A DNA stretch of 42,508 nt, taken from the IMG/VR virus record IMGVR_UViG_3300012005_000015, positions 1 through 42,508 of that record, one strand, 5' to 3'. Positions 1-42,508 of the stretch are shown here, piece by piece (the stretch's first letter is position 1; the number at the start of each line of letters is the position of its first letter). The DNA comes from a virus. The notes under the pieces are model-generated. The model was not told the origin of the DNA and ran no database searches. It saw only the letters and a list, made by a program, of their open reading frames with translations. The translations under genes were made by a program, and so were the position numbers.

Positions 1-491
1 TGGATGCGCGATGCGTTGGCCCCCGGAGGGATCGTGGGGCCAGAAAACACCGTGTTTGCTGGCTGAACACTCCCACCAACGCCACGGACCGCCCAACCGT
101 CCGTCCCGCAGGTGTACACCGTGTTGGGCGTGATCGCCGTGTTCTGGTAGGGCTGGCCATAGTTGGCGACGGTGCAGGCGATGCTCAAACTCATTGGCGT
201 GCCCGCGCCCGTGATCCGAGGCCAGTTGATCTGCGTGGCCGGATCGACCTGCGTCTGCGCTCCCGCCACAGCAGCGAAGAGCGTCCAATAAGCAGGAGTG
301 GTCGCAGGTGGATTGCCTGTGTTTCCACCTTGCAACGAGACGTAAGTATTACCGTTCAATATAACGGAGTCGCTTTGGTTGTATCTCGTAGCTGAGTTGT
401 AAACACCCATGAACGTCATCGCCGTTCGCGACTGAGCCATTAGAGCGGTAGCCAAGACAAATATCCAAACAACAAACCAGCTTCGTTTCAT
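1..491 (-). CDS. Fibre-like secreted protein with carbohydrate-binding-type domain (3' end outside window)
   Basis: The ATG at 491 opens a frame running off the left edge after 163 codons. Residues 1-20 look like a signal peptide (MKRSW, then a hydrophobic stretch, then AQS). Residues about 30-70 match the CBM5/12-like pattern of aromatic, GD-like, NGNTYVSL, P..TPAYWTLF, as in chitin-binding or adhesion modules. Near residue 150 comes NTVFSGP, a linker motif common in tail fibres and secreted adhesins, usually followed by FRALVPADIP-like sequence; that part would lie outside the window. It follows the minor tail gene by 13 nt. A signal peptide is odd for a virion protein, so this could be a fibre or a lysogeny-expressed surface protein. 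The frame is real; the role is inferred. Confidence 0.7.
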   Translation of the reverse strand, partial: MKRSWFVVWIFVLATALMAQSRTAMTFMGVYNSATRYNQSDSVILNGNTYVSLQGGNTGNPPATTPAYWTLFAAVAGAQTQVDPATQINWPRITGAGTPMSLSIACTVANYGQPYQNTAITPNTVYTCGTDGWAVRGVGGSVQPANTVFSGPTIPPGANASRI

Positions 492-504
492 AACTCCCGC
501 TTTC

Positions 505-1143
505 TTATACAACTGGATTCCATTGCAACGCACCATCGACAATTTCCAACTCGTACACAACTCCCAAAACGGTATCGGTTGATCCGATGGCACTATAAGG
601 CCCACTTACACCACTCGCTGTACCTGGCACCCACTGCAAGGCACCGTTGTTGAACGTCAAGTCGTAGATTTCACCTGTAACTGTGTCTGTCAACGCAACA
701 CCCGTAAGTGGAGGGGGAGGCCCGCCGTTGTCTCCGTATACTCCCCACTCAGCAATGATCGCTGCGTCTGCAACAGCATTGATCGGCATCGGCGTTACTT
801 CCAAGGTCGCGCCAAGCTTATAGGTAAGCCCTTGTTGTCCAACCGTTCCAAAGGTGCCAGGTACAAACTGAGCTGTGTACAACGTAGGTAGAGCACCTTC
901 AAAGATAAGCTTGATCTGAAACGGGCTTGCACCTTTGCCTAGCGAGCGAAAGAATGCACGGATGTAGTTATAGCGAACCTGCCCGCACGTCCATATCACA
1001 TCAATCTTCGACGTAGCTCCGATGTAGTCTGCGCGTGATCGCGACGAACCGCCGTCCATAGTTCCCGAGTTCACAATCTCATCGCCGTCAAGCACGCGAT
1101 AACTACCGGAGTCTGGTAACGCATTCAAAAAAGGTAAGCTCAA
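505..1143 (-). CDS. Minor tail protein (gpM-like by position)
   Basis: 212 aa. The start is TTG, overlapping the tape-measure stop as TTGA, with GGAGAG five bases upstream, which decides the start. The N-terminal ~120 residues have a beta-rich tail outline, with a conserved-looking ASPFQIKLIFEGALPTLYTA stretch, and would correspond by position to lambda gpM at the tail tip. The C-terminus carries two copies of a ~25-residue unit (TDTVTGEIYDL..NGALQWVP and TDTVLGVVYEL..DGALQWNP) after a PPPP linker. These suggest a duplicated small exposed domain. I do not recognise a named family with certainty; the role is inferred mainly from its place directly after the tape measure. Confidence 0.75.
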   Translation of the reverse strand: MSLPFLNALPDSGSYRVLDGDEIVNSGTMDGGSSRSRADYIGATSKIDVIWTCGQVRYNYIRAFFRSLGKGASPFQIKLIFEGALPTLYTAQFVPGTFGTVGQQGLTYKLGATLEVTPMPINAVADAAIIAEWGVYGDNGGPPPPLTGVALTDTVTGEIYDLTFNNGALQWVPGTASGVSGPYSAIGSTDTVLGVVYELEIVDGALQWNPVV

Positions 1144-4100
1144 TTTGCTCTCCGACGCTGCAAGTTGGTGTTGGCTCGCATCGACTTACTCGTTGCTGAG
1201 TTCGGGTTGTTTATCGCATTCGCACCGGCAGCGTCACTATGCTGGAATACCGCTTGCTTTGCGATGATGCGGATGCGGTTCTCACTGACATGCTGGGTAT
1301 CAATCTGCACACCTGCGTAGTTGTGAACCTCGACAGCCATAGGTGCAGGCGTGCGGCCTGTGTTCGACGACTGGCCCTGTGGGGTTGCAAACGGGTTGTA
1401 TGCCTTCGGTACAACAGCCTCGCCTTCGTGGATGTTCGCGAGCATATCGCGGGGAACGTAGTTGGTGCCCACATCCAGCTTAGGAGCGGCAGCGCCGACA
1501 GCTTGCACGCTTGCCATACCAGCGATTGCACCGGCAGCGTTCGCACCGAAGGACGAGAGCGAGACAGCTTCGGCCAGCGACCATGCAGGCCCGCTCAACA
1601 TGCTCATCGCAGCATACTGAGCGAGCGATACAGCGCCGATAGCAGCAATGCTTGCGGCAGCATTCATCGCGGTCTGCTTTGTCGTATCCGTTGGGCCAGG
1701 TGCAAGGTGCAAGAGCTTCTGAAGCGTGTTGATAACCAACAACTGAAGGCCCAGCTTGATAAGGCTGCTAATCATCTCACCAATGGCGCTGCGAGCGAGT
1801 TCCTTCCATGCCTTACCCCAATCTTCGCCGTATGCAATGGCGCGGCCAACGGTATCCGCTACGCCATTGGCAATCGTGGAGAACACACCAGAGATGCTTT
1901 GCTTCAACCCAGCAGCGAACGTCGTTACACCCTTGACGAAATCCTGTAGAGCGCCAGTAAATACGTTATACGGATTCTTCTCTGTCCCTGTGCTCAACTG
2001 TTGATCGTTCAACGCTCCCGCATTATGCACCTTCTGACTATTCGCGGCCTCTTGCGACAACGCACCGGCCTTCACTGCGATAGCAGCAGCTTGTTCGCTC
2101 ATAGCATTCTTTTCGAGCAAATTATTCTGCGCATTCAACAGCTTGTTTGACTCTTGGTCCAAGTCGTTCTTTTTCTGTTGTGCGGCGATCAGAGGAGACA
2201 ATTCAGCGTTGACCTTTGCAATCTCAGTATCGGAATAGCCGAATGGATGCTGTGAATCAACATTGGATTTACGGAGCTGTGTATCGAAGGAAGCAAGACT
2301 GTCCTTCGTCTTTATTTGACTTGTTGTTCCAAAGTTCTTGAAGCTGTTACTGTTCTGATCCTCCATATCGTTCTTGTACTTTGTAACGGCGCTAGTAGCT
2401 TCTTCGTAAGCGTCCTTGGTCTTATGAATGCCTTGCACTGCCTGTTCATCCGACAGAACACCGTCAGCTTTCAGCTTTGCGATAGCAAACAACGTCGCTT
2501 CGTACTTCGCGGCAGGTTCATGCACCAACGAATAGATGGAAGCTAGTTGCAGCATATAATTCTTACTTTCGATGATGGTGCCTATCTGATCGCTGTACGC
2601 ATTCTTCTCAGCGAGAGTCAGAACGATGTCTTTTTCCTTAGCCGCTGCTAGAAGCTTGTTCATCAGGGCAGCTTCCTTCAAAGCATCACTATACAAGCCG
2701 ATGTTTGAAATCTCGCCCGTTAGCTTGGATGACTCGTTGTTCTTCCACTTCTCTTGATCCGCAATGGCATTGCGTTGCGCGAGTTCGAGAGCTGAGAGCT
2801 TTGGAACGTTCTGGTGCATAAGGTGCATGTTGGAACCGGCGCTTTGCAGGAAGCCTAATTTCTCCTGCGGCGATGCCTTCTGGCCTGAGTTATCCATGAC
2901 GGTTTGATAATGCACGTATGCCGCTTCCAGTTTCTTCCACTGAATCTCAGCAGCCTTGTTGTCATTTAGTGCCTTTGCCGCTTCGTCCCTTTGGTGACGT
3001 TTCACCTGTACATCCTGATCGCCCAATAAATTCTGGTTACGCTGCTGTTCATTCAGCGTATTTATTGCGCCGGTCTGCAACGCGATGACCGCCGAGTAGT
3101 CGCGTGTGCCGTTCATAAGGTTCATCAGGCCGAAACTACCTTCGCGCATAGCAAAGTTGTAATCGCCCTGTTTCTTTTGCGATGCATCGAGAGCATCGTT
3201 CAACTGCTTCAATGCAGCGGTACGAAACTGCGTCAGTTGAACGTTGCTGTTCTTGACTTCTTCAGCCGCGCTATCCTGAGTAGCTTTCTTGTATTCGGCA
3301 GTGGACGAGAAGCCGCGCTCTTTCGCAGTCTTATCGATGTTCGGATCAGACAAGTTGCTACGTGCTTCAGCGATCCGCGCTTGCACGTCTTGTTGCTGTC
3401 TAGCAATCTCAGCTAAGATGCCGCCGATTTGATTGGTAGTGTCTTGTGTGGGGGCAGAGTCGCTAATCAGTCCGCCGATTGTAGTTACCCTGTTATCCTT
3501 CGCTTTAGCGAGTTCCTGAAACTTCTTTAGATCGGCATCTAGCGACTTACCTAGATCGTCCGATCCCTTCAATAAGCTATCCAACACCAGTTTCATTCCA
3601 GTGTTAGGATCATACTTCTTCTCAAGCTTGTCGTTGACCTGAGTTAGCTTGTCAATGGTCATTTCAAGATCATCGTTCGTCTTACGTAATGGATCAGTGA
3701 TGCTGCGGAATGCTTCGGCAATAGCATTGCCTGCATTCTTAGCAGCGTCATACAACTTCGTTACAGCTTCAATCATCTGGTACAGAACAGCCAACAATGC
3801 CAACGCTCCGATGAATACGAAGGCTTGCTGCAAGATTGGGCCAAGACCAAGAATCTTTGTGATGAAGTTTGCAGCGGCCCGATTCGTGCTCAGTGTGCGG
3901 CCTTCAAGCATTCCCATCGCAGCGGCAGCAGAGACGTTGGCGCTAACCAACCCACGAGCTGCGCCCGCTGCCTCGGCTTCCGACACTGCATTCTGCCGCA
4001 TTGCTCCTGAGCTACGAGTTGCCGCGCTCGCTACGCTACCTTCCGTTGTAGCTAACGCCTCTTGTGCAACAGAAAGTCGCTCGCTCGCTACTGTCTGCGA

Positions 4101-4901
4101 ATCAAGCAAGATTATTTCTTCGCGCCGGATGTTGCCCATTTGCTCTTCAAGCATGGACATTTGCGACCCTTGAGCTGCGCTTGTTGCTCGCTCTATCCGC
4201 AAATCCTGTTCTGCTAACGCCTCGGCTTCAGTCGCCGCCGTGATCTCCGCACGCTGAGCGGCTACGCCCTGGTCGTTAGCCATTGACGCAGGACTACGTT
4301 GAATGATGTCGGTCTTCAGCGAAGCGAGTTCGCGAGCACGCGCCAGCTCCGAAGCAGATGCGATCTGACGATCTGTAATAATCTGCTCTTTTACCCATTC
4401 GGCTTGCAAACGCTGTTCGGCCAAGACCTGAAGATCGGCAGCAGCAACAGCCTGTAAGAAGCCGTCAACCCTTACCTGGCGCATACTCGCTTCTTCCGCA
4501 AGTGCTGCCTTTGCCTGTGCCGATGCTTCCTTATCTGCGAGTGCCGCTGCGACCGTCTCAGCTCGCGTTGCTGCCTTCGCTTCGCGTAATGCTATAGCCG
4601 CCTGGGATTGCTGCCGGTAGGCCGTTGTGAGAGCGCCTGCTGAGCTTGCAGCGTTCACCTGGCTCTGAGCTAAGCCGTTGGCGCTCATTGTAAGCGTCAA
4701 CGTACCGTCTTCGATGCTCTTGAGCATCTGAGCTAGGCCGGTAAGCCCTGAAGATTCGATGCCTGCAAGCTGGGCCTTCAGTGACCCCACAGACGTACTA
4801 GCCTTGTCCGCACTATCGGCAATCTGGACAATTTTAGTCGCGATCCCTGCGTCTACTTTGTCTTGAAGGACAATATCAATCGAGTTCGTTGTGTCGGCCA
4901 T
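1140..4901 (-). CDS. Tail tape measure protein
   Basis: 1253 aa, the longest gene of the tail block. It sets tail length and is ejected with the DNA. The N-terminal ~340 residues are Ala/Glu/Gln-rich and predicted coiled coil. A strong hydrophobic segment follows at about residues 340-375 (FITKILGLGPILQQAFVFIG onward), then long helical Lys/Gln/Asn-rich stretches. A second hydrophobic, Ala-rich block lies at about 1080-1160. The C-terminus has the typical DVGTNYVPRDMLANIHEGEA motif of many tape measures. The start at 4901 has only a weak Shine-Dalgarno, and an exact copy of the phage 18-bp operator-like palindrome covers the start codon. Confidence 0.95.
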   Translation of the reverse strand: MADTTNSIDIVLQDKVDAGIATKIVQIADSADKASTSVGSLKAQLAGIESSGLTGLAQMLKSIEDGTLTLTMSANGLAQSQVNAASSAGALTTAYRQQSQAAIALREAKAATRAETVAAALADKEASAQAKAALAEEASMRQVRVDGFLQAVAAADLQVLAEQRLQAEWVKEQIITDRQIASASELARARELASLKTDIIQRSPASMANDQGVAAQRAEITAATEAEALAEQDLRIERATSAAQGSQMSMLEEQMGNIRREEIILLDSQTVASERLSVAQEALATTEGSVASAATRSSGAMRQNAVSEAEAAGAARGLVSANVSAAAAMGMLEGRTLSTNRAAANFITKILGLGPILQQAFVFIGALALLAVLYQMIEAVTKLYDAAKNAGNAIAEAFRSITDPLRKTNDDLEMTIDKLTQVNDKLEKKYDPNTGMKLVLDSLLKGSDDLGKSLDADLKKFQELAKAKDNRVTTIGGLISDSAPTQDTTNQIGGILAEIARQQQDVQARIAEARSNLSDPNIDKTAKERGFSSTAEYKKATQDSAAEEVKNSNVQLTQFRTAALKQLNDALDASQKKQGDYNFAMREGSFGLMNLMNGTRDYSAVIALQTGAINTLNEQQRNQNLLGDQDVQVKRHQRDEAAKALNDNKAAEIQWKKLEAAYVHYQTVMDNSGQKASPQEKLGFLQSAGSNMHLMHQNVPKLSALELAQRNAIADQEKWKNNESSKLTGEISNIGLYSDALKEAALMNKLLAAAKEKDIVLTLAEKNAYSDQIGTIIESKNYMLQLASIYSLVHEPAAKYEATLFAIAKLKADGVLSDEQAVQGIHKTKDAYEEATSAVTKYKNDMEDQNSNSFKNFGTTSQIKTKDSLASFDTQLRKSNVDSQHPFGYSDTEIAKVNAELSPLIAAQQKKNDLDQESNKLLNAQNNLLEKNAMSEQAAAIAVKAGALSQEAANSQKVHNAGALNDQQLSTGTEKNPYNVFTGALQDFVKGVTTFAAGLKQSISGVFSTIANGVADTVGRAIAYGEDWGKAWKELARSAIGEMISSLIKLGLQLLVINTLQKLLHLAPGPTDTTKQTAMNAAASIAAIGAVSLAQYAAMSMLSGPAWSLAEAVSLSSFGANAAGAIAGMASVQAVGAAAPKLDVGTNYVPRDMLANIHEGEAVVPKAYNPFATPQGQSSNTGRTPAPMAVEVHNYAGVQIDTQHVSENRIRIIAKQAVFQHSDAAGANAINNPNSATSKSMRANTNLQRRRAN

Positions 4902-4909
4902 AGTCTACA
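4892..4909. promoter_or_regulatory. Operator-like 18-bp palindrome, site 1
   Basis: TGTCGGCCATAGTCTACA matches all 12 fixed positions of TGTnGnCnATnGnCnACA. It covers the tape-measure start codon (4899-4901) and the stop of the upstream gp10-like gene. No promoter is seen here, so it fits a stoperator-type site inside the late operon. Confidence 0.7.
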
Positions 4910-5399
4910 CGTCCCAACTTGTGATCTTAGCGCGAGTAACCGTCTCGCGGCCTAAAATAATAGCTCTCTCGACAAAATTGATTGCCTGCGAAGAATGGCC
5001 TTCATCTAGTGCTTGAATATACGGAAGCACATTAGTTATGTGGATAGATTGACCTGGCTTTGAGCTATCGATAACTGCGTTGCCCACAGATAATGCAGGC
5101 TCGATATTGGCTTGCCTTGTAGCTTCTGGATCGGCGCGGTGCTCCCATATTCTACCGCCGTTCTTCTGTACCATCCGGCCACCAGGGGAAGGTACGAAAG
5201 CAGCACGCGGCCCATCGGCAGGCGTATCGAGTTGAACTTGCCAGTTGCTTACTGCGTCACCTATATCTACAGGTGTAACTTGCAATAGATCAAAGTTGAT
5301 TGTGCGAGCGGCAGTCTGCTTTATGAGGTTTGCTTTGGCAGGAATACTAGCGGCTAACTCGCGCATGTTCTTCGCCAGGTCTGCTAGTGTTCCTGCCAT
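4905..5399 (-). CDS. HK97 gp10-like tail completion/neck protein
   Basis: 164 aa. The order of motifs is that of the HK97-gp10-like family of neck/tail-completion proteins: a helical N-terminus, VTPVDIGDAVSNWQVQLDTP (usually TPVDTGRARANW), then ITNVLPYIQALDEGHSSQA and a Phe-Val-containing C-terminal helix. In most siphophages this gene sits upstream of the tail tube gene. Here it lies between the assembly chaperones and the tape measure, which is unusual. The start is ATG with AAAGG upstream. The family call is by motif outline and is fairly firm. Confidence 0.75.
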   Translation of the reverse strand: MAGTLADLAKNMRELAASIPAKANLIKQTAARTINFDLLQVTPVDIGDAVSNWQVQLDTPADGPRAAFVPSPGGRMVQKNGGRIWEHRADPEATRQANIEPALSVGNAVIDSSKPGQSIHITNVLPYIQALDEGHSSQAINFVERAIILGRETVTRAKITSWDV

Positions 5400-5401
5400 A
5401 G

Positions 5402-5728
5402 CTAGGTGCCTTTCTTTGCTTCGGCATCATCAGAGAGCTTCTTTATGTTGGCGTGGTCCATCGCTTTGATGTGGGCGACTAACCGCTCAGTCTGATCTTC
5501 ATCCAGCCCATAAACATCGGCGTAATGAATGATTGAATGCCACGGTATGCTTGTCCAACCTTGGCCGTGATTGCGTTCTGTATCAAGATCAAAATAAGCG
5601 TTGTAGTAAAGAGCTAAGCCGTATCGAAGTAATGGCTCTTTGTTCAACTTCGATACGGCTATCTTCCTTAGTCTATTCATGCTCTTGTTGACATCTTGCC
5701 TGCCCGCGTCTTCAAAGGCATACAGCAA
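5402..5728 (-). CDS. Tail assembly chaperone, downstream (T-like) part, probably made by -1 frameshift
   Basis: The frame is open well upstream of the nominal TTG at 5728, which has no Shine-Dalgarno. It is in the -1 frame relative to the preceding chaperone gene, whose stop is at 5737-5739. This is the usual layout of the gpG/gpGT chaperone pair that binds tape measure and tail tube subunits. The 108-residue part is helical and basic, with an IPWHSIIHYADVYGLDEDQT motif like the second chaperone segment of other siphophages. With a -1 slip at the AAA codon at 5743-5745 the fusion would be about 255 aa. If translated independently it would start at the TTG. Confidence 0.75.
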   Translation of the reverse strand: MLYAFEDAGRQDVNKSMNRLRKIAVSKLNKEPLLRYGLALYYNAYFDLDTERNHGQGWTSIPWHSIIHYADVYGLDEDQTERLVAHIKAMDHANIKKLSDDAEAKKGT

Positions 5729-5736
5729 GACATCAA

Positions 5737-6168
5737 CTAGGTTTTTGAGTCTGTTGCAATCTCCTCGGCACGGAAGTTCGACATCTTGCCTGCGTTCTCT
5801 TTGAGCGCGACATAAAGATCAGGCAGAGCCTTGAACAACCGTTCTGCGTTCTCGGTCGTAAACGGCACACAGCCGTTATCCGAGTGCTCTTCCGGCGAGA
5901 AGAGTTCAGGGCACTTCAGACCACGCCAGCCCAGCAGAATGACGGCGATGAAAATCTTCAGCGTGATCGATTCGTCGATGGCTGGATCGAGGTTATCGTT
6001 GCGGATCGCGTGGATGTGTGGCTTGGTCTCGGCTTCCAACATCTTCTGATACCGCTTGTTGGTCTTGCCCATACGCGAGAGACGAAAGAATGCTTCGTTG
6101 TCGAACGTGCATTCGATGCCTTCGACTTCAGCCTTGCGGTCGGTAGCAAACTGCGCAAACAATGACAT
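5737..6168 (-). CDS. Tail assembly chaperone (gpG-like)
   Basis: 143 aa. The GWRGLKCP...VPFTTENAERLF..LPDLY..L outline followed by SNFR near the end is characteristic of phage tail assembly chaperones, which keep the tape measure soluble while tube protein polymerises. It lies between the tail tube gene and the tape measure, as expected. ATG start with a purine-rich GGAG upstream (CAGGAGTTTCAA). The last codons, TCA AAA ACC TAG, contain an A5 run where a ribosome could slip into the downstream frame. Confidence 0.85.
   Translation of the reverse strand: MSLFAQFATDRKAEVEGIECTFDNEAFFRLSRMGKTNKRYQKMLEAETKPHIHAIRNDNLDPAIDESITLKIFIAVILLGWRGLKCPELFSPEEHSDNGCVPFTTENAERLFKALPDLYVALKENAGKMSNFRAEEIATDSKT
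5740..5748 (-). other. Candidate -1 ribosomal frameshift site (TCAAAAACC)
   Basis: In the chaperone frame the codons are TCA AAA ACC, then TAG. A P-site tRNA-Lys on AAA can re-pair perfectly one base back (AAA), giving K-N-L-V-D-V and continuing into the downstream chaperone frame. It is not a textbook X XXY YYZ heptamer, because the A-site ACC would mismatch. The site is therefore a candidate, not certain. Confidence 0.45.
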
Positions 6169-6191
6169 TTGAAACTCCTGGTAGTGAGATA

Positions 6192-6215
6192 CAAGGGGGT
6201 ATCTCTACCCCCTTG
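6192..6215 (-). terminator. Strong hairpin after the tail tube gene
   Basis: CAAGGGGGTA / TACCCCCTTG form a perfect 10-bp stem with a 4-nt loop. The hairpin sits between the tail tube stop and the chaperone start. It lacks a U tract on the transcribed side, so it may act as a partial terminator or as an mRNA 3'-end stabiliser favouring tube protein over downstream products. Confidence 0.6.
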
Positions 6216-6229
6216 CTCGGTGCGACAGC

Positions 6230-7885
6230 TTAGCCGACGTATTCCGCCATAGCCGAAGCTGGTAGATAGGTGAAGTTGTTGTAAAGCGTGGTGTAGTTCT
6301 CCACACCAGGCGAAGCAGTGTGGGTTACGTCTGCCATGATCGGCTTGTTCTGTTCCACCTTTAGACCCTTGGTGCCCAGCGTCAGCAACGGAAGATCAAG
6401 GATGAAACCGGCGTTCTCTTTGGCGAAGATGTTGGTGAGGCCAACGTTCGCATTCTGACGGACAGCCTGAAGTGCGGCGATGTCGTCGAAGTAGCAAGTA
6501 AGAGACCCTGATACATCGAAGTTGCCAGTGTTCGCTTCAAAGCCGCCAACTACGCCGATAGCTTTGTTGGTCTTCGTGTTGTTGTTGATTACAAGCTTCT
6601 CGTTCGTCGCATAGCCGAAGAGCGGAGCTTGAGTGGTCTTGGTTGTGTCTATGATGTACAGCAACATCGCATACATATCCTGCGACGTGTTGTAAGCATC
6701 TTCAGGGGTGAGTGGAACATACGTTCCTGGCAACGAAGCAAGATACGCCTGTTCGGTGTTCATCCCAACGAACGTGAAGTCGCAAGCAAGCTTGCTATTG
6801 GACGGGATTGTAAGCGTGAACTCGTTGGGAACCGCACCGCTCACATATTCCAGGTTGTCTTCGTTGTTCACACCTTGCCCCAGGTAACGCTGCAAGGTGT
6901 ACGTGGTGCGAACGATGTTGGCCGGAATAGGCTCGTTGCGGATCACCGTGCCGAAGTACATGCTCACGAAACCCGACACGCCTACAGGTGTAGAACCACC
7001 CGCTCCAGTGCCCAAAGCCCAACTTTCGGAACCGATCGATAGATCGAATACGAGCTGAGTTGCGCTGATCGAACCAATGCGACAGTAGCCGCGATTGCGA
7101 ACATTGCCCGCTCCAACAAAGTTATGCTCGCTTGCCGATACGTCAACGAGCATATCGTCAGCATCGCCAAGATACACCCACTCACCGGGCATGAGGCCAA
7201 GGGTGGTGAAATTGATCGTTGCTGCCGACTCAAGGAATGGTTGGATCACCGGGCCACCGCTGTAGATAGAACCAGGTCCATAGAGCAACACGTCACCGCT
7301 CAAAGCCGTACCCACAACCTCAAGAGCTGCTGTGGCGAGCGGCGCGGCGTCAGCCTGAAGCGCGGCGTTGGTTGCGCCCGATAGATAGGCACCAAGCGCG
7401 AGCGATCCGGCAGCACCGGCAGCGGCAGCATGAAGAATCGTGTTGTTTGCGGGAGCTGTAAAGCCGCTGGTTTTGACGAGAGCCATTGCGGGAAATACAG
7501 CGAGACCGGCAGCAGCGGTAACGTTGATTCCCAATCCGGCATTCAGAGTTACGCCAGTGATGACGACCGGCGCACCGTGGAGAGGCTGTGTCTGCGGTTT
7601 CTGGTGCGCAAAGGCGAAGAAGAAGCCCTGCAACAGCCGTGCCATCCGGCCTTGGATGAAATCGTGGGCGAATCCAGCCGTTACATCAAGATCGGTTACG
7701 GTTCCCTTGGAACGTTGCCGCGTAGCATTGATAGGCTCACGCGATACCGTCTTCAAGTCGCCGCCGAACGCAGAGTAGGTGTTTGGTTCCAATGGATACC
7801 ACACCGGCACTGCCGCAAGTACCTGTAAAGATACTTCTTCGGCGTAGGTAAGACCTGTCTTATTACTGTCAATCGTTGCGGGCAT
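6230..7885 (-). CDS. Major tail tube protein
   Basis: 551 aa, resembling the Phage_tube_2-type tail tube proteins: N-terminal MPATIDSNKTGLTYAEE, a repetitive beta-rich body, and a C-terminal TLYNNFTYLPASAMAEYVG. It would form the stacked rings of the tail tube. The length is large for a tube protein; an Ala/Gly-rich insert at about residues 110-200 probably forms an extra surface domain. ATG start at 7885 with TGAGGA upstream. A perfect hairpin follows the stop, as expected for a highly expressed structural gene. Confidence 0.8.
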   Translation of the reverse strand: MPATIDSNKTGLTYAEEVSLQVLAAVPVWYPLEPNTYSAFGGDLKTVSREPINATRQRSKGTVTDLDVTAGFAHDFIQGRMARLLQGFFFAFAHQKPQTQPLHGAPVVITGVTLNAGLGINVTAAAGLAVFPAMALVKTSGFTAPANNTILHAAAAGAAGSLALGAYLSGATNAALQADAAPLATAALEVVGTALSGDVLLYGPGSIYSGGPVIQPFLESAATINFTTLGLMPGEWVYLGDADDMLVDVSASEHNFVGAGNVRNRGYCRIGSISATQLVFDLSIGSESWALGTGAGGSTPVGVSGFVSMYFGTVIRNEPIPANIVRTTYTLQRYLGQGVNNEDNLEYVSGAVPNEFTLTIPSNSKLACDFTFVGMNTEQAYLASLPGTYVPLTPEDAYNTSQDMYAMLLYIIDTTKTTQAPLFGYATNEKLVINNNTKTNKAIGVVGGFEANTGNFDVSGSLTCYFDDIAALQAVRQNANVGLTNIFAKENAGFILDLPLLTLGTKGLKVEQNKPIMADVTHTASPGVENYTTLYNNFTYLPASAMAEYVG

Positions 7886-7897
7886 GGTATTTGTTCC

Positions 7898-8344
7898 TCA
7901 TTGAATTGTGCGATAGGTGCATGTAACAACTACATTCACTTGGTTTCGTGTTGCGTTGCCTGCGACTGGTGTAATCCGCTGGCCTTGAAACCAGATATAA
8001 CCCGAAGGCGAAGGCTTGCAAAAAGCGTTCTTGATTGTCGCTCCGATGATCTTTGCGACACGCAACGAAGAACCGCTTTGCTTAGGTGAATAAATCTGAA
8101 TGGAAAGTAAACCGATGTTGTCGCTGAAAGACTGGCCTTGATACCGGCACAGACTAGCTTGCTTCGAGAGAACGATCTTCAAATCACACTCAGCGTAAAT
8201 CTGTGTCGGGTCAGGCGTGCTAACAATAGCGTCTGGAAAATAGATCGCTGGCACGTAAGTAAGATCGATGCCCACAATGGCGGCAAGCCATGCACTGTTA
8301 GCAATACCAAACACTTCATCTTCGGCTTGGATATCAGTAATCAT
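7898..8344 (-). CDS. Tail terminator-like protein
   Basis: 148 aa. It lies directly before the tail tube gene and overlaps the preceding connector gene by 4 nt (ATGA). A small alpha/beta outline (helix, YAECDLKIVLSKQAS, a central IQIYSPKQSG strand, helix VAKIIGATIKNAF, strand VNVVVTCTYRTIQ) fits the DUF4128/gpU-like tail terminator fold that caps the tail tube. No unique motif proves it; position and fold outline carry the call. Confidence 0.6.
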   Translation of the reverse strand: MITDIQAEDEVFGIANSAWLAAIVGIDLTYVPAIYFPDAIVSTPDPTQIYAECDLKIVLSKQASLCRYQGQSFSDNIGLLSIQIYSPKQSGSSLRVAKIIGATIKNAFCKPSPSGYIWFQGQRITPVAGNATRNQVNVVVTCTYRTIQ

Positions 8345-8718
8345 GCTTTGAATACCAAGTACCAGATGATCGCAATACCGTTAGGTGCTACAGGGGTTGC
8401 AGACTTCAATACCAGCTTCGTTACACCGTCGCTACGAAGAATCACATCGTCGGCCTTCGGTATGAATGTCACACCTGCCATGATTGCCTTCTGTGTGCTC
8501 TCTTCGACGACCGATCCTTTGAGTAATGCCAAGAACGGTTGCGACTTGTCTACGGTGAATAGAATTGGTACTGGCGTCTGTGTGAGTGCTCCGTCAACGG
8601 TGATCCACGGTTGCGCAGCATTGGGCACAGACGGCAGAGCTTGCGTGTTCCACGCGCACAACTCACCGTCGCTTTGGACCGCTCGCGCCGCCAGCTTTGC
8701 AGCTTGAAGAAGGCTCAT
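8341..8718 (-). CDS. Probable head closure / head-tail joining protein
   Basis: 125 aa. It lies between the DnaT-like adaptor and the tail terminator, overlapping the former by 1 nt and the latter by 4 nt. The N-terminal helix is followed by beta-rich sequence (PWITVDGALTQTPVPILFTV, then a C-terminal NGIAIIWYLVFKA strand). I do not recognise the family. Connector position is the only evidence for a head-closure role. Confidence 0.5.
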   Translation of the reverse strand: MSLLQAAKLAARAVQSDGELCAWNTQALPSVPNAAQPWITVDGALTQTPVPILFTVDKSQPFLALLKGSVVEESTQKAIMAGVTFIPKADDVILRSDGVTKLVLKSATPVAPNGIAIIWYLVFKA

Positions 8719-9269
8719 TAGACCCTCACTGTTCTTAGCGAGCTAGAGCCGCCACCTTTGATAACCCAGGGACGCAGCAGAACATCAACGGCAGGCATCG
8801 TAGGCTGCGAGAGTGTACCCAGGCGCTCCGAATACACCGTTTCAATCACATCGACCTTAGACCGCAATACAAACTGTCCATCGATGCCGCCTGGGGTTGT
8901 AGGTTGAAGCGGTATGCTATTGAATTGCTCGATACAAAGCTGACACTGCGCATCGAGGATTGCTTGCGGCAGGATGTATGTCGTAGGATCGAACGAACCG
9001 AATCCCATCAGCATAAGTGACCATTCAGGATGCATGACGCGAGGCCAAGCTAACGGTTGAGTGCTCGTTGCTGCCATACCCACAAACGCCTTGCCTTGCA
9101 GATAGTCCATCGCAAGTACAAGCTGAATCTCAACTGGATCAGGGGCAGGGGCAGCAGGGACAGCGGCAAGCGCAACCCCGCGAAGCGCAGCGTATGCACG
9201 CGCTTGAACAGCCGTTGCATAGGTCTGTGCTGCTACTACCCCTGTTCCATCTTCCACAATCAAAGCCAT
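8718..9269 (-). CDS. Head-tail adaptor (so-called DnaT-like ssDNA-binding domain protein)
   Basis: 183 aa. It begins MALIVEDGTGVVAAQTYATA and continues through ARAYAALRG, a helix ending AMDYLQGKAFVG, and LAWPR. This is the pattern databases label putative DnaT-like ssDNA-binding protein, found at the head-tail adaptor position of many siphophages. The C-terminal half is variable. I take it as a connector ring protein; the DnaT label is historic and probably misleading. Confidence 0.75.
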   Translation of the reverse strand: MALIVEDGTGVVAAQTYATAVQARAYAALRGVALAAVPAAPAPDPVEIQLVLAMDYLQGKAFVGMAATSTQPLAWPRVMHPEWSLMLMGFGSFDPTTYILPQAILDAQCQLCIEQFNSIPLQPTTPGGIDGQFVLRSKVDVIETVYSERLGTLSQPTMPAVDVLLRPWVIKGGGSSSLRTVRV

Positions 9270-9308
9270 ATTCTTAGCCCGCCACGGTGTTCCTGCTACG
9301 GTTGATCG

Positions 9309-9665
9309 TTACTGAGCTTTCGGCCTCCACTCAGGCGCGTTGATAGGGGCAGCAGGCGCGGTAGGCGCGGCGCTGGCGGCATCGGGAGCGACTGAGGGAG
9401 CACCAGGGGTGGTAGGCGTGCCCACAGCAGCAAGCGAAGCCTGCCGTGCTGCAAACTCTTCCAGTTGTAGTGCGAACGCTGCCTTGTCTGCGTCAAGCTT
9501 GGCCTGTTCGCTTGCGATCCGCGCTGCTACCAGGTGCATCGGTGAGCCGCTGATACGGTCGGGCTTGCTCGCGGCGATCCGCGCTGCAACGCTTTTGTTG
9601 TTGGTATTGCCCCCAAAGGCATTGACGCCTTCATAGGGAGAGTTCTGTGCGGGAGGATGCGCCAT
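9309..9665 (-). CDS. Unknown small structural-region protein
   Basis: 118 aa. The start is placed at the ATG at 9665 because AGGAG lies 7 bases upstream; the frame is open further 5' but that part overlaps the capsid gene and a hairpin. It begins MAHPPAQNSPYEGVNAFGGN, has a helical, Ala/Glu/Asp-rich middle (about residues 45-80, possible coiled coil) and ends in an Ala/Pro/Thr-rich tail. Such a gene between major capsid and adaptor is often a head fibre base, decoration or unknown protein. I do not recognise the family. Confidence 0.7.
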   Translation of the reverse strand: MAHPPAQNSPYEGVNAFGGNTNNKSVAARIAASKPDRISGSPMHLVAARIASEQAKLDADKAAFALQLEEFAARQASLAAVGTPTTPGAPSVAPDAASAAPTAPAAPINAPEWRPKAQ

Positions 9666-9706
9666 ATAAAGCTCCTGGTGATGGGATTCTGTAGCGCAAG
9701 AAGCCA

Positions 9707-9738
9707 GGGTCCGCACGTTATGCAAGCCGTGCGGACCC
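9707..9738 (-). terminator. Strong hairpin after the major capsid gene
   Basis: GGGTCCGCAC / GTGCGGACCC form a perfect 10-bp stem with a 12-nt loop, starting 7 nt past the capsid stop. No U tract follows in the transcribed direction. It is a likely attenuator or mRNA-protecting 3' structure. Confidence 0.6.
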
Positions 9739-9744
9739 GATTGG

Positions 9745-10758
9745 TTAGCCGTTGGAGACGAGGAAGGCCATCGGTACGTTCTTGCGAGGCACCTTGCGAA
9801 TCCAGTTGGCAGGAAGCGCCAGCTCAGCATTCACAGGCGAAAGGCTCGCGAGGGTGGTGCTGGTGAAGCTGTGACCGTTCGGCTGGATGATCCACCGCTT
9901 ACGCAGATGAAGCTCCTCAACACCGCCGCCGTTGCCCTGCGAAGGCCAGCGGAAGACTTCGACCGGCACAAGCGGCTGGCCCTCACCGAAGGCAAACGCG
10001 CCCTGGCCGAACAGAACGGTCGTGTACTTGAAGTTGCCGAAGCCGTCAGCCAACATCGGCATACCGTCATCGACGATCACACGCTTGTTGTCGTAGTAAG
10101 GCACAGCAAGCGGTACATCCGAAGGTTGAATGAAGTTGATAAGCTCTTGGCTCGAAAGAGTCTGAAAGACCTTCGAGTGCATGGCGATTGCAACGTAGTC
10201 ATCGAAACGATCACCGCTGGTGAAGGCCGCTTCAGTGAACGCAGTACGCGAGAAGATGTTGCCCGCACCAGGCGCGCCCGCAACAGTCGTCGAAACGTCA
10301 TAGATCATATCGCTCGCGTTGTTGAGCTTGTTCGCAGCAGCAACACCAAGACTCACCGCAACAAGCTTGTGTTGCCACTGATGCGCCCAATACATATCCG
10401 TGCGAGCACGAATGCGCTCCATCGGATTTGAACCAGCCAACATGCCCGCAAGATCAGCAGCAGACCACTGCTGGTTGTAATCACAAATGCGAACCGTCAT
10501 GTCGCCAGCACTGACAATCTGCGACGTTGCAACGTCTGCTGCGCTATCGGTGCTGACATTTGGCTCAATCGTGGAATCAAGATCATTCCAGAAGGGCATC
10601 GTTGTGATCTGACCGCCGCGATTCGCGATGGCATTCAACTCTTCGTCGCTGCGAACCACACCGCTCTGCAAGTAAGAAATGCGCTCAGGCGAATCCACCG
10701 TGCCATAGGCAAGGAACATCTCGGGGATAATTACATCGGAAAGTGTTACGTTTGCCAT
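9745..10758 (-). CDS. Major capsid protein (GP13-like family)
   Basis: 337 aa, follows the scaffold gene. It starts MANVTLSDVIIPEMFLAY; VTLSDVI.P.xF..Y is the typical N-terminus of the GP13-like major capsid family. It has GQITTMPFWNDLD, ICDYNQQWSAADLAGMLAGS and DDYVAIAMHSKVFQTL in the expected order, so an HK97 fold is presumed. It forms the icosahedral shell. A perfect hairpin behind the gene fits high expression. Confidence 0.9.
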   Translation of the reverse strand: MANVTLSDVIIPEMFLAYGTVDSPERISYLQSGVVRSDEELNAIANRGGQITTMPFWNDLDSTIEPNVSTDSAADVATSQIVSAGDMTVRICDYNQQWSAADLAGMLAGSNPMERIRARTDMYWAHQWQHKLVAVSLGVAAANKLNNASDMIYDVSTTVAGAPGAGNIFSRTAFTEAAFTSGDRFDDYVAIAMHSKVFQTLSSQELINFIQPSDVPLAVPYYDNKRVIVDDGMPMLADGFGNFKYTTVLFGQGAFAFGEGQPLVPVEVFRWPSQGNGGGVEELHLRKRWIIQPNGHSFTSTTLASLSPVNAELALPANWIRKVPRKNVPMAFLVSNG

Positions 10759-10785
10759 GTTTCACCTTGGACAACGAAATACCGC

Positions 10786-11505
10786 TTACTTGGTTTCAGC
10801 GGCTCTGAGACGACGCCATTCCTCGGGGTTAGCGCGGTATAGATCGCGCTGTGCCGACTCTGACATTTCGCTAAACTTCTTACCGGCACCACCGGCAGGA
10901 AGCGAGCTTCGTTGTCCAGTGCCACCGGCACCAGACGCCTTACTACCTACTACAATCGAGGCGAAGTTGGGATTTGCAACCAATTCTTTCCCGAACTCCT
11001 CAAAATTCAATGCCGAAATGCGGCCCGAAGCATCCTTGATCTTCACAACCGGCATATCGCCGTCTTCAACCACTTCAAAGCGAGAAGTGATGTGAGGCAT
11101 CAGCAACGCAGCGTGCTCGGGTGTCGCAGTGATCGACGAAGCAACCTTGTTCGAGGCTTGCTCAATCAAGATGCTGCTAATCTGCGACTTCAGCTTGTCG
11201 ATGACTACCTTCGATGATGCCTGTTCGGTAGTCAACTTACCGGCCCATGACGCCTCAAGCGTTGCGATGTCACCCGTCTTACGAGCGGGTGTAATCGTCA
11301 GCTCTTCAACCTTAGCGAGCGCATCAGCGAGCGCGGCCTTCGATACTCTGTTCTCTTCCTTCTCGCGGTCGCGAGCGCGGCGCAATGCGTCGGGATCGTC
11401 GTCGTCAACGAGCGGCAGCTTGTAGCCTTCGCCATCGGCAACGTACATCACCTTCATCTCAGGAGAGAGTGCATCGAACTCCGCTTTGCTAATCTTGCGT
11501 CTCAT
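10786..11505 (-). CDS. Scaffolding protein
   Basis: 239 aa, highly charged and helical, directly upstream of the capsid gene. The N-terminus (ISKAEFDALSPEMKVMYVAD) and an acidic DDDDPDALRRARDREKEE stretch lead into a long coiled coil (about residues 45-120). A short folded part and a C-terminal basic helix (YRANPEEWRRLRAAETK), the likely capsid-binding tail, follow. Its start has GAGGAAAT upstream. A perfect copy of the 18-bp operator palindrome sits 9 nt ahead of the start codon. Confidence 0.8.
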   Translation of the reverse strand: MRRKISKAEFDALSPEMKVMYVADGEGYKLPLVDDDDPDALRRARDREKEENRVSKAALADALAKVEELTITPARKTGDIATLEASWAGKLTTEQASSKVVIDKLKSQISSILIEQASNKVASSITATPEHAALLMPHITSRFEVVEDGDMPVVKIKDASGRISALNFEEFGKELVANPNFASIVVGSKASGAGGTGQRSSLPAGGAGKKFSEMSESAQRDLYRANPEEWRRLRAAETK

Positions 11506-11514
11506 ATTTCCTCG

Positions 11515-11532
11515 TGTCGTCTATTGTCTACA
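11515..11532. promoter_or_regulatory. Operator-like 18-bp palindrome, site 2
   Basis: TGTCGTCTATTGTCTACA, 12 of 12 fixed positions. It overlaps the stop of the minor head gene and ends 9 nt before the scaffold start. That is too close for a normal promoter to serve the scaffold gene, so a stoperator role is likely. Confidence 0.75.
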
Positions 11533-12610
11533 ACGTTATTAGATTGATTTTGCTTCTGAAGGCGCTGAGTGTCAAGGGGCTAACTGAGTCAGTTATAGAA
11601 ATACCTTTTATTTTCGGATCGCCTGCAATTATTTGTGCTGCGATAGCTTGTCCTAGCATGTCAGCAATAACTTCGTCGGGTTGAGTAGTTAGCCAATCGT
11701 AGAAAGTATTCGGCGTATCAAACGTCTCACCGTCTACATATAAAGCGACTGCCTTACTACGGCAGAAGTAATGCGCTGGCGGTAGCGGACCTTCCCCATA
11801 AACGTATATATTACCGTCTCTATTACGGCAGATTACGGTAGTCTTGCCGTCCAGGATAGCTACCCAAACATACTGATTGAAATGGACACTAGCTATGCCA
11901 GCTTGAAGGATGCTACTTGCATGTTGAATAGCTGTAGCTATAAGTGCGTTATTCTGATTTGAAAATGTAGCGAATAACCCGTCTTTGAAATTGCTGCTAC
12001 GAGTGCCGACAATCATTCCCATTGTGTCGCGCATTGTGTCGCCGTTTGCATAAGCGCGACTCATCAACATACTTACTTTCGACTTAGTTGCGTTGCCGAA
12101 TTGTTCTAACATTTCAGGTATAGTCAACCCGTTAGCAGGTATGATTGTGTCAGCTATGGTCGCCCACAGTGCGTCGTTACCGGCCTCAGTACCGCTTGTT
12201 TGGTAAAGAGCAAGCGTTGGTGGATTATCAGCGGGCTTTGGCTGATCCGCACGCTCAGTTGTGCTCTTACCTGTAGCAGCTACATAGATCGCGTTGCTAA
12301 CATCCACGTCAACAGCTATGAATGCTTTCAGTAATTCGATTAGCTGTTGCGTGTAGGTGCTATAGAAAGAATCCTGTGCAGTGAGAAAACGTTGAATGAA
12401 TCTATGCAACTCAACTCGCGTAAAGTCATCCATCGAGTTGTATTCGGTCTTGCCGAAATACTTTGCAAACTCATCGTATAGATCAGTCAACATCTTCTTG
12501 TAGTTGCGTGCAAAACCGGCCTTTACCCCTTCTAAATAAACCTGGTGCCGAAACAACAGGTTGAAGAGGTAAAGGTTATCGTTTTTGAGGTCTAGTAAGT
12601 GCTTGCTCAC
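11528..12610 (-). CDS. Minor head / head morphogenesis protein (SPP1 gp7-like)
   Basis: 360 aa, overlapping the portal gene by 4 nt. The C-terminal third carries the diagnostic WVAILDGKTTVICRNRDGNI followed by PPAHYFCRSKAV, the Mu gpF / SPP1 gp7 minor head motif. The N-terminal ~130 residues are helical. Such proteins bind the portal and enter the head, and are needed for efficient DNA ejection. ATG start with overlap ATGA. Confidence 0.85.
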   Translation of the reverse strand: MSKHLLDLKNDNLYLFNLLFRHQVYLEGVKAGFARNYKKMLTDLYDEFAKYFGKTEYNSMDDFTRVELHRFIQRFLTAQDSFYSTYTQQLIELLKAFIAVDVDVSNAIYVAATGKSTTERADQPKPADNPPTLALYQTSGTEAGNDALWATIADTIIPANGLTIPEMLEQFGNATKSKVSMLMSRAYANGDTMRDTMGMIVGTRSSNFKDGLFATFSNQNNALIATAIQHASSILQAGIASVHFNQYVWVAILDGKTTVICRNRDGNIYVYGEGPLPPAHYFCRSKAVALYVDGETFDTPNTFYDWLTTQPDEVIADMLGQAIAAQIIAGDPKIKGISITDSVSPLTLSAFRSKINLITL

Positions 12611-14268
12611 TTAGAAGCTCCCGCAGCAGGCTTCGATGTGGGCTTAGCAGCAGGCTTCGCAGGCCCGCCGCTGGCATTGGGTGTGTTCTCAGGTGCCGTA
12701 GGTGTAACGGCCTGCAATGGGTCAGCGATAGGAGCACCGCCGAGTAGCGCAGCAGCAGCTTGCTCCTTCTCAATCAAGGCCAGCGCCGTAACATCGTCAA
12801 GCTGCGCAGTACCATCGACACGAAGCACATCACGCATCTCTGTGAATGCGATAGCGCCACTCTGCCATAGCTTTACAACAGCGAGACGATCATTCGCGTT
12901 CATTCGTGTCAGCTCGAATTCGGTGTTGAGCTTGTACGCAATAGGCTTGTCGGTTGCAACTTTGGAACCTGCAAATCGTGCAGCCCAACCTAAATTCTGC
13001 TGCAATGCACTCGATACGTTGTTTGCAACGTTATGTAATGTTGACGTTTCAGAGGTCGTATCAACCATGACTTCGAGAGCAGTCCTAACCGTTTTCTGAT
13101 GTTGGACCAACTTCGCGCCTAGAGACAAGGCTTGCTCTTCCTTAGCCTTCATCGCTTCAAACGGCATAATGTTTGCGTTAGCTTGTAGCAGCTCAGCCTT
13201 AGCGCCCACAGGAAGCATAACTGCTGCCCGCGAACCTAATTCCATTCCATCCTTCAAGACTGTCTCTACCCATTCCTGGGTAAGACCTGAGATTACCGGC
13301 GTCGGTTGACCTGCGATATAGCAAGCTTCCTCGTAGTCTGCCGAGTTACGGTAATGCGCAATGTTCAAAGACGCTAGATCGTACAGCGGTGGGCGATCCG
13401 GCCAGATATCATTCGCTTCCGATCCAACAAAGGTGAATGGAATAACATCGAATGTTTTACCTGCTGAGTCGGTTGGTGTAAAACTGTCATCCATCGTGTA
13501 GGTTGAATTCTGCTGGTCGGCCTTTGCTTTGCCTTTGTTCTTTGCGTCTCTATCAGCAGGCTTGTCTTCACACCACATTTCGACGCTATAAATCCATGTC
13601 TTAGGATCAAGCCGCAAAATGCGATATTTGATTTGCGTATCCATCGCAAAGTCATCAACTTCGATCATGTGAATCTCTTCGAGCACAACCAAAGACAAAA
13701 CATGCTTTGCGCCGCGCTTGGTTGTCGCCCAATTACGAATGGACCAAGGGTGATAGTGCTTGATGATCGGCTGAATGTTGTTGTTCTTTATTTGCTCAAC
13801 CGTTTGCGGTCCAGCAACCGTTGGAAAGTCGGTGAACAGGCCCGCACGACCATAAGCAAGAGCACTCTGCGCAGTACGCTTGGCTACCTGCGTCAGCGTG
13901 AGACCTTCGCCGTCGCAATCCATATCAAGAACATCCAGCTCTGTAGGCAGCGTTGTTACAGGTGGACGCAGGAATATCTGTCCTACCAGACCGTCGAGCG
14001 TGCGTGACGTAAAGTTGTACCACAATGCACGACGCACATACGCTCTGTACCGCTCTTGATTAGCAAGAGACTTGTCGGTGCAGTTTGGACGCGGTAGGTA
14101 ATAATCAGCAAGGCTATAACCTCGCTCAGCAACCGGAAAGTACGTTGCGCGTGTACCGAACTCACCCTTGATTGCAGGCTCGCCCTCAATAGCATCGCGA
14201 ATCATCCACCAGATGCTTAGTAGTTGAGCTGCTTCATCGCGAATATAACCTGCGCCTGTACCTGGCAT
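12607..14268 (-). CDS. Portal protein (DUF4055 family)
   Basis: 553 aa. It follows the large terminase and precedes the minor head gene. The N-terminus is typical of the DUF4055 portal group: W.MIRDAIEGE..I, FPVAERGYS, YRAYVRRALWYNFTSRTLDG, GQIFLRPP. The middle has KHYHPWSIRNW and AHYRNSADYEE, and the C-terminus is Ala/Pro-rich (GGPAKPAAKPTSKPAAGASK). It forms the dodecameric DNA channel at one capsid vertex. ATG start with AGAGG five bases upstream. Confidence 0.9.
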   Translation of the reverse strand: MPGTGAGYIRDEAAQLLSIWWMIRDAIEGEPAIKGEFGTRATYFPVAERGYSLADYYLPRPNCTDKSLANQERYRAYVRRALWYNFTSRTLDGLVGQIFLRPPVTTLPTELDVLDMDCDGEGLTLTQVAKRTAQSALAYGRAGLFTDFPTVAGPQTVEQIKNNNIQPIIKHYHPWSIRNWATTKRGAKHVLSLVVLEEIHMIEVDDFAMDTQIKYRILRLDPKTWIYSVEMWCEDKPADRDAKNKGKAKADQQNSTYTMDDSFTPTDSAGKTFDVIPFTFVGSEANDIWPDRPPLYDLASLNIAHYRNSADYEEACYIAGQPTPVISGLTQEWVETVLKDGMELGSRAAVMLPVGAKAELLQANANIMPFEAMKAKEEQALSLGAKLVQHQKTVRTALEVMVDTTSETSTLHNVANNVSSALQQNLGWAARFAGSKVATDKPIAYKLNTEFELTRMNANDRLAVVKLWQSGAIAFTEMRDVLRVDGTAQLDDVTALALIEKEQAAAALLGGAPIADPLQAVTPTAPENTPNASGGPAKPAAKPTSKPAAGASK

Positions 14269-14280
14269 ATAAACCTCTTC

Positions 14281-15849
14281 TTAGTGCGGTAATGAAACTC
14301 GAATACTTCTGGCAATCCTGTTGCGGCCCTTCAAAACTCGATAGCGCGTCTTATCCCAAGGGTGATCCTCGGCTTCAGAATCAACATCGTCTGGATCGTC
14401 ATCGTCGCGAGGTAACACCGGCACTGTGGTTATCCACGCGATGCAATGATCCATCACGTAGAAGCCTGGGCCTTCCTTCTTTGTCGCGTTCTCCAACATG
14501 CCGCGAAACAACTCCACACCGATCTTGCGAGAGCCTTTTGACTTATCGCTGTTAGTCCACCGAATGCCCTTATCGCCCATCTTTTTCTCGATGGTTTCAA
14601 CGTCGGCCTCTCGCACGTCTCTAATCTGGTTATCAGCAGGCCCGCCATATGGCTGCGTCAGTATCCAGCCCGTTGACATCATGGCTATCTCGCGCTCTAC
14701 GATGCCCGTAGCGATGTCGCCAGCGGCCATGCGTAGACCTTTGTTGATCGCCTTCGGATCAGCGCCGTACCACTCGTGTACGAGGATCAGAGAGCCGCGT
14801 GCAGGCGTCCAACGGCGTCCATCGAGGAATTGCATCTCTTCACCGTTTGCCTCGGCCCACCAGCCCACAGAGAACGGCGCTGTGCTTCCCCAATCAAAGG
14901 TACGATCCAGATACCAGTTAGCCGGAATCACCGCACGCGGAATGCAGTGAACTTCCTTCTTCCACACGTCATCGAATGCACCGCCCGATACGACATCCCA
15001 GCTACCTTCCAACCACGACTTACGCCGGTTAGGATCGGTGATGTTCTCAAGCTCAGCAACGTATGCAGGATCAAGATAGATATTCTCTTTGTACGATCCG
15101 AAGATTGCGATTTGAGTACGTGTTACATCTTCGCGCTTCTGAGTCTTCGGATTGAATACGTTGGTAGTGCGTGAGACCATAACGCCGTATGGCGCTACGT
15201 CGATAAAGCGAGCCTTCACCCAGCGATGCCCTGGCCCGCTACTGTTGGTCGTCGAGAACGTTTCAAGGGTGATCGGTGGAAGAGTGTAGTTACCGGCCTT
15301 ATCCTTCGGACTATCCTTCTCCTGTGTCCAAGATGAACGGTTGCACGACATCATCATGTCGTACAGCTCAGACGTTGGATACTTCGTTAGCTCGTTCCAA
15401 CCAATGAACGGATATTCGTGGCCGTGATAGTTGTTGTAGTCGGACAGTTTCTTGATTACGCGAAACAGTAACTCTTCGCCTGTGTCCCACACCCACTTGT
15501 AATCACCCTTCGACTCAAGAAAGCGGCAGCTATCGCCAAAGATGCGAGGGAACCATTTCTTTGACTTGATAATTAGATCGTCGAGATTCTTATACTCGCG
15601 ATCAAAGATCACACCGCGCCATGCAGCGCCGTAACCCATTCCAACTTTGCGAGCAAAGCGCATGAGCTGCGTATCGGTCTTACCAGGACCACGCGAACCT
15701 GTAAACAACGTGTGGTCGGCACGCGAATCTAATGCGAACTCTTGGCTTGAACCTGGTATCGGTTGCCAAACAACATTTAGAGCAAACCGCTTAGAAGCGT
15801 TTGCCCGATTGATTGCAACGGTTGCTTCCTTAGTTGACATTGATAGCAT
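14281..15849 (-). CDS. Terminase large subunit
   Basis: 522 aa. Walker A is GSRGPGKT at residues 51-58, the Walker-B-like strand is YPFIGWNELTKY, and the C-terminal RNase-H-type nuclease begins at YLDRTFDWGSTAPFSVGWW. It is the ATP-driven packaging motor and headful or cos nuclease. Two in-frame ATGs (15849 and 15840) lie inside the end of the small terminase gene and neither has a strong ribosome site, so translation is probably coupled. The acidic DDDDPDDVDSEAEDHPWD patch near the C-terminus is typical of this terminase subgroup. Confidence 0.93.
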   Translation of the reverse strand: MLSMSTKEATVAINRANASKRFALNVVWQPIPGSSQEFALDSRADHTLFTGSRGPGKTDTQLMRFARKVGMGYGAAWRGVIFDREYKNLDDLIIKSKKWFPRIFGDSCRFLESKGDYKWVWDTGEELLFRVIKKLSDYNNYHGHEYPFIGWNELTKYPTSELYDMMMSCNRSSWTQEKDSPKDKAGNYTLPPITLETFSTTNSSGPGHRWVKARFIDVAPYGVMVSRTTNVFNPKTQKREDVTRTQIAIFGSYKENIYLDPAYVAELENITDPNRRKSWLEGSWDVVSGGAFDDVWKKEVHCIPRAVIPANWYLDRTFDWGSTAPFSVGWWAEANGEEMQFLDGRRWTPARGSLILVHEWYGADPKAINKGLRMAAGDIATGIVEREIAMMSTGWILTQPYGGPADNQIRDVREADVETIEKKMGDKGIRWTNSDKSKGSRKIGVELFRGMLENATKKEGPGFYVMDHCIAWITTVPVLPRDDDDPDDVDSEAEDHPWDKTRYRVLKGRNRIARSIRVSLPH

Positions 15850-16300
15850 CCAACGTCAAGTTGCGCTGTTGTATCGCAGCCTTTGCTGCCCATTCTTCAT
15901 CAGTGCCGTGATCCTTGACATACATCACGTTCTTTACGCTATTATCAACGTTGATCGTCGCACCAGGCTTCTCGATAAAGCCGCGCACGTTGGCGTACAG
16001 CTTCATCAAACGTTCATAGCCTTCAGGATCACCGCATAGCTTAGCGCGGTCGTAAATCTCGCGAGCGATCTGCGCACGGTTAGGGAGAAAACCTTCTTCT
16101 CCAACTTCTTCCTTTAGGCGATCCATCTCAGCAAGCACAACCGGATCATGCGGCAGCATACGTGCAGCACGAAGAGCTTGACCTGTGTCGGCAATCAAAT
16201 CCATCGCGGTATTCGCGGCGTTCTTGGTACGCAGAAATCCTTCAGCGAAGCGAAGCTTCAACGTGTCGTCAATATCCGGCAATGTGGCGACCGATGACAT
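15830..16300 (-). CDS. Terminase small subunit (probable)
   Basis: 156 aa, overlapping the large terminase by 11-20 nt. The N-terminal ~45 residues read as a helical DNA-binding domain (LKLRFAEGFLRTKNAANTA). The middle is NRAQIAREIYDRAK..GDPEGYERLMKLYANVRGF, a pattern seen in small terminase-like proteins adjacent to this type of TerL. It would recognise the packaging site. Family assignment rests on position plus the helical layout. Confidence 0.7.
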   Translation of the reverse strand: MSSVATLPDIDDTLKLRFAEGFLRTKNAANTAMDLIADTGQALRAARMLPHDPVVLAEMDRLKEEVGEEGFLPNRAQIAREIYDRAKLCGDPEGYERLMKLYANVRGFIEKPGATINVDNSVKNVMYVKDHGTDEEWAAKAAIQQRNLTLDAINVN

Positions 16301-16314
16301 GAAGGAACCTATAA

Positions 16315-16338
16315 GGTGCCACGATGATTTGTGGCACC
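16315..16338. terminator. Hairpin before the terminase genes
   Basis: GGTGCCAC and GTGGCACC make a perfect 8-bp stem with an 8-nt loop, between the 144-aa gene and the small terminase start. No clear U tract follows on either strand. It may separate lysis from packaging transcripts or be part of a packaging-site structure. Confidence 0.5.
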
Positions 16339-16348
16339 CTGGGGTTGG

Positions 16349-16783
16349 TTACTTGGAGGGAATGTAAGCAGGCCCGGTTTGCAGACCGTAGACATTCTGC
16401 ACAAACTGAGCGATTGCGGCAGTAACCGTTGCCGACTCAGTGATGCCCTTGGAGGCGAGTACCGCAGTAACACCAGGGGTGATCGCGGCCAGAACAAGCG
16501 ACATCTGCTGTGTGCCATTCAGGTTTGCACCAACCGACAACGAAGCATCTGCTGCCTTCCGTGCGCCCACAATGGCATTCACAACCAAGTTGTACTCAGG
16601 GCCAATAGGCGAGAGCGCCAGCAGCGGCTCAGCAGCTACCGCAACTTCTTCTGCAATAGGCTCAAATTTCTTGAAGTCGGCCTTGATCGTGTCGATGAAA
16701 CGGATAAAGCCGTTCGGCTTAGCCGCAACCGGCGTAGAAACCGGCACAGAAGGAACAGGAACTGTTACAGGAACAGTTGCCAT
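16349..16783 (-). CDS. Unknown Ala/Val-rich protein between lysis and packaging genes
   Basis: 144 aa. It begins with a Pro/Val/Thr repeat (MATVPVTVPVPSVPVSTPVA), followed by a helical region FIRFIDTIKADFKKFEP. Two weakly hydrophobic Ala/Val-rich stretches come next (PIAEEVAVAAEPLLALS and MSLVLAAITPGVTAVLASKG), and it ends GLQTGPAYIPSK. GGAG lies 7 bases before the ATG. I do not recognise it. The hydrophobicity is modest for a holin, but a membrane-associated role is possible given the lysis neighbours. Confidence 0.7.
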   Translation of the reverse strand: MATVPVTVPVPSVPVSTPVAAKPNGFIRFIDTIKADFKKFEPIAEEVAVAAEPLLALSPIGPEYNLVVNAIVGARKAADASLSVGANLNGTQQMSLVLAAITPGVTAVLASKGITESATVTAAIAQFVQNVYGLQTGPAYIPSK

Positions 16784-16786
16784 CTT

Positions 16787-16843
16787 TTACTCCACGGCTT
16801 TCGCCGTCTTACTTTTGAACGGGTTTGAAATGGTGATCTTCAC
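16787..16843 (-). CDS. Possible 18-aa micro-ORF
   Basis: A GTG at 16843 overlaps the stop of the upstream gene as GTGA and has AGGTGG 7 bases upstream. It encodes MKITISNPFKSKTAKAVE, then a stop 3 nt before the next start. Coupling and spacing look deliberate, but 18 codons is too short for more than modest confidence. Confidence 0.35.
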   Translation of the reverse strand: MKITISNPFKSKTAKAVE

Positions 16844-17019
16844 TTGGCATCCACCTGAAGGAACGCCACAACAGCACGTAATGCTGCGACAGCAACGGTT
16901 GCTTTGCCAGCAGTCGGCGGCAACACAGTAACAGCGAGGATGACGGCGATACCCAGCCCACAGATACCGTTTGCGGTCGTCTTCCAATTCGTTGTGAGCT
17001 TCGATATATCGATAGTCAT
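16840..17019 (-). CDS. Small membrane protein, holin candidate
   Basis: 59 aa. The ATG at 17019 has GGGGAG five bases upstream and overlaps the stop of the upstream hydrolase (ATGA). The polar N-terminus (MTIDISKLTTNWKTTANG) is followed by two hydrophobic stretches, ICGLGIAVILAVTVLPP and a shorter ATVAVAALRAVVAFLQ. One or two membrane passes next to two cell-wall enzymes make it a holin or holin-like candidate, but no family motif proves this. Confidence 0.65.
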   Translation of the reverse strand: MTIDISKLTTNWKTTANGICGLGIAVILAVTVLPPTAGKATVAVAALRAVVAFLQVDAK

Positions 17020-17588
17020 TTGCTCCCCTGTAACATCGCGCAGATAGCCGTTACGCTGGCCTCGGTGTAAAGCTGTTTGGGATTCGCCCAGGGACGATCC
17101 GGTACGTCGAACGGGATTGACTTCTTTGCAACTGCCTGTTGAGCACCGCTGCAAAACAGCTCATGCTCCGGTTGAATGAGCGGTAACTTGCTGCAAATGT
17201 CACGCGCAATCAAGCTGAAGAATTCAATCGTGTCGTATGCTTCATCCAGCAACGTCGCACCGTAGGTCAACTCGGCTTCGATCTGTTCAATCGTTAGCGA
17301 ACGACGGCATAGAACGATGTCGCCTGGGTAGTTCATATAGTCGTCAAACTTGCCGAAGCGAACACCTTTACCAAACTCGGCTTCAAACGTCAGCCACGGA
17401 CCCGTTGACCAAGGAAGCCACACCTTCAATACATGCGAAGGACCATGAGTGAAATCTTCAATCGCCTTGCTAATCAGCGGCGACCCCCAGCAGAACACCA
17501 AGTCGCCAGGTCGCATAGCCGTATAGAACCCCGCGCGATTCACTAGCGTAATGCCCGACGTTCTAACGCTATCGATATGCTGTGCCAT
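17016..17588 (-). CDS. Permuted papain-like (YiiX/C92-type) hydrolase
   Basis: 190 aa from the ATG at 17588, chosen because AGGAG lies six bases upstream, just after the endolysin stop. The order of motifs is that of circularly permuted NlpC/P60 enzymes. RPGDLVFCWGS comes first, then the His in GPSHVLKVWLP, an acidic TFEAEFG, and late in the chain the presumed nucleophile Cys in HELFCSGAQQAV. These enzymes cut amide or ester bonds, often in peptidoglycan or lipids. Beside the endolysin it is plausibly a second lysis enzyme. Confidence 0.75.
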   Translation of the reverse strand: MAQHIDSVRTSGITLVNRAGFYTAMRPGDLVFCWGSPLISKAIEDFTHGPSHVLKVWLPWSTGPWLTFEAEFGKGVRFGKFDDYMNYPGDIVLCRRSLTIEQIEAELTYGATLLDEAYDTIEFFSLIARDICSKLPLIQPEHELFCSGAQQAVAKKSIPFDVPDRPWANPKQLYTEASVTAICAMLQGSK

Positions 17589-17595
17589 GTCGCTC

Positions 17596-18135
17596 CTAAG
17601 CTGCCGTAGTATCCTGATTGACTCTGTTGATCCATCCATCGCGAAACTGAGCATCGCTAGGATTCGCAGCAATGATCGCGCTATAGTGTGCTCGTTGAAA
17701 CACACCAAGTAACTTCAGAACTGTTGCGGCAGGGCCAGCGTTCAACACTGCGAGCGTGCCCGGTCCAAACTCTCCATCAACAATCAACTTCGGATCGATA
17801 CCCTGTAAGGCACGCTGCAAGACCTTGATTGAGCTAACGGTGCCTTCGTTGATAGCGAACGACAGGAGTGCGTTTGAAGTCTGTTGGTCGTCAATAGACG
17901 ACAGCATGAGCGCAGCAGCATAAGCGTAGCGGTACACAGTACGAGCTACAACAAGCGCGTCTGCGTTGCTCATCGTGTCGTAGAAACCTGTGTGGGTCAA
18001 TTCAGGATGCGAGGTCTCAGCAACACCAAAGCGCGTGCGACCGCCCTTATCACCAGGCACGTTCGTAATGATGCCCGACATGCGAGCGTCTTCCTGGCGA
18101 AGCACAAAATCAATCGCTACGTCTACGTCGCTCAT
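17596..18135 (-). CDS. Endolysin, GH108 (ZliS-like) N-acetylmuramidase
   Basis: 179 aa. The N-terminus IDFVLRQEDAR..GIITNVPGDKGGRTRFGVAE is the GH108 pattern. Glu15 is the expected catalytic residue and the D..GG.T..G loop follows. The C-terminal part (FQRAHYSAIIAANPSDAQFRDGWINRV) matches the peptidoglycan-binding PG_binding_3-type region usually fused to this domain. It cleaves the glycan strand of peptidoglycan. No signal peptide is seen, so it needs a holin for release. It overlaps the upstream membrane gene by ATGA. Confidence 0.88.
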   Translation of the reverse strand: MSDVDVAIDFVLRQEDARMSGIITNVPGDKGGRTRFGVAETSHPELTHTGFYDTMSNADALVVARTVYRYAYAAALMLSSIDDQQTSNALLSFAINEGTVSSIKVLQRALQGIDPKLIVDGEFGPGTLAVLNAGPAATVLKLLGVFQRAHYSAIIAANPSDAQFRDGWINRVNQDTTAA

Positions 18136-18401
18136 TTCGATCCTTCGACTCGCTTTGTAGCCGCGTTGTAGCCATCACGCCACTGTTTCAAACCTTCGAT
18201 CCCGCTGCCATGTACGCTAAGAATCTCGCGGTGCTCGTCAAGTACCAACTCTTGCCGGATAAAGCGAGCGTCGTGCCCGTCCAGGCGTTTATTATTATCG
18301 GCGGTCTGCTGTGTGAGCTTGCCGTAAACGTAGGGAGCGACTAGCAGGGTTGCCAAGAGCGTAAGACTGGAGATGACAGCAGCAATAGCAGCCCAATTCA
18401 T
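18132..18401 (-). CDS. Single-pass membrane protein of the lysis cassette (holin or i-spanin candidate), probably leaderless
   Basis: 89 aa from the ATG at 18401. Residues 3-27 form a transmembrane helix (WAAIAAVISSLTLLATLLVA), followed by a polar, helical domain (KLTQQTADNNKRLDGHDARF onward) with coiled-coil character. This topology fits an i-spanin or a holin-associated protein. There is no Shine-Dalgarno, but a TATGCT box ends 7 nt before the ATG with a TTGTAG -35 at 17-bp spacing. Transcription would therefore begin at or next to the start codon. It heads the late operon. Confidence 0.7.
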   Translation of the reverse strand: MNWAAIAAVISSLTLLATLLVAPYVYGKLTQQTADNNKRLDGHDARFIRQELVLDEHREILSVHGSGIEGLKQWRDGYNAATKRVEGSK

Positions 18402-18407
18402 AGAGGC

Positions 18408-18436
18408 AGCATAGCAGTGTCGCCTATCGTCTACAA
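18408..18436 (-). promoter_or_regulatory. Candidate late/lysis promoter
   Basis: -35 TTGTAG (18431-18436), 17-bp spacer, -10 TATGCT (18408-18413), then six bases to the ATG at 18401. The spacer is almost entirely the operator palindrome at 18418-18435, so repressor binding would block it. Confidence 0.55.
18418..18435. promoter_or_regulatory. Operator-like 18-bp palindrome, site 3
   Basis: TGTCGCCTATCGTCTACA, 12 of 12 fixed positions. It lies between the terminator of the upstream gene and the lysis/late operon start, inside the candidate promoter spacer. Confidence 0.75.
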
Positions 18437-18472
18437 GCAAAAAGAAGCCTACCTCGTTGTGAGGTAGGCTTC
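18437..18472 (-). terminator. Intrinsic terminator of the 18500-19090 gene
   Basis: GAAGCCTACCTC / GAGGTAGGCTTC form a perfect 12-bp stem with a 5-nt loop. On the transcribed minus strand it is followed by TTTTT. This is a canonical Rho-independent terminator. Confidence 0.9.
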
Positions 18473-18499
18473 TATACTTCGATTGATCGCTACGTCTGG

Positions 18500-19090
18500 T
18501 TAGACGGTACGATAAACCCGTGCTCCGAGAACCTTCTTATCGGCATCGACGACCTTGCGGATCGTGAACTGGCGAGGAGGCGTCTGATCCTTGTAACGCT
18601 TCGTCGCGCTGGCGACGGTCGATGCAAGGCGCTTGGCTGGGTTGGGGAATGCTTCGGTTGCCGCGATGAAGAAGAATGCACACGACTTCTGGCCGGTCGA
18701 AGGATCAACCTTCGGCTCACTCAGCGATGCGAACGGATAGCTATCGCTCTTCGCTCCACCACGCTGAATGTCGGGAACGACGCCAAAGCCCATCTCGAAC
18801 GTGTTTGGCTCAATCGTTCCAACAGCGTCGCCTTCCGACTTCACCGTTTCTGTTGCGCCCAGCGCCAGAGCGTCAATCGCAACCTGAGTTGCAACGGCCT
18901 TGATCTGGCCCGAATCATTCTTCACCGTCGCATCGAGCGTGATGAAGGTTGGTTCGGCCTTGTGAAGCTTCTCCGCCTCAGCCTTCGGCACGAAAGCAAA
19001 ACCAGCCGCGCTAAGCGTTCCCGCGACGATGAAGGTGAGAAGAGAGATGAGTTCATTGCGCTGGGCCTTATTCTTTACCGATGTCAACAT
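18500..19090 (-). CDS. Monocistronic membrane-anchored or secreted protein of unknown function
   Basis: 196 aa. The N-terminal hydrophobic segment (residues about 14-35, LISLLTFIVAGTLSAAGFAF) could be a signal anchor or signal peptide. The rest is soluble and beta-rich: AEPTFITLDATVKNDSGQIK, NTFEMGFGVVPDIQRGG, SCAFFFIAATEAFP, and a basic C-terminus. I do not recognise a family. The gene stands alone: consensus-like promoter, operator over the -10, GAGGAAG ribosome site and a canonical terminator. That is a moron-like arrangement, although the operator suggests repression in the lysogen. Confidence 0.8.
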   Translation of the reverse strand: MLTSVKNKAQRNELISLLTFIVAGTLSAAGFAFVPKAEAEKLHKAEPTFITLDATVKNDSGQIKAVATQVAIDALALGATETVKSEGDAVGTIEPNTFEMGFGVVPDIQRGGAKSDSYPFASLSEPKVDPSTGQKSCAFFFIAATEAFPNPAKRLASTVASATKRYKDQTPPRQFTIRKVVDADKKVLGARVYRTV

Positions 19091-19127
19091 GATGTTTGCT
19101 TCCTCGTGATTCCTTGTACGATTTGAA

Positions 19128-19145
19128 TTCCGTCTATTGACTACA
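19128..19145. promoter_or_regulatory. Operator-like 18-bp palindrome, site 4
   Basis: TTCCGTCTATTGACTACA, 10 of 12 fixed positions. It overlaps the -10 box and probable start point of the promoter at 19143-19171. Confidence 0.65.
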
Positions 19146-19171
19146 CTAGCCGACTAACTACGCCTTGTCAA
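19143..19171 (-). promoter_or_regulatory. Sigma70-type promoter of the 18500-19090 gene
   Basis: -35 TTGACA (19166-19171, perfect), 17-bp spacer, -10 TAGTGT (19143-19148). The -10 runs straight into operator site 4, the classical layout of a repressible phage promoter. Confidence 0.75.
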
Positions 19172-19430
19172 CGACAAAACTACGTTTGATGATCCAAAGT
19201 TTGTAAAACTGCAATCCCTTCTCATTCCATACCTGGCGCATTGCCATGAGAGCTTCAGGACAATGCCGGAACAAACCAAGCTCAACTACTTCCAACTTTC
19301 GGTGTTGGCTGCATGAAAGATCGCGAAGTGACTCAATAGCATCCCACAGGGTAGGAAACGCAGGCGTTACAGTTTCTTTCATTTCCACGCTATTGTCTTC
19401 AAACTCGATACCTTCGCAAAGCTTATACAT
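19158..19430 (-). CDS. Unknown 90-aa protein
   Basis: The ATG at 19430 has GGAGG six to seven bases upstream. The acidic N-terminus (MYKLCEGIEFEDNSVEMKE) is followed by a helical part (TLWDAIESLRDL, LEVVELGLFRHCPEALMAMR) and ends with basic KLWIIKRSFVVDKA. It is the last gene of the TOPRIM / VRR-NUC cassette, and the promoter of the next gene lies in its 3' end. I do not recognise it. Confidence 0.7.
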   Translation of the reverse strand: MYKLCEGIEFEDNSVEMKETVTPAFPTLWDAIESLRDLSCSQHRKLEVVELGLFRHCPEALMAMRQVWNEKGLQFYKLWIIKRSFVVDKA

Positions 19431-19554
19431 TGTCGCCTCCGGTCACGGCTAGAGCTACGAGTAACAACAAGCATACGAACGATATTGCGAGCTTCGGATG
19501 CGCTTCAATAAACTCTTCGGTTTCGATATACCAACGTTCCAAGCGGTGCTTCAT
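19423..19554 (-). CDS. 43-aa single-pass membrane peptide
   Basis: The ATG at 19554 overlaps the stop of the TOPRIM gene (ATGA), and its own stop overlaps the next gene by 8 nt. It encodes MKHRLERWYIETEEFIEA, then one hydrophobic helix (LAISFVCLLLLVALAV) and a short GGDNV tail. The tight coupling on both sides supports real translation. Function unknown; one of several tiny membrane peptides here. Confidence 0.6.
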   Translation of the reverse strand: MKHRLERWYIETEEFIEAHPKLAISFVCLLLLVALAVTGGDNV

Positions 19555-20474
19555 GGCTGGGCCTGCTGTGCGGCTTTTGACACATCAAGCGCATCGCCCC
19601 AATGCTTCGATATAAGCATCAGTTGAGTGCGTGCTTCAGCCTCGGCAGTCAACGCTTTATCGAACGAGGCTTTGTTTATTACGCCTTCGATAGACGACAC
19701 GACTAGCCGTTCAATTTCATTCGACGGCAGTGCATCCAGCTCCCAGGAGCAATCCCCGTACCGATCTGTGTAATCGGATGCTCTACTGTCTACAATCTTC
19801 ATTGGATCAGGTGGAAGGTTGAACCTCTCAATCTGATCCATGTTGAGGCCGATACGGTTGACTCGTACACCGGCCAGCGTGCGGGCAAACATATTGGTCC
19901 TTTCGTCGTTGTCGCGAGTCATGTCTAGGCCGGTTGGGTCGTGATCGCCTAGGTGGAAGATCACAACCTCCCTTCCTTCGTCAATCTTGGCCTTGAGCCT
20001 CGCCCCAGCCTCATAGAGAGACGACTGTGACGCAAACCCTCGGCAGGCGAAGAATGGCACCCTGTAGCGCACGCAGGACCGCTCAATAACGCCCACAAGA
20101 GCTTCCTTCTCTATCCAGACCTCGCAGTAAACAGGTTGGTTGTACCAGATATGCTCAGCGTACTGGTCAACCTGCGAGCGCACAAAGCTGTTCGGAGTCG
20201 CATACGTGGGAATCTCACGCAAGAGCCGAACACGATCCTCAATCGCATTCCAGTCAATCAGTCCTGCTACGCGAGCATCGCTGATGATCGACGCAACACG
20301 TTTGTATTCGCTAACCTTATTCGCAATCAGACTTCGTTGAACCAGGCAGTAATAGAGTTGGCGAAGAGTAACAACAGAGTCTTCGGCTTTGTGTTGATTG
20401 ATTATCAGGTTTGCGTGTTCAATAACCGACATGCTCGCCCGACTAAAACGCTGTTCTTTGAAGGCTTCCTTCAC
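19551..20474 (-). CDS. TOPRIM-like (topo VI A / Spo11-type) phage protein
   Basis: 307 aa. The GTG at 20474 is chosen because it overlaps the preceding stop as GTGA and has GGAG six bases upstream. The N-terminal helical domain carries TLRQLYYCLVQRSLIANK..EYKRVASIISDARVAGLIDW. The TOPRIM-like part carries VWIEKEALVGVI, FFACRGFASQSS and VIFHLGDHDPTGLDMTRD, with the acidic E and D.D residues expected for metal binding. This is a recurrent phage family of unknown role, probably a nuclease or DNA-nicking enzyme. It shares a cassette with a VRR-NUC nuclease. Confidence 0.75.
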   Translation of the reverse strand: MKEAFKEQRFSRASMSVIEHANLIINQHKAEDSVVTLRQLYYCLVQRSLIANKVSEYKRVASIISDARVAGLIDWNAIEDRVRLLREIPTYATPNSFVRSQVDQYAEHIWYNQPVYCEVWIEKEALVGVIERSCVRYRVPFFACRGFASQSSLYEAGARLKAKIDEGREVVIFHLGDHDPTGLDMTRDNDERTNMFARTLAGVRVNRIGLNMDQIERFNLPPDPMKIVDSRASDYTDRYGDCSWELDALPSNEIERLVVSSIEGVINKASFDKALTAEAEARTQLMLISKHWGDALDVSKAAQQAQP

Positions 20475-20659
20475 AGCACACTCCACTTCTTCTCAGTCAA
20501 TTCTTGCCAAGACAAATCATAGTTGTGTGGGGTCTTCACACCACACTGAATTACAAATTGGTTGTTTTGAATGAAGGCTTTGGTTGTATTGGCCCAACGA
20601 GAATGTCTAACTTTTTTGCCGGATTGTAACGCCTCGATAAGCTCTGCAAAGTACGTCAA
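20471..20659 (-). CDS. Small protein resembling Tad2/DUF2829 in outline
   Basis: 62 aa. The TTG start at 20659 has GAGGAG five bases upstream and no better start exists. The chain reads FAELIEALQSGKKVRHSRW, then NNQFVIQ, and ends DLSWQELTEKKWSVL. DUF2829 (Tad2) proteins, which sequester the Thoeris signal, have the same F.EAL..L..GKKVRR..W beginning and DLLA.DW.V end. This one is shorter and lacks most of the middle. The relation is a hypothesis from motif outline only. Confidence 0.65.
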   Translation of the reverse strand: MTYFAELIEALQSGKKVRHSRWANTTKAFIQNNQFVIQCGVKTPHNYDLSWQELTEKKWSVL

Positions 20660-20694
20660 TTGGTCTCCTCTACTTCTGTTGGTACATCGTTACG

Positions 20695-21090
20695 CTACAG
20701 CGCCATATACCAAACTAGCAAGTCTCTGGCGTTTTCCCATCCTTCGACGATATAACCGCAATAACCTTCGCGCCTTGCATCGTCGATAAACTCAATCTGG
20801 CCCTTTCTTGCTTTACCTCCAAACTTCTTCAACTCGATATAGAGACCGTGATATCCGCCGCGTGCGACAGATAAGAATATGTCCGATACGTCAGCCTTCG
20901 TTCCAGTTGCTTTCATCTTGGCAGCTACAGCTACGTTACGTTCACCTCCATTCGGTATAGCGAATAGTAGCCTATTGAACTGTGGAAACTTCGCTTGTTG
21001 ATCCGGTAGTGAACACCAGCAAAACAACGCTGCCTGGTGGCAATCCTCCGTTCCATTCTTTGCTAATGATTCAGGTGTAGGTGCGGCCAT
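20695..21090 (-). CDS. VRR-NUC (PD-(D/E)XK) endonuclease
   Basis: 131 aa from the ATG at 21090, chosen because AAGGA lies seven bases upstream; the frame is open to 21126 without a better site. The family pattern is complete: E..Q.ALF.W near the start, LLFAIPNGGERN, GTKADVSDIFLSVARGGYHG, the catalytic Asp of VSDIF, ELKK as E-x-K, then GQIEFIDDARREGY. Stand-alone VRR-NUC domains in phages are thought to act as structure-specific nucleases such as Holliday-junction resolvases. It heads a cassette with the Tad2-like and TOPRIM genes. Confidence 0.88.
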   Translation of the reverse strand: MAAPTPESLAKNGTEDCHQAALFCWCSLPDQQAKFPQFNRLLFAIPNGGERNVAVAAKMKATGTKADVSDIFLSVARGGYHGLYIELKKFGGKARKGQIEFIDDARREGYCGYIVEGWENARDLLVWYMAL

Positions 21091-21162
21091 TGATCCATCC
21101 TTGATTAGAGAAGAGTTAGAGAGCAACAGAAAAAAGCGAACTGTAAACTACACATTCTAAAG

Positions 21163-21180
21163 CGCCTTCTATAGACTACA
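21163..21180. promoter_or_regulatory. Operator-like 18-bp palindrome, site 5 (degenerate)
   Basis: CGCCTTCTATAGACTACA matches 9 of 12 fixed positions, with a good right half. It lies upstream of the VRR-NUC operon. A TAGAAT -10-like box follows on the minus strand about 16 bp after a CTGTAG in the site. Confidence 0.5.
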
Positions 21181-21217
21181 GCGGTTATAAAGCCTTTGAA
21201 ATCAGAGAGCATTTAGC

Positions 21218-21262
21218 CTCATAACCCAAAGGTCGTAGGTTCAAATCCTACCCCCGCAACCA
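21218..21262 (+). other. attP: attP core: 3' half of a tRNA-Met gene
   Basis: From the anticodon loop (CTCATAA, anticodon CAT) through the anticodon stem 3' side (CCCAA), a perfect T-arm (GTAGG TTCAAAT CCTAC), the acceptor 3' strand CCCCGCA, the discriminator A and the CCA end. The 5' half is not a tRNA: the left anticodon stem does not pair and no TGCGGGG acceptor strand is present. It lies 65 bp past the integrase stop. This is the standard layout of a phage attP that restores the host tRNA 3' end on integration. Confidence 0.88.
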
Positions 21263-21326
21263 ACAACCATGCAGGTTTTGTAGTTTTCTACCGAATTACA
21301 TAGAGAAGAACTAGAGAAGACCAATT

Positions 21327-22460
21327 TTAGCCTTCCCTTCCTACGATGAAATCTACGACAGCTTGATTCGCAGGCCGCTTTAGTTCCAACGATCCACCAT
21401 CACGACCGTATGAGTTAGTGGTACGCATATCGGAGTGACGCATGAGCATCATCTGTACTTCAGGTGCGGTCTTCATCTCTCGGAGGTACGCAATATGCGA
21501 GTGCCGAAACGTATGCCAGCCAAGACCTTGAATGCCGTGCCGAAGGCCCGCAGGCAACAGGTGATCCGCTTGAAGCGAGTCGCGGTGGAACGGCCTGCCC
21601 GTCGTGACACTGCCAAACACCCACCCATTGATCGAAGGTTGCTCCGTCTGCCAAGTCGCGAGGATCGTAACGAGTTGATCCGGCAGTGGGAGAACGGCTT
21701 CGCTGCTTTGGGTCTTGGTCTCGCCAACGAACTTGCCTACGAAGCTGCGTTGAATGCTCACCGTGCCAGCGGCAAGATCGATGTCTTCCCAACGCAAGCC
21801 GAGTATTTCGCTAACACGCATTCCAGTGAAGACGGCGATGGAAATCATAACTCGCACATGATGCGCAATTTCCTTGTCCGCAAATACGAACTTGAGTTGG
21901 CCCAGCGTCAAGGGAACCTTGAGGCGTTTCTTCGGCTGTATCCCCGAAACTCTGACCTCAACGAGACTGATTGGGTTGCGATCCACCGGCAGATAACCCC
22001 ACCGCATAGCGCATTCAATGATTCGGTGTAACAACGCTTTGATGTGCTGTTTCGTTTTCTTCGACAGCGGCTTACCAGTCTTGCCCTTCAAATCAGACAA
22101 CCACGACTGGATCGCCATGAGATTCTTGAGCATGTCAGTGACCGGCACATCTGACCACCCGGCGCTCAAGTGCTTCAGCATGGAACGATAGGAAGCTGCG
22201 GTATCTTCGCGTGACGGCATCTCGTCAAGCTCGTACTTCGCAACCAACTGACCGAAGGTATAGATCGGGTTTGTATCGTTGATTGCCGGTACAAGCTCAT
22301 TCGCCTTCATGCGGGCCAAAGCTTCGGTCGGCAGCGTTAGGTGTGTGCCCACAGTCTTAGCCTTCTGTACGCCGTCGCGGTAGTAGCGCAACACCCAGCG
22401 AAAGCCCTTGACTGTGGGAACCTTTACGAGAGTGCCGGTCTGGAACGATAGACGGCTCAT
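21327..22460 (-). CDS. int: Tyrosine integrase
   Basis: 377 aa. The N-terminal arm and SAM-like core-binding domain come first, then the catalytic domain. Its first Arg lies in FTGMRVSEILGLRWEDIDL, followed by HTFRHSH (H-x-x-R), LMRHSD, and the nucleophile Tyr in TTNSYGRDG. It catalyses site-specific integration and excision, here at a tRNA-Met. The gene reads toward attP, as is usual. ATG start overlapping the upstream gene by 4 nt. A GC-rich GKTGKPLSKKTKQHIKALLH linker helix is typical of Xer-like phage integrases. Confidence 0.95.
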   Translation of the reverse strand: MSRLSFQTGTLVKVPTVKGFRWVLRYYRDGVQKAKTVGTHLTLPTEALARMKANELVPAINDTNPIYTFGQLVAKYELDEMPSREDTAASYRSMLKHLSAGWSDVPVTDMLKNLMAIQSWLSDLKGKTGKPLSKKTKQHIKALLHRIIECAMRWGYLPVDRNPISLVEVRVSGIQPKKRLKVPLTLGQLKFVFADKEIAHHVRVMISIAVFTGMRVSEILGLRWEDIDLAAGTVSIQRSFVGKFVGETKTQSSEAVLPLPDQLVTILATWQTEQPSINGWVFGSVTTGRPFHRDSLQADHLLPAGLRHGIQGLGWHTFRHSHIAYLREMKTAPEVQMMLMRHSDMRTTNSYGRDGGSLELKRPANQAVVDFIVGREG

Positions 22461-22882
22461 TTGCTCACCGCCAACTTAGCCACAAGCGCATACAGCTCGC
22501 TTGCCTCGGTTGTGGTCAACCTGCCGCTCTTCAGCAGGCCCATTAGACCTAGCTTAGCTGCTGTTCTCAGAACGTCGATAGCTTCAACTTCATCAGTTGC
22601 TTCCTCTGCCTCGATAGTCTTACAACCGCCGCGCGATCCAGCGAACAGACGTTCCATGCTCTCAGCGTGTCTACCCTTAGCAATGCACGCTTCTTTGAAT
22701 TCATCAAGACCAGCAACTTGATCTTCTACAGGTACGCCGTCGCGAGTAACGATCAGCGGATTCAACATGCGCTCAACATAAGCGACGTTTTCAGCTTCCT
22801 GCTTAGTCAACAGGCTATGACTCTTCAATGCCAATCCTTTGACAATATCAATAGTCTTTGTTTGGTTCGGTGAATCGCTCAT
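22457..22882 (-). CDS. Unknown protein coupled to integrase
   Basis: 141 aa, overlapping the integrase start by ATGA. It is mostly helical and acidic: a middle NVAYVERMLNPLIVTRDGVP..DQVAGLDEFKEACIAKG, then EAEEATDEVEAIDVLRTAAK and a C-terminal helix ASELYALVAKLAVSK. I do not recognise it. Coupling to int suggests a role in integration control or host modulation. GGAG lies nine bases before the ATG. Confidence 0.7.
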   Translation of the reverse strand: MSDSPNQTKTIDIVKGLALKSHSLLTKQEAENVAYVERMLNPLIVTRDGVPVEDQVAGLDEFKEACIAKGRHAESMERLFAGSRGGCKTIEAEEATDEVEAIDVLRTAAKLGLMGLLKSGRLTTTEASELYALVAKLAVSK

Positions 22883-23034
22883 GCCGCACGCTCCGATGCA
22901 ATGATTCCATCAATCATTGCGCAAAGCGTCGGTCCAAGTTCCTCAAACCTAAGCCAACCATCGGCGTACAAACCAAGCAAGACTTCCTCTGCTGCGGTTT
23001 GCAATTCGTGTTCGTCGTACGGTACTTCGGTCAT
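22879..23034 (-). CDS. Small unknown acidic protein (51 aa)
   Basis: The ATG at 23034 has GAGG nine bases upstream and its stop overlaps the next start as ATGA. It encodes MTEVPYDEHELQTAAEEV, then a helical LLGLYADGWLRFEELGP and a C-terminal helix IDGIIASERAA. No family recognised. The overlap and ribosome site make it a likely real gene of the immunity/integration operon. Confidence 0.6.
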   Translation of the reverse strand: MTEVPYDEHELQTAAEEVLLGLYADGWLRFEELGPTLCAMIDGIIASERAA

Positions 23035-23095
23035 TGTGTTCGCCTCAATTCGTTCTGTTGTTACGATAGTACACTACGACAGCTTGATACGACAA

Positions 23096-23485
23096 CTACA
23101 ACGTGCCATATTCACCAATTTGTACAAGCCGCCATAGCGTGACATCCAGTGCGACGGCGAAACGGTTCAAAGATGCGAGGGTTGGAACTGAGTTGCCGTT
23201 CTCGATCTTCGATATGTAAGTGCGAGGTACGTCCATCTTCCCCGATAGATCGTTCTGTGACATATTGCGCAAATGACGCATGGTAGAGACTGCAAAGCCC
23301 ACATTCAGTGTTCCATCGCTAATAGGTGTGTCAATACGATCCATCTTCGACTGCGGCGGTGCGACCGGCATGTCAGCCTTGATAAGCAGCTTACCGCACC
23401 GGCGACAATCGAGCGGGTTGTGGACCGACCGAAACTGAATCATACGGCAGTGTTCACACCTTACTACTTCGCGAGTGTCTGTCAC
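23096..23485 (-). CDS. Zinc-ribbon plus Cro/C1-type HTH regulator
   Basis: 129 aa, GTG start overlapping the previous stop as GTGA. Residues about 9-33 form a small zinc ribbon (CEHC...CRRC). A Cro/C1-type HTH follows at about 60-115: MRHLRNMSQNDLSGKMDVPR with recognition helix RTYISKIENGNS, then a VALDVTLWRLVQIG end. HTH_3 proteins bind palindromic operators like the 18-bp sites found throughout this genome, so this is one of two repressor candidates. The zinc ribbon fused to HTH is uncommon in classical phage repressors. Confidence 0.8.
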   Translation of the reverse strand: MTDTREVVRCEHCRMIQFRSVHNPLDCRRCGKLLIKADMPVAPPQSKMDRIDTPISDGTLNVGFAVSTMRHLRNMSQNDLSGKMDVPRTYISKIENGNSVPTLASLNRFAVALDVTLWRLVQIGEYGTL

Positions 23486-23694
23486 GCCGCCGCCTGCAAT
23501 GCCTTGTCAACCACGCTGATCTTGAAGCGCCAGAACTTACGCTTACCGTTCTGTAGCTGAGAGGCCGGAATCTGCCCTGAAGCGGCCATCTTGCGAACGT
23601 GATCCGGTTTGAAGCCAAGGTGGGTAGCAAGAGCGTCTGCGTCCACCCACGGCTCAACCTGGCCCGTCCCATTGAAGATTGACTCGATACCCAT
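23482..23694 (-). CDS. Excisionase/MerR-type winged HTH protein
   Basis: 70 aa. WVDADALATHLGFKPDHVRK, then MAASGQIPASQL and a wing KRKFWRFKISVVDKAL, is the small HTH_17 / excisionase-like pattern. Two genes from an integrase operon it could be an excisionase (Xis) or a small regulator. Its stop overlaps the zinc-ribbon regulator start and its start overlaps the stop of the upstream gene (TAATG). The operon is therefore tightly coupled. Confidence 0.75.
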   Translation of the reverse strand: MGIESIFNGTGQVEPWVDADALATHLGFKPDHVRKMAASGQIPASQLQNGKRKFWRFKISVVDKALQAAA

Positions 23695-23885
23695 TACTGC
23701 TTTCCCTTCCGCCAGCTAATCTCAGTCTGGATTGCGGTGATCGTGTCGTCTGTGGCGTTGCGTGAAACCCTGCTGTGCGGATTCCTGGTGTAGTTCAAGA
23801 CTGCAAGCCTGTGGTGTGCCTCGGCCTCTAGCTGCGCGGTCGTGAATCCGTCCAGCACAGTTTGGAACATCATCTTAGTAGTCAT
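23694..23885 (-). CDS. Unknown 63-aa protein
   Basis: The ATG at 23885 is chosen because AGGAATA precedes it. The chain has an N-terminal helix MMFQTVLDGFTTAQLEAEAH, a basic middle (LNYTRNPHSRVSRN) and a helix TDDTITAIQTEISWRKGKQ. I do not recognise it; the size and charge fit a small DNA-associated regulator. An operator-like site lies 18 nt upstream. Confidence 0.6.
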   Translation of the reverse strand: MTTKMMFQTVLDGFTTAQLEAEAHHRLAVLNYTRNPHSRVSRNATDDTITAIQTEISWRKGKQ

Positions 23886-23902
23886 TATTCCTATCGACCT
23901 CT

Positions 23903-23920
23903 CGACTGCTATCGACAACA
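23903..23920. promoter_or_regulatory. Operator-like 18-bp palindrome, site 6 (degenerate)
   Basis: CGACTGCTATCGACAACA, 9 of 12 fixed positions with an intact right half. It lies in the 35-nt gap between the 58-aa membrane gene and the 63-aa gene. Confidence 0.5.
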
Positions 23921-24097
23921 CTACAGGACGTTCCTATGCCCGTCAAGCCGTCCATTAGCGACATACTCTTTCCTAGAAGTTATAAGGGGGTCCGTTTCGG
24001 CGTGACGCCTATCGAGGTAGCTGTAGAAGCAGTAGTGGACGATTGAAGGCCCGAACACCAGGCCGAACGCTACGATTGTCAATATGATGTCTTCCAT
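23921..24097 (-). CDS. 58-aa membrane protein, probably leaderless
   Basis: The ATG at 24097 is preferred to a GTG at 24115. It has no Shine-Dalgarno but lies 8 nt after a TATTGT box with a perfect TTGACA 18 bp upstream, so translation would start at the mRNA 5' end. It encodes MEDI, then a hydrophobic helix (ILTIVAFGLVFGPSIVHYCF), a charged YLDRRHAETDPL and a basic C-terminus. Unknown function. Small membrane proteins near repressors often act in superinfection exclusion, but nothing here proves that. Confidence 0.6.
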   Translation of the reverse strand: MEDIILTIVAFGLVFGPSIVHYCFYSYLDRRHAETDPLITSRKEYVANGRLDGHRNVL

Positions 24098-24104
24098 GAA
24101 CTGC

Positions 24105-24134
24105 ACAATACGCACGCGCTTATACGACTGTCAA
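24105..24134 (-). promoter_or_regulatory. Promoter for the small immunity-region operon
   Basis: -35 TTGACA (24129-24134), 18-bp spacer, -10 TATTGT (24105-24110), ATG 7 nt later at 24097. Operator site 7 lies immediately upstream of the -35. Confidence 0.65.
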
Positions 24135-24135
24135 G

Positions 24136-24153
24136 CGTTGCCTATTGACAACA
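24136..24153. promoter_or_regulatory. Operator-like 18-bp palindrome, site 7
   Basis: CGTTGCCTATTGACAACA, 11 of 12 fixed positions. It lies one base upstream of the -35 box of the promoter at 24105-24134. Confidence 0.7.
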
Positions 24154-24180
24154 TGAATTCGCCTACCGTACCTTGAGAAA

Positions 24181-24251
24181 GTGCCAGGGGCACTTAATAG
24201 GACCATCGAAGCGTGACTGCACTTGTATGAGTCGTATTTAGCCCCTGGCAC
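24181..24251 (-). terminator. Long-looped inverted repeat after the repressor operon
   Basis: GTGCCAGGGGC (24181-24191) and GCCCCTGGCAC (24241-24251) are perfect 11-bp complementary arms around a 49-nt loop. They lie downstream of the HTH gene and its membrane peptide. The transcribed strand continues with TTTCTC. It could be a terminator with a large loop or a structured small RNA. Confidence 0.5.
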
Positions 24252-24260
24252 ACCAATCAA

Positions 24261-24368
24261 CTACCAAGCATGAACCGGCGTCGTAATCATGTAGTGCGCA
24301 ACATACGCTGTTATTCCGAACAACCACATTCCAACAAACACGCCTGAAACCAGTTTCCAGAACGTCAA
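24261..24368 (-). CDS. 35-aa single-pass membrane peptide coupled to the repressor candidate
   Basis: A TTG at 24368 overlaps the HTH gene stop as TTGA and has AGGAG eight bases upstream. It encodes MTFWKLVSGVFVGMWLFGIT, then AYVAHYMITTPVHAW, i.e. one transmembrane helix with a short tail. Co-expression with the lysogenic regulator would make it a prophage-expressed membrane peptide, which suggests superinfection exclusion or similar. That role is inference only. Confidence 0.6.
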   Translation of the reverse strand: MTFWKLVSGVFVGMWLFGITAYVAHYMITTPVHAW

Positions 24369-24652
24369 TTTAAACGCTCCTGCATCCGATTGTTGCCCAC
24401 AGTTTGAAAGAGGTCTGATAGAGACATACTCAGGGCGAGCGCAGTTGAATAGAGTATGCAGGTGGTCATGTTTTTTACTCCGCGTTCAACATCACTCAAG
24501 TAACTACGATCAATCCCAATCTCTGAAGCAAGCTGCAACTGCGTATAGCCGCGCTCGGTCCTCAGTTTCCGAAGCCTTTGACCGAACTGTTGACTAATGC
24601 TTACAGGCTTGCTGTATGACGGTGCTTCTACTTTGTTTATAGTAACGTTCAT
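24365..24652 (-). CDS. Cro/C1-type HTH repressor candidate
   Basis: 95 aa. An N-terminal arm (MNVTINKVEAPSYSKPVSIS) precedes a canonical HTH_3 domain: FGQRLRKLRTERGYTQLQLA, SEIGIDRSYLSDVERGVKN, then the C-terminal helices ALALSMSLSDLFQTV. AGGAGAG lies eight bases before the ATG. It is the first gene leftward from the control region, flanked by operator-like sites, the classical place of an immunity repressor. It has no peptidase domain, so induction would not be by LexA-like self-cleavage. Confidence 0.85.
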   Translation of the reverse strand: MNVTINKVEAPSYSKPVSISQQFGQRLRKLRTERGYTQLQLASEIGIDRSYLSDVERGVKNMTTCILYSTALALSMSLSDLFQTVGNNRMQERLN

Positions 24653-24686
24653 GGTTGCTCTCCTTTGTTTGTATGTGGCCTAAACC

Positions 24687-24704
24687 CGACTGCTGTTGAC
24701 TACA
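24687..24704. promoter_or_regulatory. Operator-like 18-bp palindrome, site 8 (weak)
   Basis: CGACTGCTGTTGACTACA, 8 of 12 fixed positions with an intact right half. It lies 35 bp upstream of the repressor candidate. Alone it would not be called; it is listed because it is in the expected place. Confidence 0.4.
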
Positions 24705-24764
24705 ATATAGCTGTATGATGCAAGTTATGTGTAGTTGATTGTCCCTAATTTGAATTATCTTTGG

Positions 24765-24782
24765 TAACGTTGATAGTCTACA
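24765..24782. promoter_or_regulatory. Operator-like 18-bp palindrome, site 9 (degenerate)
   Basis: TAACGTTGATAGTCTACA, 9 of 12 fixed positions, intact right half. On the minus strand TGTAGA in the site is 17 bp from GATAAT, a possible promoter toward the repressor candidate. Confidence 0.45.
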
Positions 24783-24795
24783 CCTAGTAACGTTA

Positions 24796-24810
24796 TGGGG
24801 TCTTACCCCA
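24796..24810. repeat. Palindrome TGGGGTcttACCCCA
   Basis: A 6-bp stem with a 3-nt loop. It is one of four related palindromes of the form GGGTC-TT-GACCC in this region (others at 25057, 25241 and 25457). They could be binding sites for a second regulator or an initiator. Confidence 0.5.
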
Positions 24811-25123
24811 ATTTCAGTTTGAATTCCAAGTCAGACTGGGTGAGGGGCTGCGCCTGCCGGTCGGAACTCCTATGGGGGTGTGGGGGGTCTGGTACATGCC
24901 AGGTGCATAGTCTCAGACTCGGCAGTGCATCGCGTTGCTCTTGTTCTTCTCTAATCACATAGACGCATCGATACATGCTCAATGATTGCAACAGATAGCA
25001 CCTGCGACCTTTGGGTTAGATGCCCAACGATGAGAGCTAAAATCGTCATAATGCAGTCTTGACCCAATAACGTTAGTACGGCTGATATCGAAACATGGTC
25101 ACGTTAGTATCAGTGAGACTCAT

Positions 25124-25400
25124 AATAGGGTACGTCTGAACAGTCGATCTTCTATATAGCTTTTGTCGAAAGTCGATGGTAAGTCTATTAGAATGAATAA
25201 TATAAGATATATATATATATATGGTTTTAGTGAATAATACGGTCAAGACCCCATTTCAAAAGAAGAGTTTTTCGGTCTTGCCCTTATTTGCGCATTATCT
25301 TCTATATACGTATATTTCATATACTGTTGATTCTATTAGACTTAGGATCGACTTTTGCTCATATCTATATATAACATTCACTTGTCGGACGTACCCTAAT
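25124..25400. repeat. Large imperfect inverted repeat, 90-bp arms
   Basis: The arm 25124-25213 aligns without gaps to the reverse complement of 25311-25400; counted by hand, 68 of 90 positions agree. Exact blocks include TAGGGTACGTC, AAAGTCGAT, TAAGTCTA and TAGAAT. The arms flank a ~97-bp spacer. Each arm has a promoter-like spacing (TTGTCG, 17 bp, TATTAG on the left arm). It may be a diverged duplication of a regulatory unit or an origin structure. Confidence 0.7.
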
Positions 25401-25477
25401 AACGTAATCAGGCGCATTATCCGACTAAGACCACATATACCAACGTCATAATCGAAGGGTCTTGACCCCATATAGAG

Positions 25478-25486
25478 TTTTCCACA
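25478..25486 (+). promoter_or_regulatory. DnaA-box-like sequence
   Basis: TTTTCCACA fits the TTWTNCACA DnaA consensus and lies beside AT-rich repeats, which suggests an origin. One box alone is weak evidence. Confidence 0.4.
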
Positions 25487-25491
25487 GGTAT

Positions 25492-25509
25492 TATCGTCAA
25501 TAGCCTACA
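25492..25509. promoter_or_regulatory. Operator-like 18-bp palindrome, site 10
   Basis: TATCGTCAATAGCCTACA, 11 of 12 fixed positions. First of three sites within 240 bp upstream of the rightward early operon. Confidence 0.65.
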
Positions 25510-25531
25510 TTCGATGTTTCAAGCGTCGGAA

Positions 25532-25549
25532 TGTCGTCTATTGTTATCA
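25532..25549. promoter_or_regulatory. Operator-like 18-bp palindrome, site 11
   Basis: TGTCGTCTATTGTTATCA, 10 of 12 fixed positions, 40 bp centre-to-centre from site 10. The spacing of about four helical turns could allow cooperative binding. Confidence 0.6.
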
Positions 25550-25601
25550 CAGTAAGTTGTATATCCGTTGATCGCGCGTAGCGCAGACTGGACTATCGAA
25601 A

Positions 25602-25709
25602 ATGACCTTCATTCGCAACAATTCCCCCCTTATCGTTATCGCATTCGTTATCGTTGCAATGTACGTTGCAGCGTATTGCATCGGTATCAGCTTTGCTTAC
25701 TCGGCCTAG
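25602..25709 (+). CDS. 35-aa single-pass membrane peptide
   Basis: The ATG at 25602 encodes MTFIRNNSPLIVIAFVIVAM, then YVAAYCIGISFAYSA: a basic N-terminus and one transmembrane helix. The ribosome site is weak (GGACT at about 10 nt). It lies between operator sites 11 and 12 at the head of the rightward early region. Its similarity in size and layout to the other tiny membrane peptides supports it, but it remains tentative. Confidence 0.45.
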   Translation: MTFIRNNSPLIVIAFVIVAMYVAAYCIGISFAYSA

Positions 25710-25711
25710 TC

Positions 25712-25729
25712 TGTAGGCTATCGTCTACG
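25712..25729. promoter_or_regulatory. Operator-like 18-bp palindrome, site 12
   Basis: TGTAGGCTATCGTCTACG, 11 of 12 fixed positions. It lies 37 bp upstream of the Cys-rich early gene and 2 bp after the stop of the 35-aa peptide. Confidence 0.7.
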
Positions 25730-25765
25730 TTTAGCGCAACACTAACGAATTCTGAGGATTGAACA

Positions 25766-25981
25766 ATGAACATAACAAAATTATCACTCCCTGCAATTGG
25801 TCGCGATTGTTTCGGTATCGCCTTAGATAGCGATGATGATTTCTGCGACTGTGGGTGCCAAGCTGGGAACGATACAGGTCCCTGTGACGAATTCATTCCT
25901 ACAGCCGTCTTGTCCAGTTATTGCGCCAACTGTGAATACAGCTATAACGAACATTCCCAGGATGCCAAAGGATCAAATTAG
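25766..25981 (+). CDS. Small Cys-rich early protein
   Basis: 71 aa. GAGGA lies eight bases before the ATG. After MNITKLSLPAIGRDCFGIAL comes an acidic, Cys-rich part: DDDFCDCGCQAGND, then C in TGPCDEF, and YCANCEYSYNEH. The pairs C-x-C-x-C and C-x2-C suggest a zinc-binding fold. Unknown function. The stop is followed at once by the next ATG, so it heads an early operon of very small genes. Confidence 0.7.
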   Translation: MNITKLSLPAIGRDCFGIALDSDDDFCDCGCQAGNDTGPCDEFIPTAVLSSYCANCEYSYNEHSQDAKGSN

Positions 25982-26077
25982 ATGCTTGGTGACATTCTCA
26001 TTCTCGGCACAATGATCGTAGTTTCTTACTATCTCGCAACCTTTGTATCTAGCCAACTTTACAAAAGGGGATTTTAG
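25982..26077 (+). CDS. 31-aa membrane peptide A
   Basis: The ATG directly follows the preceding stop (TAGATG), with AAAGGA nine bases upstream. It encodes MLGDILILGTMIVVSYYLAT, then FVSSQLYKRGF: one transmembrane helix and a basic tail. It is coupled to the next peptide in the same way. Function unknown. Confidence 0.6.
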   Translation: MLGDILILGTMIVVSYYLATFVSSQLYKRGF

Positions 26078-26173
26078 ATGCGCCTTATCCTTTGCACCAT
26101 CATTGTAGGCATCATGTTTTTCCCTGCAATCGTCGCAGGCTTTGCAAGGATCGTCGTCAACGTTACGCGCTAA
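26078..26173 (+). CDS. 31-aa membrane peptide B
   Basis: The ATG directly follows the previous stop, with AAGGGG eight bases upstream. It encodes MRLILCTIIVGIMFFPAIVA, then GFARIVVNVTR. It has the same length as peptide A and is also single-pass. The pair could be a duplicated or two-component membrane-acting module; no homology is visible between them beyond hydrophobicity. Confidence 0.6.
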   Translation: MRLILCTIIVGIMFFPAIVAGFARIVVNVTR

Positions 26174-26177
26174 CTAA

Positions 26178-26195
26178 CGTCGTCTTTAGTCAACA
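26178..26195. promoter_or_regulatory. Operator-like 18-bp palindrome, site 13
   Basis: CGTCGTCTTTAGTCAACA, 10 of 12 fixed positions. It lies 4 bp past the stop of membrane peptide B and 50 bp before the next gene. Confidence 0.6.
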
Positions 26196-26245
26196 TTCAC
26201 GCACTATCAACTTAGTCCATCGCGAACCGATGAGAAGACAAGAGA

Positions 26246-26911
26246 ATGAGCGAAACAATCAAAGAATCATGGGATGAAAGAATTCAGCGCGAACGCAATG
26301 AGCGCGTTGCAACTGTAAAGGCGATACGTGAATGTTTCGCCGTTGTATGCGTGGAACTTGGCGACACTTGGACAGTTGAGCCAGTCAAAGGGGAACATGC
26401 CAAAGATAATAACGTTCTACACATCCGTAACAATGACGGTAAGCGTGTTTGGGTGAATTGGTCCACTTACAGCTTTGTGGGTAAGGTTGCGATTAGCGGC
26501 TCATTCGATTACGGCGATAGCGAATTAGGTATCAGTTTTCCGTACGGCGTAGAACGACCTAAAATAAATGTTTCTATCTTTCGCGGTCCTATCGCAATAG
26601 CAAAAGATATCAAGCGGCGATTCTTGCCAGTTTACGATCCACTATTTATATCGATTGGTAACACTGTAAAGGCGCATACAAAGTATCGTGACGACAAACT
26701 TTCTATGTCGCAACGTCTCGCAGCTATCGCAGGCAAGTCTAGCCGCATAACAGATAAGGGATTTAGTGACTATCGCGATAAAGGCGCATACGTCGAAGTT
26801 ATCACCCGCGACGGATACGTTGATATGAAAGTAGAAAATTGCACCGAAGAGTTAGCCGTGGCAATCATTCAACTTGTCCAGGCGTCAAGATCGCAGGCTA
26901 TCAATGGCTAA
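26246..26911 (+). CDS. Unknown early protein (221 aa)
   Basis: Acidic-basic N-terminal helix (SETIKESWDERIQRERNERV), then mixed alpha/beta: VCVELGDTWTVEPV, KRVWVNWSTYSFVGKVAISG, YGVERPKINVSIFRGP, a long basic middle, and a C-terminal VDMKVENCTEELAVAIIQLV. No family recognised. It precedes and overlaps the next early gene, and the position makes a host-takeover or anti-defence role plausible but unproven. Confidence 0.75.
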   Translation: MSETIKESWDERIQRERNERVATVKAIRECFAVVCVELGDTWTVEPVKGEHAKDNNVLHIRNNDGKRVWVNWSTYSFVGKVAISGSFDYGDSELGISFPYGVERPKINVSIFRGPIAIAKDIKRRFLPVYDPLFISIGNTVKAHTKYRDDKLSMSQRLAAIAGKSSRITDKGFSDYRDKGAYVEVITRDGYVDMKVENCTEELAVAIIQLVQASRSQAING

Positions 26912-27638
26912 GGCGATCATGCTTGAATCCACAATTCCTTTTGGCGGATTTTACGAGTCAAGCCATTCCTACAACCTTGACCGCGCATTAGAACAAGTTG
27001 CCCAGGATGATAGCGGCGATGCTGTGGAACTATTCGATGAGGATGGCGAAGAATTCGCACTGTACGACCATATCGACTGGCAAAAGGTACAACTTGCTTA
27101 TGCCCAGCTCTATACGGAAAACTTTGCCGCGTATTTCAAAGGTGAAACAAAGATCGACCTGCAACTAACCTTTGATGAAATGACTTCGCCCAGGGAGTAC
27201 AACTTTGCAACGGATCGTATCTTTATCAAGATTCCTACAAGTATTGCCCAGGCCATGTATCGCAAAGCAGATAAGGCCAAACTAGATAAAGCTATCAAAG
27301 CCAAGTTTACATCTTACGACGGCTTTATCAGTTACTACAGTAATTCGTTAGTTGAATGGCGGTCTGAGACTGGCGATGTAACAAAGTGGGACGCTAATCA
27401 ACTTGGAACGTTGATCGAATCGCTATTGTCTGAATTCATGGATGATGATGACAGACTCGATTGGATGCTTATGGAAGTTTCAGATTGCAACGGCGAACTA
27501 TCAAACATTGTTTGGGATGCGTTAGACGTTGACGCGGTTAGGATCGTCAACGCATACAATGCCAAACGCAGGGCGCATGAATACTTTCTATCGCATCAAC
27601 TCACGATTGCATTCCCCCAGGCGGTCAATAATGCTTAG
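26904..27638 (+). CDS. Conserved phage protein of unknown function (GFYES...SPREYNF family)
   Basis: 244 aa from the ATG at 26904; an ATG at 26919 with TAAGGCG upstream is an alternative start. The sequence LESTIPFGGFYESSHSYNLD, YAQLYTENFAAYF, TSPREYNFATDRIF, FTSYDGFISYYS and WDANQLGTLIESLL follows a pattern I know from conserved phage and plasmid proteins of unknown function. Acidic overall. It overlaps both neighbours. No catalytic motif is evident; a small acidic DNA-mimic or regulatory role is possible. Confidence 0.75.
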   Translation: MAKAIMLESTIPFGGFYESSHSYNLDRALEQVAQDDSGDAVELFDEDGEEFALYDHIDWQKVQLAYAQLYTENFAAYFKGETKIDLQLTFDEMTSPREYNFATDRIFIKIPTSIAQAMYRKADKAKLDKAIKAKFTSYDGFISYYSNSLVEWRSETGDVTKWDANQLGTLIESLLSEFMDDDDRLDWMLMEVSDCNGELSNIVWDALDVDAVRIVNAYNAKRRAHEYFLSHQLTIAFPQAVNNA

Positions 27639-27933
27639 TGCAGTCCATAACGCACGCGCATTGCTCGCACAATACATCGGCAACCATTCGACACTGTACA
27701 TTGTACAGACTCATGCAAGCCGAACGAATCATAAACGCCACTATCTCATTCTTACTATCGACGCGGGAGTTATCGCAGATATCACTCCCACAGTTTGCCG
27801 TGCGTTAGCTAATCCGTTTGATCGCGATTATGGAACCTACAACATTACAGGCGCAATAGGTAACGATGCGCACGTACTCGCGCAATCAATCAATGGTGCA
27901 ATCGGCATACTTCCCAGGGTAGTAACCCTGTAA
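27631..27933 (+). CDS. Unknown 100-aa early protein
   Basis: The ATG at 27631 overlaps the stop of the previous gene, with AGGCGG eight bases upstream. It reads MLSAVHNARALLAQYIGNHS, then HKRHYLILTIDAGVIADITP, then a repeat-like AIGNDAHVLAQSINGAIGIL. Small alpha/beta outline. No recognised family. It ends the early operon; an intrinsic terminator follows 40 nt later. Confidence 0.65.
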   Translation: MLSAVHNARALLAQYIGNHSTLYIVQTHASRTNHKRHYLILTIDAGVIADITPTVCRALANPFDRDYGTYNITGAIGNDAHVLAQSINGAIGILPRVVTL

Positions 27934-27973
27934 ACTGTAGGCACAATCTAAACCGGCAGTCTGTACCAACGTT

Positions 27974-28010
27974 GACGCCAACCCTTGAATGGGTTGGCGT
28001 CTTTTTCTTT
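27974..28010 (+). terminator. Intrinsic terminator of the rightward early operon
   Basis: GACGCCAACCC / GGGTTGGCGTC form a perfect 11-bp stem with a 6-nt loop, followed by TTTTTCTTT. Canonical Rho-independent terminator. It lies only 23 nt before the next start codon, so the 106-aa gene would depend on read-through or its own promoter. Confidence 0.92.
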
Positions 28011-28032
28011 GTACCTGAAAGGATCTAGAACA

Positions 28033-28353
28033 ATGAACCAACCTACTCCACTAGCAGCTGTATTCGCCTTAGGCGCAACGATAGACGAAGTTGCCAGCAT
28101 CCAACCCAATCGCAAGATAAGGCGCGCAGGCGGTCCTAAAACTCGCCTTGCTGCAACCCCTTGCCGTACCAGCTCGCGAACCCCTAGCGCCACACTGTAC
28201 GAATGGTGCGTGGAATGTGTCAACGCAGGACCGCGCGAACGTCCTAGCCAACGTAGGCGCATTCTAGATGCGCTGCTATTCGACGGCATGACACAGGCGA
28301 ACGCGCGCACGTTTCTAGACCGTCTCTTGTCAGAGGTCAGGCGCACAACCTAG
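28033..28353 (+). CDS. Unknown basic 106-aa protein next to the iteron array
   Basis: The ATG at 28033 has AAAGGA nine to ten bases upstream, just after a terminator. The N-terminus is neutral (MNQPTPLAAVFALGATIDEV). The middle is very basic (NRKIRRAGGPKTRLA), then WCVECVNAGPRERPSQRRRI and helices LDALLFDGMTQANARTFLDR, LLSEVRR. High basicity and its position directly before the repeats at 28426 make DNA binding plausible. No known family. Confidence 0.65.
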   Translation: MNQPTPLAAVFALGATIDEVASIQPNRKIRRAGGPKTRLAATPCRTSSRTPSATLYEWCVECVNAGPRERPSQRRRILDALLFDGMTQANARTFLDRLLSEVRRTT

Positions 28354-28362
28354 ACTCTTGCA

Positions 28363-28494
28363 TGACCACCCTGGAAAATGCCTGCACTGATCCCTAAAAA
28401 AGTCTGCACTAAAAAGGGAAAATTGGAAGGGGTGGTCAGAGGTTTTTAGAAGGGGTGGTCAGAGCTGCACTGAAGGGGTGGTCACAGCTTCAGT
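28363..28494. repeat. Iteron-like array, 3 x 23 bp, plus one inverted partial copy
   Basis: GAAGGGGTGGTCA occurs at 28426, 28449 and 28472, exactly 23 bp apart, with partly conserved flanks (CAGAG/CACAG, TTTTTA/CTGCACT). A reverse partial copy, TGACCACCC, lies at 28363. Between them is an A-rich stretch (CTAAAAAAGT, CTAAAAAGGG, AAAATT) repeating CTGCACT. Ordered direct repeats of about two helical turns beside an A-rich segment and a primase gene are the hallmark of an iteron origin. The last unit overlaps the primase stop. Confidence 0.75.
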
Positions 28495-30748
28495 CAAGCT
28501 TGCGAAGGTCTGCAATGAAGTAGGCTTTACCATTCACATTGCGCTTGTACCGCTGCTGCATCTGCGATGCGTTTACCTCCACCAGTGTTCCATCCATGAT
28601 GATTAGATCGATGGCACGACGAAGCGCAAACGATGCGTTCATTCGGTCTTGTTTGAATTCCTTTGCACTAAGCAATCTCTTCGCCAGGTAATGAAACTGC
28701 ACAACCTTATCGCGGTGCATATCCTCGGCAACTAGATACTTCTCCATCGTCACATCAAACGGACGATGAATGTAATCCTTCAGAACTTCGTGGATGCGTC
28801 GAACCTGATTCTGTTCACCTGAATCCGCACCGATGGTGCCTTGCTCGAATCGATTGAGAATGTTCGATATGTCTTTCTCAACCATGTTGCAGGCCCACTT
28901 CGCAATGCGTAGCGTGATGACCGGCGAGAATGGATCGACGCCCACAGCGATCAACGCAGCAAGCTTCAATAGCTTCAGGTGGCCGCGTGTCCATAGTTGC
29001 TTCGTCACTTCGCTATCAGAGTTGTTGATTTTTAGATCGCAGGCGGTGTCAAAGTCATCTGTGAATTGCTGAGATTCGGCATCAAGTAAAACAGGGATTG
29101 CTTCATTTCTAGACTGCATCGTTAGTGCATTCGCACAGAGGGTTGCAACACTCTCCACAAGCGCATCTGACGGCTTCGCTTCGGAGTGGAACTTATTCAG
29201 CGGTACACGCTTTCCTGTGTACTCGATACAGGTAAAGCGCGGCAGCAGGCCGGTCGCAACAATGTCTTCTGTCATGTGCTTAAACAAACTATCAGGCGTG
29301 GTCTCACCCAGGATCGTAAACGATGGTGATTGCACGACCGTAGTGTTCTTTGCTTTCTCGGCATAGATGCGCGGATCAAGCGAATCATGCTTGCCTGATT
29401 TGCTGAATAGATCAAGGATCACTTTGCGCTTGCTTATCTCGGACGTGCTTGCATTCGGAGCACACATCGTCTCCATCATGTGACCGAATTCGCCAATGAT
29501 CGAAACGAAGCATGGAACCTGTGTGATGTAGTTCACCAGGGCTTGACCGGATGCGATGTCGCCAGGACCAACGAAGTCGTTTGCGCCAGGTTGTACCATG
29601 CCGACTTTGCGCATGAGCTTCGAGATACCGGCCTTCGCAGCTTCCTTGCCGCGTCCAGTCGAAGCGAGTACCAGGATGTATTGGTTGAGACCTGTGTTGC
29701 TAACGTTGTAGGATCGCCCACAGATGCCCGCCATGAGGCCGATAGCGCCAGCAAGGGCTATCTCATTCGCCGGTCGCGGCGCGGCCTCGTAGATGAACCT
29801 TGCAATCTCTCCGAGCAACCCAGGCGGCAGCTCCCAACCCTCGCCAAGCATCGGCTTCGGATCGACGCGCTCAGCATCCTTTTGAGCCTGAATCTGTAGC
29901 TGCAAATTGCCCATCAACTGATCCAGTGAGATATCCGGCGCGAGGTTGTCAAAGCTCTTCTCAACCATACGCACAACGTAGTCTTTGCGATGAGCTTTGG
30001 CACGCTTGCCTAACGCACTATGAAGGAACATGCGAGCTATCTGATCGGCGTTGCGCGAATAGAACGAGATGATGTTTACCAGTGCAATATCAGCTTCACT
30101 CTGAGACGTATACCACTGCGCATAGTTACCTTGAAACAACGGCAAGAATTTCTCGTTTGTCTCGCACGCCTTCATATACAAGTCTTCATCCGAGAGCATT
30201 TGCGGCCTACTCATTTCAAGCCCTGGCGCTGCGCTGGTGTGACCGCCTAACTCATCCCACAACCGACTCAGGAAGTAATCGCTTTCGGTGATCGGCTGAT
30301 CGTTGTACGTGTTGCCGGTCATCGTCATGTACCGTTCGCTGCTGTACATTTCGATCTTGGCTCTGCGTCGTCCCTGTGGGATACGACCACGAACAATGAT
30401 GTGCATTCCGTTACCGCTGGGTGACATCTCGCTATACGTTCCCGCAAAAGCTTCCAATACCTTATGAGCGCGTTCAACCTGCCCGACATCGCCGGTCGGA
30501 TCGTCAAGATCGATGATGGTGTATGGGTCTGCGTCACTTAGAACGAAGCCGATTCCGTCGAACGAACCATGACGCGATTGCATCAACGAGATTGCTTCGC
30601 CATAGGTTGACCAATGGCTAGGCTCAGTTACGCTCGCAGGCATCAAAGTACGTGCTGAGTACGGTACTTTAGTCGATTTGTTGTTACGTTGCTCATACCG
30701 CCAAACTACCCATGAGCGATAGTGAGTCATTTCAACTGGAATGCTCAT
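28490..30748 (-). CDS. Primase-polymerase / DUF3987 helicase-like protein
   Basis: 752 aa. The N-terminal ~180 residues are an archaeo-eukaryotic primase (PrimPol) domain of the NrS-1 type: Y10-W13-W16, K27VPYS, DGIGFVLSDADPYTIIDLDD with the metal-binding D80-L-D82, and SPSGNGMHI (109-117). The C-terminal half is DUF3987: QYILVLASTGRGKEAAKAGI, SIIGEFGHMME and FTILGETTPDSLFKHM. The P-loop has GKE rather than GKT/S, which I believe is usual in this phage subgroup. It would prime and unwind DNA at the origin. Confidence 0.85.
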   Translation of the reverse strand: MSIPVEMTHYRSWVVWRYEQRNNKSTKVPYSARTLMPASVTEPSHWSTYGEAISLMQSRHGSFDGIGFVLSDADPYTIIDLDDPTGDVGQVERAHKVLEAFAGTYSEMSPSGNGMHIIVRGRIPQGRRRAKIEMYSSERYMTMTGNTYNDQPITESDYFLSRLWDELGGHTSAAPGLEMSRPQMLSDEDLYMKACETNEKFLPLFQGNYAQWYTSQSEADIALVNIISFYSRNADQIARMFLHSALGKRAKAHRKDYVVRMVEKSFDNLAPDISLDQLMGNLQLQIQAQKDAERVDPKPMLGEGWELPPGLLGEIARFIYEAAPRPANEIALAGAIGLMAGICGRSYNVSNTGLNQYILVLASTGRGKEAAKAGISKLMRKVGMVQPGANDFVGPGDIASGQALVNYITQVPCFVSIIGEFGHMMETMCAPNASTSEISKRKVILDLFSKSGKHDSLDPRIYAEKAKNTTVVQSPSFTILGETTPDSLFKHMTEDIVATGLLPRFTCIEYTGKRVPLNKFHSEAKPSDALVESVATLCANALTMQSRNEAIPVLLDAESQQFTDDFDTACDLKINNSDSEVTKQLWTRGHLKLLKLAALIAVGVDPFSPVITLRIAKWACNMVEKDISNILNRFEQGTIGADSGEQNQVRRIHEVLKDYIHRPFDVTMEKYLVAEDMHRDKVVQFHYLAKRLLSAKEFKQDRMNASFALRRAIDLIIMDGTLVEVNASQMQQRYKRNVNGKAYFIADLRKLD

Positions 30749-30924
30749 GCAATCTTGTTGGCCTTTGCGAGTGCTTCAATCGCTTTGATGAAAATGTCGT
30801 TTATGGCGTGTGTTTGGCCTGTTTTCTTCTCGTAAAAGGCCCGAAGGGAAAGTAGTTGCCGGTCAATATCAGGGGGAAGGCACGCGGTTCTTCCCTTCTT
30901 CTCGGCTTTGGTTCGTGTAGTCAT
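30745..30924 (-). CDS. Small ribbon-helix-helix-like protein (59 aa), probably leaderless
   Basis: The ATG at 30924 has no Shine-Dalgarno, but TAATGT ends 7 nt before it. The stop overlaps the primase start (ATGA), so the two are coupled. The sequence MTTRTKAEKKGRTACLPPDI, then LLSLRAFYEKKTGQTHAIND and FIKAIEALAKANKIA has the basic arm, short strand (TACLP) and two helices of CopG/Arc-type RHH proteins. It probably autoregulates the primase operon or helps at the origin. Family call from layout only. Confidence 0.65.
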   Translation of the reverse strand: MTTRTKAEKKGRTACLPPDIDRQLLSLRAFYEKKTGQTHAINDIFIKAIEALAKANKIA

Positions 30925-30985
30925 AAGGCGACATTACTACAAAGCGGCCCCTGAGAGTAGAAAAATGTTTTATTGAAAAAGGGGC

Positions 30986-31014
30986 TTGCGTTTGTAGTCA
31001 ATAGTCGATAAGGT
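30986..31014 (+). promoter_or_regulatory. Candidate promoter of the replication operon
   Basis: TTGCGT (30986-30991), 17-bp spacer, TAAGGT (31009-31014). Operator site 14 fills the spacer, as at the lysis promoter. Confidence 0.5.
30993..31010. promoter_or_regulatory. Operator-like 18-bp palindrome, site 14
   Basis: TGTAGTCAATAGTCGATA, 11 of 12 fixed positions. It lies inside the spacer of the candidate replication-operon promoter, between the divergent primase and recombination operons. Confidence 0.7.
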
Positions 31015-31020
31015 GTGGGA

Positions 31021-31102
31021 GTGCCGGGTTAGCCTACAAGCCTCCGACTCAACCTATAGGGCGGTGATGGCCCATATCGGGAAGAGCTTGAAGCACCGGC
31101 AC
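31021..31102 (+). promoter_or_regulatory. Structured 5' leader of the replication operon
   Basis: GTGCCGG (31021-31027) pairs with CCGGCAC (31096-31102), enclosing a smaller GGGC...GCCC hairpin at about 31060-31073. With the uORF at 31067 this could attenuate or couple translation of the first gene. Confidence 0.4.
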
Positions 31103-31111
31103 AAACTTTAG
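31067..31111 (+). CDS. Possible 14-aa leader peptide
   Basis: The ATG at 31067 follows AGGGCGG and encodes MAHIGKSLKHRHKL. Its TAG overlaps the AGGAG ribosome site of the next gene (TTTAGGAG). The arrangement would allow coupled translation. It is too short to be sure. Confidence 0.35.
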   Translation: MAHIGKSLKHRHKL

Positions 31112-31120
31112 GAGTACGAC

Positions 31121-31570
31121 ATGGCGAAGGCCGCACCAACCATCGAACTAACCGCTGCGATGATCGACACGATCCAGCGTTGGGATGCAGTCAAAAAAGA
31201 GATTGAAGACGCGAAGAGCCGCGAGCTGGCGTTGCGTTTGGAACTTATCAAGATGATCCCTTTCGCAGATGACAAGGACGAAGGTGGTCAGACAGTCAAG
31301 CTTGGTGCCGGTTGGAAGCTCGCACTCGATAAGCCGATGGACTACAAGATGGAACCGAAGAACCGGCCTGCTGTTGAGGTAGCTTTGAATGCCCTCGCAG
31401 CAGTCAATCCGGCCATCATGCCTACTCTCGTTCGATGGGAACCTGTTATGTCGGTCAAGGCATACAAGACCCTCACTGACGATCAGAAGATCATCCTCAC
31501 GCCGGTCGTAACAATCAAGCCCGGTACACCTTCACTCGAACTCAAACCACCACCTACACCCAGGAGCTAG
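31121..31570 (+). CDS. Unknown replication-operon protein (DUF7173-like outline)
   Basis: 149 aa, AGGAG seven bases before the ATG. The N-terminal helices (AAMIDTIQRWDAVKKEIEDA, SRELALRLELIKMIPF) lead to EGGQTVKLGAGWKLALDKP, then AIMPTLVRWEPVMSVKAYKT, and a Pro-rich end. The R..L..M.PF....EGG....LG.GW.L outline is that of a small protein often placed before the Sak4-type ATPase in phage recombination operons. Its function is unknown; I expect a recombination accessory. Confidence 0.7.
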   Translation: MAKAAPTIELTAAMIDTIQRWDAVKKEIEDAKSRELALRLELIKMIPFADDKDEGGQTVKLGAGWKLALDKPMDYKMEPKNRPAVEVALNALAAVNPAIMPTLVRWEPVMSVKAYKTLTDDQKIILTPVVTIKPGTPSLELKPPPTPRS

Positions 31571-31572
31571 TC

Positions 31573-31878
31573 ATGCCGAGAAAGCCATCACCGCTTACCG
31601 TTGCAAAGAACAAAGTTCGCGCTGAGCACGCGACGAACACCCATCTTCACTCTCGGCTTACGAATACCTGTGCTGAGAGGGATACCCTTTCGGCTGAGCT
31701 TGAATCGATTCGCCGTAAAGAGATGGCCGCGCCGTTCCGCTCTCTACAGATTGTTGTTACCGATGAGAAGGGTAAGCAGCTTAGCGTAGCTCTTTACTCC
31801 GTCAACAAGGGCGATCATTTGAATTTCGTAGTGGATAGCGACGGCGATACGTCGGTGCAATCGAGCTTCGCTCAGTAA
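31573..31878 (+). CDS. Unknown 101-aa coiled-coil protein
   Basis: AGGAG lies about six bases before the ATG. The N-terminal half is basic and helical (VAKNKVRAEHATNTHLHSRL, ERDTLSAELESIRRKEMAA), probably coiled coil. The C-terminal half is beta-like (LQIVVTDEKGKQLSVALYSV). Overlaps the next gene by TAATG. No family recognised. Confidence 0.65.
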   Translation: MPRKPSPLTVAKNKVRAEHATNTHLHSRLTNTCAERDTLSAELESIRRKEMAAPFRSLQIVVTDEKGKQLSVALYSVNKGDHLNFVVDSDGDTSVQSSFAQ

Positions 31879-32090
31879 TGGTAAAGCGACCAGCTCTTCC
31901 ACTTCTAGCAGATTCGCTAACACCCGAACAGAAGTCACTCATCAAAGGGACAACAGTTTGGGTGTTAGCGGAGCACATCGCAAAAGACCTTGGCTTGGAC
32001 GTTACTAGCGTGGTCAAGTCGGCAACGTTACGAGCTATCTATGAACTAAATCAGGAAGGTTCGCTATCCACTCCAAACCAAGTGAATTGA
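31878..32090 (+). CDS. Unknown 70-aa protein
   Basis: The ATG overlaps the preceding stop (TAATG). The chain has TPEQKSLIKGTTVWVLAEHI followed by AKDLGLDVTSVVKSATLRAI, two helices of a possible small HTH-like fold. The low hydrophobicity excludes a membrane role. Coupled to its neighbours in the recombination operon; function unknown. Confidence 0.6.
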   Translation: MVKRPALPLLADSLTPEQKSLIKGTTVWVLAEHIAKDLGLDVTSVVKSATLRAIYELNQEGSLSTPNQVN

Positions 32091-32145
32091 AACCGTTTCA
32101 GCTTCTACTTCTCGCATTTCTAGCATTGCTTACAGGCAGGTCAAA

Positions 32146-32820
32146 GTGAATCAAAATGATCTAGTGTCCGTCTCATCGCTCGTCAATCGCTTCGGCGTAA
32201 AGGCCGTTGTGTACGGCGGTCCTGGTACTGGCAAGACCCCGCTGTGTGTTAGTGCTCCCAACCCCGTTATCTGTTTTACTGAGCCTGGTTTCTTGTCAGT
32301 GCGTAAGTACAACGGGCCTTGCTATCCAGCCTTTACATCAAAGGCAATCGAAGAGTTCTTGCAGTGGGCGATTCAATCGAAGGAAGCGCGGCAGTTTCAA
32401 ACGTTTTGCTTCGATAGCGTTTCGCAGATGGCAGAGCTTGTACTTGCCGAAGAGTTTGCCAAGACGCCTCAACCCAAAGACCCTCGCCAGAACTACGGAG
32501 AGATGGGCAAGAAAGTAATGAAGTGGATGAACTGGATTTATTACACTCCCAACTTCAACGCCGTACTGATCGCCAAAGAATGCAAGGATGACGACGGTAT
32601 TTTCAAACCGTATTTTCCAGGCCAGATTCTAAACATTGAGATTCCACATCTGTTCGATTCGGTGTGGCGTATTGAACACCGTAAGTTAGCGGATAACTCA
32701 TTGGATCGAGTTATCCGTACAAGTAAAAGCTTCAACGCCTTCGCGCGAGAACGCAGCGGTAACTTAGCTGAGTTCGAGCCTGCCGACATCAACTATCTAT
32801 TCAACAAAGCACGTCTGTAA
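32146..32820 (+). CDS. Sak4-like RecA-fold ATPase
   Basis: 224 aa with a GTG start; GCAGG lies five bases upstream. Walker A is YGGPGTGKTPL near residue 25, and Walker B is FQTFCFDSVSQMAEL. Later come KKVMKWMNWIYYTPNFNAVL and FPGQILNIEIPHLFDSVWRI. This is the phage RecA-like single-strand annealing ATPase pattern (Sak4). It is paired, as usual, with a DUF669 protein downstream. It would catalyse annealing or recombination-dependent replication. Confidence 0.85.
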   Translation: MNQNDLVSVSSLVNRFGVKAVVYGGPGTGKTPLCVSAPNPVICFTEPGFLSVRKYNGPCYPAFTSKAIEEFLQWAIQSKEARQFQTFCFDSVSQMAELVLAEEFAKTPQPKDPRQNYGEMGKKVMKWMNWIYYTPNFNAVLIAKECKDDDGIFKPYFPGQILNIEIPHLFDSVWRIEHRKLADNSLDRVIRTSKSFNAFARERSGNLAEFEPADINYLFNKARL

Positions 32821-32835
32821 CCGGAGAAGTTCAAC

Positions 32836-33600
32836 ATGGCTGTTCTAAACCTCGACCTTTCGCAAAGCAACTTTCAAGAGACTCCCGAGGCTCTTCTTCC
32901 CGGTTGGTATCCAGCCGTAATGATTGAGTCTGACGTCGTGGCGACAGCGGCGAAGACGGGCTTCCGTCTCGCGTGCGTGTACCAGGTGATCGATGGCCCA
33001 GGCAAAGGCCGGAAGATTCTCGCCGGTTACAACGTCGATAACCCGAATCCAGAGGCCGTGCGGATTTCGATGGAAGAGCTGAAGACCCTTTCGGCTTGCA
33101 TGGGGCACTTCGCACCCCTCACTGATTCTGCCGAGCTGCACAACCGGCCCTTGCAGCTTCGCCTTGCAAAGCAGAAGGACAGCGACTTCAACGAAGTCAA
33201 GGGATACAAGACCATCGACGGCAAGGATGCCAAGGACGCAGCACAAGGCCCAGCGATAGGCCACCAGCCGATCCCGACGCAAGGCTTCGCTGCACCGGCC
33301 CCCCAGCCTCCGTATGCGGTGCCTGCTGCGACTCAGTACCCTGTTGATCCGAGCGGCCAGTGGATGCTTGTGAACGGTCAGTATGTGCCCAACACACAGG
33401 TCGCAGCGCCACCACCCCCTCCACCCCCACCAGCTCCCGCTCCTGTCGCAGCATGGGCACCGCCAGCGCCACCGGCAGCTCCCCAGGCAGCAGCACCGGC
33501 CTATGCTCCACCGGCAGCAGCAGGAGCGCCACCCGCACCGCCAGCATGGGCACCGGCAACAGCAGGCCCGGTCGCTCCGTCTTGGACGCCACAGCGGTAG
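32836..33600 (+). CDS. DUF669 protein with Pro/Ala-rich tail
   Basis: 254 aa. The N-terminal ~130 residues match DUF669 outlines: LLPGWYPAVMIESDV, RLACVYQVIDGPGKGRKILA, MEELKTLSACMGHF, LQLRLAKQKDSDFNEVKGY. DUF669 proteins accompany Sak4/RecA-like ATPases and probably act as single-strand DNA-binding partners. The C-terminal ~115 residues are almost entirely Pro, Ala and Gly with a lone QWMLVNGQYVPNTQ motif. That recalls the disordered tails of SSB proteins, here greatly expanded. ATG start with GGAG upstream. Confidence 0.82.
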   Translation: MAVLNLDLSQSNFQETPEALLPGWYPAVMIESDVVATAAKTGFRLACVYQVIDGPGKGRKILAGYNVDNPNPEAVRISMEELKTLSACMGHFAPLTDSAELHNRPLQLRLAKQKDSDFNEVKGYKTIDGKDAKDAAQGPAIGHQPIPTQGFAAPAPQPPYAVPAATQYPVDPSGQWMLVNGQYVPNTQVAAPPPPPPPPAPAPVAAWAPPAPPAAPQAAAPAYAPPAAAGAPPAPPAWAPATAGPVAPSWTPQR

Positions 33601-33602
33601 CG

Positions 33603-33620
33603 TGTCGTCAATCGTCAACA
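33603..33620. promoter_or_regulatory. Operator-like 18-bp palindrome, site 15
   Basis: TGTCGTCAATCGTCAACA, 12 of 12 fixed positions. It lies 3 bp after the DUF669 stop inside the replication operon, directly before a hairpin. A stoperator role fits better than a promoter. Confidence 0.75.
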
Positions 33621-33646
33621 GTGGGCAGGCTCGTACAGATGCCCAC
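33621..33646 (+). terminator. Hairpin after operator site 15
   Basis: GTGGGCA / TGCCCAC, perfect 7-bp stem with a 12-nt loop, then AACCTTTA. It has no proper U tract. With the operator directly upstream it could form a roadblock/attenuator unit. Confidence 0.45.
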
Positions 33647-33665
33647 AACCTTTACGGGAGTTGCA

Positions 33666-34277
33666 ATGCGGGTTTTGATAGGTATGGAGTACAGCGGTCG
33701 CGGTCGTGAAGCCTTCCGAAAGAAGGGTCACGATGCTTGGTCGATCTGCGATTGCCCTGCCGAAGACGGCAGTCCGTATCACATTGAAGGAAACGTTTTA
33801 GATCACTTGGACGATGGCTGGGATTTCGCCGTCTTTCACCCGAACTGCACGCGCATGACGCTTAGCGGTGTGCAGTGGTTGTACCACCCCGAAGATACGC
33901 ATCTTGCGCCGGTAGATCGCCGCAGGCATCCACGCTATCCGCTTCGCATGTTGGAACTACTCGACGACGTAACAGTGTTCAAAGCATTGCAAGAATGCTC
34001 AATTCCAAAGAAGGTTATCGAGAATTCACAGCCGCACGGTTTAGCAATGGGGTTGGTTGGTCGCTATACACAGAAAGTCCAGCCGTGGCAACATGGCGAA
34101 CCATTCACTAAGGGTGCGTGCTTGTGGTTGTATGGCGTCCCCCCCCTTCAACCTTCCAACATTGTCGAAGGACGCGAAGCCGCTTGTCACAACGCTTCAC
34201 CGGGAATAGATCGATGGAAAGAACGTAGTCGAAGCTATCAAGGAATCATGAACGCATTTGCAGAAAGTTGGGGATGA
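33666..34277 (+). CDS. DNA cytosine methyltransferase-like phage protein (probably non-catalytic)
   Basis: 203 aa. MRVLIGMEYSGRGREAFRKK, GHDAWSICDCPAEDGSPYHI, GNVLDHLDDGWDFAVFHPNC and SGVQWLY follow the start of C5 methyltransferases and a well-known short phage family. The usual HPPC catalytic-loop sequence is HPNC here, and the target-recognition part is absent. The function of the family is unsettled; it may bind DNA or SAM without methylating. GGGAG lies six bases before the ATG. Confidence 0.75.
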   Translation: MRVLIGMEYSGRGREAFRKKGHDAWSICDCPAEDGSPYHIEGNVLDHLDDGWDFAVFHPNCTRMTLSGVQWLYHPEDTHLAPVDRRRHPRYPLRMLELLDDVTVFKALQECSIPKKVIENSQPHGLAMGLVGRYTQKVQPWQHGEPFTKGACLWLYGVPPLQPSNIVEGREAACHNASPGIDRWKERSRSYQGIMNAFAESWG

Positions 34278-34681
34278 ACATGAAAACGCTGATTAGCATT
34301 GCGATCCTACTAGGCACAGTCTGCGCAGGCAGCGCACAAACGCGGCGTCTACCGGCCAGCACCATACCATGCGCCGATGCCTTCGCGAATGCAGAGCGTG
34401 CTTCGTTCGAGATGGGTGATATGTACCCACAGAACAGCCGCAAGCATACTCGCTTTATCAACCGTGGCATCGTGTTCGGCAATGTCGCATTGGGCATGTA
34501 TGGCTCGCACTCTTCCGATCCTCAGCTATGCACGTCAACCAACCTGCAAAAGCTTGAAACAATCAACACGTTCCTCGATAGGCCGCACATCACTTTTGCT
34601 GAGAAGCGAATGATGAACCAGGCTCTATCGACGAAGCATCTCAACACGAACGATGCACAGAAGTACCTGAAGTCAAAGTAG
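34274..34681 (+). CDS. Secreted protein of unknown function
   Basis: 135 aa. The first ATG (34274) overlaps the previous stop; a second (34280) follows GGGG at better spacing. The N-terminus MKTLISIAILLGTVCAGSAQ is a clear signal peptide with an Ala-x-Ala-like cleavage site. The mature part has two Cys (TIPCADAF and PQLCTST) that could form a disulfide, and helices up to a basic C-terminus. A secreted protein inside a replication operon is unusual. It may be an early envelope-acting factor. Confidence 0.7.
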   Translation: MNMKTLISIAILLGTVCAGSAQTRRLPASTIPCADAFANAERASFEMGDMYPQNSRKHTRFINRGIVFGNVALGMYGSHSSDPQLCTSTNLQKLETINTFLDRPHITFAEKRMMNQALSTKHLNTNDAQKYLKSK

Positions 34682-34686
34682 GCACC

Positions 34687-34830
34687 GTGACCATTCCAGA
34701 AACATTGATATTCATTGCAGGGGTTAGAGCTGCTGACAAGGTGTTGGAAGTTGAGTTGAAGTTGGATGTATTTCACCCTGCCCGCGTTGCTCTGCGCGAT
34801 CTTATCTACAAGACGAAGAGAGAAGCATGA
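34687..34830 (+). CDS. Unknown 47-aa protein
   Basis: The GTG at 34687 starts a frame ending in an ATGA overlap with the nuclease gene. It encodes TIPETLIFIAGVRAADKV, then LEVELKLDVFHPARVALRDL and IYKTKREA. The ribosome site is weak (AGG). The exact overlap supports it. No family recognised. Confidence 0.5.
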   Translation: MTIPETLIFIAGVRAADKVLEVELKLDVFHPARVALRDLIYKTKREA

Positions 34831-35744
34831 TCCAGCCGATTACAAAGCTCGTGCAGATAACACCACCGACAGCCGATGCGTTGCGCAGCTTCAACCTCAC
34901 TGACAAGTCGGGAATGTTTGCGCTGCGCGATCAGCTCGAAAGCGATATCGACGAGTGGTGCCGCAAAGCGTTTGATGATGGCCCCAGGTCGCATCTAGGC
35001 GCATCGCTCATCGGTGCCGACTGTGACCGGCACATCTGGTATAGCTGGCGTTGGTTCAAGCACAAGATTTTTCCAGGCCGGATGCAACGGCTCTTTCAGG
35101 ATGGGCACTGGTACGAAGACCGTATCATCGAAATGCTACGCGGCATCGGATGCACGTACACCCAGGTAACAGAAGACGGACAGCAGCAAACTATCAGCGC
35201 CGTTGACGGTCACTTCGGCGGATCGACCGATGGCCTCATGCTCTTGCCAGAGCGTTACGGTATGGGAGCGATCCCGTTTCTAGGCGAGTTCAAAACAGCG
35301 AACGATAAATCGTTCAGCAAGTTTCACGATGTTGAATTTAGCAAGCCTCAACATTGGGCACAAACATCTGTCTATGGCTTCAAAAATGGTCTGCGTTACG
35401 GCTTCTACTTCGTCGTCAACAAGAACGATGCCGACATGAAGATCGAGCTGCTACAGCTTGATTGGGCACTTGCAGAACGCCTCATCAACAAGGCCGATTG
35501 GATCATTCATTCGCTCGTACCGCCACCGAAGATTTCAGCTAACCCTTCTTACTTCGCATGTAAGTTCTGTGACCATCACAAGGTCTGTCAGCTTGGCGAA
35601 GCACCGGATGTCAACTGCCGTACCTGTAAGCACTCTGAGCCTATCGCTGATAAGCAATGGCGCTGCAACAGGTGGAACATTGCCATTCCTAACAAAAAAG
35701 CAATGCTTGCTGGATGCACCGGCCACGAACTTATCGTAACGTAG
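34827..35744 (+). CDS. Cas4/RecB-type PD-(D/E)XK exonuclease with Fe-S cysteines
   Basis: 305 aa. The nuclease core is visible: VDGHFGGSTDGLMLL (catalytic Asp), PFLGEFKTANDKSF (E-x-K) and KPQHWAQTSVYG (QxxxY-like motif). A Cys in LIGADCDRHIWYSWRW and later FACKFCDHHKVCQ give the one-plus-three Cys layout of the Cas4/AddB 4Fe-4S nucleases. An extra C-terminal Cys/His set (NCRTCKHS, WRCN, GCTGH) is a second metal site. It probably resects DNA ends for annealing by the Sak4/DUF669 pair. Confidence 0.82.
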   Translation: MIQPITKLVQITPPTADALRSFNLTDKSGMFALRDQLESDIDEWCRKAFDDGPRSHLGASLIGADCDRHIWYSWRWFKHKIFPGRMQRLFQDGHWYEDRIIEMLRGIGCTYTQVTEDGQQQTISAVDGHFGGSTDGLMLLPERYGMGAIPFLGEFKTANDKSFSKFHDVEFSKPQHWAQTSVYGFKNGLRYGFYFVVNKNDADMKIELLQLDWALAERLINKADWIIHSLVPPPKISANPSYFACKFCDHHKVCQLGEAPDVNCRTCKHSEPIADKQWRCNRWNIAIPNKKAMLAGCTGHELIVT

Positions 35745-35747
35745 TAA

Positions 35748-35765
35748 TGTCGTCTATTGACAACG
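35748..35765. promoter_or_regulatory. Operator-like 18-bp palindrome, site 16
   Basis: TGTCGTCTATTGACAACG, 11 of 12 fixed positions. It contains the -35 TTGACA of the helicase promoter. Confidence 0.72.
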
Positions 35766-35785
35766 TAACACCGCACGACTAACCT
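35757..35785 (+). promoter_or_regulatory. Promoter of the helicase-polymerase operon
   Basis: -35 TTGACA (35757-35762), 17-bp spacer, -10 TAACCT (35780-35785), six bases, then the ATG at 35792. The -35 lies in operator site 16. Confidence 0.65.
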
Positions 35786-35791
35786 ATACCT

Positions 35792-37447
35792 ATGATTACG
35801 CTTCGCCCATATCAAGAGGCCGCTGTACAGTCAGTCTTTGACTACTACGCCAGCGGTAAGACCGGCAATCCAATCATTGCGATGCCCACAGGCACCGGCA
35901 AGAGCATCGTGATTGCTGAGTTCTGCCGTCGCGTGCTTCACTACTGGCCGAATCAAAAGATCATCGTTGCTACGCACGTCAAAGAGTTGGTTGAACAGAA
36001 CGCAAAGAAGATGCTTGAAATCTGGCCTACCGCACCTGTGGGCATCTTCAGCGCCGGTCTTGGATCACGCGACACAATGCAGTCCATCATCTTCGGCGGC
36101 ATCGCTTCTATCGTCGGGGCACAAGAGCGGTTCGGCTTGCGTCATTTGATGCTCGTAGATGAGGCCCATCTTGTCTCACCGAAGGCTGAAAGCATGTATC
36201 AAACCGTGATCGGTAATTTCAAGATCACAAACCCCAATTTCAAGATCATCGGGCTAACTGCGACAGACTACCGCACCGGCCAGGGTAGCATCGCAGGCGA
36301 AGGTAATCTCTTTACGGATGTGTGCTACGACATTACGAGCTTGACTGAATTCAATAAGCTCATTGGCGAAGGGTACATTGTTCCACTCGTACCGAAACGC
36401 ACCATGACTGAGCTTGACGTGAGTAACGTTGGCCAATCGAACGGTGATTATTCCAGCAACGAGTTACAAGCTGCCGTCGATAAGTACGACATCACCTATC
36501 AGTGCTGCCGCGAGATTATCGAGTACGCAGGGAACCGCAAATCATGGCTCATCTTCGCATCTGGTGTTGAGCATTCAGAGCATGTCGCACAGTGCCTACA
36601 GCAGCTAGGAATTCGTGCTGAGAGCGTTCACGGTAAGCTATCGAAGGAAGTAAGGGATGAGCGCATTACGAGCTTCAAGAATGGTGCGTTGCGTTGCGTC
36701 GTGAATAACAACGTACTCACGACCGGCTTCGACTATCCAGGTCTCGACTTCATCGGCATGTTGCGCCCGACGACATCGACCGGCCTGTGGGTACAGATGC
36801 TTGGACGCGGTACACGCCCGCTATACACGCCAGGATATGACCTCTCGACGATAGAAGGCCGTCTTGCTGCCATCGCTGCGAGCGCCAAGCCTAACTGTCT
36901 CGTTCTCGACTTCGCGGCCAACACGCGGCGTCTAGGCCCCATCAACGATCCTGTGAAACCGAAGAAGCGCGTAAAAGGATCTGCACCAGGCGTTGCGCCT
37001 ATCAAGATTTGCCCGACGTGCGGCGTCTACAACCACGCCAGCGCAACAGAGTGTTGCAATCCGGCCTGCGCTCAGAAGTTCGAGCGGCAGTCAAAGCTTA
37101 CGAACTATGCGAGCGAGCAAGAGTTGATTCGCAGCGATCTACCAGTGATTGAAGAGATGAAAGTTCAACGTGTTCTCTACACGAAGTTGGAACAGACCGG
37201 CAAGCCGCCTATGTTGCGCGTGAGCTACTTCTGTGGTCTGTCTCATCACAAAGAGACCTGGGGATTCGAGCACACTGGATTTGCCCGCACAGCAGCTCGC
37301 AAGTGGTGGAGACTTCGCAGCACGACCGAGCCGCCGAACACTATCGACGAAGCATTAGCGCAACAGCAGTACCTTCGCGAGCCGACTGCATTACGAGTTC
37401 ACAGCAACACCAGATTTCCGAAAGTTGAGGAGTATATATGGCAATGA
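35792..37447 (+). CDS. SF2 DNA helicase, probably leaderless
   Basis: 551 aa. Superfamily 2 motifs in order: LRPYQEAAV, Walker A IAMPTGTGKS, DEAH (LMLVDEAHLV), GLTATDYRTG, then in the second RecA domain SVHGKLSKEVRDERI, NVLTTGFDYPGLD and VQMLGRGTRPL. A Cys cluster (CPTCGVYNH...CCNPAC) follows at about residue 405. It would unwind forks or remodel junctions. There is no Shine-Dalgarno; TAACCT ends seven bases before the ATG, so the transcript should begin at the start codon. Confidence 0.9.
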   Translation: MITLRPYQEAAVQSVFDYYASGKTGNPIIAMPTGTGKSIVIAEFCRRVLHYWPNQKIIVATHVKELVEQNAKKMLEIWPTAPVGIFSAGLGSRDTMQSIIFGGIASIVGAQERFGLRHLMLVDEAHLVSPKAESMYQTVIGNFKITNPNFKIIGLTATDYRTGQGSIAGEGNLFTDVCYDITSLTEFNKLIGEGYIVPLVPKRTMTELDVSNVGQSNGDYSSNELQAAVDKYDITYQCCREIIEYAGNRKSWLIFASGVEHSEHVAQCLQQLGIRAESVHGKLSKEVRDERITSFKNGALRCVVNNNVLTTGFDYPGLDFIGMLRPTTSTGLWVQMLGRGTRPLYTPGYDLSTIEGRLAAIAASAKPNCLVLDFAANTRRLGPINDPVKPKKRVKGSAPGVAPIKICPTCGVYNHASATECCNPACAQKFERQSKLTNYASEQELIRSDLPVIEEMKVQRVLYTKLEQTGKPPMLRVSYFCGLSHHKETWGFEHTGFARTAARKWWRLRSTTEPPNTIDEALAQQQYLREPTALRVHSNTRFPKVEEYIWQ

Positions 37448-37707
37448 TTGACATCAAGGAAATACCAGGTAACAACGTTGATATAACGCTAATTCTTTTG
37501 AAGCTTGTTGTATCCAACAACGATCAAGAGATCAGGCTTCGCAAGCTTGAACCAGCACAACAAGAGTTGGGTCTTGACGTAGCGGATTTTGCTGGCGAAC
37601 CGATGCCACTCCCGCCTGATACGGCTCATTGCCAGTGCAAGGAACCGTTCTCATATCTCGGCGGCAAGAACTGCATAACCTGCTACAAGCTGATTGGATC
37701 GAAATGA
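37438..37707 (+). CDS. Unknown 89-aa protein with Cys pair
   Basis: The ATG at 37438 (GAGGAG just upstream) overlaps the helicase end by 10 nt. The N-terminal DIKEIPGNNVDITLILLKLV, a helical middle (RLRKLEPAQQELGLDVADF) and a C-terminal CQCKEPFSYLGGKNCITC with a possible zinc site. No family recognised. Confidence 0.65.
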   Translation: MAMIDIKEIPGNNVDITLILLKLVVSNNDQEIRLRKLEPAQQELGLDVADFAGEPMPLPPDTAHCQCKEPFSYLGGKNCITCYKLIGSK

Positions 37708-37931
37708 ACGATCTTGAACCATCACGATCCGCGAGTGAAACAGTAATCAAGGTGCTTGAAGAGTTCGGCAATAGCGAGCCGAAGTATCTCATTTGCATTT
37801 GGGTTGACGAAAGCGACGACGTTTGCATTTCTCGCACACAGATAACGAACGTAACCATGCAACTCGGATTGATTGAGTCGGCAAAGATGATGATAGGGGG
37901 TTATCTTGGCGGCACGAAAGACAGCAACTAA
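37704..37931 (+). CDS. Unknown 75-aa protein
   Basis: The ATG at 37704 overlaps the previous stop (ATGA). It reads MNDLEPSRSASETVIKVLEE, then YLICIWVDESDDVCISRTQI and helix GLIESAKMMIGGYL. A small alpha/beta protein of a type often seen in phage early operons; function unknown. It overlaps the clamp gene by 26 nt. Confidence 0.6.
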   Translation: MNDLEPSRSASETVIKVLEEFGNSEPKYLICIWVDESDDVCISRTQITNVTMQLGLIESAKMMIGGYLGGTKDSN

Positions 37932-38910
37932 GCAGCTCTTCGTCAACCATCTGCTAGAGGCCGTGAAGTTTGTCGGTCTCGCGCAGCGTGGCAACGGGGA
38001 TGAGACGACCCAACATGCAATCGTTCGCTACGGAGCGATCATCGCCAGTAACCGGACCTTGGCCGCTGGCGCTCGCATCGCGGAAGATGATCTTGACTGC
38101 TGCCCACACGTTGACCGCCTGCGGTTGGCCCTTGAGCACTGCGGCCAGGAGCACACAATCATCCAAAGCGCAGACAGCCTCTTCGTGCGATCCGGCGAGT
38201 TCTCGGCCTATGTGCCTCTCTGCGACCCAGCCAAGCTCACCGTAGCAACGCCCGACCCTGCCGTAGCGCCTCTAGGTGATGCGTTTAGGGCTTCGCTGGT
38301 GGTAGCAGGTTCCCTAGTACGTGAGAACGCGCCCACGGTCCTCCATAGCTGCATCCAACTCAACCCCTATTCGGTCGTCGCTACCAACGGCGCGGTGATC
38401 CTAGAACACTGGCACGGCTTTGATATGCCGCCAGGTCTATTGATCCCTAAGAGCTTCGCCGAAGCAGTCTGCAAGAGTCGCGGTGTGATTGCTGCGTTCG
38501 GCTTCACCAAAGCGACGTTCACGATCCACTACGAAGACAAGAGCTGGCTTCGCACGAATCTCTACCAGGAAGAGATACCGAACATGCTGGCGAAGCTTCC
38601 TTGCGGTCCTGTCGAGCGCCCTGTTCCGGCAGGCTTCTTCAAGCAAGTTGCCGAAGTAGCGAAGTGGTCTGAGGATGGGCGCGTTTACTTCAGAGAGTTT
38701 GTGATGTCGTCTCATCCAAGCAATACTGCCGGATGCTTTGAATTGAAGCCCGAAAGCGGACTGCCTGAGTACGTCAGCTATACCGCCGCATCCCTCAAGT
38801 CAATCTCTCAGTTTGCAACGCACTTTGAGGATCGCATCAACCCTCACGCAACTATGTTCTTCGGCACCAACCTTCGCGGTGTGATCGCGCACGAGGCTAT
38901 TACGGCATGA
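37906..38910 (+). CDS. DNA polymerase sliding-clamp-like protein
   Basis: 334 aa with a TTG start; AGGGGG lies six bases upstream and no other start fits. The sequence AIIASNRTLAAGARIAEDDL, PHVDRLRLALEHCG, SGEFSAYVPL, RENAPTVLHSCIQLNPYSVV and ATNGAVILEHWHG is the layout of phage beta-clamp-like proteins, with repeated clamp folds and DNA pol III beta-type strands. It lies directly before the polymerase, so it would be its processivity factor. The call is by pattern and context. Confidence 0.7.
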   Translation: MAARKTATKQLFVNHLLEAVKFVGLAQRGNGDETTQHAIVRYGAIIASNRTLAAGARIAEDDLDCCPHVDRLRLALEHCGQEHTIIQSADSLFVRSGEFSAYVPLCDPAKLTVATPDPAVAPLGDAFRASLVVAGSLVRENAPTVLHSCIQLNPYSVVATNGAVILEHWHGFDMPPGLLIPKSFAEAVCKSRGVIAAFGFTKATFTIHYEDKSWLRTNLYQEEIPNMLAKLPCGPVERPVPAGFFKQVAEVAKWSEDGRVYFREFVMSSHPSNTAGCFELKPESGLPEYVSYTAASLKSISQFATHFEDRINPHATMFFGTNLRGVIAHEAITA

Positions 38911-39041
38911 GCGATGAGATCGAGGAAGAGACATTTTGCTACTACTGCGCAGAGCCGCTAGAAGACGGGCTATGCTCTGCCGCGTGTCACGACAGCGAAG
39001 GCGACGAAGGCCGCGACTGCGAGTGCGAGGATTTAGATTGA
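38907..39041 (+). CDS. Acidic Cys-rich 44-aa protein between clamp and polymerase
   Basis: The ATG overlaps the clamp stop (ATGA) and the stop overlaps the polymerase TTG (TTGA); GAGG is upstream. It encodes MSDEIEEETFCYYCAEPL, then EDGLCSAACHDSEGDEGRD and CECEDLD: C-x2-C, C-x3-C-H, C-x-C, a probable zinc finger in a very acidic chain. Its placement suggests a polymerase accessory factor. Confidence 0.65.
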   Translation: MSDEIEEETFCYYCAEPLEDGLCSAACHDSEGDEGRDCECEDLD

Positions 39042-41032
39042 GCGATCTTTACTTTTTCAAAGACGATGATCTGATCCACAAAGCGAAGATCAAGCCGTGG
39101 AAGAAACCGGCAGAGCCTCGCCCGCAGGATGCCTTCTCACAGGTCTACTCGAACGTCGATTGCGAGGAACTTGAGGATCGCGAGTTGCCTGCCCTTGTGG
39201 GCACCGGCATGGTCTTCGACGTGGAATGCTTCAAGAATTTCTTCATGGTCGCCTTCCGATCTGTCATTAACGGGAAGGTGGTTGTGCTCGCGCAAACGAA
39301 CACCGAACAGCTCAACGCGAGCAAGCTGCAATGGATGCTCAACAACTTCTGTCTCATTGGATTCTTCAGCAAGGTTTATGACATACCGATGCTTCAACTT
39401 GCAGCTAAAGGCGCAACATGCGCTACGCTGTTCGCTGCATCGTGCGACATCATCAAACGCGATCTAAAGCCGTATGCGTTTGAGAAAAAGTATCGCCTGA
39501 ATCAGCACAAGTTCAACCATATCGATTTGATCGAAGTAGCACCGTTGCGTGGATCGCTGAAGCTCTACAGCGGTCGGATGCACACGAAGCGTATGCAAGA
39601 CCTTCCCTTCGATCCGATGAAGAGTCTCGCGCCTTCTGAGATGGAAGAGATTGCTGTCTACTGTCTCAACGATCTAGTGAGCACCGAGCTTCTATTCAAA
39701 GAGCTTGAAGCACCGCTCGCGCTGCGCATTCAAATGAGTCGGCAGTACGGCGTAGACCTTCGCTCGAAATCCGATGCGCAGATTGCCGAGGCCGTTATCT
39801 CTAGCGAGCTGGCGAAAGAGAGTGGCACCAGGCCGAAGCGTCCAGAGATTCCACCAGGCGATTCCTATCACTACAAGGTTCCATCGTTCATCACCTTTCG
39901 TACTCCGGTCTTGCAGGAGATGCTTGAACTGGTGCGCAATGCTCGCTTCGTGGTCAACGACGAAGGCTATGTGGAGATGCCTGAAGCCATCGATAATCTA
40001 CAGCTTGCTATCGGCAACTGCGTTTACAAGATGGGTATCGGTGGACTGCACAGCACCGAGAAGACCGTTGCCTACAAGGCAGACAAAGACACGCTGCTGA
40101 TCGACCGCGATGTGGTCTCGTACTATCCGCAAATCATCCTGAATCAGCAACTCTATCCTCAGCATCTTGGACGTAGTTTTCTGGTGGTCTATCAGAGCAT
40201 CGTTACTCGTCGTGTCAAAGCAAAGAACGCAGGCGATAAGAGCACAGCCGACACGCTCAAGATTGTTGTCAACGGCAGCTTCGGCAAGCTTGGATCGAAA
40301 TACTCTGTGCTCTATGCTCCCGATTTGATGATCCAGGTCACAGTGACCGGCCAGCTCGCGTTGCTCATGGAAATTGAGATGATTGAAGCTCTCGGAATTC
40401 CAGTCGTCAGCGCCAACACAGACGGCGTTGTGATCCAGTGCCCACAGGAGCGGTATAGCGAGCTGCTAGAGCGCATCGCCTGGTGGGAACAGCTCACAGG
40501 CTTTACGACTGAAGAGAGCCGCTACAAGGCCATCTACAGCCGCGACGTGAACAACTACATCGCGCATAAGGAAGACGGCAAATGCAAGGTCAAAGGCACC
40601 TACGGAGAGCGCGGCAGCGCCGGTAACAGCGTGCTATCCAAGAATCCCGAAAACCTCATCTGCAACGATGCGGCCCTGGCACTGATTGAGAAGGGTACGC
40701 CGGTCGAAGAGACGATACGCGGCAGCAAGGACATCCGGCGCTTCGTCACGATCCGCAACGTCACAGGCGGTGCCCGCAAGAGCGAGGTCTATCTAGGCAA
40801 GACGATCCGCTGGTACTACTCAACAGAGATGAAGGGGGAAATCAACCGCGCTGTGACCGGCGCGAAGGTTCCCAACACCGACTGCGCACGTCCGCTAATG
40901 GAGTTGCCTGCCGAGTTCCCTTCCGATGTTGACTATGATCGCTACATCGCTTCAGCAATGGAAATCCTGTATGACATCGGACATACTGAGCGGCCCGCGA
41001 AGGTGTTCTATCTCGGGCCACTCTTTGCTTAG
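39038..41032 (+). CDS. Family B DNA polymerase with NTDG motif C
   Basis: 664 aa. The start is TTG at 39038 (MSDLYFFKDDDLIH), with GAGG seven bases upstream and overlap with the preceding stop; an in-frame extension to 38936 would add an Arg-rich artefact. The proofreading domain is intact: FDVECF (Exo I), FFSKVYDIPML (Exo II), YCLND (Exo III). Polymerase motif A is LIDRDVVSYYPQIIL, motif B KIVVNGSFGKLGS, motif C SANTDGVVI. The first Asp of DTD is Asn, while the Asp equivalent to the essential second one is kept. It replicates the phage genome. Confidence 0.88.
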   Translation: MSDLYFFKDDDLIHKAKIKPWKKPAEPRPQDAFSQVYSNVDCEELEDRELPALVGTGMVFDVECFKNFFMVAFRSVINGKVVVLAQTNTEQLNASKLQWMLNNFCLIGFFSKVYDIPMLQLAAKGATCATLFAASCDIIKRDLKPYAFEKKYRLNQHKFNHIDLIEVAPLRGSLKLYSGRMHTKRMQDLPFDPMKSLAPSEMEEIAVYCLNDLVSTELLFKELEAPLALRIQMSRQYGVDLRSKSDAQIAEAVISSELAKESGTRPKRPEIPPGDSYHYKVPSFITFRTPVLQEMLELVRNARFVVNDEGYVEMPEAIDNLQLAIGNCVYKMGIGGLHSTEKTVAYKADKDTLLIDRDVVSYYPQIILNQQLYPQHLGRSFLVVYQSIVTRRVKAKNAGDKSTADTLKIVVNGSFGKLGSKYSVLYAPDLMIQVTVTGQLALLMEIEMIEALGIPVVSANTDGVVIQCPQERYSELLERIAWWEQLTGFTTEESRYKAIYSRDVNNYIAHKEDGKCKVKGTYGERGSAGNSVLSKNPENLICNDAALALIEKGTPVEETIRGSKDIRRFVTIRNVTGGARKSEVYLGKTIRWYYSTEMKGEINRAVTGAKVPNTDCARPLMELPAEFPSDVDYDRYIASAMEILYDIGHTERPAKVFYLGPLFA

Positions 41033-42508
41033 CTGATTATCACGCTTGGTATTGCCATCCACTGAGTTGAACCGCTGAAACCACCCACCGCTGTTATCGC
41101 ACCAGCGGTTACGGTGACTGCAAGCGTTTCGGTGTGTGTGGTTGGTACGCCTGAAATCAGAGCCGATCCACTCAATGTCGCAGTAGGCGTCGTGTACAAC
41201 GTTCCGCCCGCTGTGACTAGGATATTCGTCACATCGTAGACAGCAGTTAGAACTGTACCGCCTCCGCTTATGTTCATTGAAGCTGTAGACTGTGTGGCAA
41301 TAACGTTGAAGTATGCACCAGAGCCACCAGTAGCCGAACCATTCGGGCCAGAGCCGCCGTATCCACCGTTGCCGTTGTACGATGTGCCGTTCTCCGTCAA
41401 GATGTTGTTCACGAAATCCTTGTCGTGAGCGTAGTAGCGAGGATCGTAGTTCACAGCGTTCAACGCATAGAGCTGTTTATCTTCAGGCTTCTTCTTCGAT
41501 AGAAGCATCTGCGCTGTACGTGTCGAAGCTGGCGTGACGGTCGTAACTCCATTGACCGTTGTAAACGATGGCTGGGCGATGAGATACGTTGTCTGTGCCC
41601 ATGTCGAAGGATCGACGTTCAACGGTACAGAAGGTGCGGCTGCGAGGATTACAGTGTTGCTGTCCGAGCCTTGTGTTATCGCAATCGATTCGAACACACC
41701 ACTCGATAGCTGAAGGAAGATATAGTAGCTCAGTCCTGCAACCAAGATAGCAGGCTGCGATAGCGTGAGAGTCAAGCCGTTTACGCTTGTAACCTGGCCG
41801 TCCATTACATCGTCCCTGGTGTTGTCGGCAACAAGAATACTATCCATGAGCACGCAATCGGCAGCTTCCTTTGTGGCCTTGAACTCAGCGGTCGTGTTCT
41901 GGTATAGAAGCTTCTGGTACATCCGCCAGCCGAGTAGCGCAGCTTGAATGTTGTTCCTTACGCCGATCAACTTGACCTTCTTCGCGCTCAAAGCACTTTG
42001 ATCTGTGGGGTAGTAGAGCGTTACGGTCGTGTCGATATCGGGATAGTTAGGCGCGTTCGGATCGATGTAATCAACCTCGATTCCGTCATAGTCATTGCTC
42101 AAACCGAACTGTACTGTGCGTGTCTCCGAACCTGGAATCTTGTTGCGATGATTGAACAGGACGGTGCCCACATCTGTAGGCTGTTCAAACGAGATATCAA
42201 TCAAGCTGCCGCGCCGGTACGGAGTGCAGAAAATAGACTGCGCTATGTCGCTCAAGGTCTCTTCGTAAGACACATTCTGATCGTCGAATGTGAATCCAAA
42301 CTGAGCGCATAGCGGCGTGCCGAAGTACGTTGCGACTTCGCCGGTCACACCAGCCACAGCGTAGATGTTCTCCCAATCCAATTCAGCAATCGAACGCATT
42401 CCGATCCACGGATCAAGCGAGACAGCAACGATGATGTCTGCCGCGTTGTCGGTCGGCAGAGTCAAAGGAATGCTCATTGCAGTAGTCTCTGGCGTCAGCG
42501 CATAGGTG
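41029..42508 (-). CDS. gpJ-like host-specificity tail tip protein (5' end outside window)
   Basis: At least 492 codons. The frame is open past the ATG at 42477 to the window edge, so that ATG is internal. It matches the central part of lambda gpJ-like proteins: DPWIGMRSIAELDWENIYAV, SYEETLSDIAQSIFCTPYRR, FNHRNKIPGSETRTVQF, DGIEVDYIDPNAPNYPD, then a beta-rich domain and a Gly/Ser-rich C-terminus (YNGNGGYGGSGPNGSATGGS). The usual few hundred N-terminal residues are missing. The stop overlaps the convergent polymerase stop by 3-4 nt, leaving no room for a terminator. Confidence 0.85.
   Translation of the reverse strand, partial: TYALTPETTAMSIPLTLPTDNAADIIVAVSLDPWIGMRSIAELDWENIYAVAGVTGEVATYFGTPLCAQFGFTFDDQNVSYEETLSDIAQSIFCTPYRRGSLIDISFEQPTDVGTVLFNHRNKIPGSETRTVQFGLSNDYDGIEVDYIDPNAPNYPDIDTTVTLYYPTDQSALSAKKVKLIGVRNNIQAALLGWRMYQKLLYQNTTAEFKATKEAADCVLMDSILVADNTRDDVMDGQVTSVNGLTLTLSQPAILVAGLSYYIFLQLSSGVFESIAITQGSDSNTVILAAAPSVPLNVDPSTWAQTTYLIAQPSFTTVNGVTTVTPASTRTAQMLLSKKKPEDKQLYALNAVNYDPRYYAHDKDFVNNILTENGTSYNGNGGYGGSGPNGSATGGSGAYFNVIATQSTASMNISGGGTVLTAVYDVTNILVTAGGTLYTTPTATLSGSALISGVPTTHTETLAVTVTAGAITAVGGFSGSTQWMAIPSVIIS

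Follow-up and report, generated by a model that had tools for sequence, protein, structure and literature searches.

What is the repeated element that lies directly behind the primase gene of this phage, and which protein reads it? IMGVR_UViG_3300012005_000015 is an IMG/VR virus record, and the window (the whole stretch of 42,508 nt analyzed here) carries genes of the temperate type (integrase, excisionase-like and repressor-like) as well as a replication block encoding a DNA polymerase, a clamp-like factor, a helicase, a Cas4-type exonuclease, a Sak4-like protein, an SSB-like protein and a primase. The primase-helicase gene (28490–30748, minus strand) is overlapped at its start by the gene of a 59-aa RHH-like protein (30745–30924, minus strand) and converges with the gene of an arginine-rich protein of 106 aa (28033–28353, plus strand). 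A first-pass annotation of this DNA proposed an iteron-type replication origin between the two convergent genes. The GC skew of the window shows no useful switch.

The layout described in that annotation was confirmed. The noncoding gap of 136 bp from the stop of the 106-aa ORF (28353) to the stop of the primase (28490) holds three exact, identical direct copies of GAAGGGGTGGTCA (TGACCACCCCTTC on the minus strand) at 28426–28438, 28449–28461 and 28472–28484 on the plus strand, with an exact period of 23 bp. The inverted partial copy is also present, as TGACCACCCT at 28363–28372 (AGGGTGGTCA on the minus strand), matching 9/10 of the core on the minus strand. The stretch described as A-rich is an A+T-richer spacer (28384–28425) with CTGCACT copies, but the enrichment is modest (62% A+T); the best 40-mer in the gap reaches 65% A+T, within the top 2% of the window, and the spacer is a weak candidate for an unwinding segment. 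A predicted hairpin, AGCTTGACTGAAG / CTTCAGTGCAGCT (28463–28500, minus strand; z about −2), has the third repeat in its loop region and overlaps the primase stop; this repeat adjoins the end of the primase-helicase gene. No ORF of at least 60 aa spans the array, and the period of 23 bp is not divisible by 3. The repeats have not shortened the primase, because its C-terminus aligns to the end with those of its relatives.

The array stands out from the rest of the window. Its Tandem Repeats Finder score of 79 is the window maximum and was reached in 0/100 dinucleotide shuffles (maximum 77, mean 43.6), and an exact 13-mer occurring three times within 100 bp was seen in none of the 100. No further copy of GAAGGGGTGGTCA was found in the window at up to two mismatches. 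A direct DNA similarity search against known phages and plasmids gave no useful match, no exact pair of GAAGGGGTGGTCA occurred in the genome or viral contigs scanned, and a literature search on the decamer returned nothing relevant.

Conservation was assessed among 80 viral relatives recovered by a profile search with the primase. The closest relative found, L198 (record G411, 51,392 bases), encodes a primase 63% identical over its whole length and keeps the gene order, with counterparts of the RHH-like protein (37% identity), of the 106-aa ORF (34% over 41 aa) and of a 99-aa ORF (window 27634; 36%). At up to one mismatch G411 contains exactly two TGACCACCCCT sites, and both fall in the same syntenic gap, bounded by the primase gene and the 106-aa ORF counterpart, for which the chance expectation under a dinucleotide model is ~2e-10. 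These two good copies are 73 bp apart, compared with 23 bp in the window. A perfect 10-bp hairpin, nested in a larger stem-loop (z −5.3 and −3.7), holds a degenerate third copy, TGACCAACGCT, in its loop, such that one repeat copy lies in a hairpin loop in both phages. A scan of 2.9 million viral contigs for TGACCACCCCT-N41-71-TGACCACCCCT, which made no use of the primase, returned only G411; the spacing range was set after L198 was known, so the scan shows the rarity of the pair and is not a blind discovery. The repeats are thus nonrandom, kept in synteny in the closest relative and absent elsewhere in both records. Neutral intergenic DNA at the divergence of L198 would hardly be expected to retain this word through chance. 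A chance or assembly artefact, of negligible probability, is ruled out by the shuffle tests together with this conservation. The conservation itself concerns a single relative, L198/G411. The repeats of the window are missing from most of the remoter relatives that share its primase, a result that the first-pass annotation had listed as counting against an origin here, whereas the closest relative keeps the core. Recurrence of the repeats at the same spot in the closest relative suggests that they are probably docking sites for starting DNA copying, and the array is a candidate site for binding of the initiator.

A word of this kind has another known setting. The ends of IS21 elements carry direct repeats spaced 23 bp apart (PMC10122671), and a search for two GGGGTGGTCA words 8–20 bp apart recovered loci of three classes, namely ends of IS21 elements, phage initiator genes with internal repeats, and repeats in coding sequence. 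The IS21 loci found carry IstA/IstB beside TGACCACC repeats, and IS21 elements in Bacteroidota loci have TGACCACCCC repeats with a period of ~24, whose left-end copies point inward and whose right-end copies point outward, in the orientation seen in the window. Since orientation and 23-bp period both fit an IS21 end, the array had to be considered as the terminal repeat of a decayed IS21-family element or of a miniature derivative. The likeness extends to the TGACCACC core, the direct repeats and the ~23-bp spacing, but neither istA nor istB lies between or beside the repeats, the boundaries of the array are unlike the IS21 termini observed, and the decamer pair occurred in 1/398 Pseudomonadota genomes, that one being the seed genome (a phylum that may not be that of the host). 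The array is instead kept, at a single locus, as a phage element: in a relative with 63% primase identity the word occupies the syntenic position, with another spacing, which supports a functional phage site and speaks against a transposon remnant. Although word, orientation and period fit, the IS21 reading was rejected on this syntenic conservation and is very improbable.

Repeats inside or beside replication genes are also known from lambda-type O iterons and HTH_36 initiators, with which the array shares this position. In four unrelated phages (L132, L138, L141 and L159) the GGGGTGGTCA pairs lie inside HTH_36 or O-like initiator genes, and their presence there, even in A+T-rich phages, suggests a constraint at the DNA level. 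The array of the window, unlike these, is noncoding, and no O-like or HTH_36 protein was found among the window proteins scanned. Separately, a G+C-rich phage contig (L284:8798-8947) carries four copies of GCTCCTGACCACCCC with a period of ~47, adjoining a terminase small subunit gene.

Which protein would read the array? The first-pass annotation had suggested that the initiator may be either the 106-aa basic protein or the RHH-like one, but nothing favors either, and the primase-helicase is a better candidate. The 106-aa protein has no sequence homologues in known phages or viral contigs, and its weak counterpart in G411 was reached through synteny alone. Around the start of the RHH-like gene (window 30916–31008) there are TGTAGTCA direct repeats and an inverted pair, ACTACAAA...TTTGTAGT; these repeats are likely the autoregulation site of that gene. 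Elsewhere in the window, a strong terminator-like hairpin (27974–28001) with TTTTTCTTTG behind it immediately precedes the 106-aa ORF. Either small protein could nonetheless bind the array if it were a regulatory or terminator-like site between the convergent genes. The convergent ORFs flanking the gap, the arginine content of the 106-aa protein and the TTTTT that follows the G411 hairpin within a few bases are all consistent with such a role. However, no terminator-like site was found in the gap of the window, the RHH-like protein is expected to act at the TGTAGTCA repeats near its own start, the core is kept in G411 even though the neighboring gene differs there (an extra 55-aa ORF), and operators located 3′ of both genes would be unusual. 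A regulatory or terminator-like site is thus improbable, though clearly less so than an IS21 remnant.

The primase-helicase is the likeliest binder of the array, as predicted from its architecture and position. It belongs to PHROG 3022 and shows similarity to the helicase-binding domain of NrS-1, with a weak match to DUF3987. Its N-terminal part corresponds to solved structures of NrS-1 and related primases. An AlphaFold2 model (pLDDT 89; input of 48 window and IMG/VR sequences) gave the NrS-1 primase as top match in Foldseek, followed by many MCM helicases. The protein is therefore predicted to combine an AEP domain (PrimPol, NrS-1-like) with a DUF3987/MCM-like AAA+ helicase, followed by a C-terminal helix-strand domain. 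The last elements of the model are helices 685–692 and 705–719 and strands 722–725 and 742–745, an order that, in our reading of the whole-protein model, probably represents a winged helix. Across 46 relatives, the last 110 residues have diverged faster than other parts of the protein (median identity of 27% vs 46–49% elsewhere). Such divergence would be expected of a specificity domain. The C-terminal region of L198, which shares the repeat word, is 53% identical to that of the window; this correlation comes from one pair, and L198 is closer throughout.

Helicase-type initiators that read repeats next to their own genes are known from other mobile elements. In SaPIs, the C-terminal domain of the Rep helicase recognizes iterons directly downstream of rep, and Cch2 of SCCmec binds direct repeats downstream of its own operon (PMC7581432). 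The phage locus resembles both in having a helicase gene, a DNA-binding C-terminal domain (putative here) and short direct repeats just downstream; it differs in that its helicase is fused to an AEP primase, and the repeats, the host and the sequence are unrelated. In plasmid pRN1, where a small regulator gene precedes the PrimPol gene, replication depends on a 100-bp stem-loop located 54 bp 3′ of the latter (PMC4234260). The order of a small regulator gene followed by a PrimPol-helicase gene is the same in the window, and a required or predicted element directly 3′ of the PrimPol-helicase is shared with pRN1 and the Bordetella phages BIP-1/BPP-1 (PMC4234260). Conversely, the pRN1 element is the 100-bp stem-loop and not a set of iterons, and the pRN1 helicase is of SF3, whereas the helicase half of the window protein matched MCM/DUF3987, and not SF3, in the searches run, with the AEP present. 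By analogy, the SaPI, SCCmec and pRN1 precedents would support the following mechanism. The primase-helicase or a partner would bind the repeated TGACCACCCC core, most likely through the fast-evolving C-terminal domain (a putative winged helix), the bound protein would assemble as an AAA+ hexamer, and the hexamer would help to open and prime the DNA at the array, as in SaPI/SCCmec and pRN1-type replicons, which have their origins immediately 3′ of the initiator gene. We infer that the primase-helicase binds the repeats and that replication may start at the array. That the array is a conserved iteron-type binding site, forming part of the phage replication system and read by the adjacent primase-helicase or a partner, is the best explanation, a tentative one with a little less than an even chance.

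The main challenge to a start at 28.4 kb comes from the region that the first-pass annotation had itself named as an alternative start, 25.1–25.5 kb. This part of the window belongs to 1.1 kb of A+T-rich noncoding DNA between the repressor-like and early genes and contains an imperfect inverted repeat (25123–25401) with 99-nt arms (25123–25221 and 25303–25401) that are 76% complementary and 81 nt apart, a candidate rival origin or operator region. Palindromes of the GGTCAAGACC type occur at window 25241 and 25458. Known phages that share the primase, including Septimatrevirus, KL1, Variovorax VCLv11, Halfdan, phiAxp-1 and others, also share the motif CTAAGTCnTTGATnnTAAAGGAAATATAA, often as a convergent pair with arms 150–185 bp apart, and in most of them it sits 3′ of the primase gene; in Acinetobacter phage W9 the motif is upstream of that gene. 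It occurs among repeats directly behind the primase in Halfdan, Eidolon, phiAxp-1, L235 and L252. The dyad, in some cases a single copy, lies 3′ of the primase in L161, L164, L160, L186, L188, L189, L200, L214, L217, L235, L252, L263, L273 and G411 (L283:12911-13065). The motifs had been picked by eye in relatives before they were tested on 68 held-out loci. There, 10/35 matches lay in the 400 bp 3′ of the primase, where 5.1% would be expected (p 7e-6), and every match above 15 bits was on its 3′ side. From these sequence data the CTAAGTCnTTGATnnTAAAGGAAATATAA dyad is a candidate for the origin of the whole phage group.

In the closest relative this dyad maps elsewhere. With a model that included the held-out loci and excluded G411 and the window, the G411 dyad scored 18.3 in the gap between the repressor and early genes (0/200 permutations), at the counterpart of window 24.65–25.77 kb and not of 28.4 kb. 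Thus, the candidate origin of the family and the 28.4 kb array do not coincide in this lineage. The iteron-origin reading is partly supported: the array is real, its position and core are kept in the closest relative, and it lies 3′ of an initiator-like primase-helicase. In the window, the counterpart of the G411 dyad region carries two TAAGTC words 164 bp apart besides the 99-nt-arm inverted repeat described above. On the other hand, the dyad does not reach significance in the window (p 0.36), even though its three highest-scoring pairs are all located at 25.18–25.51 kb. Three GTTATG(A/T)CATAAC palindromes, of the kind that repressor operators would have, are also present in the G411 region, which may therefore be an immunity or early-promoter region. 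These sites (L283:12925-13376) are flanked by ATTCTAAAG and are likely operators of the adjacent repressor-like gene. At 28.2–28.7 kb of the window the convergent dyad is absent (p 0.69), and the core motif from the relatives, scored in the 28.4 kb gap, had its best match at 28390 without significance (p 0.18). The 25.1–25.5 kb region is a serious rival for the actual start and argues against a sole origin at 28.4 kb. Should replication start there, a possibility that we rate at somewhat more than one chance in three and below the docking-site reading, the array would be an accessory site acting in initiator titration or handcuffing, as a transcription roadblock between convergent genes, or in partition.

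Arrays behind the primase are found in other members of the group as well, in unrelated form: they lie directly 3′ of the primase in L186, L188, L189, L235, L252 and L255. Such arrays were more frequent 3′ of the primase than in random windows (7/77 vs 5/231; Fisher p 0.013), but not in comparison with other intergenic gaps (p 0.12–0.22), and a general rule that iterons always follow this primase is unsupported by that second comparison. A broader arrangement can still be considered, namely a two-part origin 3′ of the primase throughout the group, Septimatrevirus and Kilunavirus included, in which the convergent CTAAGTCnTTGATnnTAAAGGAAATATAA dyad would be combined with iterons that change fast and are recognized by the likewise fast-changing C-terminal domain. 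The window would have these parts separated, at 25.2 and 28.4 kb. This arrangement is rather unlikely on present data. No published origin for the phage group sharing this primase was found in the literature searched. With the array, the conserved dyad and the modeled primase-helicase, a single protein and two short stretches of DNA are available for testing. If the C-terminal domain reads the array, paired changes in iteron and domain among the relatives would offer a clean system for the evolution of initiator specificity in PrimPol phages.
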